The translations under genes and the position numbers were made by a program. From Natrinema salinisoli (GTDB lineage Archaea > Halobacteriota > Halobacteria > Halobacteriales > Natrialbaceae): a stretch of DNA of 64,000 nt. This document shows, piece by piece, positions 1-64,000 of the stretch (within the stretch, counting starts at the first letter, position 1; each line of letters begins with the position of its first letter). Where the stretch lies: NCBI RefSeq assembly GCF_020405205.1, contig NZ_CP084469.1:1240001-1304000 (forward strand), read 5' to 3'. The notes below the pieces were generated by a model that saw only the letters and a program-made list of their open reading frames with translations, did no database searches and had not been told where the DNA came from.

Positions 1-239
1 TGACGAAGGACCCGGACGAGCGCGTTCCCTTCGGCGAACGCGAGGACAAGATCTCGACGGGATCGACCGTCGTGGACGAGGTCGCCGCGGCTGCCGGCGA
101 GGAGGGCGTTTACGTCGCGAACATGATCAACACGCTCATCATCGCACCGCCGCTGCCGATCACCGAATCCGACATCGACGAGGCCGTCGCGGCCCTCGAT
201 TCGGCCCTCGAGGTCTCCGACGCCGCGATGGACCGCTGA
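1..239 (+). CDS. Class III aminotransferase, C-terminal part (gene starts before the window)
   Basis: Reading from base 3 gives 78 uninterrupted residues ending in TGA at 237-239. They match the small C-terminal domain of PLP-dependent class III (omega) aminotransferases: a VYVANMINTLIIAPPLPIT strand, then a helix of the DIDEAVAALDSAL type. The same arrangement ends the complete aminotransferase that follows 89 bp downstream, so the two are probably neighbouring paralogues read in the same direction. The catalytic lysine and cofactor site lie outside the window, and the substrate cannot be inferred from this tail. Confidence 0.85.
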   Translation, partial: TKDPDERVPFGEREDKISTGSTVVDEVAAAAGEEGVYVANMINTLIIAPPLPITESDIDEAVAALDSALEVSDAAMDR

Positions 240-328
240 GAGGGAGCGAGAGCCGATCGTCCTCGAACGCGACCAACCCGACTACCCCGACCAAAACGAA
301 CGTATTCTGTTACTACATACCACAACCC

Positions 329-1654
329 ATGCTCGACGAATCAATCGAACCCGAGACCGACACTGACGCGAACATTCCCCACTGGTACGACCCGTCTTCG
401 ACGGCGATGACGATCACCGACGGCGACGGCACGCGCGTCGTCGACGACGAGGGAACGGAGTACCTCGACTTCGTTTCGCAGCTGTACTGCGTCAACGCAG
501 GGCACGGGAACCAGGCGATCGTGGACGCGATGACCGACCAGCTACAGGATATCCAGTACGTCTCGTCGGCGAAGCGGACGCCGGCCCGAACCGAACTGAG
601 CGACGACCTCGCCGCGGTCGCCCCCGACTCACTGTCGAGCGTATCGTTTTCCGTGTCGGGGAGCGAGGCGAACGAACTCGCGATGACGATCGCCCGCGAC
701 TACGCGGACGCGCCGAAGGTGCTGTCGCGCTGGCGGTCCTACCACGGCTCCACCTACGGTGCGGGGAGCATGACTGGCGATCCGGAAACGCGCGAGCCAC
801 TCGAGGCCCACGCGTCGACGACGGGCGCCGTGAAGTTCCTGCCGCCGATGTCATACGACTCGCCGTTCGACGCGGACACGCCCGCGGAACTCGCCGAAGC
901 CGCGGCCGACCACCTCGAGTTCGTCATCAAAAACGAGGGCCCGGACACGATCGCCGCAATCCTGACCGAGCCGATCGCCGGCACGAGCGGTGCGTACACG
1001 GCACCGCCCGGCTACTTCGAGCGGGTCCGGGAGCTCTGCGACGAGTACGATATCCTGCTAATCGTCGACGAAGTGATCACCGGCTTCGGCCGCTGCGGAG
1101 ACTGGTTCGGCATCCAGACGGAAGGTGTCGAGCCCGACATGCTGACCTTCGCGAAGGGAGTGACGAGCGCGTACGCGCCGCTCGCGGGCGCGATGATGCG
1201 ACCGGAGATCGCAGCGCACGTCCGAGCGGACGGCTTCGACATCGGACAGACGTTCGGCGGCCACCCGGTCGGCTGCGCCGCCGGCCTCGCCGCCCTCGAG
1301 GAGTACGCCGACGGACTGATCGAAAACGTACAGACCACGGAATCCGCGTTCGCCGAGGGCCTCTCGGCGCTCGAGCGCGACCACGACGTCGTCGCCGACG
1401 CGAGAGGGAGGGGGTTCCTCCGCGCCGTCGAATTCGCTGACCCAGAGACCGGCCAGCCGTTCCACGACCCGCGGGTCGACGAGGGAGACAACCCGGTACG
1501 GGACGTGATCGCCGAGGCGAGCGATCGCGGCGTGCTGTTCGGTGCCGGTCGTCCGGCGACGCAGCTCATGCTCGCACCCCCGCTGTGTACGACCGCCGAC
1601 GAAATCGAAACCGCGATCGACACGCTCGATTCGGCGATCGACGCCGTCTTCTGA
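329..1654 (+). CDS. Class III (omega-type) PLP-dependent aminotransferase
   Basis: This 441-residue protein has the full length of class III aminotransferases, which move an amino group from an amine or omega-amino acid to a keto acid in the cytoplasm. SGSEANE at about 110-116 binds the cofactor phosphate. TEPIAG at about 213-218 and the Asp in IVDEV at about 247 belong to the PLP site. Lys276 in TFAKGV is the expected Schiff-base lysine. TFGGHPVGCAA follows, as in the family. It ends 61 bp before an Lrp/AsnC regulator read in the same direction and is near an ornithine cyclodeaminase-family gene, which fits amino acid or amine catabolism. The exact substrate is not visible. Confidence 0.93.
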   Translation: MLDESIEPETDTDANIPHWYDPSSTAMTITDGDGTRVVDDEGTEYLDFVSQLYCVNAGHGNQAIVDAMTDQLQDIQYVSSAKRTPARTELSDDLAAVAPDSLSSVSFSVSGSEANELAMTIARDYADAPKVLSRWRSYHGSTYGAGSMTGDPETREPLEAHASTTGAVKFLPPMSYDSPFDADTPAELAEAAADHLEFVIKNEGPDTIAAILTEPIAGTSGAYTAPPGYFERVRELCDEYDILLIVDEVITGFGRCGDWFGIQTEGVEPDMLTFAKGVTSAYAPLAGAMMRPEIAAHVRADGFDIGQTFGGHPVGCAAGLAALEEYADGLIENVQTTESAFAEGLSALERDHDVVADARGRGFLRAVEFADPETGQPFHDPRVDEGDNPVRDVIAEASDRGVLFGAGRPATQLMLAPPLCTTADEIETAIDTLDSAIDAVF

Positions 1655-1715
1655 TCGATTCGGCTCGGTCCCGATAATATTGAACCTTATTACCCCGAAG
1701 TCAGTAGGAATTGCC

Positions 1716-2231
1716 ATGAACCACACCGACGCCACAACGAACCTCGACGAAAACGACCTCGACATCATCCGCGAGCTCGAGCAGAACGACGAGAAAAACC
1801 TCGAGGAACTCGCCGACGAACTCGACCTCTCGAAATCGGCGATCCACTACCGGCTGAACCAGTTGAAAGACAGCGGCGTGATACGGAACATCTCCGCGGA
1901 TATCGACCCCCACGCGCTCGGCATGTCGATGGTCATCATCACCGAGGTGTACGTCTCCCACGAGAGCGGCTACGCCGACGAGATCGGCGACGATCTGGCC
2001 GACCTCCCCGGCGTTCAACAGGTGTTCTATACGATGGGCGACGTCGACTTCATGGTCGTGTCTCGCGTCCAGAACCACGAACAGATGAACGAGCTGATCG
2101 ACGAGATCGTCGCCCTCGAGGGCGTCAACGAGACGTCGTCCCGATTCGTGATGCGCGAACTCAAGGACGGCAACCGGCTCCTGGAGACCATGTCCGAGGG
2201 AATGGTCAATCGGGTACTCGAGACCGAGTGA
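1716..2231 (+). CDS. Lrp/AsnC-family transcriptional regulator
   Basis: The 171-residue product has an N-terminal helix-turn-helix (about residues 10-58, with DLSKSAIHYRLNQL as recognition region) and a C-terminal RAM/AsnC ligand-binding domain (about 68-150, with the TMGDVDFMVV strand). Members bind amino acids or related small molecules and control nearby metabolic genes. The longer frame begins at 1542, but everything before this ATG overlaps the aminotransferase in another frame. AT-rich sequence with a TATTGAACCTTATT stretch lies just upstream, in keeping with a leaderless promoter. Its place between the aminotransferase and the ornithine cyclodeaminase-like gene suggests local control of both; this is inference. 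Confidence 0.9.
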   Translation: MNHTDATTNLDENDLDIIRELEQNDEKNLEELADELDLSKSAIHYRLNQLKDSGVIRNISADIDPHALGMSMVIITEVYVSHESGYADEIGDDLADLPGVQQVFYTMGDVDFMVVSRVQNHEQMNELIDEIVALEGVNETSSRFVMRELKDGNRLLETMSEGMVNRVLETE

Positions 2232-2337
2232 TCGGCCGCCCGTTTACACGGACAGGTTCCATCGGTGCCCGTCGCGTTCGCTTTCCGACTGCGATCGATC
2301 GGTTGTCTTTTTCTACCTCGCGTGTGTGTTGCTGCGT

Positions 2338-3342
2338 ATGACAGACACACTGTTTCTCACCAGTGACGAAGTCGAAGGGCTCGCAACGCCCGCCGAATAC
2401 GTCGCCGTCGTCCGGGACGGCTACCGTCAGCGCGGCGAGGGCGCACCGGCGCTGCCGCGACAGACGTTCCGTCGGGAGAACCCCGACGGGAAGCTGACGA
2501 ACTACTCGACTATCCTGCCCGAGACGGGCGCGATGGGTGGCTACATGTACACGTCCGGCTTTTCGGGGCCGAACGCGTGGTTCGTGACGCCGCTGTTCGA
2601 CGCCGAGAGCGGCGAACCCCTCGCGCTCATCGATGGCGCGAGCATGAACCCGTTCAAAACCGGGGCGGCTGGTGCCGTCGCCGTCGACGCGCTAGCCCGG
2701 GACGACGCGACCACGCTCGCCGTCATCGGCAGCGGCGCGCAGGCGCGCGGTCAACTCCACGCGACGGCGACCGTCCGCGATCTCGAGCAGGTCCGCGTCT
2801 TCTCGCCGACGCCCGAAAACAGGGAGACGTTCGCCGCGGAGTTCGACGATCACCTCGAGGCGTCCGTCGACGCGGTCGACTCGAGCGAGGCCGCCGTCTC
2901 GGGCGCGGATATCGTGATTACGGCGACGAAAGCGTCCGATCCGGTCTTCGACGGCGAGGACCTCGAGCCCGGCACGCACGTGACGGCGATGGGTCAGTAC
3001 ACTCCCGGTCGGCGCGAACTCGATACGACGACTATCGAGCGTGCGACGTACGTGCCCGACCTCCGCGATCGCGTGACGCAGGACGCGGGCTCGTTCCTGG
3101 CGGCCCTCGAGGCGGGCGTCGTCGACGAGGACCACGTCCACGCCGAACTCGGCGAAGTCGTGGCGGGGACCGAGCCCAGCCGGACGAGCGACGACGAGAT
3201 CACGGTCTTCGACAGCGGCGGCACGGGTATCGAGACGGTCGCTGCCGCCTACATGCTCTACGAAAAGGCGCGCGCGGACGGACTCGGGACGGAGTTCCCC
3301 ATCGCACCCGCGAGCGAGGCGCTGACCGGTCGACTTCCCTGA
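2338..3342 (+). CDS. Ornithine cyclodeaminase / mu-crystallin family NAD(P)-dependent enzyme
   Basis: The 334-residue protein matches the ornithine cyclodeaminase/alanine dehydrogenase family in length and motifs. NPFKTGAAGAVA (about 104-115) leads into a Rossmann nucleotide-binding loop, AVIGSGAQARGQ (about 128-139), and TAMGQYTPGRREL follows the second half of the Rossmann domain. Family members deaminate or reduce small amino or imino acids, for example ornithine to proline, alanine, or ketimines. The start at 2338 is chosen over an alternative four codons upstream because MTDTLFLTSDEV is the usual beginning. With the upstream aminotransferase and Lrp regulator it suggests amino-acid interconversion; the substrate is unknown. 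Confidence 0.88.
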   Translation: MTDTLFLTSDEVEGLATPAEYVAVVRDGYRQRGEGAPALPRQTFRRENPDGKLTNYSTILPETGAMGGYMYTSGFSGPNAWFVTPLFDAESGEPLALIDGASMNPFKTGAAGAVAVDALARDDATTLAVIGSGAQARGQLHATATVRDLEQVRVFSPTPENRETFAAEFDDHLEASVDAVDSSEAAVSGADIVITATKASDPVFDGEDLEPGTHVTAMGQYTPGRRELDTTTIERATYVPDLRDRVTQDAGSFLAALEAGVVDEDHVHAELGEVVAGTEPSRTSDDEITVFDSGGTGIETVAAAYMLYEKARADGLGTEFPIAPASEALTGRLP

Positions 3343-3399
3343 GAACGTCGCAACTGGAGGTTCTCCTGTTCTCGTCTCCGAACGACCCCGAGCGGCGCG

Positions 3400-3810
3400 T
3401 CAGCCGTCCTCGGGGACGAACACCGGGATCGCGATCTCTGCATCGTCGACGTCGCGGAACTCGACCGCGACGCGCGTTCCGATCTCGACTGCTGACGGAT
3501 CGGCGTCGACGTTCGTCATCAGCCGCGGCCCCTCTTCGAGTTCCACGTACGCGAGGACGAGCGGGAGGTCGTCGTCCGGCCACCCGCTCATCGTTCGGGC
3601 GGTCGAGTACGAGTACACCTCGCCGCGGCCCGACGCCTCGCGCCACTCGACGCGCTCGCTGAAGCAGTCGGGGCACAGCGAGCGCGGATAGTGGTAGACG
3701 AGCCCGCAGTCCTGGCACTCACGGACGAGGAGCTCCCCCTGCGCGGCGGCCGTCCAGTACCGCTCCGTCTCCGGGGTCACGTCCGGGACGGGACGCGGAT
3801 CCCAGCTCAT
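3400..3810 (-). CDS. DUF35 zinc-ribbon/OB-fold protein, partner of thiolase-like enzyme
   Basis: The 136-residue protein begins with a rubredoxin-like zinc ribbon (Cys32, Cys35, Cys46, Cys49) followed by an OB-fold domain with the RGEVYSYS and EEGPRLMTNV strands typical of DUF35. Such proteins form complexes with thiolase-like enzymes and are thought to bind acyl-CoA or complete the active site; ChsH2-type DUF35 domains do this for the Ltp2 steroid aldolase. Its ATG overlaps the stop of the upstream thiolase-like gene by 4 bp, so the two are translationally coupled. The start at 3810 is set by this overlap. Confidence 0.9.
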   Translation of the reverse strand: MSWDPRPVPDVTPETERYWTAAAQGELLVRECQDCGLVYHYPRSLCPDCFSERVEWREASGRGEVYSYSTARTMSGWPDDDLPLVLAYVELEEGPRLMTNVDADPSAVEIGTRVAVEFRDVDDAEIAIPVFVPEDG

Positions 3811-4982
3811 CGGTCTTCCCTCCCCAGAACGACGGTCGCCGCGCCGTGGCGAGTGCCGATGCTCCCGCCCGTTCCGTGGGCCAGCGCGACGTCGGCGTCG
3901 ACCTGCACCTCCGGATTGGCTTCGTTTCGGAGCTGGCGAACCGCTTCGATGACCTTCGTCATGCCGCCGCGGTTCGCGGGGTGGTTCGAACACAGGCCGC
4001 CGCCGTCGGTGTTGAACGGGAGGTCGCCGTCGGGCGCGCGGAGCGTTCCGCCCTCGACGAACGATCCGCCCTCGCCTTTCTCGCAGAAGCCGAGGTCCTC
4101 GATGGCCTCGAGCACCGTTATCGTAAACGAGTCGTAGATCGACGCGTAGTCGACGTCTTCGGGACCCAGGCCGGCTTCCGCGAAGGCGCGCGAGCCGGAT
4201 CGGTCGGCGGCGGTCTTCGTGAGGTCGATCCGACCGGCGTCGTGGTGACCGATCGACTCGCCGAAGCCGAGGAGTTCGACGCACTCCCGGTCCAGGTTCG
4301 ATCGGACGTCTTCGGAGACGACGACCAGCGCACCGCCGCCGTCCGAGATGACACAGCAGTCGAGGAGGTGAAGCGGGTCGGCGACCACCCGCGACTCGAC
4401 GACGTCCTCGACGGTCACCGGCTCCCGGTACATCGCGTGCTCGTTGTACTGGGCGTGGTGGGAGGCCGCAGCGCGGATCTCCGCGAGCTGTTCGCTCGTC
4501 GTCCCGTGCTCGTGCATGTGCCGCTGTGCGGCCATGCCGTACATGCTCACGTTTGTGGCCCCGTAGATCCGCTCGAAACTGTCCTGGACGGTTCGCAGGT
4601 CTCGAGCCCCGGAGCCGGTCGCCTGCCCGTGTGACCGCGGGCGACCGGCAAGGGTAACGAGCGCGACGTCGCACCGACCGTCGCGAATCGCGCTCGCGGC
4701 GTGCCCGACGTGGCTGACGTACGACGACCCACCGAAGTCCGTCGTATCGGCGTACGACGGCTCGAGACCGAGATAGTCGGCCATGATCAGCGGCGGCAGT
4801 CCCGACTCGTACTCCGGGACGCCGGCCGTGAAGAAGCCGTCCACGTCGCCCTTCTCGAGGGTCGCGTCCTCGAGTGCGCCCTTCGCGACCTCCGCGTGCA
4901 ACTGCATCGTCGACTTGTCCGGTGCCTCTCTCGTGGGGTGTTCGAACGCCCCGGCGATGTACACTGGCTCTGTTCCTGCCAT
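3807..4982 (-). CDS. Thiolase-like protein of the SCP-x/Ltp2 type, nucleophilic cysteine absent
   Basis: This 391-residue protein has the two-lobed thiolase fold of the SCP-x group (start MAGTEPVYIAGAF; later GLGPEDVDYASIYDSFT and GGGLCSNHPANRGGM). Where thiolases carry the acyl-accepting Cys before an SG motif, the matching stretch is DFGGSSYVSHVGHAASAI with no cysteine. The C-terminal Cys-GG motif is replaced by AHGTGGSIG. In the family, loss of these cysteines and tight linkage to DUF35 are hallmarks of Ltp2-type retro-aldolases that release acyl-CoA side chains. I therefore infer an aldolase-like or other C-C lyase role rather than a true thiolase. It overlaps the DUF35 gene by 4 bp. Confidence 0.85.
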   Translation of the reverse strand: MAGTEPVYIAGAFEHPTREAPDKSTMQLHAEVAKGALEDATLEKGDVDGFFTAGVPEYESGLPPLIMADYLGLEPSYADTTDFGGSSYVSHVGHAASAIRDGRCDVALVTLAGRPRSHGQATGSGARDLRTVQDSFERIYGATNVSMYGMAAQRHMHEHGTTSEQLAEIRAAASHHAQYNEHAMYREPVTVEDVVESRVVADPLHLLDCCVISDGGGALVVVSEDVRSNLDRECVELLGFGESIGHHDAGRIDLTKTAADRSGSRAFAEAGLGPEDVDYASIYDSFTITVLEAIEDLGFCEKGEGGSFVEGGTLRAPDGDLPFNTDGGGLCSNHPANRGGMTKVIEAVRQLRNEANPEVQVDADVALAHGTGGSIGTRHGAATVVLGREDR

Positions 4983-5121
4983 TAGATATCAATTCACAAG
5001 CGACCCCGTAAGCGTTGGTGGTTCTCCGCACGGATCGGCGACGCCCTCGGACGGAACGATGGCTTGCCGATTTCGCAGCGACGACCAGTGTAGCGTCCGA
5101 AAACGGGACGCCTGTGTCGGT

Positions 5122-6318
5122 TCAGTAGAACGTTCCGCCGTTCTTCGCCTTCCGGACGAGGAGGTCGCAGGGGAGCGTCTCCGCGAGCTTGTTAGTGTCC
5201 TCGTGGCGGCTCGCCACCTCGGTCAGTTTCTGCAGGATGACGTCGGCTCCGACCTCGTCTGCCTTCTCGAGGGGTCCCGTCGGCCAGTTGCCGCCGAGTC
5301 GAGCCCCGGTGTCGATATCCTCGACGCTCGCGACGCCGTTTTCGACCATCTTGGCGGCCTCGTTGACGATCGGTGCCCACACCAACAGCGTGTCGAAGCC
5401 CTGGCCGGCGTCGACCGAAATCTGCGGTTCGTCGCGCTCGTCGTACTCGTAGTACCCCGCGTCGGCCTTCCGGCCGTACCGCCCCTTCTCGTAGAGCTGG
5501 TGGAGGATCGGGCAGACTTCCGTGTCGTAGGACATCGGCCGGTCGTCCTCGAGGTGATCGCCCTCGCCCTCGACGCGGAGCTGGATGCCCCCGGTGAAGT
5601 CGGCGAGTTCGAACGGCCCCATCGGGAACCCCTCCGCGTATTTCATCGCCGAGTCGATCTCCTCGAAGGAGTGTTCGCCCCGATAGGCCATCCACGCCGG
5701 TCCTTCGCCGTAGGGTCGCATGAGCCGGTTGACGATGAACGAGGGAACGTCGACCTTGCAGCGGATCGGCGTCTTACCGAACGAATCGACGAGCGACTCC
5801 GCGGTATCGGCCACGCTGTCGGGCGTGTGCTCGGTCATGATGACCTCCACGAGTTCCATCAGCATCGGCGGATTGAACCAGTGCGTGCCGATGACCCGTT
5901 CGGGGTCGGTGGTCGACTCGGCGAGTTCGGTGATGTTGAGCCCCGACGTGTTCGTCGCGAGGATGGCGTCGTCGCGGGCCGCCGCGTCCAGATCCGCGAA
6001 GATGTCCTGCTTGACGGCCTGCTGTTCGACCGCCGCTTCGGTGACGAACTCCGCGTCGTCGACCGCCTCGTCGAACTCCGTCGTGAAGGTGAGCGACTCG
6101 AGCGCCGCCTCCGTCTCCCGCTCGGTCGCGTCGTCGTTTTCGACTGCCTTCCCGTAGGACCACTCTATCTCGTCTTTCGCTTCCTCGAGTTGCGATTCGT
6201 CGATGTCGGTGACGTACGTCTCGTACCCCGCGAGGGCTGCGACGGCGCCGATGCCGCGTCCCATCTGTCCCGCACCGACAACTGCGACGGTTTCGATGTC
6301 GTCGATAGTCACGACCAT
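5122..6318 (-). CDS. 3-hydroxyacyl-CoA dehydrogenase, NAD-dependent
   Basis: The product (398 residues from this ATG) oxidises 3-hydroxyacyl-CoA to 3-ketoacyl-CoA in beta-oxidation. The Rossmann loop VAVVGAGQMGRGIG is close to the N-terminus, ATNTSGLNITELAE follows, and THWFNPPMLMELVEVI carries the catalytic His and downstream helix. Two all-helical C-terminal domains (SFIVNRLMRPYGEGPAW; second copy near DTGARLGGNWPTGPLEKAD) give a doubled 3HCDH layout longer than the classical short enzyme. An ATG nine codons further upstream (6345) is possible; this one has a purine-rich GAGGGAG stretch before it and a TATA-like element about 27 bp upstream. It is likely to serve the same acyl-CoA pathway as the adjacent genes. 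Confidence 0.92.
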   Translation of the reverse strand: MVVTIDDIETVAVVGAGQMGRGIGAVAALAGYETYVTDIDESQLEEAKDEIEWSYGKAVENDDATERETEAALESLTFTTEFDEAVDDAEFVTEAAVEQQAVKQDIFADLDAAARDDAILATNTSGLNITELAESTTDPERVIGTHWFNPPMLMELVEVIMTEHTPDSVADTAESLVDSFGKTPIRCKVDVPSFIVNRLMRPYGEGPAWMAYRGEHSFEEIDSAMKYAEGFPMGPFELADFTGGIQLRVEGEGDHLEDDRPMSYDTEVCPILHQLYEKGRYGRKADAGYYEYDERDEPQISVDAGQGFDTLLVWAPIVNEAAKMVENGVASVEDIDTGARLGGNWPTGPLEKADEVGADVILQKLTEVASRHEDTNKLAETLPCDLLVRKAKNGGTFY

Positions 6319-6476
6319 GTCTCCCTCATTGCTCGAGTTCGTCATAAACGTCGGTGATAGTATTGCTCCAGTCTCGATCCGGGCGATCCGTCGACAGCGA
6401 GTTCTCGAGTCGCGATGCGGCGCGACCTGCTCCAGCGACCTGCGGTTTGATTAGCCGCGCCTCCCCATAGCGGTGT

Positions 6477-6911
6477 ATGTCATCAACCGACATACGGGAA
6501 CTGACGACGGAGAGCGAGCGTCGAGAGGCGTTTCCAGTCCTCGTCCAGCTCCGCGATCACCTCGACGCCGAGTCCTATCTCGCCTTGTTCGAGGAGATGC
6601 GCGAGGAGGGGTATCGAATGTTCGCGCGCTACGTCGACGACGAACCGGTCGCGGTCGCCGGCGTGAAGATCGCGACGAACTTCTACCTCGGCCGGCACGT
6701 CTACGTCTACGACCTCGTGACTGACGAGGACCACCGGTCGGAGGGGTACGGTCAACAGCTCCTCGAGTTCGTTCACGACTGGGCTGCGGAGAACGACTGC
6801 GAGGCGGTCGAACTCGAGTCGGGGCAGTGGCGCGAGGACGCCCACCGGTTTTACACGGAGAAGATGGGCTACGAGGAGTACTGTACGTCGTTCGTTCATC
6901 ATCTGGCGTAA
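6477..6911 (+). CDS. GNAT-family N-acetyltransferase
   Basis: The 144-residue protein has the GCN5-related acetyltransferase fold. VYVYDLVTDEDHRSEGYGQQLLEFV (from about residue 75) contains the motif-A strand and the R/Q-x-x-G-x-G/A pyrophosphate-binding loop for acetyl-CoA, and AHRFYTEKMGYEEY is the usual motif-B end. It transfers an acetyl group from acetyl-CoA to an amine; the acceptor cannot be told from sequence. It stands alone, divergent from the 3-hydroxyacyl-CoA dehydrogenase gene. The ATG at 6477 is the first in frame and begins MSSTDIRELT. Confidence 0.9.
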   Translation: MSSTDIRELTTESERREAFPVLVQLRDHLDAESYLALFEEMREEGYRMFARYVDDEPVAVAGVKIATNFYLGRHVYVYDLVTDEDHRSEGYGQQLLEFVHDWAAENDCEAVELESGQWREDAHRFYTEKMGYEEYCTSFVHHLA

Positions 6912-6974
6912 GGAGCCGTTCGCCCGGCGAGCGGGAACCACACGTCTCAGCGGTCGCCCACCGGCGGCGCCGGA

Positions 6975-8231
6975 TCAGCGGGACTGCGAGCGGTCGGCCG
7001 CCGCGGGAGACTCGGGAGCCACGCTCGAGAGGAGGAGTCCGAGTACGGTCAGCGCGGTCGCGTAGGCGAAGGCGGCCAGGTAGCCGCCGGTCCAGTCGAT
7101 GAGTGCGCCGGTAATCAGGGGTGCCGAAAACGCCCCCGAAATGCCCGCCGACGTGACGAACGCGAGCGCAGTGCCCGAGATATTCGTCTCGACGACCTCC
7201 TGGACGTAGCTGTAGACGACGCCGAACGTGAGCTGGATGACGAAGCCGGCGGCGACCAGCGCCGCGACGATGACGGCGAGACGCCGCGTCCACCCGATGA
7301 GGACGACCAGCGGCACCGAGACGAGAAACGACGCCTGGAGCAGGGGAACGCGGCGCTGGCCCAGAAGGCGATCCGAAATGAGGCCGCCGCCGGCCCGGGA
7401 CAGCACGCCCATCGCCGGGAACGCTGCGGTCAACAACCCACTGAGGCCCGCCGAGAGGGCGAACTCGTTCCCGAGATACGTGGGCATCCAGCTGTTCATG
7501 AACAGGTAGTACGAGTAGGCGGCGAACGCCATCGCGGAGCCGTACCACACGACTCGATGGCCCAGCACCGACGTGAAATTCGACCGCATCGACGCGGTGT
7601 TCGTCACGGGATCGACCTCGATGCGGCGGACCGACAGGGAGATCACGCCGATCACGAGGCCAGCGACGACGCTCATCACGAGGAAATTCGCGGGCCAGCC
7701 GGCTCGCGCCGTGACGATCGGTCCGAAGAGCTGCCCGAGCGCGAATCCGGCCGGGGCGCTCGTGACGTAGAACCCGATCGCGGTCCCTCGATTGGCACCG
7801 GACACGGCGCCCCCGATGAGGTTCGTCGACGCCGTCCAGATCACGCCCACCGCGACGCCCGCTAGCAGCCGCGACGCCAGCAAGGGGTAGAACGTTCCTC
7901 GACGGCCGGCCCACCAACTCCAGATCCCCGCCGCGATGAGCACCGCGGTTCCGACGACGATCATTCGATACTCCCCCAATCTGTCGATCCAGACGCCGAG
8001 CGCGAAATTCGTGAGCGCCCAGGTCCCCGGTACCGCGCTCACCAGCCAGACCGCCACGGCCGGCGTCACCGCGAGATCGTCGGCGACCTGCGAGAGGACG
8101 CTCGCGGGTGCCATCACGTAGTAGTGAGCCGCTGCGGTCAGCAGCCACGTTCCGAGGAGACAGCCGACGAACGCTCGTTCGGCGATCAGTACCCGACCGG
8201 CGGCTCCCAACCGACTCTCCGTCACGCCCAT
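6975..8231 (-). CDS. Major facilitator superfamily transporter
   Basis: This 418-residue protein has about twelve hydrophobic membrane segments in two six-helix halves. The typical MFS loop after helix 2, GVWIDRLGEYRMIVVG, corresponds to G-x-x-x-D-R-x-G-R-R. GPIVTARAGWPANFLVM and GGLISDRLLGQRRVP mark the second half. It is probably a carrier for an organic acid used by the surrounding catabolic genes. The first ATG (MGVTESRLGA) is used. It is convergent with the GNAT gene and read in the same direction as the LLM oxidoreductase upstream. Confidence 0.9.
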   Translation of the reverse strand: MGVTESRLGAAGRVLIAERAFVGCLLGTWLLTAAAHYYVMAPASVLSQVADDLAVTPAVAVWLVSAVPGTWALTNFALGVWIDRLGEYRMIVVGTAVLIAAGIWSWWAGRRGTFYPLLASRLLAGVAVGVIWTASTNLIGGAVSGANRGTAIGFYVTSAPAGFALGQLFGPIVTARAGWPANFLVMSVVAGLVIGVISLSVRRIEVDPVTNTASMRSNFTSVLGHRVVWYGSAMAFAAYSYYLFMNSWMPTYLGNEFALSAGLSGLLTAAFPAMGVLSRAGGGLISDRLLGQRRVPLLQASFLVSVPLVVLIGWTRRLAVIVAALVAAGFVIQLTFGVVYSYVQEVVETNISGTALAFVTSAGISGAFSAPLITGALIDWTGGYLAAFAYATALTVLGLLLSSVAPESPAAADRSQSR

Positions 8232-8315
8232 ATCGGGACATCAAATTCAGGGGTGATAAAGATTCGAATTTCTTCGGCGCGGGGACGATTCGCCGGTCCC
8301 TCGAGACGATGCGTC

Positions 8316-9290
8316 TCAGCCGACGATATCCGCGAACCGCTGTAACTGCTCGCGCTGGTCGGTCGCCGTGAACCGCGTGACGAATCTCTCCACGCCGGCG
8401 TCGGCGTAGCGCTCGAGGTGTGCCGCGACGACCGACGGCGGGCCGAACGCCCCGCGCCCCCGGATATCGTCGTCGCTCAGCTCGCCCCAGGAGGGGTAGT
8501 ACCGATCGAGGAAGTCCCGCGCCTGCTCGATCGCCTCGGCTTCGGTCTCCGCGATCACCACGTCCTGGTAGTAGGCGGCGTCGAAGCCGGTGGCGTCGCG
8601 GCCGGCGTCGTCGACGATCTCGCGCGCCCGGTCGAGGCCGCCCTCGTACATCTCGGGCGACATCCCGATCGGGAGCCAGCCGTCGCCGCGGTCGGCGATG
8701 CGGTCCCGTATCTGCCGCGGGAAGCCGTCCCGGGGGTCGAACGTCGCCGATGCGATGTAGACCGGCGGGGACCCCCCGGACGGCCGGATTCCGATGTCGG
8801 CGTCGGTGAGGTCGAAGAACTCGCCGTCCGCGGAGACGGGCTCGTCGCCCCAGAGTCCCTCGAGAATCTCGAGCCCCTCGTCGAGCAGCGCCCCCCGCCG
8901 CTCGTAGGGAACGTCGAGCTGCTCGTGTTCGGTCTCGACCCCGCCGCCGACGCCGACACCGACGCCGAGAGCGAGGCGGCCGCCGCTGACCTGATCGACC
9001 GTCGCGGTCTGGTGGGCGACGTGGACCGGATGCCGGAGCTGGGGAAGGTAGACGCCCGTGCCGAGGGTGACAGACTCCGTCGCGCCCGCGACCCCAGCTA
9101 GCGTCGAAAGGGGTTCGAGCCGGGGCTTCGCCAGCACGCTGTCGCCGGCCCAGACGCCGTCGAAACCAAGCGATTCGGCCCGGCGGGCGAGGCCGATCAC
9201 TTCCGACTGGACGCGGGCGGTCTGCTCGAGGGAGTCGTCGGCGGACAGGACGACGCCGCGGGTCGGCAGGACGAATCCGTGTGACACCAT
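8316..9290 (-). CDS. LLM-class flavin/F420-dependent oxidoreductase
   Basis: The 324-residue protein is a luciferase-like monooxygenase-fold (TIM barrel) protein. Evidence includes ARRAESLGFDGVWAGDSVLA near residue 35-55, ESVTLGTGVYLPQLRHPVHVAHQTATVD, and SGGRLALGVGVG, which matches the GR-x-x-L-G-x-G segment of the family. In archaea such enzymes commonly use coenzyme F420 to move hydride; the substrate varies widely. The start at 9290 (MVSHGFVLPTRG) is the only ATG placed sensibly; the longer open frame upstream is antisense to the enolase-family gene. It is divergent from that gene across a 102-bp gap that holds a palindrome. Confidence 0.88.
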   Translation of the reverse strand: MVSHGFVLPTRGVVLSADDSLEQTARVQSEVIGLARRAESLGFDGVWAGDSVLAKPRLEPLSTLAGVAGATESVTLGTGVYLPQLRHPVHVAHQTATVDQVSGGRLALGVGVGVGGGVETEHEQLDVPYERRGALLDEGLEILEGLWGDEPVSADGEFFDLTDADIGIRPSGGSPPVYIASATFDPRDGFPRQIRDRIADRGDGWLPIGMSPEMYEGGLDRAREIVDDAGRDATGFDAAYYQDVVIAETEAEAIEQARDFLDRYYPSWGELSDDDIRGRGAFGPPSVVAAHLERYADAGVERFVTRFTATDQREQLQRFADIVG

Positions 9291-9350
9291 ACCACTCGTT
9301 TTCGACGCATCGCCGTAACCCTTTGCGCTCGAGTGGCGTATCTCCGCGAT

Positions 9351-9364
9351 GCAAACGCATTTGC
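9351..9364. promoter_or_regulatory. Palindrome in divergent promoter region
   Basis: GCAAACGCATTTGC has perfect 5-bp arms (GCAAA/TTTGC) around four bases. It lies between the divergent LLM oxidoreductase (start 9290) and enolase-family (start 9393) genes. It could be an operator for either gene; no cognate regulator is adjacent. Confidence 0.3.
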
Positions 9365-9392
9365 GACTCGTTCGATATGTGATACCGTACCG

Positions 9393-10559
9393 ATGGCACC
9401 AACGATCACGCGCATCGAGTCGATCGAGTTCGGCTACGACCTCCCGGAAGTCGGCTACGCCCCGAACGGGTTCAGCATCGTCTACGACCCCGACGCGACG
9501 ACTGAACGGAAACTGTTCGCCCTGCGAGTACACACCGACGAGGGCACCACCGGCGAGTACGTCGGCGGCAACTCCCCCGGCGCCGCCCAGCTCAACATGA
9601 TCGCGGACTACCTGATCGGGAAGAACCCCCTCGAGCGCGAGCGCCACTGGAGCGCCTTCAAGCGCGCGCTGCGCAAGTACGACTGGATGGGGATGGGGCC
9701 GATCGACATCGCGCTCTGGGACTTCGCCGGCAAGTATCGCCGCGCGCCGATCCACGAACTGCTCGGCAGCTACCGCGACTCCTTCCCCGCCTACGCCTCG
9801 ACGTACCAGGGCGACCGGAACGGCGGCCTCGACTCGCCCGATGCGTACGCCGACTTCGCCGAGGACTGTCTCGAGATGGGGTATCAGGGCTTCAAGATCC
9901 ACGACTGGGGCGGCGACTGGACGGACCCCGAGGAGACGGCCGAGGTCGTTCGCGAGGTCGGCCGCCGCGTCGGTGACGAGATGGACCTCATGCTCGACCC
10001 CGCCTGTAACCCGGCCACCTTCGCCGACGCGCTGAAGATCGGGAAGGCCTGCGACGAGGCCGACTTCCTCTGGTACGAGGATCCCTACCGCGACGGCGGC
10101 GTCTCCCAGCACTCCCACCGGAAGCTCCGCGAGATGCTCGACACGCCCATCCTGCAGACGGAGCACGTTCGCGGGCTCGAGCCCCACACGGACTTCGTGG
10201 CGATGGAATCGACCGATTTCGTCCGGGCAGATCCCGAATACGACGGCGGAATCACCGGCGCGATGAAGATCGCCCACATGGCGGAAGGGTTCGGGCTCGA
10301 CGTGGAGTACCACGCGCCGGGGCCGGCCCAACGCCACTGCCTCGCCGCGACGCGCAACAGCAACTACTACGAAGTGGCGCTCGTCCACCCGATCTGTCCG
10401 AACACCCAGCCGCCGGTGTACGCGGACGACTACTCGGACATGCTGGACACCGTCGACGCGGACGGCCGCGTGCAGGTGCCGGACGGACCGGGACTCGGGG
10501 TCGAGTACGACTGGGACGAGATCGAGGCCCGCGAGATCGGGCGGCGAGTGTACGAGTGA
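9393..10559 (+). CDS. Mandelate racemase/enolase-superfamily dehydratase
   Basis: This 388-residue protein has an N-terminal capping domain and a C-terminal barrel of the enolase superfamily. The K-x-H catalytic element is in YQGFKIHDWGGDW. The expected Mg2+ ligands are Asp in LMLDPACN, Glu in WYEDPY and Glu in LQTEHVRG. EYHAPGP supplies a further His at the barrel end. Members abstract a proton alpha to a carboxylate and often dehydrate sugar acids or racemise hydroxy acids. The enoyl-CoA hydratase gene follows after 6 bp, so the two are probably one operon. The start is the ATG at 9393 (MAPTITRIESIEF); the longer frame from 9333 runs over promoter sequence. Confidence 0.9.
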   Translation: MAPTITRIESIEFGYDLPEVGYAPNGFSIVYDPDATTERKLFALRVHTDEGTTGEYVGGNSPGAAQLNMIADYLIGKNPLERERHWSAFKRALRKYDWMGMGPIDIALWDFAGKYRRAPIHELLGSYRDSFPAYASTYQGDRNGGLDSPDAYADFAEDCLEMGYQGFKIHDWGGDWTDPEETAEVVREVGRRVGDEMDLMLDPACNPATFADALKIGKACDEADFLWYEDPYRDGGVSQHSHRKLREMLDTPILQTEHVRGLEPHTDFVAMESTDFVRADPEYDGGITGAMKIAHMAEGFGLDVEYHAPGPAQRHCLAATRNSNYYEVALVHPICPNTQPPVYADDYSDMLDTVDADGRVQVPDGPGLGVEYDWDEIEAREIGRRVYE

Positions 10560-10565
10560 TCGACG

Positions 10566-11348
10566 ATGCCCGAAGACATTCGATACGAGACGGCCGGCGG
10601 TATCGCGACGATAACGATCGATCGACCGGACGTCCACAACGCGTTTCGCCGGGAAACGATCCTCGAGCTCAACGAGGCGCTGCGCGAGGCCGCCGGGGAC
10701 GACGGCGTCTACGTCGTCGTCCTGACCGGCGCAGAGGGCGGCTTCTGTGCGGGGGCTGACGTCACGGAGATGCCCGACTGGAGCGAGGAGATGACCGAAG
10801 AGGAGTACGCGGGCTACCTCTGGGCGGTCCAGAACGTCGTTCGACAGCTCCGCGGCATGGAGAAGCCGTCGATCGCCGCAGTCGGCGGCCCGGCGGTCGG
10901 TGCGGGCTGTGACTTCGCGCTGGCATGTGACCTGCGCGTTATCGGCCCCGACGGGTTCCTCCGCGAGGGGTTCGTCCGCGTCGGCCTCGTCCCCGGCGAC
11001 GGCGGCTCGTGGCTCCTCCCCCGGCTCATCGGCGAGGCGAAGGCCAAGGAGTACCTCCTCACCGGCAACGACATCACGCCGGAGGACGCCGTCGACCTCG
11101 GCCTCGCGGTCGACGTCGCCGACGACCCCGTCGAACGCGCGTCCGAATTGGCAGATGACCTCCTCGAGCTCCCCGCGCTGGCCGTTCGTCGGACCAACGC
11201 GCTCGTCGATCCGGAGCAATCGTTCGAGGAGTACTGCGAGCGAGCGATCGCGTACCAGTGGGAGTGCGTCAACGACCCCGAACACGCGGAAGCGATCGCG
11301 GCGTTCGGTGAGGGCCGCGAACCCGAGTTCGATCGCGACTATTCCTGA
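10566..11348 (+). CDS. Enoyl-CoA hydratase/isomerase family protein
   Basis: The 260-residue crotonase-fold protein has both oxyanion-hole segments, TGAEGGFCAGADV (about 54-66) and VGGPAVGAGCDFALACD (about 101-117). It also has the region EGFVRVGLVPGDGGSWLLPRLIG, where catalytic Glu residues of enoyl-CoA hydratases occur. It probably hydrates or isomerises an enoyl-CoA. It begins 6 bp after the enolase-family dehydratase and converges with the acyl-CoA dehydrogenase. The pairing suggests a 2-enoyl intermediate formed from a hydroxy-acid substrate; that link is inference. Confidence 0.92.
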   Translation: MPEDIRYETAGGIATITIDRPDVHNAFRRETILELNEALREAAGDDGVYVVVLTGAEGGFCAGADVTEMPDWSEEMTEEEYAGYLWAVQNVVRQLRGMEKPSIAAVGGPAVGAGCDFALACDLRVIGPDGFLREGFVRVGLVPGDGGSWLLPRLIGEAKAKEYLLTGNDITPEDAVDLGLAVDVADDPVERASELADDLLELPALAVRRTNALVDPEQSFEEYCERAIAYQWECVNDPEHAEAIAAFGEGREPEFDRDYS

Positions 11349-11354
11349 CTCGCC

Positions 11355-12491
11355 TCAGGCGAGATCCCGCAGTCCCTCCTGTTTCAGGCTCGCCGCGATC
11401 TGATTCTTCTGAACCTCGTCGGTCCCGGCGGCGAGTCGACGCCCCCGCGCGAGCCGGTAGAGGTACTCGAGGGGGTGGCCCCGCTGGTAGCCGTTCGCGC
11501 CGTGGACCTGCAAGGCCTCGCTGACGACGCGCTCGACCATCTCGCTGGCCTGGAGTTTGGCCATCGACGCGTCGCGACGATCAGGAATCCGTCCCCGCTC
11601 GTGAGCCCGCGCCGCCGCCTGATGGGTGAGCGCCCGCGAGGCCTCGAGGTCGGTCGCGGCGTCGGCCAGCTTCCACTCAATCCCCTGAAACTCCCCGATC
11701 GGCTGGTCGAACTGCTCGCGCTGGTCAGCGTAGTCGAGGGCCTTCTCGAGCGCACAACTGGCATAGGTGTTCGCGAGCGTCGCGCTTCCCAGGCGCTCCC
11801 AGTTGAGCGCTCGGAGCTGGTTCCTGAACCCGTCCGGGCCGCGGGTGACGACGTTTTCCTCGGGCACGGTCACGTCCTCCATCACGAAGTGGGTCTGGTG
11901 GTGGCCCGCCATGTTCTCGTAGTGCTGTTGGATCTCGACGCCGTCCCAGTCGAACTCGACGATGACCGAGCCCAGCCCCTCGGGGAACTTCGTCCAGACG
12001 AGTACCGCGCTCGAGTGTTCGACGTTGCTCACCCACGTCTTCTCGCCGTCGAGCACCAGTTTCGAATCCGCCTCCTCGATCCGCGTCCCCATCGACCCGA
12101 CGTCGGAGCCGGCCTCCGGCTCGGAGATGCCGATCGCGATACTGTCCTCGCCGGCGAGGACCGGCGGCAGGTATCGTTCTTTGGCGTCGTCGGTGCCGAA
12201 CAGTTCGATGGCGCGCGGCGCGACGAGCGTCTGATTGTAGAGGAACTCCGCGGTATCGGGACAGACGCGGCCGACGGCCTCGATAGCGAGGATGGCGTCG
12301 AGTTCAGTCATCCCACCGCCGCCGAACTCCTCGTCGAAGTTGACGCCGAGAAAACCCCGATCGGCCAGCAGTCGCACGTTCTCCCACGGCGGTTCGCCGT
12401 CCCAGTCGAACGCCCGCTCGGCGAACTCGCGGTCCGCGATGTCTTCCAGCGACGAGACGAGCAGCTCCTGCTCGGGGCTGAGCGAGATCAT
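11355..12491 (-). CDS. Acyl-CoA dehydrogenase
   Basis: This 378-residue FAD enzyme has the acyl-CoA dehydrogenase layout: an N-terminal helical domain (LSPEQELLVSSLEDIADREF), a middle beta domain (AIGISEPEAGSDVGSMGTR, then GEKTWVSNVEHSSAVLVWTK) and a C-terminal helical domain ending in VHGANGYQRGHPLEYLYRLARG. It oxidises an acyl-CoA to the 2-enoyl-CoA and passes electrons to ETF. The region of the FadE-type catalytic Glu is divergent, so I do not name the base. It is divergent from the CoA-transferase alpha gene and converges with enoyl-CoA hydratase, supporting one acyl-CoA degradation block. Confidence 0.92.
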   Translation of the reverse strand: MISLSPEQELLVSSLEDIADREFAERAFDWDGEPPWENVRLLADRGFLGVNFDEEFGGGGMTELDAILAIEAVGRVCPDTAEFLYNQTLVAPRAIELFGTDDAKERYLPPVLAGEDSIAIGISEPEAGSDVGSMGTRIEEADSKLVLDGEKTWVSNVEHSSAVLVWTKFPEGLGSVIVEFDWDGVEIQQHYENMAGHHQTHFVMEDVTVPEENVVTRGPDGFRNQLRALNWERLGSATLANTYASCALEKALDYADQREQFDQPIGEFQGIEWKLADAATDLEASRALTHQAAARAHERGRIPDRRDASMAKLQASEMVERVVSEALQVHGANGYQRGHPLEYLYRLARGRRLAAGTDEVQKNQIAASLKQEGLRDLA

Positions 12492-12641
12492 GCGTCATGA
12501 TATCGCGGCGTCCGATATCAATGTACGGACCTGGACCCGCTGCCGCGACGGAGCGACTCGCGTGCCGATACCGCCTCGAAGTGCCTCAACACCAATTCTT
12601 ATGTGCGAATTTCGCCATTCATTCCGTAGTTCAGCACAGCT

Positions 12642-13556
12642 ATGAGCAAACTCACGTCCATGCACGACGCCGTCAGCGACGGCGTCTCCGACGGTGATAG
12701 CGTCTATCTCGCGGGGTTCACACACCTCATCCCGTTCGCGGCGGGACACGAGATCATCAGACAGGAGAAACGCGACCTCGAGCTGATCAGGGCCACGCCG
12801 GACCTGGTCTACGATCAGCTGATCGCCGCCGGCTGTGCGCGAAAAGCGACGTTCTCGTGGGCCGGCAACCCGGGCGTGGGGAGTTTGCCGGCGTTCCGCC
12901 GGGCGGCCGAGGACGGGATTCCGACCGAACTCGAACTCGAGGAGTACACGCACTTCGGGCTGATTGCCGCCCTCGACGCGGGCGCGTCCAACTTGCCCTT
13001 CGCCCCGCTGCGGGGATTCATCGGTTCGGACCTGCCCGAGCACAACGACAATATCGCTCGCGTGGAGAGTCCGTTCGACGACGACTACGTCTACGCCGTG
13101 GCTCCGATCGAGCCGGATGTAGCGGTTATCCGGGCCCAGCGGGCCGACGAGTCCGGTAACGCACACCTCTGGGGGATCCAGGGCGAAGTGAAGATCGCCG
13201 GGCTGGCCGCCGACACGGTAATCCTCTCGGTGGAAGAGCTCTGCTCCGAGGAAACGATTCGCAGCGATCCGAACCGGACGGTCATCACGAGCGACGACGT
13301 CGATCACGTCGTCCACGACCCCTACGGATCGCATCCGTCGTACGCGCAGGGCTACTACGGGCGGGACAACGAGGCGTACATCGAGTGGGCCGAGATCGCG
13401 AGCGACGTCGACCGCGTCGAGGCGTGGCTCGACGAGTGGGTCTACGGCGTCGAGAACCGACGGGAGTACGTCGAAAAGCTCGGCGTCGACAGGCTGCTCG
13501 ACCTGCAGCCGGATCGCTCGTACGCGACGCCCGTCGACATGGGGGCGTACCGATGA
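12642..13556 (+). CDS. CoA-transferase, alpha subunit (glutaconate CoA-transferase type)
   Basis: The 304-residue protein matches the alpha subunit of class I CoA-transferases of the GctA type: SVYLAGFTHLIPFAAGHEIIRQEKRDLELIRATPD near the N-terminus, GCARKATFSWAGNPGVGSLPAFRRA in the middle, and the VAVIRAQRADESGNAHLWGIQGE strand. With the beta subunit 97 bp downstream it moves CoA between an acyl-CoA and a free carboxylic acid. A TATA-like TTCTTATGTG stretch around 12595-12604 lies about 40 bp upstream. The acid specificity is unknown. Confidence 0.9.
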   Translation: MSKLTSMHDAVSDGVSDGDSVYLAGFTHLIPFAAGHEIIRQEKRDLELIRATPDLVYDQLIAAGCARKATFSWAGNPGVGSLPAFRRAAEDGIPTELELEEYTHFGLIAALDAGASNLPFAPLRGFIGSDLPEHNDNIARVESPFDDDYVYAVAPIEPDVAVIRAQRADESGNAHLWGIQGEVKIAGLAADTVILSVEELCSEETIRSDPNRTVITSDDVDHVVHDPYGSHPSYAQGYYGRDNEAYIEWAEIASDVDRVEAWLDEWVYGVENRREYVEKLGVDRLLDLQPDRSYATPVDMGAYR

Positions 13557-13641
13557 TCGATCCACCGTGGAGCGGACGAACGACCGCAGTCCGCTCGAGC
13601 GCTCGCGAGAACGGCAGCGCCGACCGATCGAACGAATCCAC

Positions 13642-13646
13642 GGAGG
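13642..13646 (+). promoter_or_regulatory. Shine-Dalgarno site of CoA-transferase beta subunit
   Basis: GGAGG lies 7 bases before the ATG at 13654. It decides that start against the longer open frame from 13567, and fits an internal operon gene translated with a leader. Confidence 0.7.
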
Positions 13647-13653
13647 CAATCCA

Positions 13654-14418
13654 ATGAACTACACGAAGAGCGAACTGATGGTGGTCGCGGCCGCGAGGGA
13701 ACTCGAGAACGACGATTCGGTCCTCGTCGGGATTGGCAAACCGAACCTGGCGTGTAACGTCGCCAAACGAACGCACGCGCCGGATCTGCAGATGGTCTAC
13801 GAGTCGGGGACGATCGGCTCGAACCCGTCGTCGCCGCCGCTCTCGATCGGCGATCCGGTGCTCGCGTCCGGGGCGGTCTCGATCGAACCGATGCGGAACA
13901 ATTTCAATTACCAGCTGCAGGCCGGCCGTCTCGACGTCGGCTTCCTCGGCGGCGCACAGATCGACAAGAACGGCAACATCAACTCGACGGTTATCGGCGA
14001 CTACGACGATCCGGACGTTCGACTGCCGGGCAGCGGCGGGGCCTGCGAGATCGCGTGCCACGTCGGCCGCACGCTGATGATCACGCCGCACTCGGCGCGG
14101 CGGTTCCCCGAGGAGGTGGACTTCATCACGAGTCCGGGCTACGTCGACGGCCGTGAGGGTCGGAAGAAGCTCGGCCTCTCCGGCGGTCCAGAGGCGGTCA
14201 TCACCGACCTCGCCGTCTGCCGATTCGACGAGCGCGGGGAGATGTACGTCGCCGCGCTTCACCCGAACGCGACGCGCGAGGAGGTGCAGGCCGAGACCGG
14301 GTGGGAGATCGAGTTCGCCGACGATCTAGAGACGACGCCGGAGCCGAAAGAAGAGGAACTCAGGCTGATCCGCGAGGATCTCGATCCGGACGAGATGTAC
14401 ACCGACCAGGCCGAGTGA
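13654..14418 (+). CDS. CoA-transferase, beta subunit (glutaconate CoA-transferase type)
   Basis: The 254-residue protein is the beta subunit partner of the upstream gene. Class I beta subunits carry a catalytic Glu that forms a glutamyl-CoA intermediate; here it fits the Glu in MVYESGTIGSNPSSPP (about residues 47-62). VGFLGGAQIDKNGNINSTVIGDYDDP and GSGGACEIACHVGR are typical of the GctB/GctA-like family. The ATG chosen has a GGAGG site. The two subunits should form an alpha2-beta2 or larger cytoplasmic complex that activates an acid for the neighbouring beta-oxidation genes. Confidence 0.9.
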   Translation: MNYTKSELMVVAAARELENDDSVLVGIGKPNLACNVAKRTHAPDLQMVYESGTIGSNPSSPPLSIGDPVLASGAVSIEPMRNNFNYQLQAGRLDVGFLGGAQIDKNGNINSTVIGDYDDPDVRLPGSGGACEIACHVGRTLMITPHSARRFPEEVDFITSPGYVDGREGRKKLGLSGGPEAVITDLAVCRFDERGEMYVAALHPNATREEVQAETGWEIEFADDLETTPEPKEEELRLIREDLDPDEMYTDQAE

Positions 14419-14466
14419 GCGCGAGCTTACGTTTCGCGAGGGAGCGGCGACCCGCTTGGCGTCTCG

Positions 14467-15489
14467 TTACGGGCGAAGCGTGATCTTGATCCCCTCGCGC
14501 TGTCGGGTCGCTTCGAAGGCCTCCTCGTAGTCTTCGAGGGGGAACGACGGGCCGAGCGCCGGCGAGAGGTCGGTATCGGCCGCGATCGCGATCGCGCGTC
14601 GCCAGCTCGAGTCCCGACGCCCGTAGACCGTCGTGATCGAGACGCCGCGCCGAACGAGACGAGTGAGGTCGACGGGCACCGTCTCCGCGCCGTGGAAGAT
14701 GCCGATCTGAACGAGTTCGCCGCCCCGGCGGGTCGAGGACGCGGCGAGCGAGAATGCGTCCGGGTGGCCGGCCGCCTCGATGAAGACGTCGACGTCTTCC
14801 TCGAGTCCGTCTTCGACGTCGTCGGTGACGACCGTCCGGGTCGCGCCGAGTTGTCGGGCGAGCGGGAGCCGGTCCCCGCGGTCCGCGTCGGTCCCGGCGA
14901 CGGTGATCGAACTCGCCCCGCCCGCGACTGCGGCGACGAGCGCGCCGATTCCGACCGGTCCGGGGCCGGTGATCGCGACGCTGTCGCCGGGCTCGAAGCC
15001 GGATCGCTCGATCCCGTGGACGGCGAGTCCGAGGAGCTCGAGGAAGACCCCTTCGTCCGCGCTCAGCGAGCCGATCGGGTACATCGTCTCGCGGGGGACG
15101 ACGGCGTACTCCGCGAGCGCGCCGTCGAGTTCGGTATCGAGCCCGAGGATGCGCCGGTCCGGACAGATCGCGAACGAGCCCGACCGGCAGCACCGACAGT
15201 GGCCGCAGCCGACGATGGGTTCCACCGCGACGCGCTCGCCCGTCGCGACGCCGTCTACGTCGGGCCCGGTCGCATCGACTGTGCCGGCGAACTCGTGACC
15301 GAACAACTGGGGTAACGCGTCGGCGTAGTGGCGTTTGCTTTCGTGCCAGTCGTAGATCAGCGCCTCCGCACCGCCGTCGATCCCGACCGACTCGACGCGA
15401 ATTCGGACCTCCCCAGGTCCCGGTTCGGGGACGGGAACCGACTCGAGGTCCATTCCGGGTTCGGGCGACGTCTTCACGAGCGCAGTCAT
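14467..15489 (-). CDS. Zinc-type alcohol dehydrogenase family protein with altered catalytic-zinc site
   Basis: The 340-residue protein is a medium-chain dehydrogenase of the threonine/sorbitol dehydrogenase type. The His-Glu pair is in QLFGHEFAGTV, the structural-zinc cysteines are in GCGHCRCCRSGSFAICPD, and the Rossmann loop is VAITGPGPVGIGALVAA. The position that normally reads GICGTD, whose Cys binds the catalytic zinc, reads GIDGGAEALIYD. Cys is thus replaced by Asp with a short insertion, which may change or abolish zinc use. The start at 15489 (MTALVKTSPEPG) is the family-like one; the longer frame adds 23 unlikely residues. Confidence 0.88.
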   Translation of the reverse strand: MTALVKTSPEPGMDLESVPVPEPGPGEVRIRVESVGIDGGAEALIYDWHESKRHYADALPQLFGHEFAGTVDATGPDVDGVATGERVAVEPIVGCGHCRCCRSGSFAICPDRRILGLDTELDGALAEYAVVPRETMYPIGSLSADEGVFLELLGLAVHGIERSGFEPGDSVAITGPGPVGIGALVAAVAGGASSITVAGTDADRGDRLPLARQLGATRTVVTDDVEDGLEEDVDVFIEAAGHPDAFSLAASSTRRGGELVQIGIFHGAETVPVDLTRLVRRGVSITTVYGRRDSSWRRAIAIAADTDLSPALGPSFPLEDYEEAFEATRQREGIKITLRP

Positions 15490-15597
15490 TCGGTCCGTCG
15501 CGTTCGATGTCACGTCCGGGGCGACGCGGCCGACGGACATATAGCTCACGCGGAGCACCGTCGATGGAAGAGAATCGGCCCGGTTAGCAGCCGGCCG

Positions 15598-15759
15598 TCA
15601 CAGTCCCGTAACGATAGCGTACGCGGCAGTGAACAGCGCGAACCACAGCAGCGTCCGGAAGAACAGTTTGCTGTAGATGTCCTTCCCGGGCATCAGTTCG
15701 TGGAACCGCCGCTCGGCGTCGAGGAGCTGGCCGACGGGACCCGGTCGTTCGTCACTCAT
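15598..15759 (-). CDS. Small single-pass membrane protein (53 residues), unrecognised
   Basis: An ATG at 15759 opens a 53-residue frame ending in TGA. The first 30 residues are polar and charged (MSDERPGPVGQLLDAERRFHE). The last 20 form one hydrophobic helix (FFRTLLWFALFTAAYAIVTG). Codon use is G/C-ending like the neighbouring genes. It is 18 bp upstream of nothing on its own strand, and the VOC gene ends at 15778 just before it in the same direction, so co-transcription with the VOC gene is likely. I do not recognise the family; a regulatory or accessory membrane peptide is possible. Confidence 0.65.
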   Translation of the reverse strand: MSDERPGPVGQLLDAERRFHELMPGKDIYSKLFFRTLLWFALFTAAYAIVTGL

Positions 15760-15777
15760 ACCAATACTCTCGATCGG

Positions 15778-16152
15778 TCACGCCTCGAGCGTTTCGATGA
15801 GTTCGACGACGTAGCCTTCGGGGTCGGCCACGAACGCGATCCGGACTCCCTTGTCCTCGAGGGTTCGCGGTTCGTCGACGATCTCGCCGTCGTAGCGGTC
15901 GACGAGCTCGTCGACGGTCCCGTCCACGTCGTCGACGCCGACGGCGAGGTGATCGATCCCGGCCGGTTCAGGGTTCCGCTCGGTGTCGTCGTGTTTGAAC
16001 TGGATTTCCGCGTCGCTCTCCCCGCCGATGTACGTGTTCGTCACGCCGTCGAGATCGAACTCGCGGGTGCGCTCGAGTCCGAGCCCGTCGCAGTAAAACG
16101 ACAGTTGTGCCTCGATGTCGTCGACCCAGACGGCCGTGTGCAGAACGTCCAT
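15778..16152 (-). CDS. VOC-superfamily (glyoxalase/dioxygenase fold) protein
   Basis: The 124-residue protein has two beta-alpha-beta-beta-beta modules of the vicinal oxygen chelate fold. VLHTAVWVDDIEAQLSFYCDGLGL supplies the first metal-ligand His, IDHLAVGVDDVDGTVDELVDRY the second, and FVADPEGYVVELIETLE the C-terminal Glu. This ligand set is that of glyoxalase I-like isomerases and lactoylglutathione lyase relatives. The actual reaction cannot be fixed. The ATG at 16152 is chosen because the longer open frame to 16647 lies antisense to the ThDP enzyme. Confidence 0.88.
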   Translation of the reverse strand: MDVLHTAVWVDDIEAQLSFYCDGLGLERTREFDLDGVTNTYIGGESDAEIQFKHDDTERNPEPAGIDHLAVGVDDVDGTVDELVDRYDGEIVDEPRTLEDKGVRIAFVADPEGYVVELIETLEA

Positions 16153-16360
16153 GCTACGTATCACCAATGATCGAGATAAAAACGTACCGTTGCTGCCCGG
16201 GGACTCGAGCGAGCCCGCCGACGGTCGGCGGGCTATCGTTGTGATACGGACCGTGCCGGCGTTCGAGTAACTGCTGCCACGATACGGAACGAGCTGGATC
16301 GCTCGAGTGCGGTCACTTTCTCCTAAAGCTTTACACTGCCACCCGACACACACTCCCTCT

Positions 16361-18004
16361 ATGAAGGTCAATGAGGCGATTATCGACTGTCTAACCGAGA
16401 ACGAGATCGGCACCCTGTTCGGTATTCCCGGCAAGCAGTCGCTGCCGCTGAACGAGTCGATCAGCGAGCGCGACGACATCCGGTTCGTCATGGCTCGCCA
16501 CGAGACCGCCGTCTCCCACCAGGCGTGGGGGTACGCGGAAACGAGCGGCGAAATGGCGGGGACGGTCGTCATCCCCGGGCCTGGCGATATGAACGCGATG
16601 AACGGGCTGAAGAACGCGCTGAACGACTGTACGCCGCTCGTCCACATCGCCGTCGAGACCGAACCGGAGATCCGCGGCGGCGACGGGATTCACGAAACGC
16701 CCCCGGACACCTACGACAACGTCGTCAAGGAGAACATCACCGTCGAGACGCCACAGAGCACCGTCGCGGAACTCCAGCGGGCGATCGACGCCGCACGGAC
16801 CGCCCCGAAAGGTCCCGTACGGGTCGGGATTCCGAAGAACTTCCTCAAGATGGACGTCTCGCTCGCCGAACGGGGCGACGTCGAGCCCCAGTCGTTCAGC
16901 GGCGTTCCCGAGGGGAAAGTCGACGCCGCGGCGGACCTCCTCGCGGACGCGTCGAACCCGATCATCGTCGCCGGCGGCGGCGTTCGAGCGGGCGAGGCGA
17001 GCGACGAACTGAAAGCGGTCGCCGAGCGGCTCGAGGCACCGGTCGTCCTCACGTACAAGGGGAAGGCGGTCTTCCCCGACGATCACGAGCTCGCGGGAGG
17101 CGTGCTCTGTGGCGGCACCGGAACGGCCGTCAAGGAGCTGATCGCGGACGCTGACGCCGCGCTCGGGGTCGGCACCGACTTCGACGCGGTCTCCATGCAC
17201 GGCTGGTCGATCGAGATTCCCGAGGACCTGGTCCACGTCACCCTGGGCGCGGACGACATCGGGACCGGCTACGATCCGGCGGTGGGAATCGTCGCCGACG
17301 CGGCCCGGACGCTCGAGGCACTCGACGACGCGCTGGCGAGCCGATCGATCGCCAGCGGAAACGGCGTCGAGCGCGCTCGCGAAACGCGGGACGCGGTCGA
17401 CGATCGCCTCGAGGAGTTGCGTGCGGTAACGGAGGCCCCGTTGACGTCGGTCAAGGCGCTGGACGCGATCCGAGAGGGGACGCCGCGCGATGCGGTCGTC
17501 GCCGTCGACGCGGGCGGGTTCCGCCTCTGGACGCTACTGATGTTTCCGGCGTACGATCCTCGGGATTACGTCAATCCGGGCTCGTGGGCGACGATGGGAT
17601 CGGGACTGCCCTCCGCGATCGGAGCGAAGCTGGCGAACCCCGACCAGGACGTCGTGGCACTCACCGGTGACGGCGGACTGCTGATGTGTCTCCACGAGCT
17701 GCACACGCTGGCCGACGAGGAGATCGACGTGACGGTCGTCGTTCTCAACAACAGCGACTACGCGATCATCAGCGAGGAGGCCGGCCGGAGCTACCGGATG
17801 GACGAAGGCGAGTACGGCTGGGACGAGACGCCGGTATCGTACACGACCGTCGCCGAGGGGCTCGGCCTCGACGTCGAACGAGCGGAAACGCCCGACGAAG
17901 TCGAAGCGACCGTCGCCGATGCGATCGCGAGCGACGGGCCGACCCTCGTGGAGATCCCGACCGACCCCTACGAACCGCAGTCAGGCGTCTGGATGAACGA
18001 GTGA
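16361..18004 (+). CDS. Thiamine-diphosphate-dependent enzyme (acetolactate synthase/benzoylformate decarboxylase-like)
   Basis: This 547-residue protein has the three-domain layout of ThDP decarboxylases and synthases. The N-terminal Pyr domain includes the catalytic Glu in VMARHETAVSHQAWGYAE (about residue 47). A central domain follows (PIIVAGGGVRAGEASDELKAVAERL). The C-terminal PP domain has the GDG...N motif in VVALTGDGGLLMCLHELHTL and LNNSDYAII. Family members act on 2-keto acids. The start at 16361 (MKVNEAIIDCLTENEIGTLFGIPG) is canonical; the longer frame includes promoter sequence with a TCCTAAAGCTTTAC stretch. It is probably part of the organic-acid catabolic block. Confidence 0.92.
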   Translation: MKVNEAIIDCLTENEIGTLFGIPGKQSLPLNESISERDDIRFVMARHETAVSHQAWGYAETSGEMAGTVVIPGPGDMNAMNGLKNALNDCTPLVHIAVETEPEIRGGDGIHETPPDTYDNVVKENITVETPQSTVAELQRAIDAARTAPKGPVRVGIPKNFLKMDVSLAERGDVEPQSFSGVPEGKVDAAADLLADASNPIIVAGGGVRAGEASDELKAVAERLEAPVVLTYKGKAVFPDDHELAGGVLCGGTGTAVKELIADADAALGVGTDFDAVSMHGWSIEIPEDLVHVTLGADDIGTGYDPAVGIVADAARTLEALDDALASRSIASGNGVERARETRDAVDDRLEELRAVTEAPLTSVKALDAIREGTPRDAVVAVDAGGFRLWTLLMFPAYDPRDYVNPGSWATMGSGLPSAIGAKLANPDQDVVALTGDGGLLMCLHELHTLADEEIDVTVVVLNNSDYAIISEEAGRSYRMDEGEYGWDETPVSYTTVAEGLGLDVERAETPDEVEATVADAIASDGPTLVEIPTDPYEPQSGVWMNE

Positions 18005-18088
18005 GTCTCCCCTCCGAAGCGGAGTGGGATTCGGCACGAACTCCCTACCCGGCGAGTAGTCGATAGCAGAATCGAACTGCCGTGTCGG

Positions 18089-18880
18089 TCACTCGCGGTC
18101 GGCGACGCTCCCCTCGTACGTCTCGCGGATCCGTTCGCCGGTTTCGATGAGCGTCGTCATGTCCTTGCCCGCGATCAGGAAATCGAACCCCCGCTCGACG
18201 CGGTCCGCGACGTCCCCTTCGCGGACGGTGAGCGTGCCGACGGGCACGTCTGCGCTCGCGCCGGCGTCGATGACGCTGGCCATGGCGTCATCCAACTCGG
18301 GGGCGTCCCACTCGGCGAAGACCCCGAGCGCCGCCGAGAGGTCGGCCGGACCGACGAACAGCGCATCGATGCCGTCGGTTTCCGCGATGTCGCCCGCGTG
18401 GTCGACGCCGGTCGGCGTCTCGATCTGCGCGATCGTGAGTAGCGATCGGTGCCCTTCCTCGACGTACTCCACGAAATCCTGGCCGTAGCCGGCCGCACGC
18501 CCCGACGCGACGCCGCGGTCGCCGTCCGGCGGGTACCTCGTCGCGCGGACCAGCTCCTCGGCGGCGTCCGGTGTGTCTATCATCGGGACCATGAGTCCGT
18601 CGACGCCGATATCGAGGACTCGCTTGATCCGAACCGGGTCGTTCCAGGCCGGCCGAACGATCACGGCGAGGTCGCCGGGTGCAGCCGCCGCCGCTCGCGT
18701 CAACTCCGCGACGGTCTCGAGGCTCAACTCGCTATGTTCGGTGTCGACGAGGACGAAGTCGAACCCCGCCCTCGCCGCCGCTTCCACGACGGCCGGATGG
18801 CCGATCGAGATCCACGTCCCGAGCGCGTCGCCGTCGCGGAACCGGGCCCGGAAGTCGCGGTCGCTCGAGCGGTCCGTCAT
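18089..18880 (-). CDS. HpcH/HpaI-family aldolase
   Basis: The 263-residue protein is a class II pyruvate-dependent aldolase. GTWISIGHPAVVEAAARAGFDFVLVDTEHSELS provides the His near the metal. VIVRPAWNDPVRIKRVLDIGVDGLMVPMIDTPDAAE follows. Glu in QIETPTGVDHAGDI and Asp in ALFVGPADLSAALG match the divalent-metal site. These enzymes cleave 4-hydroxy-2-keto acids to pyruvate plus an aldehyde. The ATG at 18880 (MTDRSSDRDF) is chosen since the longer frame adds 46 unlikely residues. It ends 85 bp from the convergent ThDP gene, so both could handle keto-acid intermediates. Confidence 0.9.
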   Translation of the reverse strand: MTDRSSDRDFRARFRDGDALGTWISIGHPAVVEAAARAGFDFVLVDTEHSELSLETVAELTRAAAAAPGDLAVIVRPAWNDPVRIKRVLDIGVDGLMVPMIDTPDAAEELVRATRYPPDGDRGVASGRAAGYGQDFVEYVEEGHRSLLTIAQIETPTGVDHAGDIAETDGIDALFVGPADLSAALGVFAEWDAPELDDAMASVIDAGASADVPVGTLTVREGDVADRVERGFDFLIAGKDMTTLIETGERIRETYEGSVADRE

Positions 18881-19158
18881 CGCCGCTCCCCCGTTTCGGC
18901 TCCTCGACCGCCCGGTACCGTCGTACTCGGTCGGTAAGGCAGTAATCGCCGACTGGCAATCCGATCGCTCTGGTGTGCAACTGACTCCATGGCTCCGCGG
19001 TTCCGAGGGGAGTAGCAAAAAGTTGTGGGTCGGAGTGACACGCGGCGGTCGAATTCGACGCGTGCTCCGTGACGGGCCGACAGATTGTGGTGTGAATACA
19101 CGTCACGTATGTTAGTAGTTCCCGAAGACATTTCTCGCCCGATGACATCCAGCGTGGT

Positions 19159-20346
19159 ATGAAGCCGCTAGACGATCTCACCGTCGTCGACCTCACGCAG
19201 TCAGTCGCCGGTCCCGTCAGTACGCAACTGCTCGCCGAGATGGGCGCGACCGTTCTGAAGGTCGAACCGCCGTCCGGCGACAACTTCCGAAACCTCATGA
19301 ACGGCAATATCTTCGTCCCGTTCAATCACGGCAAACAGAGCCTCTGCGTCGACATGAAAACCGATGACGGACACGCGGTCGTCACCGAACTCGCCGACGA
19401 AGCCGACGTGATCGTCGAGAGCTTTCGACCCGGCGTCCTCGAGCAGTACGACCTGGATTACGAGTCGGTCACGGAACGCAACGAGGACGTCGTCTACTGT
19501 TCGCTGTCGGGCTTCGGCCGAACCGGCCCCTATCAGTCGTATCCCGGCTACGATCCGTGTATTCAGGCGATCTCCGGGTTGATGGCGATCAACGGCTACG
19601 CCGACCGGCCGCCGGCCCGCATCCGAGCGAGCCTCATCGATTGCGGGACGGGTGCGAACGCCGCGTTCGCGATCCTCGCCGCCGTCCGCAACCGCGACCG
19701 GGGCGGCGACGGTACACACATCGACATCTCGCTGTTCGACGTGGCGATCTCGTGGATGTCCTACTGGATCACGAACTACGACCAGACGGGCGAACTGCCC
19801 GAGCGCGCCGGCGGAAAGGGCATTGGCAGCGCGCCCAACGGCGTCTTCCCGACGGGCGACGGCCACATCTACGTCGCGACCCTCTCGGAGGGGATGTACG
19901 AGCGCCTCTGTACGGTCCTCGACCGACAGGATCTGCTCGAGGACGACCGGTTCGAAACGATCGACGATCGTATAGATCACCGCGAGACCCTTCGCGACGA
20001 ACTGATCCCGGAATTCGAGGCGTACACATCGACGGAACTCGAGGGGAAACTCCTCGATGCGGGAATTCCGGCGGGGGCGGTCCGGACCGTCGCAGATCTC
20101 GTCGACGACAACGAACACGTCGACGCGCGATCGATGCTCGTCGACACCTACAATCCCGAAGTCGACGAGGACGTCGTCACGGCGGGACTTCCGTTCCGGT
20201 TCAGTACCGGTATCCACGACGGCGGGTTCTCCTCGCGACCGCCGAAGAAGGGCGAACACACCGAGACCATCCTCGAGGCCCTGTCGTACTCGGCGAGCGA
20301 AATCGAGCGACTGCACGAAACCGGCGCGGTCATCTCGAGTTCGTAG
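19159..20346 (+). CDS. Family III (CaiB/BaiF) CoA-transferase
   Basis: The 395-residue protein matches class III CoA-transferases. It begins KPLDDLTVVDLTQSVAGPVSTQLLAEMGATVLKVEPP and contains FNHGKQSLCVDMKTDDG, SGFGRTGPYQSYPGYDP and the active-site Asp in THIDISLFDVAISWM (about residue 190). NGVFPTGDGHIYVA follows. Such enzymes transfer CoA between small carboxylic acids through an aspartyl-CoA anhydride. The gene stands after a 278-bp divergent promoter region shared with the HpcH aldolase and converges with an MFS transporter. Confidence 0.92.
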   Translation: MKPLDDLTVVDLTQSVAGPVSTQLLAEMGATVLKVEPPSGDNFRNLMNGNIFVPFNHGKQSLCVDMKTDDGHAVVTELADEADVIVESFRPGVLEQYDLDYESVTERNEDVVYCSLSGFGRTGPYQSYPGYDPCIQAISGLMAINGYADRPPARIRASLIDCGTGANAAFAILAAVRNRDRGGDGTHIDISLFDVAISWMSYWITNYDQTGELPERAGGKGIGSAPNGVFPTGDGHIYVATLSEGMYERLCTVLDRQDLLEDDRFETIDDRIDHRETLRDELIPEFEAYTSTELEGKLLDAGIPAGAVRTVADLVDDNEHVDARSMLVDTYNPEVDEDVVTAGLPFRFSTGIHDGGFSSRPPKKGEHTETILEALSYSASEIERLHETGAVISSS

Positions 20347-20365
20347 GCCGCTGGCGGTTGGCGCC

Positions 20366-21586
20366 TCAGCGCTCTGGGATCCGGAACGCCAGAACGATCA
20401 TCCCGCCCGCCAGGAGGGCCAGGAGTACGAAGACCTCGTCGAAGAACCCGCGGTCGGCCGCAGCACCGAACAGCGCCGGACTCGTCGCGCCGATCGTAAA
20501 GGCGACGGATCGCAGCACGCCGAACCCCGTTCCGCGCACGTCTTCGGGCAGAGAGCGGAGCAACGACGGCTCGACGACCGTCGCGAACCCGAGCAGCGTG
20601 CTCACGAGCGCCGTTACGGCGACGAGGCTCCAGAGGCCGCTTGCGAAGGGGAGCGCGATGAGGCCGATGGTCGGGCCGGTCGCGACGATCGTCAAGGAGC
20701 GCCGGATGCCGAATCGATCGTACGCCGCGCCGGCGAGCGGTTTGATGAGTATTCCGAGCGCGAAGAACGCCCCGAACAGGAGGCTCGCGACGGTCGTCGA
20801 GAGCTCTTTCTCGTCGACGAGATACGTCGGGTAGAAGCTCGTGAACGCCTGCCAGACGAGGAGACCGAGAACGAGCACTGCCGTCGCGTACACGACGGAC
20901 GGCTTGCGGAACTCCGTGCCGAGCGTTCGGAGCGTATCGACGCCAAATCCCTCGTCTTCGTCGGACGAGTCCGGAGGGTGCGTCGGGACGATCATCCAGA
21001 GAGCGACGGCGGAGAGGAGGAACAGCGGCACCGCGAAGCCGAATCCGTACTGCCAGAGGGTGATCGCCGCGATCACGCTGGCGATCGGCGGGAGGACCGA
21101 CTGCCCGGCGTCCTGCGACGCGGCCGTCACGCCGTTGGCAGCGCCGAGCCGGTCGGAGTACAGCCGCGGGAGCACGGTATACCGGCCGACCGCGTACAGC
21201 GCGGTGCCGAATCCGAACAGCGCCGTCGCGGCGAAGAGGACGATCGAGGAGCGGGCGGTGACGACGAGCGTCAGCGTGATCGCGGAGATCACCGCGCTCG
21301 CCGAGAGTGTGATCCGCTCTCCGAAGCGATCCGCGAGAATCCCGCCCGGAAATTGGCCCAGCGCGTACGCGAGGAACAGCGTCGTCAACAAGAGGCCGGC
21401 AGTCGTCAGGTCGAGTCCGTAGGCGGACCGCAGATACGGGAGCATCACCGGGTAGATCATCCGGACGCCGATCGAGAGGAACCAGCCGCCGGCGACCGCA
21501 GTGAGTACCTTTCCGCGTCCCCCGCTCCAGAGATCGACCGCGCCGCTCTTGGCCGCGGAAAGCCGCTCCGAGGGAGTCGTTTCCAC
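20366..21586 (-). CDS. Major facilitator superfamily transporter
   Basis: The protein has about twelve membrane segments. FPGGILADRFGERITLSASAV is the MFS loop between helices 2 and 3, and LIKPLAGAAYDRFGIRRSL is the matching second-half loop. No ATG gives a natural N-terminus: the open frame extends to 21694 through sequence rich in Arg and Ser unlike membrane proteins. A GTG at 21586 (VETTPSERLSAAKSG) has CCTTATCAT about 30 bp upstream and is taken as a leaderless start, giving 406 residues. Family comparison would settle this. It is probably an uptake carrier for the pathway's substrate. Confidence 0.87.
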   Translation of the reverse strand: METTPSERLSAAKSGAVDLWSGGRGKVLTAVAGGWFLSIGVRMIYPVMLPYLRSAYGLDLTTAGLLLTTLFLAYALGQFPGGILADRFGERITLSASAVISAITLTLVVTARSSIVLFAATALFGFGTALYAVGRYTVLPRLYSDRLGAANGVTAASQDAGQSVLPPIASVIAAITLWQYGFGFAVPLFLLSAVALWMIVPTHPPDSSDEDEGFGVDTLRTLGTEFRKPSVVYATAVLVLGLLVWQAFTSFYPTYLVDEKELSTTVASLLFGAFFALGILIKPLAGAAYDRFGIRRSLTIVATGPTIGLIALPFASGLWSLVAVTALVSTLLGFATVVEPSLLRSLPEDVRGTGFGVLRSVAFTIGATSPALFGAAADRGFFDEVFVLLALLAGGMIVLAFRIPER

Positions 21587-21814
21587 GAGAAATCGATACC
21601 GTGGTAGCGATGATAAGGATTCTGTTCTATCGAAACGACGCGTCGATCGGTCGGGCGCTCGATCAGCCGCGAAGACGGTCGCTCGGTTCACCAAGCGGCC
21701 GGTCGTCGGTCCGCCACGCGAGGCCCCCTCGATAACGCCGTGTGACCGGTCGTACCCTCCGCTTCGGACTCCCCCGTCCGAAAGTTGAAGCGGTCACCCC
21801 TCATGTGATACGTG

Positions 21815-22744
21815 ATGACATTCGAACTCGAGCGGCTCGGTGTTCAGCAGTCCGTCGACGCGATCTTTCCCCCGGCAGAACTCGTCGGCTACCTCTCCGA
21901 TCTCCAGATCGAGGTGTCGGTCGTAGACGAAGCCGGAATCGCGGACTGTGATGCGGTCGTCACGCGCAACTACTTCGAATCCTTGCTCGACGTCGAATGG
22001 ATCCACTCGACGCAGGCGGGCATCGATCGATTCCCGCTCGAGGCCCTCGCTGACGAGGGCGTCGCGCTCACCAACAGCACCGGCATTCACGGGCGGACGA
22101 TCGGCGAGACCGTCGCGGGCTATCTGCTGGCGTTCGCTCGTCGGCTCCACGATCAGATCGCCAGCGCGACGGAACGGCGCTGGGAGCGTCCCGCGTGGGA
22201 CGACGCGTTCACGCTGCCCGGCACCACGGCCTGTATCGTCGGCACGGGAACGCTCGGTCGCGGCGTCGCCGACATCGTGGGGGCGCTCGGCGTCGAGCCG
22301 GTCGGCGTCAGGCGGTCCGACGATTCTCTCCCCGAATTCGATCGAATGTACGCCGTCGACGACCTCCACGAGGCGATCGCCGACGCGGCGTTCGTGATCG
22401 TCACCGTTCCGTTGACCGACGCGACGCGCGGCCTCTTCGACGCGGCGGCATTCGATGCCATGCGCGACGACGCCTACTTCGTCAACGTCGCTCGCGGTGC
22501 GGTCGTCGACGAACCGTCACTCGTCGAAACCCTGGCGGCCGGCGACATCGCCGGTGCCGCACTCGACGTCTTCGAAACCGAACCGTTGCCCGAGGACTCC
22601 CCACTGTGGACCATGGACGACGTGATCGTCACGCCGCACGCGGCCGCCTACACCCGCGACTACTACCGCGACGTGGGCGACATCGTCCGCGAGAACGTCG
22701 GTCGCCTCGAGCGCGGGGAGGCGCTGTCGAATCAGGTGGTTTGA
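21815..22744 (+). CDS. D-2-hydroxyacid dehydrogenase
   Basis: The 309-residue protein belongs to the D-isomer-specific 2-hydroxyacid dehydrogenases. The Rossmann loop ACIVGTGTLGRGVADIVGALG lies near residue 140. The catalytic Arg is in VNVARGAVVDE, the Glu in LDVFETEPLPEDSPLW and the His in VIVTPHAAAYT. It interconverts a 2-keto acid and a D-2-hydroxy acid with NAD(P). The ATG at 21815 follows a GTG in frame one codon earlier. It is divergent from the MFS transporter, which may bring in a hydroxy acid. Confidence 0.92.
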   Translation: MTFELERLGVQQSVDAIFPPAELVGYLSDLQIEVSVVDEAGIADCDAVVTRNYFESLLDVEWIHSTQAGIDRFPLEALADEGVALTNSTGIHGRTIGETVAGYLLAFARRLHDQIASATERRWERPAWDDAFTLPGTTACIVGTGTLGRGVADIVGALGVEPVGVRRSDDSLPEFDRMYAVDDLHEAIADAAFVIVTVPLTDATRGLFDAAAFDAMRDDAYFVNVARGAVVDEPSLVETLAAGDIAGAALDVFETEPLPEDSPLWTMDDVIVTPHAAAYTRDYYRDVGDIVRENVGRLERGEALSNQVV

Positions 22745-22922
22745 CCCGATCAGACGATCAATATCGGATGCTGGCGGACCGATCGGTCGATATCGGAAGG
22801 CGACGTCCCGATCAGCCGGTTCGGCCTCGCTCGAGGACGAATTTTCACTCGCTCGAGCTGGCGAGCCGATCGAACCCGGTGGCGGGGGAAACGTTTAGCT
22901 GGTATGGTGGATACTACCAGGC

Positions 22923-24092
22923 ATGGATTTCGAGCTGTCGGACGAACAGCGGCTGATCCGGTCACAGGTACGAGAGCTCTGTGACGAGTTCGGCGACGAG
23001 TACTGGCGCGAGTGCGATCTGAACCACGAGTACCCGGCCGAGTTCTTCGAGGCCTTCGCCGCCGACGGCTGGTGTGGCATCACGATCCCCGAGGAGTACG
23101 GTGGCCAGGGATACGGCGTTCAGGAGGCGTCGCTGGTCCAGCAGGAGATCGCGCGGTCGGGGGCGGGGATGGCGGGCACCTCGATCACCGCCCATCACAC
23201 GTTCAGTACGGAACCGCTCGTGGCGTTCGCGGACGACGACCACAAGGAGCGGTACCTCCCGAAGATCGCCGAAGGGTCGGTGCAGGTCTGTACGGGCGTG
23301 ACCGAACCCAACGCGGGGACGGACACCTCCCGAATCGAGACGACCGCCCGACGTGAGGGCGATGAGTACGCCGTCAACGGGCAGAAGATCTGGACGTCGA
23401 AGGCGCAGGAGGCGGATGTGATCATGCTGCTCGTTCGAACCGAGGCCCGAGAGGGAAGCGACCGGTTCGGCGGTCTCACGCTCTTCTTTACCGACTTCGA
23501 TCGGGACGCGGATGGCGTCGACGTCGCGGAGATCCCGAAAGCGGGGCGGGGGGCATCGGACTCGAACGAGGTGTGGTTCGACGACTTCCGCATCCCTGCG
23601 GAGGACCGAATCGGCGAGGAGGGCGACGGGTTCCGCTATCTCCTCCGATTCGCGAACACCGAACGGATCGCGCTCGCCTCGAACGCCGTCGGCGTCGGAC
23701 AGGCGGCGATCGAGAAAGCGGCCGCCTACGCCGACGATCGGGTCGTCTTCGACAACCCGATCGGCTCCTATCAGGCCGTCCAACATCCGCTCGCGGATTC
23801 GTGGGCGAAACTCGAGCAGGACGAACTGATGGTCCGCAAAGCGGCGTGGCTGTACGATACCGACCGCGATTGCGGTGCCGAGGCGAACGCGGTCAAGCTT
23901 CGCGCGAGCGAGGACGCACTCGAGGCGTGTGAGCGTGCGGTCCGGGCTCACGGGGGGATGGGATACGCGAGCGAGTACGACGTCGAGCGCTACTGGCGGG
24001 AGACCATGATCAACGTCATCGCACCGATCTCCAACGAAATGGTGAAGAACTACATCGCCGAACACGTTCTCGGGCTGCCGAAGTCGTACTGA
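22923..24092 (+). CDS. Acyl-CoA dehydrogenase
   Basis: This 389-residue FAD enzyme starts MDFELSDEQRLIRSQVRELCDEF and carries the signatures CTGVTEPNAGTDTSRIETTARR and GQKIWTSKAQEADVIMLLVRT. Its C-terminus is RAVRAHGGMGYASEYDVERYWRETMIN. It introduces a 2,3-double bond in acyl-CoA. It resembles but is not a close copy of the other acyl-CoA dehydrogenase at 11.4-12.5 kb, so the two probably take different acyl chains. A MFS transporter gene follows 137 bp downstream in the same direction. Confidence 0.93.
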   Translation: MDFELSDEQRLIRSQVRELCDEFGDEYWRECDLNHEYPAEFFEAFAADGWCGITIPEEYGGQGYGVQEASLVQQEIARSGAGMAGTSITAHHTFSTEPLVAFADDDHKERYLPKIAEGSVQVCTGVTEPNAGTDTSRIETTARREGDEYAVNGQKIWTSKAQEADVIMLLVRTEAREGSDRFGGLTLFFTDFDRDADGVDVAEIPKAGRGASDSNEVWFDDFRIPAEDRIGEEGDGFRYLLRFANTERIALASNAVGVGQAAIEKAAAYADDRVVFDNPIGSYQAVQHPLADSWAKLEQDELMVRKAAWLYDTDRDCGAEANAVKLRASEDALEACERAVRAHGGMGYASEYDVERYWRETMINVIAPISNEMVKNYIAEHVLGLPKSY

Positions 24093-24229
24093 TCATCGGC
24101 TTCGCTGCGTAATCGTTCTCACCGCGGTCGCTTTCGCTGTCGAAAGGAGGGTCAGTTTGCCGGAAAATTCACACTCATTGTATCCAATCGAGAGGATACA
24201 TCCATGTTCAGGTCGATGCGCGAGGCACG

Positions 24230-25402
24230 ATGAGATGGGAGTACAGGCACACGGTCCTCACGCTCTGTACGTTCGCGTTCTTCGCGACGATGGTCGCTCG
24301 GCTCGCTGTTAGTCCGGTCGTGCCCGCCATCACCGACGACTTTCGGATCGGGAACACCGTCATCGGGATCGCACTCACGGGAATGTGGATGGCCTACGCG
24401 CTGATGCAGTTTCCGAGCGGGATCCTCGCCGACCGATTCGGCGAGCGATCGATTGTCCTGATCTCCGTCGGCGGAACGACTGTGATGAGCCTCCTCCTCG
24501 CAGTGTCGCCGTTCTACGCGCTGTTCGTGCTCGCTCTGATCGTCCTCGGCGGTGTCGCCGGACTTCACTACAGCGCGGCGACGACGCTTCTGGACCGGAC
24601 CTACGAGAATCTCGGGTTCGCCATCGGCGTTCACACGATCGGCTCGTCCGCCGCGGGACTGATCGCACCGGTCGCCGTCGCGTGGATCAGCGTCCGGTAC
24701 GGCTGGCGCCCTGCCGTCGCGTTCGGCGCGGTGATCGCTGCGCCGATTTTTCTGTTGTTCCTCTGGCGTGTCCGCCCGATCGAGCCACACCGCCCAGATC
24801 AGCCCCTCCGGGAGCGGTTGGAACTCCGGGAGGTCACGGCGATTCTCGGGAAGCCCGAGATCGCGTTCACCGTCGTCATCGCCTCGGTCGGTGCGTTCGT
24901 CTGGCAGGGAACGGCCTCGTTCCTGCCGACGTTTCTCGTCGAACACCGCGGCCAATCGCCGACGACTGCCGGCGTCGTCTTCTCCGCATACTTCGTCGTG
25001 CAGTCGATCGTCAAACCCGGTATCGGCGCGATGTCGGATCGGTTCGGCCGTGACGTGACGACCTTCGGCTGCATGGTCGCCAGCGTCGGGGGGCTCGCCC
25101 TGTTCGTTGCCGTTCCCGGGGTCGTCGGCATCGTCGGCGGCGTCGTGCTGATCGCAAACGGATTGAGCTGGGCAGTCGCCGTGGAGCCTCGCTTCATGGA
25201 CAACATGACCGACCAGGAGCGGGGTGCCGGCTTTGGACTCGTTCGGACGACGTATTTGTCGGTCGCTTCGCTGGGCTCGGTCGCAGTCGGATTCTTCGCC
25301 GACACCTACGGCTGGGCGGCGTCGTTCGGCATGTTGATGCTCTTGCTGTCGTTCGTCGCCGTCTTGCTCGCCGTCAACTGGGCGTTCGATCTCGGGTACT
25401 GA
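24230..25402 (+). CDS. Major facilitator superfamily transporter
   Basis: The 390-residue protein has about twelve membrane helices. ALMQFPSGILADRFGERSIVLIS is the conserved helix 2-3 loop, and SIVKPGIGAMSDRFGRDVTTFG its counterpart in the second half. It is the third MFS carrier in 20 kb and resembles the one at 20.4-21.6 kb in these loops (SGILADRFGER against GGILADRFGER), suggesting paralogy. It follows an acyl-CoA dehydrogenase and is probably an organic-acid importer. Confidence 0.9.
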   Translation: MRWEYRHTVLTLCTFAFFATMVARLAVSPVVPAITDDFRIGNTVIGIALTGMWMAYALMQFPSGILADRFGERSIVLISVGGTTVMSLLLAVSPFYALFVLALIVLGGVAGLHYSAATTLLDRTYENLGFAIGVHTIGSSAAGLIAPVAVAWISVRYGWRPAVAFGAVIAAPIFLLFLWRVRPIEPHRPDQPLRERLELREVTAILGKPEIAFTVVIASVGAFVWQGTASFLPTFLVEHRGQSPTTAGVVFSAYFVVQSIVKPGIGAMSDRFGRDVTTFGCMVASVGGLALFVAVPGVVGIVGGVVLIANGLSWAVAVEPRFMDNMTDQERGAGFGLVRTTYLSVASLGSVAVGFFADTYGWAASFGMLMLLLSFVAVLLAVNWAFDLGY

Positions 25403-25590
25403 CCGTCTCTCCTATCGATCCGCACTCTCTTTCTCCCAATAATCCCGGCATGTCTCTCGCGGCCCCACCGTCTCGAGATTTCGACCCCGATACTCACGAT
25501 CCCTGTGAGTTGTCCCCGGCAGTGCCGAAACCGCTTCGCCACTCGAGCGAGGGGTGACCTTATGCCTATTGCTCACAAGAAACATATACG

Positions 25591-26310
25591 ATGACGTCAC
25601 CAAACGTGGATCCCGAACCGGAATTCGTCTACGACACCGACCGGGTGCGCGACTTCGTCGACACGGTCAAAGAAACAGCGAACGAACACGACGAGATTCC
25701 GGCGTTGCTCAAGGCACTGTCTGAACCCTTCGAGGCGCTCCTGGCGGACGACGACTGGCTCGACGAGCGATATCAACGGCTTCCCGCCGACGACGAGGAG
25801 GACAGCGGCAATATGGGCGACGATATCGCGCAGTGGCTGTTGTACCGGGAGGGGAACAAACTGTCGTTGTTCACCCTCGTCCTGCCGCCTGGTGCGTCGA
25901 CGCCGGTGCACGATCATCTGGCGTGGGGACTCGTCGGAATCTACGGGGGGACCCAGCGGGAGGATTTCTATCGTCGCGTCGACGACGGGACCACTGACGA
26001 GGGCGAGGCGGAACTCGAGCGAATCCGGACGGATCGGATGGAACGAGGAGATTACTACGAACTGGTTCCGCCGAACAACGACATTCACTCGGTGGAGACG
26101 ACGTCGGACGAACCCAGCGTGAGCGTCCACCTGCTCGGAGCGGACGTCGGCTGCATCGAACGGCACGCGTTCGACGCCGACGGTGGGACGGTCGAGCTCT
26201 TCCACTCGGGATACACGAACGTCGCGTGCGACGACGTACTGGACACACCGGCGGTCGGTCATGGACACCATGATGCGGACGACCACCGACACGACCACGT
26301 TCATGACTGA
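25591..26310 (+). CDS. Cupin-fold cysteine dioxygenase-like protein with His-rich tail
   Basis: The 239-residue protein resembles the cysteine dioxygenase/PF05995-type cupins. PPGASTPVHDHLAWGLVGIYGG gives the H-x-H iron site (about residues 109-111), REDFYRRVD follows, and ELVPPNNDIHSVE gives the third His. Family members oxidise thiols such as cysteine or 3-mercaptopropionate with Fe(II) and O2. The last 20 residues contain eight or so His residues mixed with Asp, which could bind metal and is unusual. A TATA-like CATATACG stretch lies directly before the ATG. It is the last gene before the AT-rich repeat region. Confidence 0.82.
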   Translation: MTSPNVDPEPEFVYDTDRVRDFVDTVKETANEHDEIPALLKALSEPFEALLADDDWLDERYQRLPADDEEDSGNMGDDIAQWLLYREGNKLSLFTLVLPPGASTPVHDHLAWGLVGIYGGTQREDFYRRVDDGTTDEGEAELERIRTDRMERGDYYELVPPNNDIHSVETTSDEPSVSVHLLGADVGCIERHAFDADGGTVELFHSGYTNVACDDVLDTPAVGHGHHDADDHRHDHVHD

Positions 26311-26495
26311 AGAGTGACTGGGACGGTAGTGGACTAGCTCTGTACCACTATCGTCACGAATCGTAACTGGTCGGATCAGCAAAGCTACTCGCTGGTGTTC
26401 CGTCTTTTCGAACGGGGATGATGCCTCGGGTAGACTGCCTGAGTATGCGTGCAATCGGTCTCATAGCTATTCCGTGGTTCCGTGCGAGCGGTGCA

Positions 26496-27109
26496 ATTAG
26501 GCTATGTGGTTGGGCTGTTTGGTTAGGCTATTCGAATGGCTATTCATCATTGCTGTGTTGGTCAGTAAAGCGAGCGTATCCGAACGCTTCCTTGGTGTGA
26601 TTTCTTACGGAACACTACCGAGCCATCCATCTTGTTAGCCCCTTTGTTTAGCCTATTTAGTTAGTCCAATCAGTTAGGTCTTCTTTTAGGCATACTTGTG
26701 TGGGGAGCGAAAATTCGCGGGTTCCGACTCACTAATTAGGCTGGCTAGTTAGGCTAATCAAATGACCTAACTAAACTAGCTATCTAATTATGTTGTCTAG
26801 TAGAACTGTACGGTTGATCTAGTGAAATAGTTCGAATATGTAGGCGAGCCGCCCAAGTCGACTGCTCGAGTGCACCCTCAGTCTAATCCGCTTCCCATCC
26901 ACAGGTTAGATTGTCTATACATACTATTCAGTTAGGCTAACTAGGTAGGCTATTCAATCCCCTATCTCTTCATGCGGGATTAGAATCGATCTCGAGCAGC
27001 TAACCCCCACAGCAACACGAATACCAAACCAGTCGATTAGCCTATTCGGTTAGGCCAACTGAAATTCCTACTCGGTACATGTGGTGAAGTATTATATTCG
27101 GGAAGGCTA
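26496..27109. repeat. Phased nonamer array (consensus RTTAGGCTA), candidate parS/origin
   Basis: The gap 26311-27119 has no convincing gene and is AT-rich. It contains clusters of nonamers related to GTTAGGCTA with starts at 26496, 26509, 26522 and 26534; 26634, 26647, 26660, 26673 and 26685; 26735 and 26748 (with an inverted copy at 26763-26771); 26905, 26931 and 26944; 27036 and 27049; and 27101. Within clusters the step is 13 bp, occasionally 12, and 26905 to 26931 is two steps. The last unit lies between a TATA-like box and the ATG of the ParA-like gene. Such an array next to ParA is expected for a partition centromere that also represses the par promoter; iterons of an origin are the other reading. 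Confidence 0.75.
27090..27098 (+). promoter_or_regulatory. TATA-like box of the ParA-like gene
   Basis: TATTATATT is centred about 26 bp before the ATG at 27120, as in leaderless haloarchaeal promoters. The last array nonamer (27101-27109) sits just downstream of it, so a bound partner protein would block transcription. Confidence 0.6.
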
Positions 27110-27119
27110 ACCCATACGC

Positions 27120-27962
27120 ATGCTCACGTACACGACGTACTCGGAGGCCGGCGGCGTCGGGAAATCGACGATCGGCGCGGCGTTGCTCGAGTCCCACGCG
27201 AACCACGGGCTCGACGTCCTCGCGATCGATATGGACCAGCAGAACGGGTCGCTCACCTATCTCCTCGATATCGACGCACCCCGTGACGACAGTCAAGCGG
27301 ATAATATCGTTCGCCACCTGATCGATCGACCGAAAGGCCCACTCGAGGATCTCATCTACCAAACGGAGTACGGCTTCGACCTCATCCCCAGTCACAATAT
27401 GCTCGAGAGCCTCGAAGATCTCCTCAACCGCGCACAGCAGATGGCCGACGATCTCGGCGAGGGTGACGACTTCGACCCGTACGACCGCCTCCGACAGGTA
27501 CTCCTCGAGTCCAGCGTTCCACAGGAGTACGACGTCCTCGTCGTCGATCCGCCGGCGACGGCGGGCCCGCATCTCTACAACGCCGTCTCGGCCACCCGAA
27601 GTCTGGTGATCCCGGTCGAGCCGACTGGCAAGGGAATGCAAAGCGTTCTGGGATTGGAAGAGCTGGTCGACGGGCTCCAGGAGCGACTGGAAGCCGAAAT
27701 CGGTGTTCTCTCGGCCGTTCCGAACGGCATCGGTAGGACGTCCGACCAGGACAGATATCTGACCGAAATTCGGGATCGGGGCTATCCCGCGCCGGTCGCG
27801 ATCCGCGAGCGATCGTCGCTCTTCGAAGGCTGCTGGGACCAGCAGTGTACACCGCGATACTACGTCGCGAAACACCGCGACCGACGACGCGATCACGAGA
27901 GCGAAACGCTCGACAAAATCGACCGACTGGCGACCGAAATCGAGGAGGTGAGTGAGGAATGA
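27120..27962 (+). CDS. ParA-family partition ATPase
   Basis: The 280-residue protein has the deviant Walker A motif EAGGVGKSTIGAALL (residues 9-23) with the signature Lys, the Walker A' region LAIDMDQQNGSLTYLL, and a Walker B-like VLVVDPPATAGPHLYNA. It lacks the N-terminal HTH of large plasmid ParA proteins, so it is a small SegA/Soj-like form. ParA ATPases bind DNA non-specifically in the ATP state and move replicon copies through a centromere-binding partner. The next gene overlaps it by 4 bp and should be that partner. The array upstream is the expected target. Confidence 0.88.
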   Translation: MLTYTTYSEAGGVGKSTIGAALLESHANHGLDVLAIDMDQQNGSLTYLLDIDAPRDDSQADNIVRHLIDRPKGPLEDLIYQTEYGFDLIPSHNMLESLEDLLNRAQQMADDLGEGDDFDPYDRLRQVLLESSVPQEYDVLVVDPPATAGPHLYNAVSATRSLVIPVEPTGKGMQSVLGLEELVDGLQERLEAEIGVLSAVPNGIGRTSDQDRYLTEIRDRGYPAPVAIRERSSLFEGCWDQQCTPRYYVAKHRDRRRDHESETLDKIDRLATEIEEVSEE

Positions 27963-28429
27963 AGAAGGGATCCGGTAGCGATCCGTTCGCGGATGTGCGA
28001 GACGAAGACGATGACGCGGGTGAAGCGTCACAGCCCGACGACGAATTGGATACCGAACCGCCTCGCTCTGATACCGAGGACGGGACGGCTCGAGGGGAAA
28101 CCGCCGATGACGGTGGTCAAACCGCTAGCAGTGAAGATCGGTCGACCGAGGCGATCGTCGGGGAGCCGCCACAGGACGGTGCTACCGATAGCGGCGTTCC
28201 GTGGGTCTACGTTCGAGATAACGTCAAACAGGACCGCGAAATGGTCCAGTTCTATCTCCGGGATTTCATGCTCGAAGCGGAGGACGAGTTCGTCGATGCA
28301 GTTGGCGACGAACTCGGGACCGACGTTTCGAAGACCGACGTCCGGGAGGCGGCCTACGAAGCGGCGATGCACAACGTCGACGAAGTCGTCGACCGACTCG
28401 AAGCGTGGGGGTTCGAATCGGTCGACTGA
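27959..28429 (+). CDS. Acidic ParA-linked protein, candidate centromere-binding partner
   Basis: The 156-residue protein overlaps the ParA stop by 4 bp. Residues 1-75 are low-complexity and rich in Asp, Glu, Gly and Ser, with no fold expected. Residues 77-156 are compact: PWVYVRDNVKQDREMVQFYLRD, then EDEFVDAVGDELG, then TDVREAAYEAAMHNVDEVVDRLEAWGF. The family is unknown to me. By position it is a ParB/SegB-like adaptor whose C-terminal domain could bind the nonamers, and whose acidic tail could stimulate the ATPase. No ribbon-helix-helix or HTH motif is obvious, so DNA binding is inferred only. Confidence 0.72.
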   Translation: MKKGSGSDPFADVRDEDDDAGEASQPDDELDTEPPRSDTEDGTARGETADDGGQTASSEDRSTEAIVGEPPQDGATDSGVPWVYVRDNVKQDREMVQFYLRDFMLEAEDEFVDAVGDELGTDVSKTDVREAAYEAAMHNVDEVVDRLEAWGFESVD

Positions 28430-28856
28430 TCACCCGACTCCGATCTCGAATCGGACGTAGTGGGAAAGACGCTACTGTAGACGGAGACAGGAATCGGGTA
28501 GAAAACAGCTCGATTCGATCGAAGATCTGTTTTTCGATCTGCATCACTGGTACTAATCTCAGTGAGTCGCCGAGATCGTTGTTACCACGACCGGAACCAA
28601 GGATTTGGAGGGGATTTGAACCAGTTCCCGCTCACTGGTTTGTCGAAACCACGCATCACAGTCCCGTTGCGTCCCTCTAGTCACACCCAGTACCGAGCAA
28701 CATTCTATATAGCCATATGTGATTTATGTGTGCGCTGCTAGCGTGCTACCGGTATTTTTCTCGGATTCCACCGAATTAGCCGTAGAGTCGAACACTTGAC
28801 CGGCTCGATAATCAAATACGGCTCTATCAGACTCCGTACCCCGTGGATCCCGACCG
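28430..28856. other. Intergenic, no gene seen
   Basis: Between the partition genes and the decayed integrase the six frames hold only short, poorly coding stretches. GGATTTGAACC at 28612-28622 resembles the complement of a tRNA T-loop but its flanks do not pair, so no tRNA is called. Confidence 0.6.
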
Positions 28857-29997
28857 ATGGAACAGCAGAAACTCGACTCTCGAGGCCGATCGATCGTGAC
28901 ATCCGAAACGACACCGGTCGCTAGTTCACTCGAGGAACTCCTTCGATCGAAATCGAAGGGCGGTGGGGAAAGTGGGAACTGTCGGCGAAATTTCGAGCAT
29001 TGTGTCGACGCCTTCCTCGAATGGCTCGAGGCAGACTTCCAGTCGGGGAAACGTTCGACGACCCGGACGAACGAACGTTCCGATGGTACGCCCGCGACCC
29101 CTAGGGGTTTCGCCCCGGAAACGGTTCAGACTATTGCGTGCTGGTCAGTCCTATCGGTTGGTGCGTTCGTGAGGGGTTCCTTGAGGCGAACACGCACAGC
29201 TACCGTTGCGAAGGAAACACTTCCCGAAAACGATGGGCGCCGATCGGGGGATCGGCAGGCCTGGACCGACGAACACCGGCTGTTGATCACATGTCACGTC
29301 GATTCACTCGCCTACGATGCTGCCGATGGGTACGGCTGGGTGCGATCAACGGGTTACCGAACGCTCGTCTCCGTCCTGTGCTGTTCCCGTATCCGCGGGG
29401 ACGAAATTTTCGCTGATCCGGAAGCCAATCGCTGTACTGGACTCCGGTGGACTGACGTCTCCTTCGCGGACGGGACGAAGGCCGTCCTCTCGAGAAGCAA
29501 GACTGATTCGATCGCTCACTGACGGAGTGGTGATAAACCAAATACGGCGATACAAAGAATCGTTCAATCCTCCCCCCGATGACTAACCATGTTTTCGACG
29601 TTTCATCTCCCAACGCTCTACGAAACGCTTCGACGGGACTACAGAACGAATACATGTGGTAACTGGAAAAATCGAGACGTTCGTCGTGGTTGCGCTGGCG
29701 AAATCGAAATCTTCGGTGACCGTCGTGAGTACGAACTGATGTTACCTTCCTCGATACTGACGGCGTCGGCGGATCCCGCGTCGACTCTGTGCAGATGCAG
29801 GTCTCACGCCCGATGGAAAACACGATTATCTCGCGCCACACGGTAGACAGCGTGGCACTGGTGAAGTACTGTCTCGACGACAGGGCTTCACTGCAGCTGC
29901 CCGTCTCTTAGACAATAGCGAAGCGGTCGTTCGAACGTCCGATTCTCGTATCGAAGCGAAAGAGATGCGACGTGGGTTCTCTCTACTTCGACACTGA
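28857..29997 (+). pseudogene. Decayed tyrosine recombinase/integrase-like gene
   Basis: Pieces of one protein appear in order in different frames. Frame 28857 starts SLEELLRSKSKGGGESGN and holds VDAFLEWLEAD; a second frame holds DDPDERTFRWYARDP and then, after a stop, GWCVREGFLEAN; the original frame resumes with KETLPENDGRRSGDRQAWTDEH and LVSVLCCSRIRGDEIFADPEANRCTGLRWTDVS, stopping at 29520. Further pieces follow: FPTFHLPTLYETLRRDYRT near 29600, DAGLTPDGKHDYLAPHGRQRGTGE near 29795, and QGFTAAARLLDNSEAVVR ending in TGA at 29995-29997. The RIRG-E-F and later H-x-x-R-G-like pattern are those of lambda-integrase-type recombinases, so I read it as an integrase broken by several frameshifts and stops. 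It presumably belonged to the element carrying the ParA genes. Confidence 0.72.
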
Positions 29998-30073
29998 GAG
30001 CGGTGTGGCCAGCGAATAAGACGGCTATCTGGCAGATGAGTGCGGATATATAGAATGAGAGCTAATCTCTAGT

Positions 30074-30499
30074 ATGGCACGCCATATCATCGTTCCAGTC
30101 GACAATTCGGACGAATCGACGAAAGCGCTCGAATACGCCGTTAAAGAGTACCCTGACGAACGAATCACCGTGCTCCACGTCGTTCAGTTCGATCGAACCT
30201 CGCTGTACGGCGACGAAGGATTCCTCTACAGTGACGAATATCGCGAGCAGATTCGCAAACGAGGGACGGATATCCTCGAGAGAGCGAGCGAGACCGCCGC
30301 TGACCGTGGGGTCGAGGTCGACACTGCGCTCGAAATGGGGAACCCAGCGCGCACGATTACCGCGTATATTGCGGAGCATGACGTGGATCACGTCGTTCTC
30401 GGAAGTCACGGCCGCACCGGGCCAGCGCGTGTTCTTCTCGGCAGTGTCGCTGAGACCGTGACGCGGCGCTCGCCAGTCCCGGTGACGGTGGTCCGCTGA
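30074..30499 (+). CDS. Universal stress protein (UspA family)
   Basis: The 141-residue protein starts HIIVPVDNSDESTKALEYAV and ends in the ATP-binding signature GSHGRTGPARVLLGS, fitting G-x2-G-x9-G-S, then ETVTRRSPVPVTVVR. It is a single-domain, nucleotide-binding type Usp, a cytoplasmic stress-linked protein of unclear molecular role. The upstream TATATAGAATGAG region places a TATA box about 25 bp before the ATG. It is separate from the tandem-domain Usp at the end of the window. Confidence 0.93.
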   Translation: MARHIIVPVDNSDESTKALEYAVKEYPDERITVLHVVQFDRTSLYGDEGFLYSDEYREQIRKRGTDILERASETAADRGVEVDTALEMGNPARTITAYIAEHDVDHVVLGSHGRTGPARVLLGSVAETVTRRSPVPVTVVR

Positions 30500-30727
30500 C
30501 TCGTCTCTGCGCCTGACCACTGGTCCCGATGCAGGTTCGCGTGGGCCCAAGTCTCTCGCTGTGTCGGATGGCCGGCGAGGTTGGGGAGCACTCTAACGGT
30601 ACGGGAAACCGATTCTCATAACCCGATCACCGATACCTGAATCTCTACGCCACCTTCTCGTGGATAGTGGGGTCTCGTCACGTCACAGACCGGATGTTTT
30701 ACACCATTCGTTAGCAATTCACGTGGT

Positions 30728-31189
30728 ATGCCACGGTACTACGAGGATTTGGAGATCGGTGAGACCTACGAAACCGGCGGATACACGGTCACCAAAGAAG
30801 AGATCATCGAGTTCGCCGAGCAGTTCGACCCGCAGCCGTTCCATCTCGACGAGGAGGCCGCCCGAGATTCGATGTTCGGAGAATTGGTCGCCAGCGGCCT
30901 CCATACACTCTGTTTGTCCGTCCGCTTGTTCGTTACGGAGATCGTCAACGGCGAGGTCGATATCGCGAATATGGGCGGCCTCGGGATGGACGACCTGCGC
31001 TGGCACGAGCCGGTCCGCCCCGGTGAGACGCTGCGGGTTCGGGTCGAAGTCGTCGGAAAGACACCCTCGACGAGCCGATCCGATCGCGGTTACGTCGATT
31101 TCCGTCGCAGCGTCGTCAACGATGTCGATGAAGAAGTGATGTCGATCCTCTCGCACAATATCGTCCGTCGAATAGACGCGGCGGACTAG
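30728..31189 (+). CDS. MaoC-like (R)-specific enoyl-CoA hydratase family protein
   Basis: The 153-residue hot-dog-fold protein begins PRYYEDLEIGETYETGGYTVTKEEIIEFAEQFDPQPFHLDEEAARDS. The hydratase-2 motif D-P-Q-P-F-H-L-D holds the catalytic Asp and His. ASGLHTLCLSVRLF and GMDDLRWHEPVRPGETLRVRVEV follow as usual. It probably hydrates trans-2-enoyl-CoA to the (R)-3-hydroxy form. The enoyl-CoA hydratase 160 bp downstream, in the same direction, offers a second hydratase, so the two may serve different stereo-isomers or steps. Confidence 0.9.
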   Translation: MPRYYEDLEIGETYETGGYTVTKEEIIEFAEQFDPQPFHLDEEAARDSMFGELVASGLHTLCLSVRLFVTEIVNGEVDIANMGGLGMDDLRWHEPVRPGETLRVRVEVVGKTPSTSRSDRGYVDFRRSVVNDVDEEVMSILSHNIVRRIDAAD

Positions 31190-31349
31190 CCTCACCCGCT
31201 CCCGTTCCAGCGCTGCCACGAACGAAAGCTGATCGTATCGTGGACTGAGCCATCCCGACTGAGAGCGCATCCGTTCCTCGTTCGGAATCGCTGCTCCGTC
31301 GCTGAGAGGCGCCCAACGGTATATGTGGATGGCTCGGAATGAGTGTTGT

Positions 31350-32144
31350 ATGGGAACGTATGACTGTCTCGAGTACGCTGTAGACGAGGGCGTAGCCCGA
31401 ATCGCACTGGATCGCCCCGAGGCCCTCAACGCGTTGAATCCACCGTTACTGCGCGAACTCGAGGATGCGATCGAACGCGCCGAAGCCGCCGACGAGGTTC
31501 GAGTCGTCGTCCTGAGCGGCAACGGCCGAGCCTTCTCCTCGGGCTACGACATCAGCGAAGCCGAGACCGACAAACCGACCGACGACCGTATCCTCGACCA
31601 GCGGACTCACCTCGAAGCGATCTTTTCGTCGCGGCTCCCGGTCATCGCGGCGGTCGACGGGACTGCAATCGCCGGCGGGTGCAACCTCGCGATCTGCTGT
31701 GATCTCACCTTCGCGACGGAGCCCTCCGAGTTCGGCTATCCCGACATGCACTTCGGCGAACCCCCGCCGAAGTTCGTGCTGCCGTTCGTGACGAACTCCC
31801 TGAAAGACGCCCGGGAACTGCTCTATTCGGGGAAGACCGTCGACGCAACCACCGCCGCCGAGATGGGACTGGTCAATCGGGTCGTCCCCGAGGGAGAACT
31901 GGACGCAACCGTCGAGACGGAAGTGGCCGCGATCAAAAAGACCCCGAGTACGGCCGTTGCGATCGCGAAAGACATGCTCAACGACGTGCAGGAAACCCAG
32001 GGGTTCAGACGGTACGGCCGCGTCGACGAGTACGTCGGCGCACTCACCATGGAATCCTCGTCTGCGGAACGGTTTCGCGAAATTCGGGACGAGGAGGGGC
32101 TGCAGGCCGCCCTCGAGTGGATGCACGAGACCGACAAACCGTGA
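31350..32144 (+). CDS. Enoyl-CoA hydratase/isomerase family protein
   Basis: The 264-residue crotonase-fold protein has oxyanion-hole segments LSGNGRAFSSGYDISEAET (about 54-72) and VDGTAIAGGCNLAICCDLTFA (about 98-118). PDMHFGEPPPKFVLPFV occupies the place of the first catalytic Glu region, and YSGKTVDATTAAEMGLVNRVVP is standard. In this stretch the second active-site Glu of classic hydratases is not clear, so isomerase or thioesterase-like activity is possible. The start at 31350 (MGTYDCLEYAVDEG) is chosen over an ATG nine codons upstream because it begins the family domain. Confidence 0.9.
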   Translation: MGTYDCLEYAVDEGVARIALDRPEALNALNPPLLRELEDAIERAEAADEVRVVVLSGNGRAFSSGYDISEAETDKPTDDRILDQRTHLEAIFSSRLPVIAAVDGTAIAGGCNLAICCDLTFATEPSEFGYPDMHFGEPPPKFVLPFVTNSLKDARELLYSGKTVDATTAAEMGLVNRVVPEGELDATVETEVAAIKKTPSTAVAIAKDMLNDVQETQGFRRYGRVDEYVGALTMESSSAERFREIRDEEGLQAALEWMHETDKP

Positions 32145-32375
32145 GCGGAGGGGGACCACAGACGTCCGTTTACGGCGTTCCATGATCTTACGCCGTCCTC
32201 TCGCTCTCCTGTAAACGAAGCGGCTTGGACAGCAGATCCGACCAGCATCGAACCTCGTAGTTGCGCATTCTTCGACAGTGTTCGAATTTCGTCCCTCGCC
32301 GTATCGTACGACTACGTCCGAGTTCCGTGGAGTAGCCCCTCGAAGCTCTCAGTCACCGAATCGTTCTGCTACTAA

Positions 32376-33353
32376 TCACGTAACGGCTGCCGCCAGTTCC
32401 GGTGGGAGGTCCGAGATCTCCGCCTTCCGTTCTTCGGAGAGGTACATCATCCACTCTACCTTCCGCAGTAAGTCCGCCGTGGAAAACTCGTCCGATTCCC
32501 GGTCGTAATCGTCGAGCAGCAGGTGCGTATTGTTTCGAAATCGGATGTTGGAGACCTCGCCCGCGACGCCGTCGACGTAGAACGCGAATTTGGCGTTCCT
32601 CGCAGCTGGAATTATAGGCTGTTTGACCTGCCAGTCGCCCGGAAAATAGCTGTTCCTCGAGAATCGCATCGCTTGGGTGTACGTCCGGCCGCGGTCGTCG
32701 TAGACGGTGAAATCCTCCCAGGGGTGCAGGGAGAGATCGTAATCGACGAGGTTCGTGAATTCGAACGCGAAGAACGGTCCGTCGAATTCGCTCGGTTTTC
32801 TTACGGCCGGATCCGACGACGTCACCCACTCGTATCCGACGAGCTCCGCTCTGAAGAGGTCACATTCGGCGACGATAGTCGTCGGCGGCGTTGATTCGAA
32901 TGCGCTGATGGTTTCGGTGTACGAACGATCCGTGATTTCGGTCCCGTCCGCGTAGGTCGCGACGAGGTCTTCGGCGGACATCTCTCCGACTAATCGCTGC
33001 AGCGTTCCCCCATCTATCAACTTGATGTTGAAATCGTCGGCGATGACTTCGGCCTGGTTCGTGAATCCGCTCGTCGTGATGATGACGACTTCGTCGACGT
33101 TCTCCCGCTGCTTCAGCGACGCGTATTTCTGTAACTCGGGGCCGGAGACGGAGTTACCATCGCGATATCGTTTCGTCTGGATGAGGCTCTTCTTCGGATA
33201 CGGGAACGCTTTCGTGGCGATAACGTCGATCCCTTTGTCGCCCGATTGGGCCGTTACTTCGGTGGACCAGCCGCGGCGAGACCAGAGATCAGCGATGAAG
33301 TGCTCGAACTCGTGACCGTCCAACTGCTGGAGGATCTGCAAAATAGAAGACAT
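32376..33353 (-). CDS. Mrr-type restriction endonuclease domain fused to a C-terminal beta domain
   Basis: The 325-residue protein has an N-terminal PD-(D/E)xK nuclease domain of the Mrr_cat kind: LDGHEFEHFIADLWSRRGW supplies the helix with Glu, SGDKGIDVIA supplies the catalytic Asp43, and SLIQTKRY the Q-x-K (Gln59, Lys61). ELQKYASLKQRENVDEVVIITTSGFTNQAEVIA matches the rest of the domain. Residues from about 185 form a beta-rich module (FFAFEFTNLVDYDLSLHPWEDFTVYDDRGRTYTQ) like DUF4352/TRF2-type beta sandwiches. The nuclease is usually active against modified or foreign DNA. The start at 33353 (MSSILQILQQLDGHEFEHF) removes an unlikely leader. The gene lies alone in the island. Confidence 0.85.
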   Translation of the reverse strand: MSSILQILQQLDGHEFEHFIADLWSRRGWSTEVTAQSGDKGIDVIATKAFPYPKKSLIQTKRYRDGNSVSGPELQKYASLKQRENVDEVVIITTSGFTNQAEVIADDFNIKLIDGGTLQRLVGEMSAEDLVATYADGTEITDRSYTETISAFESTPPTTIVAECDLFRAELVGYEWVTSSDPAVRKPSEFDGPFFAFEFTNLVDYDLSLHPWEDFTVYDDRGRTYTQAMRFSRNSYFPGDWQVKQPIIPAARNAKFAFYVDGVAGEVSNIRFRNNTHLLLDDYDRESDEFSTADLLRKVEWMMYLSEERKAEISDLPPELAAAVT

Positions 33354-33589
33354 CGCTGCTCCCGTATCCATAACGCTGTGAGCATCGTCGTCACGGTAGC
33401 AAAAGATTTCGCATACCGGCTGCTGTACCGGCAGACCTCGAAACGTCGTCCGACCAGTGCAGGTACTATTATATATCTGCATTGTTTAGAAGTTCGACAT
33501 GATGGCGCCGAGTTGCCAGCATTCCTGCTGGACCGCGCTCGACGCGAGTGAAACATCCTTCTCCGGCGGTGTGTTCCAGGGTGATTTCG

Positions 33590-34444
33590 GTGACTGATCC
33601 CGATAGCGGTCGGATCGGACTCTTCGTCGGTATTTTGCTCGTCGCTGCCGTGGCACTCGTCCTTATCTCAGACAGTCTGGACGTGAGCCCGATTGCACTC
33701 GCACCGGCCTACATGTTCTCACCGATGGTCGCTGGCCTTGCAGTCTGCCTCTCCCGGGACATCCGACTGTCGGATGTCGGGCTTCGACGGGGCCGGCTCC
33801 GATGGCTTGCCATAGCGGCCGTGGTCGCGCTGCCACTCATCGGTCTGACCCTCGCATTCGCCCTCGCAGTCCCCGGGGTGGACTTCGATCCGACCGCCAC
33901 CCCGATTCCGGGTTTCGAACTACCGCCGGGCCTCCTCGGCGTCGCGGTAGCGGTCGGACTCGCACTTGTTCTCGGGGCCACGGTCAACGCGATCTTTGCG
34001 TTCGGAGAGGAGTTCGGCTGGCGCGGCTACCTCCTGTGGGAACTCGCACCGTGGGGTTTCTGGAAGGCGTCGTTCGCGATCGGTGCGCTGTGGGGCATCT
34101 GGCATACGCCCGTGATCGTCGCCGGGTACAACTACCCATCGTTCCCCTATATCGGTGTTCTCGCCATGACGGTCGCGTGTCTCTCCTTTTCGCCGGTCTA
34201 CACCTACGTCGTCGTGCGTGCGAAGTCCGTGCTCGCCGCAGCGCTTCTCCATGGTGTGTTCAACGGGTCGGCTGGTCTCGTCGTCGTGTACGCGACCGCG
34301 GATGGGGCGGCTCTCGAGGAGCTGGTCGCAAGCCCCGTGGGTGCTGCCGGCGTGCTCGCGTTCGGCGTTGCTGCGATTGCCATCGCAGTTCTCGATACGC
34401 CGACACTGTCCCGGAAATCGTTCTCCGGATACCGTGCGTCGTAG
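33590..34444 (+). CDS. CPBP-family intramembrane metalloprotease (CAAX protease-like)
   Basis: The protein has seven or eight membrane segments and the three CPBP/Abi motifs. Motif 1 is the Glu pair in FGEEFGWRGYLLWEL, motif 2 is the His in LWGIWHTPVIVAGYN, and motif 3 is the His/Asn in LLHGVFNGSAG. These glutamyl membrane proteases act on prenylated proteins or bacteriocin-related peptides; in prokaryotes the substrate is usually unknown. No ATG is present: GTG at 33590 (VTDPDSGRIGLF) is taken as start, giving 284 residues, while a GTG at 33548 would add 14 unlikely residues. Confidence 0.87.
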   Translation: MTDPDSGRIGLFVGILLVAAVALVLISDSLDVSPIALAPAYMFSPMVAGLAVCLSRDIRLSDVGLRRGRLRWLAIAAVVALPLIGLTLAFALAVPGVDFDPTATPIPGFELPPGLLGVAVAVGLALVLGATVNAIFAFGEEFGWRGYLLWELAPWGFWKASFAIGALWGIWHTPVIVAGYNYPSFPYIGVLAMTVACLSFSPVYTYVVVRAKSVLAAALLHGVFNGSAGLVVVYATADGAALEELVASPVGAAGVLAFGVAAIAIAVLDTPTLSRKSFSGYRAS

Positions 34445-34647
34445 CGGTGTGGAGCAGTAGTTCGCCAGACACGGATTTCTATCAGAGATCACGATCATCG
34501 CTCAGGAATTCGATGACATCGATTCAGGAGGTGAATTTATTATTTTCAAATAAATAGTTAGATATATATATTATATTCCCCCTCCACCTCGAGAGCCCGA
34601 TTAAAAGACGAATAGCCGAACCAGTCCTCGCCGTCCTCGCAATTCTC

Positions 34648-35073
34648 TTGACGGCCGGTATAATCAACGAACGGCCGATTCTTTTCGAGATCGTCCCCGG
34701 ACGGCTTTGGTACCCGGCAGTGATACTCGTTCCCGGTCTTCTCTCCCTTTCCGTTTTGATCGGTGTGGTGGCACACGGAATTCGACTCGGCTCCGCAGTT
34801 CTCGGTTCCGGCGATCGGATCCGGCCCGGTGACACGGCGGTGACTCGGATCTTCGCTTCGTTCGTCCTCGGAGCCCTCACCGTGTACACCCTGTGGTGGG
34901 TCGTTGCGACCCTATACGTTCACCACCTGGCGGAAACGGGCGGTGTTTCCCCATCGATCTTTGTGCTGGTGTTCGGAAGGATACTCGGAGGACTCGTCCT
35001 AGTACGGGCCGTGTTCTTTCAGTTGTTCCCGGAGGGACCACTGTCCCGGCTGAGAGACCTATTCGTCGAGTGA
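34648..35073 (+). CDS. Membrane protein of unknown function, start uncertain
   Basis: The protein has four likely membrane helices (WYPAVILVPGLLSLSVLIGVVAHG; TRIFASFVLGALTVYTLWWVVATLY; SPSIFVLVFGRILGGLVLVRAVFFQLF). It is 141 residues if it begins at a TTG (34648). The same frame is open from 34558 and reads naturally as coding (LESPIKRRIAEPVLAILLTAGII), yet holds no ATG or GTG. The gene may therefore use a rare start or have lost its beginning. An extremely AT-rich stretch (34540-34577) lies directly before it. I recognise no family. Confidence 0.6.
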   Translation: MTAGIINERPILFEIVPGRLWYPAVILVPGLLSLSVLIGVVAHGIRLGSAVLGSGDRIRPGDTAVTRIFASFVLGALTVYTLWWVVATLYVHHLAETGGVSPSIFVLVFGRILGGLVLVRAVFFQLFPEGPLSRLRDLFVE

Positions 35074-35401
35074 TCCGGCTTCCGTCAACACGAATCGATA
35101 CGTGATACCCGAAAGCCAAAACAGCACGAAGAATTGTGGATCGAATTCATCGAAGGTAGTCTCGAGATCTCGGCGTCGAGGCCGCCAACGACGCAGCACC
35201 GGCCCGCGCAAACAGCAGAACATCGGCAGACCTGTATCGGGTTCCTGGCGTAGCCGATAGTTGCCTCCTCTCCCTGGTTCCGACCTCAGTCACTCGAAGA
35301 CGGACGCTAACCCGACGACACAGAGTTGCTCTGGAACCTCATGTTCTTGGTGAATCAGGCATAGGAGTGGGTGGATCCGTGATTGTATTTCAGTCGTCGG
35401 G
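35074..35401. other. Intergenic, no gene seen
   Basis: No frame here has coding character or a recognisable motif, and no strong hairpin or repeat was found. It separates the membrane protein from the convergent large ATPase. Confidence 0.6.
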
Positions 35402-38400
35402 TCACTCAAACTCGATCAGTACATCGATATCCCCGGCCGATTCGGGGAAGGCCTCGAAAATCGTGGTGACCGTGTCGTGTGACTGTCCTAGTTCGAGCTG
35501 GAGGTCGGCATGGACCTTACTCAATCCGATCTCGTTGAATGCCCCCGGACCGCCAGTACCGTCAGTGGTGGTGTAGGAGATCGATCCGTAGCTAACCGAA
35601 CCCGTGATATCGCTCTCGAGCCATTCATCACGTAGCTCGGACACGCTGTTACCGGCGTACTCGAAGGTCTCACGCCCAGTCCCATCGGTCTTGAACCCGG
35701 CACCGGGGAACCACTCGCTAGAGTCGGTTGATCCCGTAGCGCCGACGACGTAGGCTGGCTCATCCTCACCCAGGTTTGCCAGGAGGAAGTGCCGAATCGC
35801 GTACTCGAGCTCTTCGGGGACGGCGTTCGACTGGATCTCGTCGACATCGAAATCTCGATCGTCTTCCATATCGTGGATGTCGTCGAGGATGCGTTGTTCG
35901 TTCTCCTCGCTGACCCAGGGAACGACCACGACACGTGTCGGATGACGGTCGCCCAATGAGCCGAGGAACGACCAGTCATCCTTAATCTTGTAACCGTCTG
36001 AGAGAAGGCCAGTCACCGCAGCACGGAACGCGGTCTCGGTCTCGTCTTTCGGGAGGTACACATCGGAGTCGCCGCGGATCGCTGTCAGCACCTGGCTGGT
36101 GTCTGCCTCGCCCGAGGCCTCGAGCACCGCTTCGATTTGCGACCGGACCTCCTCCGTCCCGATCTCGGTAACATTAGAGACGTCACGGAGTGTGGCGTCC
36201 GAGCGAGCCATGTCGATAATCTCGGTGCCCGACACGAGGACAGACTTGTCCTCGGCTGCCAGCCGCCCTACTGCCCGCATCACGGCGTCATGTGAGTCGC
36301 CATCGATCCAGATCTCGATGTCCTGCATTAGCTCGAGTTCGAAATTACCCACGTCGACCTCGGTCGTGCCGCCACTGAAGCGCCGTCGCAGCTCTTCCTC
36401 GACCTCGTCAACCCCCCAGTGATCCACAGTCGACTCGAGGACCAGCGTCGTGTCCTGGTTCAGATTACGGAACTGCGGCTTGAATTCACTTCCATCGTGG
36501 GCGAGCACTGGCTTGTCTTCCAACTCACTTTCGACGGCGTTGACAACGACGTTGCTGTCACCGGGGATTGGCATCCTCGGGTTCTGGAGGAACTGTTCGT
36601 AGAGATCCTCGATCGTCGTCGAAGATCTATTGTCCAACCGGTCCTGCACGACCGCCCAGATGCTCTGTTCAATTTCGAATGGGTCAGCCTCCATCGCCCG
36701 TTCGATATTCCGGTGGTTGAGAACCGGCTCTTCGGCAACGATGCTCTCTATGGGCGTCGCCGCCGCGTAGCCGAACTCGTTCAGGAGGTCGTTCCCGTCG
36801 ATCACCTCACCGTAGGCGCTTGTCAGCCGCGAGCGAAGCTCATCTTTATACTCGTCGTGCAGGCTGTCGATCTCCTCACGGATCTCCTCACTGAGGTTCG
36901 GGTCGTCTTTGCGGATTTCGGCACCGAGGACTTCCTTTGCCTTGCCGAGGAACTTATCCTGTTGGTCGCTCGGCGAGATCTTCTTGTCGTTGCTCGGCTG
37001 GATGAACAATAGCGAGTTGCGCCATTGGCGGCCCGCCGGCTGATTCTTGATGACTGCCGCGACGCTGTCTGCGTCCCAGGGTTCGTTCCGGACGACTAGC
37101 TTGATGTTCTGGCTGTCAGGGACCGATCCCAGGTCTTTCGAAAAGCCCACAGCGTGCGTGCTCCCGGCGAAAATAGATTCAACGTCCTCGCCCAGCAGCG
37201 CCATAGCGTCGTCATCAGCGATATCTCTGGCGGCATTCCGGACGAGCGACCGGGGATTTTCGTCCTCTCGGATGACGTATCGGTCGTCGGTCTCCCATAG
37301 GTGATAGACCTCCCCCTGCAGGCGCTCGAGGTTGACGATGATGTCGTTCGCTCGGTCACCCTGGTGGTAGGTGCCCTGGATGATATCACCCGTCGTCGCT
37401 CCTTCGTCCAGCCCGGGCGTGAGCGAGTAGATCAGGACCGTACTCAGGATCTCCCGCCCGTAGCCGATGTTCGCGTCCGCCAGGCGGTCGGTGATGTCGT
37501 CGTAACAGCGGTCAGGACGGGCGTGTTCGACGTTGATGCGAGTGAGTTCGTCGATGTACCCGACGGCGTCGACGGTCCCGTGGGTCAGGAGGTCCGTCTC
37601 CTCGTGTTTGTCCTTCAGGAGCTTGGCGAACAAGAAGAGCATCCCGCGAGTCGCTCCGGATTCGGTCTCGGCGAAGTAGCGCGTTTTCAGCGCGTCGATA
37701 AGCTCCGGGTGGAAGGGATACGTCTGGAGCATGTCTTCACGGAGTCCCTCCGGGAGGTCGACGTAATCCGTATCGGCATACGTCTCGATGTAGTGCTCCA
37801 CGAGCGTCCGGACGCCGGGCTCGTCGGTGATCTCCCCGACCAGGCGGTGGCGGAGCACGTCCCGGATGTCGACCTGGTTGGACATGTTCACTGGGACTGT
37901 CTCCTGGCGCGAGAGGATATCGTGGACCTCCGATCCCTCCCGGAGTACGGAGACGATGGCGAACAGTTCCGTTTCCGGACGGGACGTCGTCTCCAGGAGC
38001 GCCTGGAGGAACCCCTTGTTCGCGCGCTTGCGGCGTCCCTGAAGCGACCCGAACCAGTCCTCCAGTTCGTCGACCAAGAACGCAACCGTGCGGTCGCCGA
38101 TTGCGTCCTGAATCATGTCGATGGGAGGATAGCCCCCGTCGTCGAACTCGTCCTCGTCGGGTTCGTAGTCCAGCGCGTCGAAGAACGGTTCCCACAGGTA
38201 GTCCGACTGGCTCTTCTGCAGCGAGACGACGATAGGGGTGGCCGAGTCGGGGAGTGCTTCGGCCAGCCCATCGATGCGCCCCCTGGCCCAGTCGCCGACG
38301 GTCTCCGGGTTGGCGAAGGCGTGATAGAGTGCCACCATCTGGTGGGACTTCCCGGTCCCGTAGGGGCCGTACATTTCGTGGGTCCCGTCGGTATCCTCGC

Positions 38401-38626
38401 CGTTGAGCGTGTCCCGCAGACGCTTGAACGAGTCTTCCAGTCCCTGAGTGAGAAGCGTGCGTTGGAAGAACCGCGTGACGTCGGATTCGAGCGTCTCTTC
38501 GTCGCTCTCGACGTCGTAGAGGCGAATCTGCCCCTTGATCGTGCCACTACCCTCGCGGAGTTCCTGGCTCAGCGTGACGTAGTCGCTGATCGTATTGGGA
38601 GTTCCTTCAGTACTCATGTAACTCAT
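35402..38626 (-). CDS. Large P-loop ATPase, DUF499/PglY-BrxC-like, without its usual partners
   Basis: The 1074-residue protein has an N-terminal ATPase domain. Walker A is MYGPYGTGKSHQMVALYHAF (Gly87 to His95), VVSLQKS follows as the next strand, and Walker B is VAFLVDELEDWFG (Asp186, Glu187). QTYPFHPELIDALKTRYFAETESGATRGMLFLFAKLL near 325-365 is a region shared with DUF499-type ATPases, which accompany methyltransferases and helicases in BREX, Pgl and related phage-defence loci. The C-terminal half is alpha/beta with no enzyme motif I can name. No methylase, phosphatase or helicase gene lies nearby. Two ATGs occur three codons apart; 38626 is about 25 bp below a TTTTAATGG box. Confidence 0.75.
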   Translation of the reverse strand: MSYMSTEGTPNTISDYVTLSQELREGSGTIKGQIRLYDVESDEETLESDVTRFFQRTLLTQGLEDSFKRLRDTLNGEDTDGTHEMYGPYGTGKSHQMVALYHAFANPETVGDWARGRIDGLAEALPDSATPIVVSLQKSQSDYLWEPFFDALDYEPDEDEFDDGGYPPIDMIQDAIGDRTVAFLVDELEDWFGSLQGRRKRANKGFLQALLETTSRPETELFAIVSVLREGSEVHDILSRQETVPVNMSNQVDIRDVLRHRLVGEITDEPGVRTLVEHYIETYADTDYVDLPEGLREDMLQTYPFHPELIDALKTRYFAETESGATRGMLFLFAKLLKDKHEETDLLTHGTVDAVGYIDELTRINVEHARPDRCYDDITDRLADANIGYGREILSTVLIYSLTPGLDEGATTGDIIQGTYHQGDRANDIIVNLERLQGEVYHLWETDDRYVIREDENPRSLVRNAARDIADDDAMALLGEDVESIFAGSTHAVGFSKDLGSVPDSQNIKLVVRNEPWDADSVAAVIKNQPAGRQWRNSLLFIQPSNDKKISPSDQQDKFLGKAKEVLGAEIRKDDPNLSEEIREEIDSLHDEYKDELRSRLTSAYGEVIDGNDLLNEFGYAAATPIESIVAEEPVLNHRNIERAMEADPFEIEQSIWAVVQDRLDNRSSTTIEDLYEQFLQNPRMPIPGDSNVVVNAVESELEDKPVLAHDGSEFKPQFRNLNQDTTLVLESTVDHWGVDEVEEELRRRFSGGTTEVDVGNFELELMQDIEIWIDGDSHDAVMRAVGRLAAEDKSVLVSGTEIIDMARSDATLRDVSNVTEIGTEEVRSQIEAVLEASGEADTSQVLTAIRGDSDVYLPKDETETAFRAAVTGLLSDGYKIKDDWSFLGSLGDRHPTRVVVVPWVSEENEQRILDDIHDMEDDRDFDVDEIQSNAVPEELEYAIRHFLLANLGEDEPAYVVGATGSTDSSEWFPGAGFKTDGTGRETFEYAGNSVSELRDEWLESDITGSVSYGSISYTTTDGTGGPGAFNEIGLSKVHADLQLELGQSHDTVTTIFEAFPESAGDIDVLIEFE

Positions 38627-38673
38627 CACGGGAAATGAACTACCATTAAAACATTGGACAAGAATACGGAGTC

Positions 38674-38943
38674 ATGGGCGAGTTGGGAGAAACAGTTGAT
38701 CTTCTAATGAGCGCTAAGAATGACGTTCTCAGCCCCGAACCGAGAACGATCGAGGCCACGTTCACGGAAAACAAATCTGCAGCTATCGAATCAGCAAGAA
38801 CTCTCGTAGAGGAAGTTACAAATGAGGAATCTGTCGAAATTCACGAAGAGTACGTAGGTGAAGTGGATCCGATTCCTGGCAGTGACGAATCCCGACATCA
38901 GGTGAATATCGTGATTGATGGCCCATTAGACGCAGATAGCTGA
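38674..38943 (+). CDS. Small protein of unknown function (89 residues), divergent from the ATPase
   Basis: The 89-residue acidic protein starts MGELGETVDLLMSAKNDVLSPEP and contains one long helix (SAAIESARTLVEEVT) followed by a charged beta segment (SVEIHEEYVGEVDPIPG) and a HQVNIVIDGPL strand. It has no membrane segment or cysteine. Its start lies 47 bp from that of the large ATPase on the other strand, so the two share a promoter region and may be co-regulated. The family is not recognised and it is AT-richer than most genes in the window. Confidence 0.6.
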   Translation: MGELGETVDLLMSAKNDVLSPEPRTIEATFTENKSAAIESARTLVEEVTNEESVEIHEEYVGEVDPIPGSDESRHQVNIVIDGPLDADS

Positions 38944-39071
38944 GTGCTTCTGAATCTACTCCGAAGACGTAGCGGAAATCTCTCCGGCGGAGCTCTGCTG
39001 TCAGGCGCCGCTGATCGACGGCGATAGAGCGGTGTGGTACGTAGAAAGAACAGCAATGAACGCGCTACCAG

Positions 39072-39461
39072 TTACTCTTCTGACGCTTCGTCGAGAAGCA
39101 CGATCGCACCGCCGAGAAGCGCGAGGTTCTTGAGAAAGTTGATCTTGTTACCCTGTCGCTCCTTCCCTTCCATCGTCCAGAAATTGTGAATGAACGGCGT
39201 CGTACTGAGGAAGAACGTGATCAGCGCGCCGGCTGACGCCCGCGGGAACTTCCAGAGAATGACTCCGAGATTCGCGACGAAGAGCATACCGGTGACGAAC
39301 GGGACAAGTACGTCGGGCATCGGGACGCCCTTCTCCTCGGCGATAGCGACACGTTTGTCGTTGCTCTTGAACCCGTCGACGGCCATGTACGCGAGGATAC
39401 CACCGTACAGCGCCCGTCCGAGGAACGACGGCGGCGTGTCCGCTGCTTCAGTCTTAGTCAT
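39072..39461 (-). CDS. DoxX-like integral membrane protein
   Basis: The 129-residue protein has four membrane helices (LGRALYGGILAYMAVDGF; VLVPFVTGMLFVANLGVILW; ASAGALITFFLSTTPFIHNFW; NFLKNLALLGGAIVLLD). ERQGNKINFLKNLALLGG is the C-terminal signature of DoxX-type proteins. Relatives are found in thiosulfate:quinone oxidoreductases and as small membrane partners of oxidoreductases. Its ATG overlaps the stop of the upstream BNR protein gene by 4 bp, so they are one operon under the palindrome at 40543. Confidence 0.85.
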   Translation of the reverse strand: MTKTEAADTPPSFLGRALYGGILAYMAVDGFKSNDKRVAIAEEKGVPMPDVLVPFVTGMLFVANLGVILWKFPRASAGALITFFLSTTPFIHNFWTMEGKERQGNKINFLKNLALLGGAIVLLDEASEE

Positions 39462-40510
39462 GCGTTCACCACCTCGATCCGACTGACGTTCGTCGGGACC
39501 CGGCCGACCGTCTCGTACTCACCTGTGTCCATCCGACGCATGATCCGTCCCGCTACGTCGTCGCGCTGGTCTGGGACGTCGAAGAGTCCGGAGCCACAGA
39601 TCACGTCCCCGTCGTAGACGTCCCACGTTTCGATGACCTCGTGGGGTTCACCCGGGAACGAGACGCGTTCGAAGTCCCGACCGAAGTTCGTCGACTCGAA
39701 CAGCGCCACCTCGTGGTCGTCGTTGACCCATGCCGGGGGTGCCTCCTCGCCACCGCAGAAGAACACGGTCCCGTCGTGGACGAAGACGCGTCGGATGTAC
39801 GAGAAGTCGCTGCCGCGGTCGAGCCGCGTCCAGGAGTCGCCGGCGTCGGTCGTCCGGTAGAGTCCGCCTTCGCCGACAGCGTGGCCGAGGCCGAGGTTCT
39901 CCAGATCGTGGTCGAGATAGCCGGTGGCCGCGAGCCAGACGTCCTCGGAGATCGGGAGGATTTGATGGACGTCGTCGACGATGGTGTCGCGCCGGTCGGT
40001 CCACGTCTGGCCGCCGTCGTCGCTCAGATGGATGCCGCCCGCTTCGACGCCGGCGATCAACTGCTCCGGCCGCCCCGGAACGACCTCGAGGGCTCGGAGC
40101 CGAGCGTAGTGTGGGTCGATCGGTGATTCCCAGTGACCGCGAGACGGGAGTTCGCGGAACCCCTTCAGCTCAGACCACGTCTCGCCGTCGTCGACGGACC
40201 TGAAGATGTACGGGTCGTTCGTTCCGGCGTAGAGCACGTCATCAGCGGTCGCGAGAATCGACCACACCTCGCTTTGCCCGGCGTGCCAGAAGCGGTCGCC
40301 GAGCGGAACGCCGAGGTCCTCCCACGTCCGGCCCCCGTCCAGCGAGCGATACGCACCCGTCGACGACGCGACGAACACGCCCTCTGTGTGATCCCACGAC
40401 TTGACGGCGGTCACGACCTCACAGTCGAGGACCTGTTCGAGGTCACTGGGTTCGAACGGCACACCTTCAGCTCGGTATAGACCGTCATCTGTCCCGATTA
40501 ACAGTGTCAT
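39458..40510 (-). CDS. BNR/sialidase-type beta-propeller repeat protein, cytoplasmic
   Basis: The 350-residue protein has repeats of the BNR Asp-box: SLDGGRTWEDLG, SVDDGETWSELK, SDDGGQTWTDRR and TTDAGDSWTRLD, spaced about 45-70 residues. These form blades of a beta-propeller like those of sialidases and Ycf48/HCF136 assembly factors. No signal peptide or membrane segment is present, so it is probably intracellular and not a secreted sialidase. The start at 40510 (MTLLIGTDDGLYRAEG) is preferred over a GTG eight codons upstream. CTTTATTATG, about 26 bp before it, is the likely TATA box. It is coupled to the DoxX-like gene; its role in the pathway is unknown. Confidence 0.82.
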   Translation of the reverse strand: MTLLIGTDDGLYRAEGVPFEPSDLEQVLDCEVVTAVKSWDHTEGVFVASSTGAYRSLDGGRTWEDLGVPLGDRFWHAGQSEVWSILATADDVLYAGTNDPYIFRSVDDGETWSELKGFRELPSRGHWESPIDPHYARLRALEVVPGRPEQLIAGVEAGGIHLSDDGGQTWTDRRDTIVDDVHQILPISEDVWLAATGYLDHDLENLGLGHAVGEGGLYRTTDAGDSWTRLDRGSDFSYIRRVFVHDGTVFFCGGEEAPPAWVNDDHEVALFESTNFGRDFERVSFPGEPHEVIETWDVYDGDVICGSGLFDVPDQRDDVAGRIMRRMDTGEYETVGRVPTNVSRIEVVNA

Positions 40511-40542
40511 ACGTACCGTGTACGGCGGGCTCATAATAAAGT

Positions 40543-40558
40543 TTTACCAAGCTGTAAA
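40543..40558. promoter_or_regulatory. TetR-type operator copy 1 (TTTACC-AAGC-TGTAAA)
   Basis: TTTACC and TGTAAA form arms with one mismatch around four bases; one further T/A pair extends the arms on each side. It lies just upstream of the TATA box of the BNR-DoxX operon and between that operon and the TatD-like gene. The same palindrome occurs at 44015 and 47567. Confidence 0.65.
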
Positions 40559-40638
40559 ACGCTAAGTGGGAGGGGCAGAAACGGGGATACGACCGCTCAC
40601 TGTGGCCCGCTATCTCCCACAGGATCCACCGACTCACC

Positions 40639-41643
40639 ATGACCTCATCACACCCGACAAAGCGACCGACAGACGCAGCGCATCTCGATAACTCCGACGT
40701 CGACTTGCCGCCGGAACTCCTCAATCTCCCGTGGATAGACATTCACAACCACGCGCACACGCTCTCGTGGGAGGACCGGGAGCGGTACGCGCTCGCCGGC
40801 TGTCGGTCGATGATGATGGTCGCTTCCGGCTATCACTGGACACCGTACAAGCCCGTCGAGGCCGACGATATCCGGTTCCTCTGGGACGACGCGATCAATC
40901 GACGCGCAGCAATCCAGCGCAATCATTTCTTCGAGGCCAAACTGGGCCTCGGGATTCACACGGGCGTCCGTATCGAGAACCCGGACGAACTTCTGGACGC
41001 GCTGAACGCGTACTGCGAACTCGACGAAGTGATCGCGATCGGCGAGACGGGCGTGACGCCCTCCCAGCACGTGAGTCGCTGGGACGTCGACCAGCAGCAG
41101 GCGATCGTTCAGGGACAGATGGAACTCGCCGACGAGCACGACCTGCCGGTCCTCCTGCACACGCCGAACCAGTCTACCGACTCGAAGCGATCGTACCGTG
41201 ACGGGATCGGGATTCCGGGATACGAAAAGAACACCGGCCTCGGCGCCGATCCCGTCATCGACAGTGATAACCCCGCGCTCGATTCGGTCAAGCGGGATAT
41301 CGAAGCGATGCGTGACGCCGGTCTAGCCGACCGACAGGTAGTCGCCTCTCACGCCGACGGGAACAATACTGAGTATCTGATGGAGAATACAGACTGCTAT
41401 CTGAGCTACACCATCGGACACTCGTGGCTCATCGGTGTGACTGCGGCCGACGTGGCGAACGCTATCGACGAGTACGGTCCGGAGCGGATCATGATCGACA
41501 CGGACTGTGCGAACGTCCTCAGAACGGACCCCTTCGCGCTGAAGCGAGCGATCTTCGAACTGTATCGCTACGGAATCGACGAAGCGGCAATCCGAAAAGT
41601 CGTCCTCGAGAACCCGCGCGACGTCTTCGACTTCGACGCCTGA
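40639..41643 (+). CDS. TatD-like metal-dependent hydrolase (amidohydrolase superfamily)
   Basis: The 334-residue protein has a metallo-dependent TIM barrel. WIDIHNHAH (His36, His38) is the first metal pair, VIAIGETGVTPSQH the Glu strand, VLLHTPNQ and VASHADGNN the later His ligands, and IMIDTDCANVL the catalytic Asp. TatD proteins are nucleases, but the wider family includes hydrolases and decarboxylases of small metabolites. Placement in the TetR regulon, next to FAH-family and AtzB-like hydrolases, favours a metabolic substrate such as an amide or lactone. The ATG at 40639 begins a polar 30-residue leader before the barrel. Confidence 0.82.
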   Translation: MTSSHPTKRPTDAAHLDNSDVDLPPELLNLPWIDIHNHAHTLSWEDRERYALAGCRSMMMVASGYHWTPYKPVEADDIRFLWDDAINRRAAIQRNHFFEAKLGLGIHTGVRIENPDELLDALNAYCELDEVIAIGETGVTPSQHVSRWDVDQQQAIVQGQMELADEHDLPVLLHTPNQSTDSKRSYRDGIGIPGYEKNTGLGADPVIDSDNPALDSVKRDIEAMRDAGLADRQVVASHADGNNTEYLMENTDCYLSYTIGHSWLIGVTAADVANAIDEYGPERIMIDTDCANVLRTDPFALKRAIFELYRYGIDEAAIRKVVLENPRDVFDFDA

Positions 41644-41692
41644 GTTCCGGATTGCCGGCCCACGGCAGATCGGAACGACGCTCAGCGCGCCG

Positions 41693-42580
41693 TCAGTCGT
41701 ATTCGCAGCTGTTCCGCAGTTCTCCGAGCTCTTCGACACCGATAGTCACGTCGTCGCCGTCCTCGAGCAGGACCGGCGGCTCTCGATACACACCGACACC
41801 CGGCGGCGTCCCCGTGAAGAGCAGGTCGCCGGGTTTCAGCGTGAACGCTCGACTGCAGAACGACACGAGCTCGTCGATGCCGAAGATGAGGTTCGACGTC
41901 GACGACTCCTGTAACCGTTCACCGTTCACCGCTGCCCAGATCTCGAGATCGTGCGGGTCGGAGACCTCGTCTTTCGTCACGAGCTCCGGCCCGGTCGGGG
42001 CGAACGAGTCGAGGCTCTTCCCGCGGACCCACTGGCCGTCGCCGTGCTGAAGGTCTCGGGCAGAGACGTCGTTGCCGATCATGAACCCGGCGACGTGGTC
42101 GAGTGCCTCGTCCTGGTCGACGCGTCGCGCTTCCTCGCCGATCACCACGACCAGCTCGGCCTCGTAGTCGACCTGTTCGGTCAGCTCCGGGTCCCAGGAA
42201 ATAGTGCTCTCGGGCCCGGTGACGGTCGTGGGGAACTTCGAGAACAGCACCGGCTCGTCCGGGATCGGATTGTCTCCCTCCTCGGCGTGGTCCTGATAGT
42301 TGAGTCCGACACAGACGATCTTCTCCGGATCGGTGACCGGCGCAGTCTGCTCGACGTCCGCGAGGTCGTAGACGCCGACACCGGTCTCCTCGGCGTATTC
42401 GATCGCCAATTCGGCCTTCCGTTGCCACTCCCAGTTCTCTAAGAGCGCGCTCGTCTCGTTTTCGATGTGGACGCCGGTGGCAGCGCCTGCCTCCGGAAGG
42501 TTGACGACTGTCTCGTCATCTATCGCTACGCCACACCACGGTTCGTCCGTCGCCGTCGTCTGATATTGTCCTAGTCGCAT
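41693..42580 (-). CDS. Fumarylacetoacetate hydrolase (FAH) family protein
   Basis: The 295-residue protein has a C-terminal FAH domain: IVCVGLNYQDHAEEGDNPIPDEPVLFSKFPTTVTGP, then the E-x-E metal site in DYEAELVVVIGEEARRVD, MIGNDVSARDLQHGDGQWVRGKSLDSFAPTGPELVT, and FTGTPPGVGVYREPP. Members hydrolyse or isomerise beta-diketo acids and oxo-enoates from ring-cleavage pathways. It follows the AtzB-like amidohydrolase by 44 bp in the same direction and is probably in the same operon. This suggests ring opening or degradation of an aromatic or heterocyclic compound, though the substrate is unknown. Confidence 0.92.
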   Translation of the reverse strand: MRLGQYQTTATDEPWCGVAIDDETVVNLPEAGAATGVHIENETSALLENWEWQRKAELAIEYAEETGVGVYDLADVEQTAPVTDPEKIVCVGLNYQDHAEEGDNPIPDEPVLFSKFPTTVTGPESTISWDPELTEQVDYEAELVVVIGEEARRVDQDEALDHVAGFMIGNDVSARDLQHGDGQWVRGKSLDSFAPTGPELVTKDEVSDPHDLEIWAAVNGERLQESSTSNLIFGIDELVSFCSRAFTLKPGDLLFTGTPPGVGVYREPPVLLEDGDDVTIGVEELGELRNSCEYD

Positions 42581-42624
42581 TTGATGTACTGTATTGGTGT
42601 CGTCGTCTCACGCGCTGCAGGTAT

Positions 42625-43980
42625 TCACAGCTCCAGCCCGGCTTCGTCGATCAGGCGCTGTCCGGATTCCACGAACCGTTCGAACTCCTCGTTCACCTTC
42701 GGGTTCAGGAGTTCGCCGTCGTGCTTGACCGGTTCGCCGTCTACGAGCACCGTCTCGATGTGGGACGGATCGGACTGGAACACCACGGTCTCGATCGGAG
42801 AGTGCGACGGCGCCGTCATGAAGTCGTTGGTGTCGATCAGCACGATGTCTGCGCGTTTGCCCGGCGTGAGTGTCCCGATCTCGTCCTCCATGTTCAGTGC
42901 CTTCGCCCCCTCGATCGTCGCCATTTCGAGGGTATCTCGCGCCGAAATGCTGACTTCGCCGACCTCCTCGTCGCTCTCGAGGATCTCCTGGTTGTCGAAC
43001 ATCCGCTGGAGCTGCATCCCGATCCGCATCTGGCTGCCCATGTCGCCGCTGATGTTCGAACAGACGTCGACGCCCCACGCCGGGCGTCCGCCCGCTTCGA
43101 GCACCTTTCCGGTGACGGGGATACCGTGGCCCATCTGCATCTCGACCTCCGGGGTCGACGAGAAGGAGACGCCCTGCTCGACGGCGTGGTCGATATCTTC
43201 CTGGGCGAAGTGGTTCCCGTGGGCGACGTTAACGTCGGGGCCGAGCATGTCGTGGAGGGCCCCGAAGCCCTGGTAGTCGTCGCCGTACACCGACGACGGC
43301 CACAGCGCGGCACCCATGTGGATAGTACTGAGGACTCCCAGATCTCGTGCCAGTTCCAAGTCGCTGCGGGCGGTTTCATCGGTACAGAAATCCGGTCCTC
43401 GGAGCCCGAGAGCTAAGCTGAGCAGGTCGTCGTCGCGGATCTTCTCCTCGTGGAGCTCGCGGATCTTCCCTTCGGGGAGGCCGACGTCGCTGTCGTACCA
43501 CCACTTCGCCGCGTCGTCACCCGGCGGGCCGTAGGTGTACACCGCTCGTATCCCGGTATCCTTCAGCGCGTCGACGGCCCGCTCGCCGTGTTCGAGCGAG
43601 TTGGGGTACGACCAGTCCAAGGCCGTGGTCGTTCCCGTATAGAGCTTCTCCAGCGCGCCGAAGAGGCCGCCGAGGTACATGTCTTCGGGCTGGTAGAGCC
43701 CGGTGAGATTGCCGAGCATATCATCGAAGTATTCGCCCATGAGCGACCAGTCCCCGGCGATTCCCCGTACCTGGGTCTGTGCGAGATGGATGTGCGAGTC
43801 GACGAAGCCGGGAACGACGATGTGGTCTTCCGCGTCGATGACCTCGGCGTTCGATGGAGAGAGTCCGTGGCCGATCTCGACTATCTCTCCGTCTTCGATC
43901 AGAACGTCGGCCTCGTCCAGTTGTCCGATCTCTGGATCGAGGGAAACGACAGTTCCGTGTTGTATGATCGTTCGTGACAT
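42625..43980 (-). CDS. AtzB/TrzN-like amidohydrolase (aminohydrolase)
   Basis: The 451-residue protein belongs to the cytosine/guanine deaminase-like amidohydrolases. VPGFVDSHIHLAQTQVRGIAGDW holds the H-x-H zinc pair. STIHMGAALW and VNVAHGNHFA bring later His residues, and WGVDVCSNISGDMGSQMRIG the catalytic Asp region. LEMATIEGAKALNMEDEIGTLTPGKRADIVLIDTND is the usual end. AtzB-type enzymes remove amino or alkylamino groups from triazine or purine-like rings; a natural N-heterocycle is more likely here. The start at 43980 (MSRTIIQHGTVVSLDP) is two codons inside the open frame. Palindrome 44015 lies just upstream of its TTTTTAACC promoter box. Confidence 0.92.
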   Translation of the reverse strand: MSRTIIQHGTVVSLDPEIGQLDEADVLIEDGEIVEIGHGLSPSNAEVIDAEDHIVVPGFVDSHIHLAQTQVRGIAGDWSLMGEYFDDMLGNLTGLYQPEDMYLGGLFGALEKLYTGTTTALDWSYPNSLEHGERAVDALKDTGIRAVYTYGPPGDDAAKWWYDSDVGLPEGKIRELHEEKIRDDDLLSLALGLRGPDFCTDETARSDLELARDLGVLSTIHMGAALWPSSVYGDDYQGFGALHDMLGPDVNVAHGNHFAQEDIDHAVEQGVSFSSTPEVEMQMGHGIPVTGKVLEAGGRPAWGVDVCSNISGDMGSQMRIGMQLQRMFDNQEILESDEEVGEVSISARDTLEMATIEGAKALNMEDEIGTLTPGKRADIVLIDTNDFMTAPSHSPIETVVFQSDPSHIETVLVDGEPVKHDGELLNPKVNEEFERFVESGQRLIDEAGLEL

Positions 43981-44014
43981 GAACAACTGCTATGTTTGAC
44001 CATGAGGTTAAAAA

Positions 44015-44030
44015 TTTACCGTCTGGTAAA
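44015..44030. promoter_or_regulatory. TetR-type operator copy 2 (TTTACC-GTCT-GGTAAA)
   Basis: This is a perfect 6-bp inverted repeat around four bases in the 110-bp gap between the divergent amidohydrolase (start 43980) and TetR regulator (start 44091). On the amidohydrolase side it abuts the TATA-like box, in the BRE position, as copy 1 does for the BNR operon. Confidence 0.78.
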
Positions 44031-44060
44031 CCACGTCCGTCGCGGGTTTCGGAGCAATCG

Positions 44061-44070
44061 TATTATATAT
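44061..44070 (+). promoter_or_regulatory. TATA box of TetR-type regulator
   Basis: TATTATATAT lies 21-30 bp before the ATG at 44091, as expected of a leaderless haloarchaeal transcript. Confidence 0.65.
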
Positions 44071-44090
44071 CTCTCGCTACGATTACCCGT

Positions 44091-44723
44091 ATGAGCGAAT
44101 CCCGCGAAAAGGTCTCCTCCAAAGACACCCGGCAGGTCATCATGGAAGCGACCTTCCGTGCCCTGAGCAAGCACGGGTACAAGGACCTGCGCATGCGTGA
44201 CATCGGTGACGAGATGGAACTCACTCGGCAAGTCATCCACTACCACTTCGACGGCAAGTACGACCTCCTGTCGTCGTTCCTCGAGTACGTCATCGACCAG
44301 TACGAGGGAAGCGTCGAGGTCAACGAGGACGCCGAGGTCAGAACGGAACTCAATGCCCGGATCGACCAGTGTCTGTTCGGGCCGGAGTTCGAGGACTTCA
44401 GTCACTGGGAGCGAATGAAGGTGTACCACGAACTGTACACGTACGCCCAGAACGACGGCGAGCACCGAGAGATATTCAACGACCACTACGACCGGATTCG
44501 CGGCAGCATCGTCGAAGTCGTCGAAGAGGGCATCGAAGAGGGAACGTTCGAACCCGTCAACGCCGACCGCATGGGCCAGCTCATCACCGACGTCATCCAC
44601 GCCGCCCGCGGCCGTCGGATCTCGCTGGGTCACGAGGACGCACCGGAAGAAGCTCGAAAGGCCATCGACGAGTTCATTCTCGATTCGTTGTACGCGTCAC
44701 AGGCCGAGGATCAATCGGCTTGA
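44091..44723 (+). CDS. TetR/AcrR-family transcriptional regulator
   Basis: The 210-residue protein has the TetR N-terminal DNA-binding domain: DTRQVIMEATFRALSKHGYKDLRMRDIGDEMELTRQVIHYHFDGKYDLLSSFLEYV (residues 11-66), with L-T-R-Q-V-I-H-Y-H-F as recognition helix and turn. An all-helical ligand-binding and dimer domain follows to the end. TetR repressors bind short palindromes and leave them when a pathway metabolite binds. Its own promoter region contains the palindrome at 44015. The start at 44091 is fixed by the TATA box; the open frame upstream crosses the operator. Its 3' end overlaps the convergent DUF35 gene by 13 bp. Confidence 0.92.
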   Translation: MSESREKVSSKDTRQVIMEATFRALSKHGYKDLRMRDIGDEMELTRQVIHYHFDGKYDLLSSFLEYVIDQYEGSVEVNEDAEVRTELNARIDQCLFGPEFEDFSHWERMKVYHELYTYAQNDGEHREIFNDHYDRIRGSIVEVVEEGIEEGTFEPVNADRMGQLITDVIHAARGRRISLGHEDAPEEARKAIDEFILDSLYASQAEDQSA

Positions 44724-45082
44724 CCCTCGACCGCTGTGAGGCGGGGCTTCTCAGTGCGCTGTTCCGCTCGAAGCTGATGCTCGCCGGCGAACTCGACCGT
44801 ATCGCCCACACTCACTGCGTCGTCGGCCAGCTGGGCGATCACCTGTACCCCGTCGAACCGGGCGAGTCCGAGGTAGTTCGGTGACCGGATGTCCGGTGGT
44901 GTCATCTCGACGGTCGTCTTCGCGATCACTTCTCCGGTGTCGAGTTCATACGTCGAAAACGACTGCCCGGCACACTCGGAACACCGATGGCGGTCGTAGT
45001 ACCAGCAGTGTCCGCAGTCGTCACAGACGAACGCCCGATCGACGCTGAGCGAGTTCGTCGGCGGTGCCAGTTCCCCGCTCAT
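44711..45082 (-). CDS. DUF35 zinc-ribbon/OB-fold protein, partner of thiolase-like enzyme (second copy)
   Basis: The 123-residue protein has a zinc ribbon with cysteines in AFVCDDCGHCWYYDRHRCSECAG and an OB-fold with DTGEVIAKTTVEM and LGLARFDGVQVIAQL. It follows the thiolase-like gene with a 4-bp overlap at 45079-45082, as at 3807-3810, so a fixed DUF35-thiolase complex is likely here too. It is the last gene of the CaiB-thiolase-DUF35 operon. The start at 45082 (MSGELAPPTNSL) is set by the overlap. Confidence 0.9.
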   Translation of the reverse strand: MSGELAPPTNSLSVDRAFVCDDCGHCWYYDRHRCSECAGQSFSTYELDTGEVIAKTTVEMTPPDIRSPNYLGLARFDGVQVIAQLADDAVSVGDTVEFAGEHQLRAEQRTEKPRLTAVEGQAD

Positions 45083-46212
45083 CCTTCTAACACCGTGCAG
45101 ACGCTGTTGTTTCCGAAGCCCGCCACGTTGACAGCGAGTCCCGTCCCTGCGTTCGGGACCTGTCGGTCCGGTCGGAGGTCCCCACGGAGCTGCCACACCA
45201 GTTCGATGATCTGCGAGATCCCTGTCGCCCCGAGCGGGTGGCCACGGGCTTTCAGCCCGCCGCCCGGGTTAACGGGGAGTCCTCCGTCCAACGCGGTCTC
45301 CCCGTCGAGTGTCGCCTCCCACGCGGTCCCCGCGTCGTAGAAACCCAGTTCCTCGAGTTCGAGGAGCTCTAAGATCGTGAAAGCGTCGTGGATACAGGCC
45401 ACGTCGACGTTCTGCGGCCCCAGCCCGGCGGCAGCGAACGCGCGCTCGCCGGCCAGGCGGACGCTCTCGATGTCGAGCGGATCGGTACGGTCTGCGACGG
45501 CGTGCGTACCGGTCGCACTTTCGACGCTCTCGACGCGAACACCTGCGTCACGTGAGAGGACCACTGCGGCACCGCCGTCGGTCGTCGGGCAGCAGTCGTA
45601 CAGCCGGAGCGGCTCCGCGACGATCGGTGATTCGGCTGCATCCTCGATGCTGATCTCCGTCTGGAACTGTGCGACGCGGTTGTTCGCTGCGTTCCGGTGG
45701 TTCTTCGCGGCGACCGCACCGAGTGCCTCCCGGGAAACGTTGTAGCGGTCGAGATACGTCCCGGCAGCGAGTGCCCCGAAAGACGGCAGAGTAACTCCCT
45801 GTTCGTACTCGCGATCGTGTACGAGACGGCTTATCGATTCAGTGACTTCTCGCGTCTCCGCCACCGACATCTTCTCGACGCCGACGACGAGCGCGACGTC
45901 CGAGGCGCGACTATCGACCACGTGCGCCCCGCGCTGGAACGCGCTAGCGCCGCTGGCACTCGTGTTTTCGATCCGATCGGCGGCCGCCCCTTCGATCCCG
46001 AGCGCGGAGATCAGCGCGTTCGCTAATCCGGTCCGCGTCCCGAGCGCTTCGGTGAGCGCGTTGCCGACGTGAAGTGACGTGATCTCGTCTCGGGTGTGCG
46101 GTGAGTCCGCGATCGCTCTCTCTGCAGCGGTTATCGCGAGTTCGAGGATCGATTGTGCCGCCTCGCTCTCGAACGGGGTCATTCCGACCCCGGAGATACG
46201 GACATCCGTCAT
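45079..46212 (-). CDS. Thiolase-like protein, nucleophilic Cys replaced by Ser
   Basis: The 377-residue protein has the thiolase/SCP-x fold. In the place of the E-x-x-C-A-S-G nucleophile it reads RIENTSASGASAFQRG, so the cysteine is a serine. GGGLKARGHPLGATGISQI is kept, with the His of GHP, while the last Cys-x-G motif reads NVAGFGNNSVCTV with no Cys at the expected place. Without these cysteines classical thiolysis is unlikely. With the linked DUF35 protein, an Ltp2-like aldolase or another acyl-CoA C-C lyase is the better guess. It lies 3 bp after the CaiB CoA-transferase gene. Confidence 0.87.
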   Translation of the reverse strand: MTDVRISGVGMTPFESEAAQSILELAITAAERAIADSPHTRDEITSLHVGNALTEALGTRTGLANALISALGIEGAAADRIENTSASGASAFQRGAHVVDSRASDVALVVGVEKMSVAETREVTESISRLVHDREYEQGVTLPSFGALAAGTYLDRYNVSREALGAVAAKNHRNAANNRVAQFQTEISIEDAAESPIVAEPLRLYDCCPTTDGGAAVVLSRDAGVRVESVESATGTHAVADRTDPLDIESVRLAGERAFAAAGLGPQNVDVACIHDAFTILELLELEELGFYDAGTAWEATLDGETALDGGLPVNPGGGLKARGHPLGATGISQIIELVWQLRGDLRPDRQVPNAGTGLAVNVAGFGNNSVCTVLEG

Positions 46213-46215
46213 CCC

Positions 46216-47433
46216 TTACTCCTCCTCGTCTGCCGAGCCGAACACGCCGGCGTTTGCCAGCGCCTCGATCTCCTCCTCGGAGTAACCCAGTTCGCGGAAC
46301 ACCTCTCGGTTGTGCTCACCGAGTAGCGGCGGCGCGGAGTCAAACCCGCTCTCTGCGTTATCGTACCGGAGCGGGTGTTCGATGACCGGAATCTCCCCGA
46401 GCTCCGGATGTTCGATCTCGGTGATCGTCCCTCGTGCGTCTATCTGTGGGTTGTGCAATGCCTCTTCGACGTCGTAGACTGGGCCGGCCGGGACACCGGC
46501 GTCCTCCGCGATGATCTCGATCCACTGGTCCGTGGTCTTCTCGCTGAGGGTGTCCTCGATCTCCGCTTCCAACTCGTCGATGTGCTCGACGCGGTCCTTG
46601 TTCATCTCGAAGCGATCGTCGGCCGGGAGATCGGGCCGGTCGAGTGCCTCACAGAGCTCGCCCCAGAGCTTCTCGTTGAGGATGCAGATGTTCAGGTGCC
46701 CGTCCTTGGTCTCGAAGGTCTGGTACGGCGCGAGTACCGGATCCTTCGTCCCCATCCGCCGCGTCTCCTCGCCGGCGAACACCATGCCGGCCTGTTTCGT
46801 CAGCCACGGCAGCGTCGCCTCGAGCATTCCGAGGTCGATGTATTCTCCCTCACCGGTCTGTTCTCGGCGATAGAGCGCAGTCATCGTGCCGAAAGCAGCC
46901 CACATGGCTGTGATGAGGTCTGTCATCGGCAAGCCGACCTTGACTGGCTGTCGTCCCTCTTCTCCAGTCACGTCCATTATCCCACTCATCCCCTGAATGA
47001 GCAGATCGTATCCCGATCGCTCGCTCCAGGGTCCAGTCTGTCCGAACGCGGAGATAGCGAGATAGACGAGGTCCTCGTTGTATTCCGAGAGCGTCTCGTG
47101 ATCGACGCCGAGGCGCTCTGCAGTCCCGGGTCGGAAGTTCTGGATGAAGACGTCGGCCTCTGCGACGAGTTCGTACAACGCCTCCGTCGCTCTCTCGTTC
47201 TTCAGGTCGAGTTCGAGGCTCTTCTTCCCGTAATTCAGCGTCCAGTAGTACGGCGATTCGCCGTCGATGAACGGTGGGCCGGAATGCCGGACAGCGTCGC
47301 CGTAGCCCGGCTGTTCGACCTTCACGACCTCTGCCCCCTGATTAGCGAGCATCGCCGAACAGAAGCCGCCGGTGACGAACGTAGAGAGATCGACTACCTT
47401 GACACCCTCCAGGATCTTCCCGTTGGCAGTCAT
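46216..47433 (-). CDS. Family III (CaiB/BaiF) CoA-transferase
   Basis: The 405-residue protein begins GVKVVDLSTFVTGGFCSAMLANQGAEVVKVEQP and contains YGKKSLELDLKNERA, AISAFGQTGPWSERSGYDLLIQGMSG and the active-site Asp in EYIDLGMLEATLPWL (about residue 182). It probably loads CoA onto the acid processed by the thiolase-like protein downstream. It is the first gene of the minus-strand operon CaiB-thiolase-DUF35. The third palindrome is 134 bp upstream. It is not a close copy of the CaiB-type gene at 19.2 kb in these motifs. Confidence 0.92.
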   Translation of the reverse strand: MTANGKILEGVKVVDLSTFVTGGFCSAMLANQGAEVVKVEQPGYGDAVRHSGPPFIDGESPYYWTLNYGKKSLELDLKNERATEALYELVAEADVFIQNFRPGTAERLGVDHETLSEYNEDLVYLAISAFGQTGPWSERSGYDLLIQGMSGIMDVTGEEGRQPVKVGLPMTDLITAMWAAFGTMTALYRREQTGEGEYIDLGMLEATLPWLTKQAGMVFAGEETRRMGTKDPVLAPYQTFETKDGHLNICILNEKLWGELCEALDRPDLPADDRFEMNKDRVEHIDELEAEIEDTLSEKTTDQWIEIIAEDAGVPAGPVYDVEEALHNPQIDARGTITEIEHPELGEIPVIEHPLRYDNAESGFDSAPPLLGEHNREVFRELGYSEEEIEALANAGVFGSADEEE

Positions 47434-47566
47434 ACTTCCCCTACCGGTGTGCCGTTCGTGTCTTCGAGTTCCTTCCAGCGAAGTATCGAAGCGGACGATA
47501 CGGTGGGCTCTCGACCGCTATTCGAAGCAAGCGTGTGGTTAGTACACATCCGTGGTGAGTCATTGA

Positions 47567-47582
47567 CTTACCAAGTGGTAAA
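47567..47582. promoter_or_regulatory. TetR-type operator copy 3 (CTTACC-AAGT-GGTAAA)
   Basis: An inverted repeat with 5 of 6 arm positions paired lies 134 bp before the CaiB gene. It shares TTACC-N4-KGTAA with the copies at 40543 and 44015. Its distance from the start suggests a long leader or an undetected start; no TATA box was identified there. Confidence 0.6.
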
Positions 47583-48067
47583 ACCTTCGCAAGGTCGGGC
47601 TCGCGTTCTGAACGACGATTACCCGGTTAGGATCGGTTGCGTATACCGAGATACCGTCGGGGCAGTCCGGAGTTCGGTGTCAGAACTGTCTTCTCGGCGG
47701 CCGTCGTGACGGCCTCGGGTGGGGATGTATTTCGTTCTGCTTTCGGGGCTTTGCATTGCGTGACTTGATCTATACGGCCGAACTGGCGGATGCAGAAGAG
47801 GAAATCGCGTTGTAGTTCCACAAGGAGTGACCGACCGCTTGGAGTGATCTACCCCTCCTTCTTGCTACTAGACAGTGGAATCGACCAGATTCCGAAGGCG
47901 CTCAGCGCCCGACACCGCGATGCTCCTCCATCGCGGTTTTCCGACGACAACGACAGACATCACGTGCTGAATACACAGCGCGTGTTTTACACGCCACTTC
48001 GATCGGAGCAAGTTTTTGAAAGTGGTCCGTTCAAAAAATATACCGCATTAGTCCTCGAAACAGAACT
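47583..48067. other. Intergenic region with two adjacent hairpins (47897-47940)
   Basis: Two stem-loops follow each other: GGCGCT/AGCGCC at 47897-47909, and CCGCGATG/CATCGCGG at 47915-47936 with a six-base loop and four T after it. They may be a terminator or the end of a lost mobile element. A 64-codon minus-strand frame (47627-47821, containing RDFLFCIRQFGRIDQVTQCK) has the look of a gene remnant but no recognised family. No complete gene is seen. Confidence 0.5.
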
Positions 48068-49303
48068 ATGGTGAGAGATGAGCTTACGAGGCGGACAATC
48101 CTGGGATGTCTCACGGGGGGAACGCTCGCCGGGATCGGTGGCTGTCTGGAGGTGTTCTCGGAGAACGCAACCGGCCCCAAATCCGAAGACGAGAACTGGA
48201 AGACTGTCTCGCCAGAGCCGTTCACCGAGGTTTCCAAACCACGCTCTCCAGTAGCCACACTCGGCGGCTCTGATCGATCGGAATCGTTCGGGCAGGAGGT
48301 CGCTACGACGGGCGATACTGTCTTCGTTGGCGTGCCCCAAGCTGCTCCCGATGGCGTCGAAAAAGCCGGAACCGTGGCCGTCTTTAAACAATCGGGGACT
48401 GGATGGGGGCAGACAGCGACGCTGACCGGTCAGAAACAGAAACGCGACTATTTCGGCGGACAGATCGCAGCCAGCGGGTCGACGCTGCTGGTCGGTAACG
48501 AGTACAACTTTTCGGGGACGTCGCGAATCCCCGTGTCGGTGTTCGAGCGATCGAACGGTGACGGCTGGCAACTGACGACGGAGCTAACCGAGGGCGTCTA
48601 CATCGAATCGATGGCGGTGGCCGATGATACGGCCGTCCTGCGGACAGCAGACAGCGACGGGCTCGCAGATGTCTTCGAGCGTGAAGGCGGGGAATGGAGC
48701 CTGCGACAGACGCTGTCTGCTACTGATCAGGATGACGGACGGGCCGTCAGATCAATCGCGACTGATGGCGAGACGATACTGGTCGGAGCGCCACCGAAGT
48801 CAGGGCCGAAGCGTCGACGCGCGGGATCGGGTGTCGTTCACGTCTTCAACCGATCGAACGGTACCTGGAGTCATCGGACGACCCTCTCCGGAGCGACAGG
48901 GAGGGATCACTTCGGCTGGTCGGTTTCGGTGATCGATGGGAAGGCATTGATCGGCGATTATATCAACGATACAGCGTACGTGTTCGGCCTCTCAGATGGA
49001 CAATGGTCTCGCGAGCAGATGTATACTGCGACCAGTGGTAACTCGCATCAATATTTCGGTCACATAGTCGCGATGGATGGCGATACGTTGCTAGTCGGCG
49101 CACCACATGCTCAGTTCGGTGACTCGGTCGGCGCGGTTTACAACCTCGATCAGCCGTCTAGTACAAACGATCCGCGAGGAATATATTTCACAGCGCCCGA
49201 TACGACCGAGCAATTCGGCGACGCGATAGCGACCACGAACGGAACGACGATCGTCGCAGGCAGGTGTTCCGAGGAGAGCTTCGTCTATATTTACGAGCAG
49301 TGA
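48068..49303 (+). CDS. Exported FG-GAP-type beta-propeller lipoprotein
   Basis: The 411-residue protein has a twin-arginine signal, TRRTILGCLTGGTLAGIGG, ending in a lipobox Cys (GIGGC), so it is probably exported folded by Tat and lipid-anchored. Repeats such as FGQEVATTGDTVFVGVPQ, FGGQIAASGSTLLVGNEY, FGWSVSVIDGKALIGDY, FGHIVAMDGDTLLVGAP and FGDAIATTNGTTIVAG are FG-GAP/integrin-type blades of a beta-propeller. It is a cell-surface protein, perhaps for binding or adhesion; no enzyme motif is visible. It starts 634 bp after the CaiB gene in a separate unit. Confidence 0.85.
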   Translation: MVRDELTRRTILGCLTGGTLAGIGGCLEVFSENATGPKSEDENWKTVSPEPFTEVSKPRSPVATLGGSDRSESFGQEVATTGDTVFVGVPQAAPDGVEKAGTVAVFKQSGTGWGQTATLTGQKQKRDYFGGQIAASGSTLLVGNEYNFSGTSRIPVSVFERSNGDGWQLTTELTEGVYIESMAVADDTAVLRTADSDGLADVFEREGGEWSLRQTLSATDQDDGRAVRSIATDGETILVGAPPKSGPKRRRAGSGVVHVFNRSNGTWSHRTTLSGATGRDHFGWSVSVIDGKALIGDYINDTAYVFGLSDGQWSREQMYTATSGNSHQYFGHIVAMDGDTLLVGAPHAQFGDSVGAVYNLDQPSSTNDPRGIYFTAPDTTEQFGDAIATTNGTTIVAGRCSEESFVYIYEQ

Positions 49304-49579
49304 CCCCCAGTCGCTCTCAGAACGCGAATCCTCTGAGTTCAGCAAACGGTGATACTGGGTTTGAAAAGCAAGCACCCAGCACATCGACATCCACTCCGAG
49401 TACTCGGAGCATCCGCCTCGGCCGTCCCCCGACCCGCAAGCACCGCAGGCAAGAGGCGCTCAGCGGCGTCCTCGTTCGCTCCGCACACGAGGGCCAGCGA
49501 GACGGGGTTTCGCGCAGTCGCGGGATGTCGACCAGCCCCAGGCTTTCAGGAACTTTTCCGGGCGTTGACCGTGGTTTCG

Positions 49580-49888
49580 CTACTGATCCGCTGAGCAGGG
49601 TTCTTCGTCGAACAGGACATCGACGCTTTTCGGCGTCACTGCGAGCCGAATTCCTTCTACCGTGAACTGTACTTCGATGTTCTCACTCGAGGCGTACAAG
49701 ACTCCCTCGAGCGCCTCGACGTCGACGGTATCGTACTCCGAACTCGAGAGCTACACGTTCGGCGAGATGGGATCGGCGTTCTCGTAGTGGATACAGAGCT
49801 GGGTCAGAGCGACGGTGATAAAGAGGTCTTCTTGTGGATCGATTAGTTGTATCGCCGGCTTCAGGTGCGATTTTCCGGGCAAAATGGT
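49580..49888 (-). pseudogene. Remnant of a small unidentified haloarchaeal gene with an internal stop
   Basis: The minus-strand frame reads smoothly as ITVALTQLCIHYENADPISPNV, then TAG, then SSSEYDTVDVEALEGVLYASS and EVQFTVEGIRLAVTPKSVDVLF. Codon use is G/C-ending on both sides of the stop, so it looks like one gene of about 100 residues with a nonsense mutation and no start. It joins in frame with the end of the frameshifted paralogue at 49889. The family is not identified. Confidence 0.5.
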
Positions 49889-50405
49889 TTACAACCACTT
49901 GCCCTCTACTTTCGTAATCCGCTCCTGAAAGTGTGCTCGCTTCTCCGCGATTTCGTCCTCACTAAAGTTCTCCAACATCGCCTCATGGTCGTACTCGAGT
50001 CGAATCGAGATGTAACACGTATCGCCTTCCCAGCCAATCGGGGAGATGTTCCGGATGCAATTGAATCTGAGCCACGATATCAACCTCATCGGAGCTGAGG
50101 TTGGACAGTTTGAACGCCGGAGCGTCGAACTCGAAGCCAGAAATCAGTCCCTCAAATTGCTGAACGGAAATAGTTGCCCCGATGGATGGTGAAACCGGGA
50201 GCCGTTCATCGGATATCGATACGCGGACAGAATATGGTGCCGAAAGGTACCGGCCGTTCTTCGGCATAAATTGAGGAGGATAGTACAGATGTTCGGTTAG
50301 ACGCTTCCCATCGATAGATATGAGCCACATAACACCCACGGCCTCGTCATTATAAAACAGCTCTAACTCCTCATAGCTCGTTTCGAACTCTACCGTTTCG
50401 CTCAT
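49889..50405 (-). pseudogene. Frameshifted paralogue of the 167-residue protein at 50527-51030
   Basis: The N-terminal part (MSETVEFETSYEELELFYND to about LHPEHLPDWLG) is in one frame and the C-terminal part (GWEGDTCYISIRLEYDHEAMLENF to KVEGKWL) in another, with the shift near 50040 in a CCCC run. The intact neighbour reads ELQPEYLPNGVGEKGDSCYISIRLEYDHQAML across the same point, which confirms the shift. YYPPQFMPKNGRYL against YPPRFVPENGRYL gives further alignment. It is probably a tandem duplicate now inactive, or a sequencing error. Function unknown. Confidence 0.75.
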
Positions 50406-50526
50406 GAATTACCGTACATGTCTATCCATTAATAATCCTAGAGGTTCGAATTCGTTGTGAAATATTCTGGTGGTTAGTAGGTCGAGGTGTAGTATTGGAG
50501 TTCGAAAATACACCTTCTAAGAGAGA

Positions 50527-51030
50527 TTAGAAATATTCTTCTTCGATCTCTTTGACCTCATCATGAAACCGTTCCCGACGGTCTTCAATTCCGCTTTCAT
50601 CATAGTGATCCAGCATGGCTTGGTGATCGTATTCTAACCGGATAGAGATGTAACAACTATCTCCTTTTTCACCTACACCGTTAGGAAGGTATTCCGGTTG
50701 CAGTTCGACTTGGGCTACCGGGTCCTCAGTCTTCAGGGAGAATAGTTTAAGGACAGGGGAGCCGAACCCGATGTTGATGATCTGGCCGTTGAATTCTTTG
50801 ATAGAAACAGTCGCATCAACCGATGTTTTCGTTCCCAGTGGTTCGGTGGATACCGTCAGTCCTACGCGGTGCCGCGCAGGGAGATAGCGACCGTTTTCTG
50901 GGACAAAGCGAGGAGGATACGATACGTATCCAACTTCTTCCTCGTCTCTTATGAGACACATCTCTCCAACAGCAGAATCACATATATTAGCGACCGCTAA
51001 CTCCTCGAGGTTCGTCGTGAATTCGAACAT
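50527..51030 (-). CDS. Hypothetical protein, intact copy of a tandem pair
   Basis: The 167-residue protein is mainly beta-strand (EMCLIRDEEEVGYVSYPPRFVPENGRYLPARHRVGLTVS; ATVSIKEFNGQIINIGFGSPVLKLFSL) with a C-terminal helix (HYDESGIEDRRERFHDEVKEIEEEYF). No signal peptide or membrane segment is seen. Its paralogue next door is frameshifted. A PadR regulator gene lies 86 bp upstream in the same direction. The start at 51030 (MFEFTTNLEEL) matches the paralogue's beginning. I do not recognise the family; GC content is lower than average, which suggests acquired DNA. Confidence 0.75.
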   Translation of the reverse strand: MFEFTTNLEELAVANICDSAVGEMCLIRDEEEVGYVSYPPRFVPENGRYLPARHRVGLTVSTEPLGTKTSVDATVSIKEFNGQIINIGFGSPVLKLFSLKTEDPVAQVELQPEYLPNGVGEKGDSCYISIRLEYDHQAMLDHYDESGIEDRRERFHDEVKEIEEEYF

Positions 51031-51116
51031 GTTATTCGTTCTATTTGGACGAGAGCATGCTCTAACACGAACTCCCAACTCGAGATTGAACGTAATCACA
51101 CCAGCAGCAGCAGTAG

Positions 51117-51389
51117 CTAGTCGATGTATTGTGACTGCCACTCTTGTCGCTGCTCGATAGCTTGCTCACCATCCTCTGTAATCGCATAGTAGTTCGTTCT
51201 TCTGTCGAGTTGCCCTTTTTCGACGAGGTCTTTGTTGACAACCGTATCGAGGTTTAGATACAATCGCCCGTGATTGATTTCGTCACTGTAGTAGTGCTCA
51301 ACTTCTTCTTTAATATCTTGCCCGGATGGTTGATCAGCGCCAGCGATCACGTATAGGAGGTCCCGTTGAAACCCCGTGAGGTCGTCCAT
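51117..51389 (-). CDS. PadR-family transcriptional regulator (first of two)
   Basis: The 90-residue protein is a winged HTH of the PadR type: LTGFQRDLLYVIAGADQPSGQDIKEEVEHYYSDEINHGRLYLNLDTVVNKDLVEKGQLDRRTNYYAITEDGEQAI. The wing and LDRRTNYY strand are typical. It is about 60% like the second copy at 51642-51935, so the pair arose by duplication. Haloarchaeal PadR-like proteins of this size include the phiH1-type repressors. It may control the hypothetical gene downstream. Confidence 0.88.
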   Translation of the reverse strand: MDDLTGFQRDLLYVIAGADQPSGQDIKEEVEHYYSDEINHGRLYLNLDTVVNKDLVEKGQLDRRTNYYAITEDGEQAIEQRQEWQSQYID

Positions 51390-51641
51390 GCTGCCGACAT
51401 TCAATTGGGGTAATATTTGTTATTTGTTCGTAAAGAGCTGTAAGCTTATACAAATAGCAGTTCCATTGTGATGTAGTTAGCTACCCAACAAAGAAACAGA
51501 TATCTGGCAGTTGTTGGGTAAGACACTACGTTCCTGGTTTCCACTCTCACAGTTTGATACTCCATCGAGTTGAATGAGAAAGTCTATTTCACGACTGGTA
51601 GGCCCAATACACTAGGGTAAATTAGCCGGTTATCACTGCCG

Positions 51642-51935
51642 TCACTCTGCTTCCAGGAACAACTCGCCAATGTACTGATCTTCCCAGTCTCGACGAGCCT
51701 CGAGTTCACGCCGACCGCGAGCGGTGACCGTGTAATAATTCGTTCGCCGATCGAGTTTGCCTTTCTCGACCAGACCCTTGTCGACGACCTCGTCGAGATT
51801 CGGATAGAGGCGCCCGTGATGGATCTCTGTCTGGTAGTAGTCCTCGAGTTCCTCTTTGATCGCGAGCCCGTGGGGATCGTCCTGTCCAGCAATCGTATAC
51901 AGCAAATCACGCTGGAAACCAGTAAGATCGTGCAT
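51642..51935 (-). CDS. PadR-family transcriptional regulator (second of two)
   Basis: The 97-residue protein has the same winged HTH: MHDLTGFQRDLLYTIAGQDDPHGLAIKEELEDYYQTEIHHGRLYPNLDEVVDKGLVEKGKLDRRTNYYTVTARGRREL. It keeps the intact GRLYPNLDEVV recognition segment, where the first copy reads GRLYLNLDTVV. The ATG at 51935 matches the other copy's start. It is divergent from the beta-lactamase-fold gene, whose transcription it may affect. Confidence 0.9.
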   Translation of the reverse strand: MHDLTGFQRDLLYTIAGQDDPHGLAIKEELEDYYQTEIHHGRLYPNLDEVVDKGLVEKGKLDRRTNYYTVTARGRRELEARRDWEDQYIGELFLEAE

Positions 51936-52181
51936 ACGGAAATTACCGTTTATTAGTAAATAAAGATTTCGGGAGTGGGTGTGAGAGAAAGTATATACAA
52001 ATGCGCTATTACTCGCGTTCAGGGGGACACCGTCAAGCATGGCAGTCTCCGACTGCTCGATTGTGGGTAGCCGAAAACGGATCACCGTACTGGATTACCT
52101 TACTTGGTGTATACAAACAGAACCTTTCAGAATATGATTCTAACCAATTATTATTTAGATATATACAATGGACTTGTATCT

Positions 52182-53417
52182 ATGCAGCGCCGCACACTCC
52201 TGGGCAGTATTGCTGCTGCGGCAGTCGGATCGGCAGTACCAGTATCTGCGTCGTCAGGTCCAGAGAAAGGAGGGAACCGTCCGAATCCGCCGTCGAGCTC
52301 GAATTCGGCTCGGAACTCGGATATCCTTCCAACTGGTACGGAGCGAATTTCGGAAACGTTCTATAATCAGGTCGAGCAAGAACTCCATCACGGCGCACAG
52401 CTCGCCGTCTATCACAAGGACGAACTCGTCCTGAACATCGCTGGTGGAACGACTGGACCTGACGGAGCGGAAGAGACGACGGATACACGTCACATTCTCT
52501 TCTCGACGACGAAACCATACACAGCAGGGACGGTTCACCACCTCGTTGACGAGGGGCTTGTGGATTACGACGACTACGTCGTTGATCACTGGCCAAACTT
52601 CGCCCGTGGCGACGAACGGAAGGAAGAAGTGACGATTCGGCATGTCCTCTCGCACCAATCAGGGCTGCACTCGATCCCTGCAATCGATGATAATCCAGAG
52701 ATCTGGGGAGATCCTGACGAGAAGGAGGCCCTCGTAGAACAGGCGGAGACCGCATATGAACCGGGCACACGCACTGACTACCACCTCCTGAGCTATGGGT
52801 GGATCATTGATGGTCTCACCCGGAACGTAGTCGGGAAACAGGTCGACGACCTCGCGGAGGAGGTGATCTTCGACCCACTCGGATTGGACAACACGAGTAT
52901 CGGTGTTGCGGACGCCTCCGAAGTTGATGTTGCAACGCTGGTCGGATTCGAACCGTACAACCAGATCACCGAACCCGACTCACCAGGGTACACGTCCTAC
53001 GTGGCCGACCTCTTCAATTGGGACCACGTCCAGGAGAGCGTTGTCGGTGCCGCAACTGGGATCGGAACTGCACGCGATCTCGCCCGGTACTACAACTGTC
53101 TCCTGAACAACGGCGAAGACGTCTTCAGCAATCAGGTGGCTCGTGCCTTTACTTCTGTTGAGGTTGAACAGGAGGAGAACGGAGAATACTCCCGCCGTGG
53201 ACTCGGCGTCCGGTTCGGTGGTAAACCCGGCGACGACTTCGGAATGACTGCCTCACACGGTGTCTATGGACACGGTGGTCTCGGTAGTATCATGACCTGG
53301 GCAGACCCCGACAACGACATCGCATTCGCCTACGTCACTAACGGAATCCATGATGGATACGAACACAGTCAGCGTGTCGCCCGCCTTGGTGACACGGTCC
53401 GTCACGAATTATCGTAA
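52182..53417 (+). CDS. Exported beta-lactamase-fold serine hydrolase
   Basis: The 411-residue protein starts with a twin-arginine signal MQRRTLLGSIAAAAVGS, then a Ser/Asn-rich linker. The class C beta-lactamase/PBP-like domain has the S-x-x-K motif in ILFSTTKPYTAG (Ser and Lys), a tyrosine motif around DYHLLSYGWIIDG and an H-G-G element in VYGHGGLGSIM. AMVHHLV-like HHLVDEGLVDYDDYVVDHWPNFARGDERKEEVTIRHVLSHQSGL is typical. Such proteins are esterases or peptidases more often than lactamases. A TATTATTTAGATATATAC stretch about 30 bp upstream is the likely promoter. Confidence 0.9.
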   Translation: MQRRTLLGSIAAAAVGSAVPVSASSGPEKGGNRPNPPSSSNSARNSDILPTGTERISETFYNQVEQELHHGAQLAVYHKDELVLNIAGGTTGPDGAEETTDTRHILFSTTKPYTAGTVHHLVDEGLVDYDDYVVDHWPNFARGDERKEEVTIRHVLSHQSGLHSIPAIDDNPEIWGDPDEKEALVEQAETAYEPGTRTDYHLLSYGWIIDGLTRNVVGKQVDDLAEEVIFDPLGLDNTSIGVADASEVDVATLVGFEPYNQITEPDSPGYTSYVADLFNWDHVQESVVGAATGIGTARDLARYYNCLLNNGEDVFSNQVARAFTSVEVEQEENGEYSRRGLGVRFGGKPGDDFGMTASHGVYGHGGLGSIMTWADPDNDIAFAYVTNGIHDGYEHSQRVARLGDTVRHELS

Positions 53418-53486
53418 CAACGAACTTACCTGGCCGTTCTTCCGTCCGTTTATTTTCTGTCAGGGAATCGAGATCGATAGGAGGCG

Positions 53487-54047
53487 CTAGGCGATCGGAA
53501 TCTCGACCAGGGACATTCCGTCTCCGATCGCGTCCCTGAGCGCCGCATCGAGTTCGGCTCGAGTGGCCGGTCGATAGCCGTCGATCCCGAAGCTGTCGGC
53601 GAACGTGACGAAATCGGGATTCGTCAACTCGGTTCCGACAGAGTCTCCGGTGTGTGCACATTGTTTCTCCGAGAGAAGGCTGTAGTCGTCGTTGGTGAAA
53701 ACGATGATTATAAACGCACAGCCGAGTCGAGTGGCCGTCTCGATTTCGGCGGCGTTCATTAGAAATCCACCGTCTCCAGTCGCGGCGACGACGTTCGCGT
53801 CGACTTCCGGATCTGCCGCGACTCCGCCCGGAACCGCGATCCCCATCGTCGCCAGTCCGTTCGAGATCACGCAGGTGTTGGGCTCGTACGTCGGGAAGTG
53901 CTGGGCGATAGCCATCTCGTGACTGCCGACGTCCGAAACGAGGACGTCTTCGGGTTCCATTGCTTCTCGGAGGACAGGGAGGACATTACGGACGGTGAAT
54001 GGTGCCTCGGTTGAGGGCGTTTGCTCGAGGCCGAGCCCCCGGTTCAA
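53487..54047 (-). pseudogene. N-terminally truncated ThDP enzyme (C-terminal PP domain only)
   Basis: The frame gives the cofactor-binding C-terminal domain of an acetolactate-synthase-like enzyme: VLVSDVGSHEMAIAQHF, ISNGLATMGIAVPGGVAADPEVDANVVAATGDGGFLMNAAEIETATRLGCAF with the G-D-G motif, and FTNDDYSLLSEKQC with the N-D. The N-terminal Pyr domain with the catalytic Glu is missing: the frame runs open only to about 54190 without a start codon, and the first in-frame start is TTG at 54047. At its edge is a tRNA T-arm-like sequence, so a recombination event may have cut the gene. It is unlikely to be active alone. Confidence 0.8.
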
Positions 54048-54062
54048 ATCCGGGCTGGGGCT
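54038..54062 (+). other. tRNA T-arm-like sequence, possible attachment-site remnant
   Basis: CCCGG-TTCAAAT-CCGGG forms a perfect 5-bp stem and 7-base T-loop (GTTCAAATC pattern), followed by CTGGGGC-T as an acceptor 3' strand would be. No matching GCCCCAG 5' strand or anticodon arm lies upstream, so this is at most a 3' fragment. It may be the att side of an integrated element, or a chance within the ThDP remnant. Confidence 0.35.
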
Positions 54063-54216
54063 CTTGTGACAGAGGTTGTTGATACCCTCGAGAACGTTGT
54101 GGGAGTTGGTTTGGAGTCGATGTGTGGCTCCGCTTGAGACCGAGTAACCCCGGCAGTTGAAAGTCTGAAGTGGCGGTCTGTGTATATTTCAGCGGCGGGG
54201 TTCGCGAGAGGCGCCG

Positions 54217-54534
54217 TCAGGACTCGCGCCACTTGTGACCGCACTCGACGCAGGTGAATAGCCGAACCTCGTAGGACCCGCCCGGCTTCGGCATCATCTC
54301 GGAGTAGGCCCGGTCGCTGTCGCAGTCGTCCGCCGGACAGGGCTCCTGCATCGTCTCGGTGGAGCCCTGGGTCGCGTCGGCCACGGCGGGTGCCCCGTCG
54401 TCCCGCTGTCCATCCTGGGTCGCCATCGCCGATTCTGCTTGCGAGTCCCGCGGCTCCTCGTTCTCACAGGAGCGACACACCCACGTGTCGCCCTCCGTGT
54501 GCATCATCGAACCACACTCGTCACAGAATTGCAT
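54217..54534 (-). CDS. Transcription factor S (RPB9/TFIIS-like)
   Basis: The 105-residue protein has an N-terminal zinc ribbon (MQFCDECGSMMHTEGDTWVCRSC) and a C-terminal TFIIS-type ribbon (CPADDCDSDRAYSEMMPKPGGSYEVRLFTCVECGHKWRES). In canonical TFS the C-terminal hairpin holds the acidic D-E pair that helps RNA polymerase cleave backtracked transcripts; here the loop reads DDCDSDRAYSEMM, so the catalytic acid pair is not the usual one. It has a Gln/Asp/Ala-rich linker. ATG at 54534 follows a TTTATATG. This may be a paralogue of the main TFS, not essential. Confidence 0.8.
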   Translation of the reverse strand: MQFCDECGSMMHTEGDTWVCRSCENEEPRDSQAESAMATQDGQRDDGAPAVADATQGSTETMQEPCPADDCDSDRAYSEMMPKPGGSYEVRLFTCVECGHKWRES

Positions 54535-55093
54535 ATAAAGGAGGAATACAAGGTTGTCGGATAAATGTGTCAACTTCCGATCCGTCGTGGATTTCACCCA
54601 ACTGCGCATTCTAATTGTGCTGAGTTATCGAATATGCAATAGGAAACGTTTGATCTTGCCCGATATCTATCGACTGGCACGGGGTTGTCGTAGATCTGGC
54701 TCAGAATCTCGGGACGAAAGTGGACGTCGGTGGCATCGGAATTATAGCGGGAACACTCGTCATCATACAATTACCAGCCGCTCGTCAGTATCACGAAACG
54801 CACTCTTAGCCGCTGGCATCGAGATTTCACTGGATCTATTCGGAATAAAAACACTAGCGGAGTTACAGCGGTAAAGCGGTAGTGTACTTCGTGTTTGCTC
54901 TGTCCTGACCGAATCAGACAGCTCCGGTTCTCGGTTTACGACGTGCTGCCGCCCTGTATTCAGCACGTTTGACAAAACCTGTCACTGGGAGAGTGTTTTA
55001 ACATGGCTTCGGAGAAAGAATTCCGCTGTTTTCCCCGAGGAGGAGCCATTGGTGAATACACTTTTCCGAACTCTCTCTCTCTCTACAAGACCT
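54535..55093. other. Intergenic region, possible gene scraps
   Basis: No complete gene is seen. A stretch around 54690-54810 reads as NLGTKVDVGGIGIIAGTLVI followed by IQLPAARQYHETHS and a stop without a start, which could be the end of a lost membrane protein. The rest has frequent stops in all frames. Confidence 0.45.
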
Positions 55094-55996
55094 ATGAATC
55101 AAGACCGTGCTGAAGGGGTCCTCCTTGGACTCGCCTGTGGTGATGCACTCGGTCGTCCGGTGGAATTCAAAGGCACTGACCGGATCGCGGCTGAGTACGG
55201 AACGCTCACTGGAATGGTCGGCAACGGCACGTGGGGTCAACCAGCTGGGACTATCACCGACGATACGGAGCAGGCGCTCTGTATCGCTCGTAGTCTCGCC
55301 GAACACGACGAATTCGAACCCGCTGACGTCGCCGACCGGTTCGTACAGTGGTACGACAGCGGCCCCTTCGATATCGGGAATATGACGCGTCGCTCACTCG
55401 AACAACTGAAGCGAGGTCGCGCGTGGGACGAGGCAGGCCGGCAGGTTTGGGAGGCGAGTTCCGAAGGCAACAACGCCGGCAACGGTAGCGTGATGCGATG
55501 TCCGCCGCTCTCCATTGCGTATCACGACGATCGAGAGACACTCACTCGAGTGAGTCGACAGTCCTCGGTGATCACACACGCCGATCCCCGATGTACATAC
55601 GGGTGTGCCATTCTGAATCTTACAATCGCAGGGCTCCTGAACGACGAATCGGAGCCACTCTCGAGCGCACTGAACGCGATTCGAGGAGACGCTCCCGATG
55701 AGTTGTGCTCGGCACTCGATCCGATTGCCAACGACGACCGACCCGAAACACTGCAGACGTCTGGATACGTCGTGCACACGCTTCAGACGGCACTCGCTGA
55801 CGCACTCACGGCCGATAGCGCCGAGAGCGCGATCGTTACCACGGTCAACCGCGGCGGGGACACCGACACTATCGGTGCGGTCGCCGGCGCCGTCGCCGGA
55901 GCACGATTTGGTGCAAGTGATCTTCCGGGGGGCTGGCTGTCATCGATCGATGAACGCGACGAACTGGCTCAGCTCGCATTGCAACTCCGAAATTAG
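55094..55996 (+). CDS. ADP-ribosylglycohydrolase family protein (DraG-like)
   Basis: The 300-residue protein begins MNQDRAEGVLLGLACGDALGRPVEFKG and carries the metal-binding TDDTEQ (residues 55-60), NGSVMRCPPLSIAYHDD and, near the end, RGGDTDTIGAVAGAVAGARFG, which holds the Asp pair that binds two Mg2+ ions. Such enzymes remove ADP-ribose from proteins or other ADP-ribosylated molecules. The ATG at 55094 matches the family beginning. No ADP-ribosyltransferase gene is nearby. Confidence 0.92.
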   Translation: MNQDRAEGVLLGLACGDALGRPVEFKGTDRIAAEYGTLTGMVGNGTWGQPAGTITDDTEQALCIARSLAEHDEFEPADVADRFVQWYDSGPFDIGNMTRRSLEQLKRGRAWDEAGRQVWEASSEGNNAGNGSVMRCPPLSIAYHDDRETLTRVSRQSSVITHADPRCTYGCAILNLTIAGLLNDESEPLSSALNAIRGDAPDELCSALDPIANDDRPETLQTSGYVVHTLQTALADALTADSAESAIVTTVNRGGDTDTIGAVAGAVAGARFGASDLPGGWLSSIDERDELAQLALQLRN

Positions 55997-56195
55997 TGAA
56001 GACGTGGCTGGTCTATTCAGTGGGGTGACCGTTATAATGTAGATTTGTCAAAACTGAGACGAACACTCATCCGCCTTGCCGCAGCTATCAGTGCTCTCAA
56101 CCAGAACGAGGGATCAAGGATAGTAACCAACACGGAACGCCAATCCATCGTTTTGTTGGTTAAGTCGGTGGCGCCGGTTCACGTGCTCGCTATCT

Positions 56196-56318
56196 GTAAA
56201 AATCGACGCCTTGCTCCGCTACCTCGAGACGCACGGCGAGATTGACGACGATCGCTTCTTGGAGTGGGACGAGTTCCAGGAACTGGCGACTGACTACGAA
56301 GTGGACCGACCACAATGA
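56196..56318 (+). pseudogene. C-terminal fragment of an unidentified gene
   Basis: The frame reads VKIDALLRYLETHGEIDDDRFLEWDEFQELATDYEVDRPQ and stops at TGA, with clear G/C-ending codons, but has no start codon or upstream coding continuation. It is probably the end of a gene cut by rearrangement. The 350-bp gap around it has nothing else recognisable. Confidence 0.4.
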
Positions 56319-56349
56319 GAGCAACATTCGGACGCGAGTATATCGAGAC

Positions 56350-56796
56350 CTATCGGTAGAGGTTCTCGAACGCTTCGTCGACGAGTTCGCCCGTCTCGGC
56401 GATGATGTCGCCCATCTCGTCGTTGTTCGGTGCCATGCCGACGAGTCGCGCGATGCGCATGATCGAGACGTGATAGACGCGCTGCGTGCCCGGGTTTTCC
56501 TCCCAGACGACGACGTTGCAGGGGAACAGCCCGCCCATCCGCTTGTCGGTCGCGTCGAGCGCGCGATCGGCCACAGACGGGTTGCACGCGCCAAGCACGT
56601 AGTAGGGATCCCGGTCGGCGTCAACCTTCTCGTTGAGCATCTCGGATGGCGAAAACTCGACGGGGATGCCGAACCCGGCGTCGGTGAACGCTTCGCGCAC
56701 GTGCTCGATGGCCTCATCGTGGTCCATCTCCAGGGTCGTCTGTTCGGTACCGATCTCGTTGGGGTCGATCTGCGCCGGATCGATTGGGAGCGTCAT
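56350..56796 (-). CDS. DUF302 family protein
   Basis: The 148-residue protein has the DUF302 alpha/beta domain: MDHDEAIEHVREAFTDAGFGIPVEFSPSEMLNEKVDADRDPYYVLGACNPSVADRALDATDKRMGGLFPCNVVVWEENPGTQRVYHVSI. ACNP with its Cys and GLFPCNVVVWEE are the family's markers. The molecular function is unknown; some members are linked to redox or metal stress. The start at 56796 (MTLPIDPAQIDPNEIG) matches the domain start, and the longer frame upstream does not look coding. Confidence 0.88.
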   Translation of the reverse strand: MTLPIDPAQIDPNEIGTEQTTLEMDHDEAIEHVREAFTDAGFGIPVEFSPSEMLNEKVDADRDPYYVLGACNPSVADRALDATDKRMGGLFPCNVVVWEENPGTQRVYHVSIMRIARLVGMAPNNDEMGDIIAETGELVDEAFENLYR

Positions 56797-56872
56797 TCGT
56801 GTGTAATATTGTACTGACTGAGAATAACTCTTTCGCCATCGATCCGACATGGACCACCAGTAGTATCCCCAA

Positions 56873-57148
56873 TCAGTCGGATTCACACGACGTAAGGCAT
56901 CTAAGTGACGGTAACAATCGTACGGAATCCGAATACCCTCGCTCGGAATTATATTGAATAGTATTGTAGCATTCGTAAACAATTTTATCTCCATTCGGAC
57001 CTTCCCTGCCACGAGGATGGGTGATCCGGTGAGCGAGTGCCTGCAACGGGACCGACATCCGTGACTCCGAAGCGTACGTCGACGCCCGCCGAACGCTGCT
57101 CACGTAGCTGCTCGGATCCACAGTAATTTCACAGTTCTCAGTTTGCAC
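56873..57148 (-). CDS. Possible small gene or remnant (91 residues)
   Basis: The frame starts MQTENCEITVDPSSYVSSVRRASTYASESRMSVPLQALAHRITHPRG, with good G/C-ending codons for its first 50 residues, then continues into AT-rich sequence that does not look coding. It begins 23 bp after the HD-domain gene's stop on the same strand, so it may be a downstream gene that lost its end. I do not recognise it. Confidence 0.35.
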   Translation of the reverse strand: MQTENCEITVDPSSYVSSVRRASTYASESRMSVPLQALAHRITHPRGREGPNGDKIVYECYNTIQYNSERGYSDSVRLLPSLRCLTSCESD

Positions 57149-57171
57149 ATCGTTGGTGTTCAGTGCAGCTT

Positions 57172-57723
57172 TTACGCAGTTCGAAGGTCGTCTGTCGCCT
57201 GTGACCGGATGGCAGCTGCCGCAACTTCGTCGGCCCGCTTGACGAGTTCCGCTTCGATCGTCGCTGGCTCGACCGTCGTTCGACTCGTATGGGAGAGTAC
57301 GATGTGTGCAAGTTCAACTGGCAAGTCCACCGCTGCAACAACGTAGACTCCGTAGTAGGGATGCCCGAGTAGGTCGTATACCGGCGTCTCAGCCATTCCG
57401 TCGAATTCGGCGAGCTTGCTCACGTCGTGGATAAGGGCACCTGCAACGACAGTATCCAACGAGAGATCGACCTCACGCCGCTCGAGGAGCGTCTCTGCAA
57501 GCGTGACAGCACAGGCAGTTACGTCCCGAACGTGGCTTACCAGTAGTTCGTCCTCCAACCCCAACGCACGCTGTGTCGGGGGCAACCACGGTACCTCGGA
57601 AAGGTCGTCGACGTCGTTCTCTTCGATGGCTGTCGCCCACGCACTGGCGACGCCTGCTCGCAGGTCGTCGTCTTCGATCACCTCGAGTTCAGGGAATGCG
57701 GCCCGGACTACGTCCTCGCTCAT
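57172..57723 (-). CDS. HD-domain phosphohydrolase
   Basis: The 183-residue protein has an HD metal-binding domain: HVRDVTACAVTLAETLLERREVDLSLDTVVAGALIHDVSKLAEFDG, with the H-D pair in LIHDVSKL and a His-rich later part, PYYGVYVVAAVDLPVELAHIVLSHTS. HD enzymes hydrolyse phosphate esters or nucleotides; the substrate is not evident. The ATG at 57723 (MSEDVVRAAFPELEVIEDDDLRAGV) removes an unlikely leader. The N-terminal 60 residues form a helical, acidic extension. Confidence 0.87.
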   Translation of the reverse strand: MSEDVVRAAFPELEVIEDDDLRAGVASAWATAIEENDVDDLSEVPWLPPTQRALGLEDELLVSHVRDVTACAVTLAETLLERREVDLSLDTVVAGALIHDVSKLAEFDGMAETPVYDLLGHPYYGVYVVAAVDLPVELAHIVLSHTSRTTVEPATIEAELVKRADEVAAAAIRSQATDDLRTA

Positions 57724-57926
57724 ACCTCTGGTATCAGTATTGATCAATAAAAACACCAGTCGTGCAGTGATGCTCAGTTCGCATCTCTATTTGCCGTAAG
57801 TACTGCGTCCACAAAGCGGGTCCCTGAGGACAGCAGGAAGTATAGACGGAACACGTAACACCAGATTCGATGCCGGGCGTGTAAAAGAACTACCAGGCCC
57901 TGCACGAGGCTTTCTCACCCACGTTG

Positions 57927-58676
57927 TCAATCGGAGACTTGACCGGTCTCTGATTCAATTTGGCTACGCCCTCTCCAGATTTCAGCGAATATCATCGCCC
58001 ATGTTATCGCCGCTAAGGCGTGAAGATGCCACGACGGGAGTGAGAGATCTGTGAACATGAGGAGATACGGATACGCAAATACTGTTACAACGAGCGCCAC
58101 CCCGTACCCGGCTGAGGAGCGCGTTGGTTCTGGCGGGCCGACCGTCCACCCTCGATGAATAAGGAAGAAGGAATACGGCCCCAAAATAGCTAGCTTAATG
58201 AAAAATTCAACGAGTACATCAAACCCTGACCATGTTGGACCCGGCATATCAAAACCGACTCTCACAAGATACAACTCTCCAGTAGTATCTTCCACGACGG
58301 TATAGACGCTGCCGGCGGAAGGGTTCGGAATCTGCTCATACTCATTACACAGGAGTAGCGTATTATCACAGACGAGAGGATCACCGAAGGACTGCCAACC
58401 ATTTGGGCCGTAGCCGTCTTCGGTTGGTTTCTGTTCTTGTGCTTGGGCAAAGGCTCTCTGCTCGCCCGCAGAGAGTTCTTCTACCGATCGAGCGTCACTC
58501 ATAGAAAGGTTCTCTTCGTCAACAATCTCGTTGAAGGCTTCTGAAGATTCGTGCGCAATGGAATAATGGTCAGTCTCTCCACTATATGGCTGTGTAAGCG
58601 CCCCTGGGTAGAGAATAGCACCTAGAAGGAGAAAAGAAACAAGGACTGATATACGTAGAACGGCTCGAGACTTCAT
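57927..58676 (-). CDS. Membrane protein of unknown function
   Basis: The 249-residue protein has an N-terminal membrane helix (AVLRISVLVSFLLLGAILYPGAL), a polar outside domain of about 120 residues with Cys pairs in CDNTLLLCNEYEQ and a beta segment GSVYTVVEDTTGELYLVRVGFDMPG, and then three helices (VLVEFFIKLAILGPYSFFLIH; GYGVALVVTVFAYPYLLMF; HLHALAAITWAMIFAEIW). I recognise no family. The start at 58676 (MKSRAVLRIS) is the first that gives a signal-like N-terminus; the open frame upstream to 58973 does not look coding. Confidence 0.8.
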   Translation of the reverse strand: MKSRAVLRISVLVSFLLLGAILYPGALTQPYSGETDHYSIAHESSEAFNEIVDEENLSMSDARSVEELSAGEQRAFAQAQEQKPTEDGYGPNGWQSFGDPLVCDNTLLLCNEYEQIPNPSAGSVYTVVEDTTGELYLVRVGFDMPGPTWSGFDVLVEFFIKLAILGPYSFFLIHRGWTVGPPEPTRSSAGYGVALVVTVFAYPYLLMFTDLSLPSWHLHALAAITWAMIFAEIWRGRSQIESETGQVSD

Positions 58677-58933
58677 TAAATGATAACTATTGAATATGGG
58701 ATAAGTGCTTTCTGAAACCCGGCTGTTCAGTATGCGCACATAGTTACCGTTCTGTTCAGGACAGTGAGTGTACGCGTACTCACCGGGGGTGACCGTCCGA
58801 CGGCCATGAGCTGAGGGAGAGGAGTACTTGTCGTCGAAGCTAAGCGGTATCGAAGATCCCGTGAGGGTGTCGGCACGAAGCGCCGACGCTCGAACGCCGT
58901 TGTCCCCCGCTGTCGTCGGACGGCTTAACACCC

Positions 58934-59020
58934 GACTGGAAGCGATTCCTTCGGAATCGCCCAGTCCGAGCAAGCTTCGCTCTCTCGAGATTTCGCCGAG
59001 GGCGCGACTCTGTCGCGCTC
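58934..59020. other. Two strong hairpins downstream of the NSS transporter
   Basis: The gap 58677-59061 has no gene. Within it GACTGG..CCAGTC and GCGATTCC-TTC-GGAATCGC (58934-58966) make a 14-bp helix with small bulges. GCGCGAC-TCT-GTCGCGC (59002-59018) makes a second, with nearly complementary outer bases. They lie just beyond the end of the NSS gene. They may be a terminator structure or the end of a degraded mobile element; no transposase is recognisable. Confidence 0.45.
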
Positions 59021-59061
59021 GGAGCGCAAGCGTTCGGTTCGCACTGAACGATTTGTCTCAG

Positions 59062-60489
59062 TTAGTCTGTACTCTCGCTTGGTTGCGGTCGGTTTTCGGA
59101 GACGGAACGGCGGGCCACTAGGACGAGTGCCATCACCGTCAGCAGCGCCGCGACCAACAACAGTCCCGTTCCCGCTGAGAGCCCGACCAGAGCCGCGATG
59201 TCGGCGTAGAACGTAAAGAGGAGAAACACCGGGAAGAGCGTCCCGATCGCGTATCGCCACGGGACCACCAGCGGGCGTGAGAGCTGTCCCGCACCTTCGA
59301 GGTACTCTTTGACCGCAGCCGGACCGAGGACCCAAGCCGTGTACACCATGAACCCGGTCAGGCCAAGCACCAAGAGTAGATCGACGAGGTGGTTCGCGAA
59401 CAGCGTAAACACCGCAGGGCTGAATGCGTTCACACCGCCGGTGAATACGATCAGCGCAAATAGACCTCGGGTTGCCGTCGACCGCTCGAGATCGAATTCG
59501 TCAACCAGAAACGAGACTGGAATCTCGAGCATGCTGATCAGACTCGTCAGGGCTGCGAGGAGAACGACGAGGAAGAAGACCGCGCCGAGAAGTCGCCCGC
59601 CGGGCAGGCTCGCGAACGCGCCGGCGATACCGATGAACAGGGCGCCGGGGCCGCCCTCAGTCGGTCCCGCCGCGAAGGAAAACAGCAACGGGAACACCAC
59701 GAATCCGGCCAGGATGCCGATACCGAGATTGAACGCGGCGATAGCCGAGGCGTCGAGGGGCAGCGAGCGGTCGTCGTCAATGTAGGAGGCGTAGGTGATC
59801 ATCGTCCCGCTGCCGATCGAGAGCGTGAACAGCGCCTGGCCGGCGGCCGCTCCCAGTACCGATAGGAAGTTCTCAGCGAGGTAGGCACCGTCGAATGTGA
59901 GGTAGAACTCGTACCCCTGCGCGGCGCCGGGTTGTCGGGCCGCCCAGATCGAAAGTCCAATGAGCAATACGACGACGCCGGGGATCATTACCTTCGTCGC
60001 CGCCTCGATGCCGCGTCTGATCCCCGCGGCGACGATCAGAGACGTGGCCGCGAGGACGGCGAGTTGGTAGCCGAACGCTTCGGCACCGTAGCTGATCGCC
60101 GCGAAGTGGGTTTCGGGATCCGCGAAATAGGCACCCGTCGCGCTCTCGAGGAAGTACCGAAGGATCCATCCGCCGACGACGCTGTAGAACGACATCAGTA
60201 TGATCGAGGTGACGACACAGAGCACGCCCAACGCCGTCCAGAAACCCGATCCGCCGAGCGATTTGAACGCCCCCACTGGGTTCCGATTCGACCGTCGACC
60301 GATCACGAATGCGGCCAGCAATCCCGGCACCCCGACGAGGAGAACGATGAGCAGATACAACAGCAGAAAGGCGCTCCCGCCGTTCTCCGCGGTCATCCAG
60401 GGAAATCGCCAGATGTTCCCCAGTCCGACCGCGCTTCCGACCGCGGCCAGGATAAATCCCGCGCGACTCGACCAACTCTCACGTACCAT
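59062..60489 (-). CDS. Sodium-dependent transporter of the NSS/SNF family
   Basis: The 475-residue protein has twelve membrane helices. The NSS signature AVGSAVGLGNIWRFPWMTAENGGSAFLLLYL lies near the N-terminus and includes the unwound helix-1 substrate and Na+ site. IGSGTMITYASYIDDDRSL covers helix 6, and FFLVVLLAALTSLISMLEIPVSFL covers helix 8. The family imports amino acids or amines with Na+. MVRESWSSRAGFILAAVGS is a standard beginning. The two hairpins at 58934-59020 follow its stop. Confidence 0.93.
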   Translation of the reverse strand: MVRESWSSRAGFILAAVGSAVGLGNIWRFPWMTAENGGSAFLLLYLLIVLLVGVPGLLAAFVIGRRSNRNPVGAFKSLGGSGFWTALGVLCVVTSIILMSFYSVVGGWILRYFLESATGAYFADPETHFAAISYGAEAFGYQLAVLAATSLIVAAGIRRGIEAATKVMIPGVVVLLIGLSIWAARQPGAAQGYEFYLTFDGAYLAENFLSVLGAAAGQALFTLSIGSGTMITYASYIDDDRSLPLDASAIAAFNLGIGILAGFVVFPLLFSFAAGPTEGGPGALFIGIAGAFASLPGGRLLGAVFFLVVLLAALTSLISMLEIPVSFLVDEFDLERSTATRGLFALIVFTGGVNAFSPAVFTLFANHLVDLLLVLGLTGFMVYTAWVLGPAAVKEYLEGAGQLSRPLVVPWRYAIGTLFPVFLLFTFYADIAALVGLSAGTGLLLVAALLTVMALVLVARRSVSENRPQPSESTD

Positions 60490-60759
60490 TCTGTCTCAGG
60501 GAACCGACTCGGCGCGCATAAGAATTGTTTATCAGTGACTCAGTTCAGTCGCAGTGATATGTAATCTGAACACGACGCGTGGACAATTGGATCTCGAAAG
60601 TGGGGTAGCATATCTAGGAATTCGAAACCAAAGACGAGGAGACCGAGACAACGATGCCGGTCAACGGCTAGCCTCAAACGCCACGTCCTCGCTTGCGCAC
60701 TGTCGTTGAGAGGCACTCATCTCTCTTTTCTTCCCTCTGATCGATGATGTCAGAAAACG

Positions 60760-61110
60760 TTACTCGGTGTGCCTCTCGATCAGCGACCGCAGCTGGTCCT
60801 CGGACTGGACGCCGGTCACTTGCTCGCCGTCGGCGAACAACACGAGCGTCGGGACGCCGCGGACGCCGTATGCGGCGGCGAGTTGCTGGTTAGCGTCGAC
60901 GTCGATCTTTGCGACGGCCGCGTCGGTTTCCTCGGCGAGCGTCTCGACGACCGGCTCGAGCATCTGGCACGGACCGCACCAGTCCGCGTAGAAGTCTGCG
61001 AGCACGACGTCGTAGTCGGCGACGGTGTCGTCAAGTTCGTCTCGTCCGTCCACGTGGACTGGCTCGTCGGGCGTGGCTGTACTTGCGTCGGGAGCGGTAT
61101 CGACTGTCAT
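60760..61110 (-). CDS. Thioredoxin
   Basis: The 116-residue protein has a thioredoxin fold with W44-C-G-P-C48 in DFYADWCGPCQMLEPVV and the cis-Pro loop GVRGVPTLVLFADG. An N-terminal 30-residue Thr/Asp/Pro-rich extension is typical of some haloarchaeal forms. It reduces protein disulfides in the cytoplasm. The ATG at 61110 is preceded by a GTG one codon earlier. TACACAA at 61156-61162 in its promoter region resembles half of the palindrome before the TrmB-like regulator, suggesting shared control with the sulfur-linked TauE gene. Confidence 0.93.
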   Translation of the reverse strand: MTVDTAPDASTATPDEPVHVDGRDELDDTVADYDVVLADFYADWCGPCQMLEPVVETLAEETDAAVAKIDVDANQQLAAAYGVRGVPTLVLFADGEQVTGVQSEDQLRSLIERHTE

Positions 61111-61279
61111 CACCGTCTAGTACGGGCCGACAGTAGTTAAGAGTTTTGGGAAATATACACAATACTACCCCTCTGCTTCTCACGCATCTCCTGGCGGGCG
61201 ATGCGGATCGAAAGGACAGATCGACGGACAGGAAGACGAGGAGAGAACGGCGAACCAGGATACCGACGAAACTGTCGAA

Positions 61280-61684
61280 TTAACTTTCAGCAGATGCCGA
61301 CGCGGCGTCGTGCTGCTCGTACTTCGTCTCGAACTCGCCGATGAGCTGGCCCATCTTCGCGTACCAGTCGTTGAGCATTCGCTGCATGTCGTCGGCGATC
61401 TTCGAGGGGTCGGTCGGCTCGTAGACGTGGTAGTAGCCGCCCTGCTCGTAGTTGACCTGCTCCTTCTGGATGAAGCCGGTCTGGAGCAGCCGCTGCACTG
61501 CCCGGTAGGCGGTCGACCGTTCGCGGTCGACGGCCTCGGCGATCTCGTCGACGGTGAGCGGCTCTTCGGTTTCGACGAGCGCCTGGAAGCAGTCCCTGTC
61601 GAGTTGTTTGAGCCCGTGGAAACACTCGAGGAGTCCCTCGCACTCCATATCCTGCCTGAGTTGTTCGGACATCGAATCTGGCAT
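61280..61684 (-). CDS. TrmB/MarR-type winged-HTH transcriptional regulator
   Basis: The 134-residue protein has a winged HTH: LLECFHGLKQLDRDCFQALVETEEPLTVDEIAEAVDRERSTAYRAVQRLLQTGFIQKEQVNYEQGGYYHVYEPTDP. RERSTAYRAVQRLLQTG is the recognition helix. The C-terminal 45 residues form a helix likely to dimerise (ADDMQRMLNDWYAKMGQLIGEF). The start at 61684 (MPDSMSEQLRQ) is chosen. A perfect palindrome (61724-61742) lies 40 bp upstream and is a good self-operator. It sits between the TauE exporter and thioredoxin genes. Confidence 0.87.
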   Translation of the reverse strand: MPDSMSEQLRQDMECEGLLECFHGLKQLDRDCFQALVETEEPLTVDEIAEAVDRERSTAYRAVQRLLQTGFIQKEQVNYEQGGYYHVYEPTDPSKIADDMQRMLNDWYAKMGQLIGEFETKYEQHDAASASAES

Positions 61685-61723
61685 TGGTATCACGTTCAGG
61701 TACGCACTACGCTGTTAAAAGGC

Positions 61724-61742
61724 TTGTGTAGAGGTTACACAA
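61724..61742. promoter_or_regulatory. Perfect palindrome before TrmB-like regulator
   Basis: TTGTGTA-GAGGT-TACACAA has perfect 7-bp arms and a 5-bp spacer. It lies 40 bp upstream of the regulator and 14 bp below the end of the TauE gene. Part of it (TACACAA) recurs at 61156 before thioredoxin, and CACAATTGTG at 62953 lies before the TauE operon. Confidence 0.7.
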
Positions 61743-61755
61743 TCCTGCGGGTAAC

Positions 61756-62787
61756 TCAGTCGCTGGCCGGCGATGCCGACGTGGGCTCCTCGCGCAGCGC
61801 GGCGACGCTGCTGTAGACGACCGCTCCGCTGACTATCAGCGCCGAGCCGAGGATCAACACTAGACTGATGGTGTCGAAGATCGGGATGCCGTAGACGTTC
61901 CCGAGTTCGCGGACGGCGACGGCGATCGAACCGCCCAGCAGCATCAGCCCGAAGTACACTTTGATCTCCTCCTCGTCGACGATGCTCGTCGCGGCGGAAC
62001 CGATCCGCGCGCCGAGCGCGCTCCCGGCGAGCAGCGGGAGGACGATCGACAGGTCGACGCCGCCGTCCATCGCGTAGAGGAAGCTCCCGATCCCGCCCGA
62101 GAAGACGATCTCGAAGAGGTCCGTTCCGACGGCGATCGGCACCGGCACACCAATCAGGTAGAACAGCGCGGGCATCCGGATGAACCCGCCGCCTACGCCG
62201 AGGAAGCCCGACAGCAGCCCCGTCACGAACGCAACGCCGAGGATCATCCACAGCGACACCGAGATACCGCCGCGAAGGCTCATCATCGGCGGCACGCGGT
62301 AGGACTGGATCTTCTTGGCGATATCGGGGATGTCCGCATCGTCAACTTCGGCGTCGGCGGCGTCGTGGTCGACGCCCCCGCCGTCCCCGCCTTTCAGCGC
62401 CTCGGAGGTTACGAAGACGCCGATGCCGCCCAGCAGGAACACGTAGGTGACGCTGATGATGCTGCCAGCCAGTCCCAGCTCTTCGAGGTGGAGGACGAGT
62501 TCCTTACCGACTTCGATGCCGGCAGTCGTGCCGGCGATCATCAACACGCCGAGCTTGTAGTCGACCTGTCCGAGATCCCGGTGCTTCAGCGTCGCGATCA
62601 CGGACGTCCCGAACACGAACGCCAGGCCGCTCCCGACGGCGACGCGCGAGGGATAGCCCATCACGAGAAGAGCGGGCGTGACGAGGAACGATCCGCCCAT
62701 CCCGAAGAACCCGAATAGGATCCCGATCAGCAGGCCGAACCCGACGAACAGCACCAACACTGCCAGACTGATTCCCAGTATCTCCAT
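61756..62787 (-). CDS. TauE/SafE-family sulfite/organosulfonate exporter
   Basis: The 343-residue membrane protein has about eight or nine helices in two repeats: LIGILFGFFGMGGSFLVTPALLVMGYPSRVAVGSGLAFVFGTSVIATLKHRDLGQVDYKLGVLMIAGTTAGIEVG, and later GLLSGFLGVGGGFIRMPALFYLIGVPVPIAVGTDLFEIVFSGGIGSF. The paired G-x-G-G-S/G-F motifs are typical. A cytoplasmic acidic loop (GGDGGGVDHDAADAEVDDADI) sits between the halves. It probably exports sulfite or an organic sulfonate. A 49-residue membrane protein gene precedes it by 2 bp. Confidence 0.9.
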   Translation of the reverse strand: MEILGISLAVLVLFVGFGLLIGILFGFFGMGGSFLVTPALLVMGYPSRVAVGSGLAFVFGTSVIATLKHRDLGQVDYKLGVLMIAGTTAGIEVGKELVLHLEELGLAGSIISVTYVFLLGGIGVFVTSEALKGGDGGGVDHDAADAEVDDADIPDIAKKIQSYRVPPMMSLRGGISVSLWMILGVAFVTGLLSGFLGVGGGFIRMPALFYLIGVPVPIAVGTDLFEIVFSGGIGSFLYAMDGGVDLSIVLPLLAGSALGARIGSAATSIVDEEEIKVYFGLMLLGGSIAVAVRELGNVYGIPIFDTISLVLILGSALIVSGAVVYSSVAALREEPTSASPASD

Positions 62788-62789
62788 CG

Positions 62790-62939
62790 TTAGACCCCTT
62801 TGAGCCGTTCGATCACTGCACTCCCGAACGCCTGTTCCGCGAGGCCGTATCCCACGTAGAGGACGATGGCTTCGAGCAGAACGGCGCCGATCAGCACTCC
62901 AGCCTCCACGGCGGCGGGGAGATCACTGACAGCTAGCAT
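62790..62939 (-). CDS. Small single-pass membrane protein (49 residues), DUF7512-like
   Basis: An ATG at 62939 opens a 49-residue frame: MLAVSDLPAAVEAGVLIGAV, then LLEAIVLYVGYGLAEQAFG, then a short charged end. One membrane helix (VLIGAVLLEAIVLYVGYGL) is flanked by acidic residues. It ends 2 bp before the TauE/SafE gene, so the two are co-transcribed. Small membrane proteins of this kind are found beside haloarchaeal TauE exporters; I class it with DUF7512 from memory only. It could be a subunit or stabiliser of the exporter. Confidence 0.72.
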   Translation of the reverse strand: MLAVSDLPAAVEAGVLIGAVLLEAIVLYVGYGLAEQAFGSAVIERLKGV

Positions 62940-62952
62940 TCTCTCACACCGA

Positions 62953-62962
62953 CACAATTGTG
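62953..62962. promoter_or_regulatory. CACAATTGTG palindrome before the TauE operon
   Basis: A perfect 10-bp palindrome lies 14 bp before the small membrane protein's ATG. It holds the CACAA/TTGTG arms of the TrmB-like regulator's palindrome in abutting form and may be its operator. Confidence 0.45.
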
Positions 62963-63188
62963 CTGTAATGTCTGGATCATACTTTTTCGTACTCGCTCTC
63001 CCCTAGCAGAGTGGAGCTAATAACGGTTTTGGACGTATTGCACAATATTACTGCTATGGATACACGGCGTATCCCACGGAGATACACGCATAACTTATGT
63101 CGATATGGATCTTCACCGTACGCGGCGAAACGAGAGAGGAGCGCACGCCGCGCGCGGCGTTCGGGCGTACCGCTCTCGACTCCCCATC

Positions 63189-63202
63189 TGTGAAATTTCA
63201 CA
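63189..63202. promoter_or_regulatory. TGTGAAATTTCACA palindrome before tandem-domain Usp
   Basis: A perfect 14-bp palindrome lies 39 bp before the ATG at 63241, just upstream of ACCAATATTACG, a possible promoter element. The cognate regulator is not in the window or not known. Confidence 0.45.
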
Positions 63203-63240
63203 CACTAACCAATATTACGAACGGCTACGTCGTGAGAACC

Positions 63241-64000
63241 ATGAGGGCGATCTACGCGACCGACCTGTCCGCGGCCAGCGAGGCGACGATCGAGAACGAG
63301 ACGTGTCTGGACTGCCTCCGGCGCGTCGGCGTCGACGAGATCCACCTCGTGACGGTCGTGCCGTCGAACGTCCACTCGGGGATGCCCGGAATGGACTTCG
63401 AGGGACGTCGCCGCCGTGCCCTCGAGCGATACCGGGACGTGATGGAAGACGCCGGGTTCGACGTCGAGGCACACGTCGTCCGCGGAACGCCGCACCGACG
63501 CATCAACGGTATCGCCGAATCCGTTCAGGCCGAGTTGACGATCGTGGGATCGCGAGGACAGAGCCCGCTCGAGAACCGCGTGATCGGGTCGACCGCGCGG
63601 AACCTCGCGCGCACGACCGTCGTCCCGCTGCTGGTCAACCGCGTCGAGCGCGCGACCGACGAGCCCGAGGTGGTTCGAGAGCACCTCTTCCAGCGGATTC
63701 TCTACGCGACCGACTTCTCGGAGAACGCCGAACGGGCGTTCGACGCGTTCATTGCTCTTCGCCACGCGACCGAGGAAGTGACGCTCGTCCACGTCGAGTC
63801 ACCGAAGGATCCCAGCGAGGATCCCGAGGCGCAACTCGCCGAGCTCGCAGAGCGACTGGAGGACTGGGTGATCGACACGCGCATCGAACTCAGGTACGGC
63901 GACGCCGCCGACGAGATCCTCGACGTCGAGGACGAAGTCGATCCCGCGACGACGCTGATCGGCTCGCGCGGCCGGAGCCGGCTCCGTCGGCTGATGCTCG
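63241..64000 (+). CDS. Universal stress protein with tandem Usp domains (partial, continues past window)
   Basis: At least 253 residues with no stop. The first domain starts MRAIYATDLSAASEATIENE and ends with GSRGQSPLENRVIGSTARNLARTTVVPLLV, which fits G-x2-G-x9-G-S. The second begins RILYATDFSENAERAFDAFIAL and reaches GSRGRSRLRRLML at the window edge. Tandem Usp proteins bind nucleotides and respond to stress or growth arrest. It is different in layout from the single-domain Usp at 30.1 kb. The missing end should be only a few tens of residues. Confidence 0.92.
   Translation, partial: MRAIYATDLSAASEATIENETCLDCLRRVGVDEIHLVTVVPSNVHSGMPGMDFEGRRRRALERYRDVMEDAGFDVEAHVVRGTPHRRINGIAESVQAELTIVGSRGQSPLENRVIGSTARNLARTTVVPLLVNRVERATDEPEVVREHLFQRILYATDFSENAERAFDAFIALRHATEEVTLVHVESPKDPSEDPEAQLAELAERLEDWVIDTRIELRYGDAADEILDVEDEVDPATTLIGSRGRSRLRRLML

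Follow-up and report, generated by a model that had tools for sequence, protein, structure and literature searches.

The stretch of DNA analysed here (hereafter the window) comprises 64,000 nucleotides of Natrinema salinisoli, C1:1240001-1304000 of a 4.19-Mb contig. It contains a gap of 809 bp (26311-27119) bounded by a cysteine-dioxygenase-like ORF (25591-26310) and by a parA gene, which is followed by an overlapping gene coding for a small partner protein (Table 1). The gap holds an array of short sites arranged in clusters of 2-4, with steps mostly of exactly 13 bp, and with clusters spaced about 50-130 bp apart. An initial annotation of this DNA described the gap as an AT-rich region of 800 bp; with 53% AT overall it is AT-rich only relative to its left side, which has 62-66% GC.

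Table 1. Coordinates of the array, promoter elements, and genes of the putative partition cassette (window positions)
Feature	Position	Strand	Basis and remarks
Site cluster 1	26494..26546	.	Sites 26494, 26509, 26520 and weak 26534; motif and mismatch scans
Site cluster 2	26634..26683	.	Sites 26634, 26647, 26660, 26673 at 13-bp steps; mismatch and motif scans, repeat search
Site cluster 3	26733..26773	.	Sites 26735, 26748 (perfect TTAGGCTAA), 26761 at 13-bp steps; mismatch and motif scans
Site cluster 4	26905..26956	.	Weak 26905; 26929 (perfect GTTAGGCTAAC), 26944; mismatch and motif scans
Site cluster 5	27036..27059	.	Two sites, 13-bp step; mismatch and motif scans, promoter alignment
TATA-box-like element TATTATATTC of parA promoter	27089..27098	+	Read directly; alignment of 25 promoters
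Operator-type site CGGGAAGGCTAAC between TATA box and start codon	27099..27111	+	Promoter alignment, motif scan (site 27102)
parA, 280 aa, ParA/Soj-type ATPase without N-terminal HTH	27120..27962	+	PF13614, PHROG, alignments
Partner gene, 156 aa, proposed centromere-binding protein	27959..28429	+	4-nt overlap with parA stop; from sequence and structural model

At every position where the initial annotation placed a nonamer, one finds the nonamer or a degenerate copy of it, the weak members being 26673, 26905, and the copy at 26509. Its estimate of about 17 copies was fair, since the motif scan counts 19. Allowing at most one mismatch to TTAGGCTAA, there are seven sites in the gap and none elsewhere in the 64 kb; allowing two, there are 13 sites, versus 2.5 expected from dinucleotide shuffles. 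The family motif, learned from 25 related loci that include the window itself, identifies its 19 sites in the gap, against an expectation of 0.9 derived from the remainder of the window. The self-match of the array at lag 13 is 0.373, above the maximum of 1,000 dinucleotide shuffles (0.304), and none of the 1,000 shuffles attains 0.373 at any lag between 5 and 59. The presence in the window of an array with the 13-bp phasing noticed initially is confirmed. As a unit, GTTAGnCTAAC (learned motif cagTTAGnCTAac) is an odd palindrome. Hence, "forward" and "reverse" copies are one and the same site, and orientation has no meaning.

The parA product matches PF13614 in Pfam (1.2e-16) and the ParA-like family in PHROG (5.5e-28), and, like the ATPases of type Ib partition systems, it is a ParA-family protein lacking an N-terminal HTH domain. 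It does not contain the deviant Walker A motif KGGxxK[ST] of that type. Its Walker A is SEAGGVGKS (residues 8-16), and alignment to the QKGGVGKT of Soj places an alanine at the position of the signature lysine. Nearly all relatives of this ParA have E-A-G-G-V-G-K, and the copy on contig C3 of the same genome has S-G-G-T-F-K (SESGGTFKT). Another lysine, K171 in PVEPTGKG, is invariant in the alignment of the family. In a gap-free alignment with McdA (construct 6noo) it falls after Walker B, opposite construct residue 171, which would be residue 151 of McdA itself provided that the construct is offset by 20. In McdA, the lysine at this position presumably stands in for the signature lysine. Type 1 McdA is devoid of the latter (PMC8262871).

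The partner protein starts with MKKGSGSDPF, followed by an acidic linker predicted to be disordered and by a C-terminal domain (residues 79-156). This description draws also on an alignment of 66 relatives. The initial peptide MKxGxGxDPF, coded at 27959-27988, is nearly invariant (K2, G4, P9, F10); its location ahead of the acidic disordered linker makes it a candidate ParA-contact motif. The sequence has no matches in Pfam, where a ribbon-helix-helix (RHH) family was looked for, in NCBIfam above cut-off, in PHROGs, or in the PDB, and profile searches return only chance matches. The AlphaFold model of the C-terminal domain (78 residues, pLDDT 93) shows an extended segment and then three helices, which is the topology of an RHH monomer with one additional helix. 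Foldseek with this domain gives no significant match to a known DNA-binding protein. It does list the RHH proteins VapB (5x3t), ParD (8c24), and NikA (2ba3), all with E > 1, and the fold search with the full-length protein is degraded by the disordered N-terminus. The RHH fold is considered likely for the modelled domain. The structure of SegB, the partner of the archaeal SegAB system, is absent both from the PDB profile matches (E <= 10) and from the fold matches, and the two proteins may share a distant common origin. In the plasmid collection, 92 records contain a relative of the partner; among the matches listed, the organism names are haloarchaeal, and the proteins are mostly annotated as "hypothetical protein" beside ParA. 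In the ParA loci surveyed, the partner gene lies directly 3′ of parA, usually overlapping it. The partner family is undescribed so far.

Array, ParA, and the overlapping gene of the 156-aa partner also co-occur on megaplasmids of Natrinema and Natrialba, where the relatives at 85-92% identity each have an array upstream. A blind search for the pattern TTAGnCTA-N5-TTAGnCTA finds it in 23 of the 125 genomes of the family, and the reversed control finds it in none. The ParA subfamily (E <= 1e-100) is present in 34 of the 125, and all 23 genomes with the exact 13-bp pair are among these 34 (Fisher p = 3.8e-17), which is the enrichment near related parA genes that the initial annotation had put forward as a check. 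Scattered copies of the perfect palindrome alone do not clearly outnumber the reversed-pattern control in every genome. Among the 37 places with a 13-bp pair, 25 precede this parA by no more than 2.5 kb, 10 are elsewhere on the contig carrying parA, and two are on other contigs of draft genomes. Some sites on the same contig are 4-235 kb away from parA, and these count against a centromere, because a simple one does not require them. In the closest relatives, the sister species (L020) excepted, DNA homology to the window starts between 27037 and 27091 and ends near 28430. Beyond the promoter-proximal sites the upstream DNA of these relatives cannot be aligned, yet the sites and their phasing are kept. 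Hence, the upstream sites have been retained while the surrounding DNA turned over.

The array ends with a site at 27102, placed after TATTATATTC and before the ATG at 27120, as initially annotated, and the order TATA box, site ([GA]A[GA][AG]CTAAC), ATG is kept in 18 of the 25 loci of this class, which predicts autorepression. One might then regard the whole array as a long operator, by which the partner would repress parA and a few other genes of the replicon and which would have no role as a centromere; the lone site pairs found in other intergenic regions of the replicon go in the same direction. One or two sites would be enough for such a function, yet the phased sites kept upstream span 0.4-1.2 kb across loci. 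Moreover, in plasmids of the pHH406 type of Haloarcula the array follows the partner gene, and in the present genome a distal pair of sites (see following) lies between converging genes with no obvious promoter. An exclusively regulatory role is therefore improbable.

The 13-bp step extends well beyond this ParA subfamily. Of 95 haloarchaeal ParA loci, 83 have a higher value at lag 13 than at any of 11 control lags, and about 12 have no period above the controls. When all lags from 7 to 45 are scanned, 68 of 94 loci peak at 13, 26, or 39; among the 18 loci whose ParAs are more than 25% different, 12 do so. The mean peak z at these three lags is 4.9, 4.2, and 4.1, respectively, and it is at most 3.0 at every other lag. 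The unit, on the other hand, varies with the class of the partner, as defined by grouping the proteins by their presumed ribbon strand: TTAGnCTAA goes with QFYLR, TCTtAGA with QLHLQ, tgTTCAtT with PLFL, and ACAGAnnTCTGT with EAHLR, these motifs coming from an unsupervised search with a limited number of sites. Each class motif scores best on its own arrays. Those of QLHLQ, PLFL, and EAHLR are nearly exclusive, and several classes of the TAG/CTA type cross-match; these scores are descriptive, because the motifs were learned from the same loci. As unit and partner class both follow phylogeny, their association is no independent proof of contact, and it is consistent with the unit being read directly by the strand of the partner. 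Judging from the loci compared, the 13-bp step is older than the sequence of the unit, and what is new is the conservation of the step across haloarchaea while the unit changes, together with the undescribed family of the partner. To speak of a centromere of a new kind, as was done initially, is too strong, because the combination of a ParA with a small partner that binds DNA and with phased sites is a known layout.

Natrinema salinisoli itself provides an example of this diversity, as C1, C2, and C3 each carry a cassette, and the units of the three differ. The C2 unit at 13-bp step is confined to the flanks of the C2 cassette, on both sides, and the C3 pattern ACAGAnnTCTGT is too strict to serve as a search pattern. 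On the C2 megaplasmid, TCTTAGA arrays with 13-bp step precede parA and also follow the partner gene (L016:1769-1801). Three units in one cell are difficult to reconcile with the proposal of a host nucleoid protein binding the sites, since a single such protein would not read all three. In a variant of this proposal ParA itself would be the DNA-binding protein, and in both the partner would be merely accessory. ParA is the best-conserved element of the cassette, and the partner has no recognised DNA-binding domain, which would fit; but type Ia repressors have an N-terminal HTH that is missing from this ParA, whose Walker A starts at residue 8. Binding of the sites by either protein in place of the partner is thus very improbable.

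The initial annotation also considered the array a possible origin of replication. Phased repeats in a relatively AT-rich gap are what one would expect of an iteron-type origin, and there are plasmids where an initiator gene is not far: orc1/cdc6 is 1.7 kb upstream of parA in pNPA200 of Natrinema pallidum and about 14-17 kb away in pNVE414. However, the array of the window is not located beside an initiator gene of its own, as iterons are. The window contains neither orc1/cdc6 nor any other replication gene, and the nearest orc1/cdc6 on C1 is 306 kb away (1573269). Most related arrays have no orc nearby, the array tracks parA irrespective of the presence of orc, and the unit changes with the partner of ParA and not with a Rep protein. 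The origin has accordingly been rejected as the main role, and we consider that reading highly unlikely.

The genomic setting differs from that of the related cassettes, which are on megaplasmids. From 62-66% on the left, the GC content drops to 52-60% near the array (26300 onward) and is mostly lower from there on to the window's end, and metabolic genes of the left flank correspond to parts of plasmids that carry parA in N. caseinilyticum and N. gelatinilyticum. An old integration of a megaplasmid into C1 is the simplest reading of these sequence data. An ORF at 28857 was examined as a possible integrase remnant and was not confirmed as such. Because it lies on a 4.19-Mb contig and not on a plasmid, the cassette may be a relic of the integrated megaplasmid, either nonfunctional or domesticated, which would be compatible with a centromere role of its relatives elsewhere. 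The drop in GC at the array and the plasmid-like left flank would agree with this, but parA and the partner gene are intact, the sister species (98% ParA identity) retains the cassette together with its surroundings, and the cassette is also retained, with the same distal pair at 53 kb, in another genome with a 98%-identical ParA. A remnant is rather unlikely.

The distal pair just mentioned is made of perfect sites and stands alone, 52.6 kb upstream of parA (L130:8482-8504, C1:1214482-1214504), flanked by the 3′ ends of two genes, one for an SDR and the other for an archaea-specific SMC-related protein (ASRP, NF045487). In the close relative with the 98%-identical ParA (G069) a lone pair is found at nearly equal distance (about 53 kb). 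Lone pairs also occur on other parA-bearing megaplasmids, pNVE414 and pNMAG01 (L134, L133, L132), one of them near orc1/cdc6. A single regulated gene common to all distant pairs was considered and rejected, as the neighbours differ between replicons: ASRP in the present genome, a peptidase and an acetyltransferase in pNMAG01, and orc1 and a TPP enzyme, or a zinc-ribbon and a hypothetical protein, in pNVE414.

In conclusion, we interpret 26494-27111 as a parS centromere that doubles as operator, within a haloarchaeal partition cassette of the order parS-parA-partner. It would be bound by the partner, and we give this reading a probability of roughly 0.78. The reading is based on the array, its phasing, the co-occurrence with parA and the partner gene, the joint change of unit and partner class, the conservation of the promoter site, and the predicted fold of the partner; binding by the partner, stimulation of the ATPase, segregation, and repression are what we infer from these observations. 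Of the initial proposal of a centromere or origin, the centromere with autoregulation is well supported by the comparison of genomes, and the origin is not supported. In the mechanism that we envisage, dimers of the partner would bind GTTAGnCTAAC through a two-stranded ribbon (MVQFYLRD), and adjacent dimers at 13-bp steps would pack side by side, forming clusters. The MKxGxGxDPF peptide, on its flexible acidic tether, would then touch DNA-bound ParA-ATP and elicit hydrolysis, by which the plasmid would be moved or positioned over the nucleoid. Partner in excess would fill the site between the TATA box and the ATG, turning off parA and its own gene, and the sequence of the unit would provide the specificity that allows several such replicons to coexist in one cell.

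Haloarchaea have many copies of the chromosome and several megaplasmids per cell. For the inheritance of such secondary replicons, the present finding names a probable centromere and a probable binding protein. The rule of a 13-bp step with plasmid-specific letters can be read from the sequence, and it is applicable to species in standard laboratory use, among them Halobacterium salinarum (pHS2), Haloarcula hispanica (pHH406), and several species of Haloferax. It would supply markers for incompatibility groups of archaeal plasmids and add a second natural case of a ParA functioning without the usual signature lysine. With about even odds, the cassettes may together represent a haloarchaea-wide and undescribed segregation machine for secondary replicons, made of a ParA without signature lysine, a new RHH family marked by a fixed MKxGxGxDPF peptide for contact with ParA, and centromeres constant only in their 13-bp step. 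A few residues of the strand would read the letters of the palindrome, which would then act as the incompatibility code under which several megaplasmids coexist in a cell.

No description of these 13-bp arrays was found in the open-licence literature, and several known systems resemble the cassette in part. The type Ib ParABS systems have an RHH ParB, as in delta/omega of pSM19035 (PMC9499535) and ParF/ParG of TP228. They share with the cassette a short ParA without HTH, a small partner (whose DNA binding is only predicted here), an array of short units overlapping the parA promoter, as is found in the window, and a disordered N-terminus on a strand-helix-helix core, which here is a prediction. 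They differ by contiguous nonpalindromic heptads of 7 bp, whereas the cassette has a palindrome at 13-bp steps in clusters separated by gaps, a partner without detectable sequence relation to theirs, and a ParA lacking the signature lysine. SegB of Sulfolobales reads an odd palindrome of 13 bp, TCTAGASTCTAGA (TCTAGA-S-TCTAGA), upstream of segA (PMC12284271). SegAB thus shares with the cassette an archaeal ParA with an RHH partner (predicted in our case) and an odd palindrome near the ParA gene with further sites scattered along the replicon. In SegAB, however, the palindrome itself measures 13 bp, whereas here a palindrome of 11 bp and of other sequence recurs at a step of 13 bp; SegB sites are mostly single and inside chromosomal genes, in contrast to the dense phased arrays found here mostly on megaplasmids; and the PDB profile searches with our partner gave no SegB match. 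AspA-ParB-ParA of the Sulfolobus plasmid pNOB8, with a winged-helix AspA, a single palindrome of 23 bp, and ParB as third protein (PMC5120986), is likewise a partition system of an archaeal plasmid with a palindromic centromere upstream, but it has three proteins and one palindrome where the cassette has two proteins and an array. The HTH-type ParABS systems (parS/Spo0J) differ in that their partner is a CTPase with a ParB domain, the 156-aa partner having no Pfam or PHROG match. The carboxysome-positioning McdA of type 1 shares with the cassette a ParA-family ATPase without signature lysine, yet it acts through McdB, has no DNA array, and contains a mid-protein extension (PMC8262871). Because of the missing signature lysine and the lack of homology of the partner to SegB or to ParG/omega, the cassette is filed in neither type Ib nor SegAB; by analogy, the best explanation is that it works like type Ib partition (delta/omega) or archaeal SegAB.
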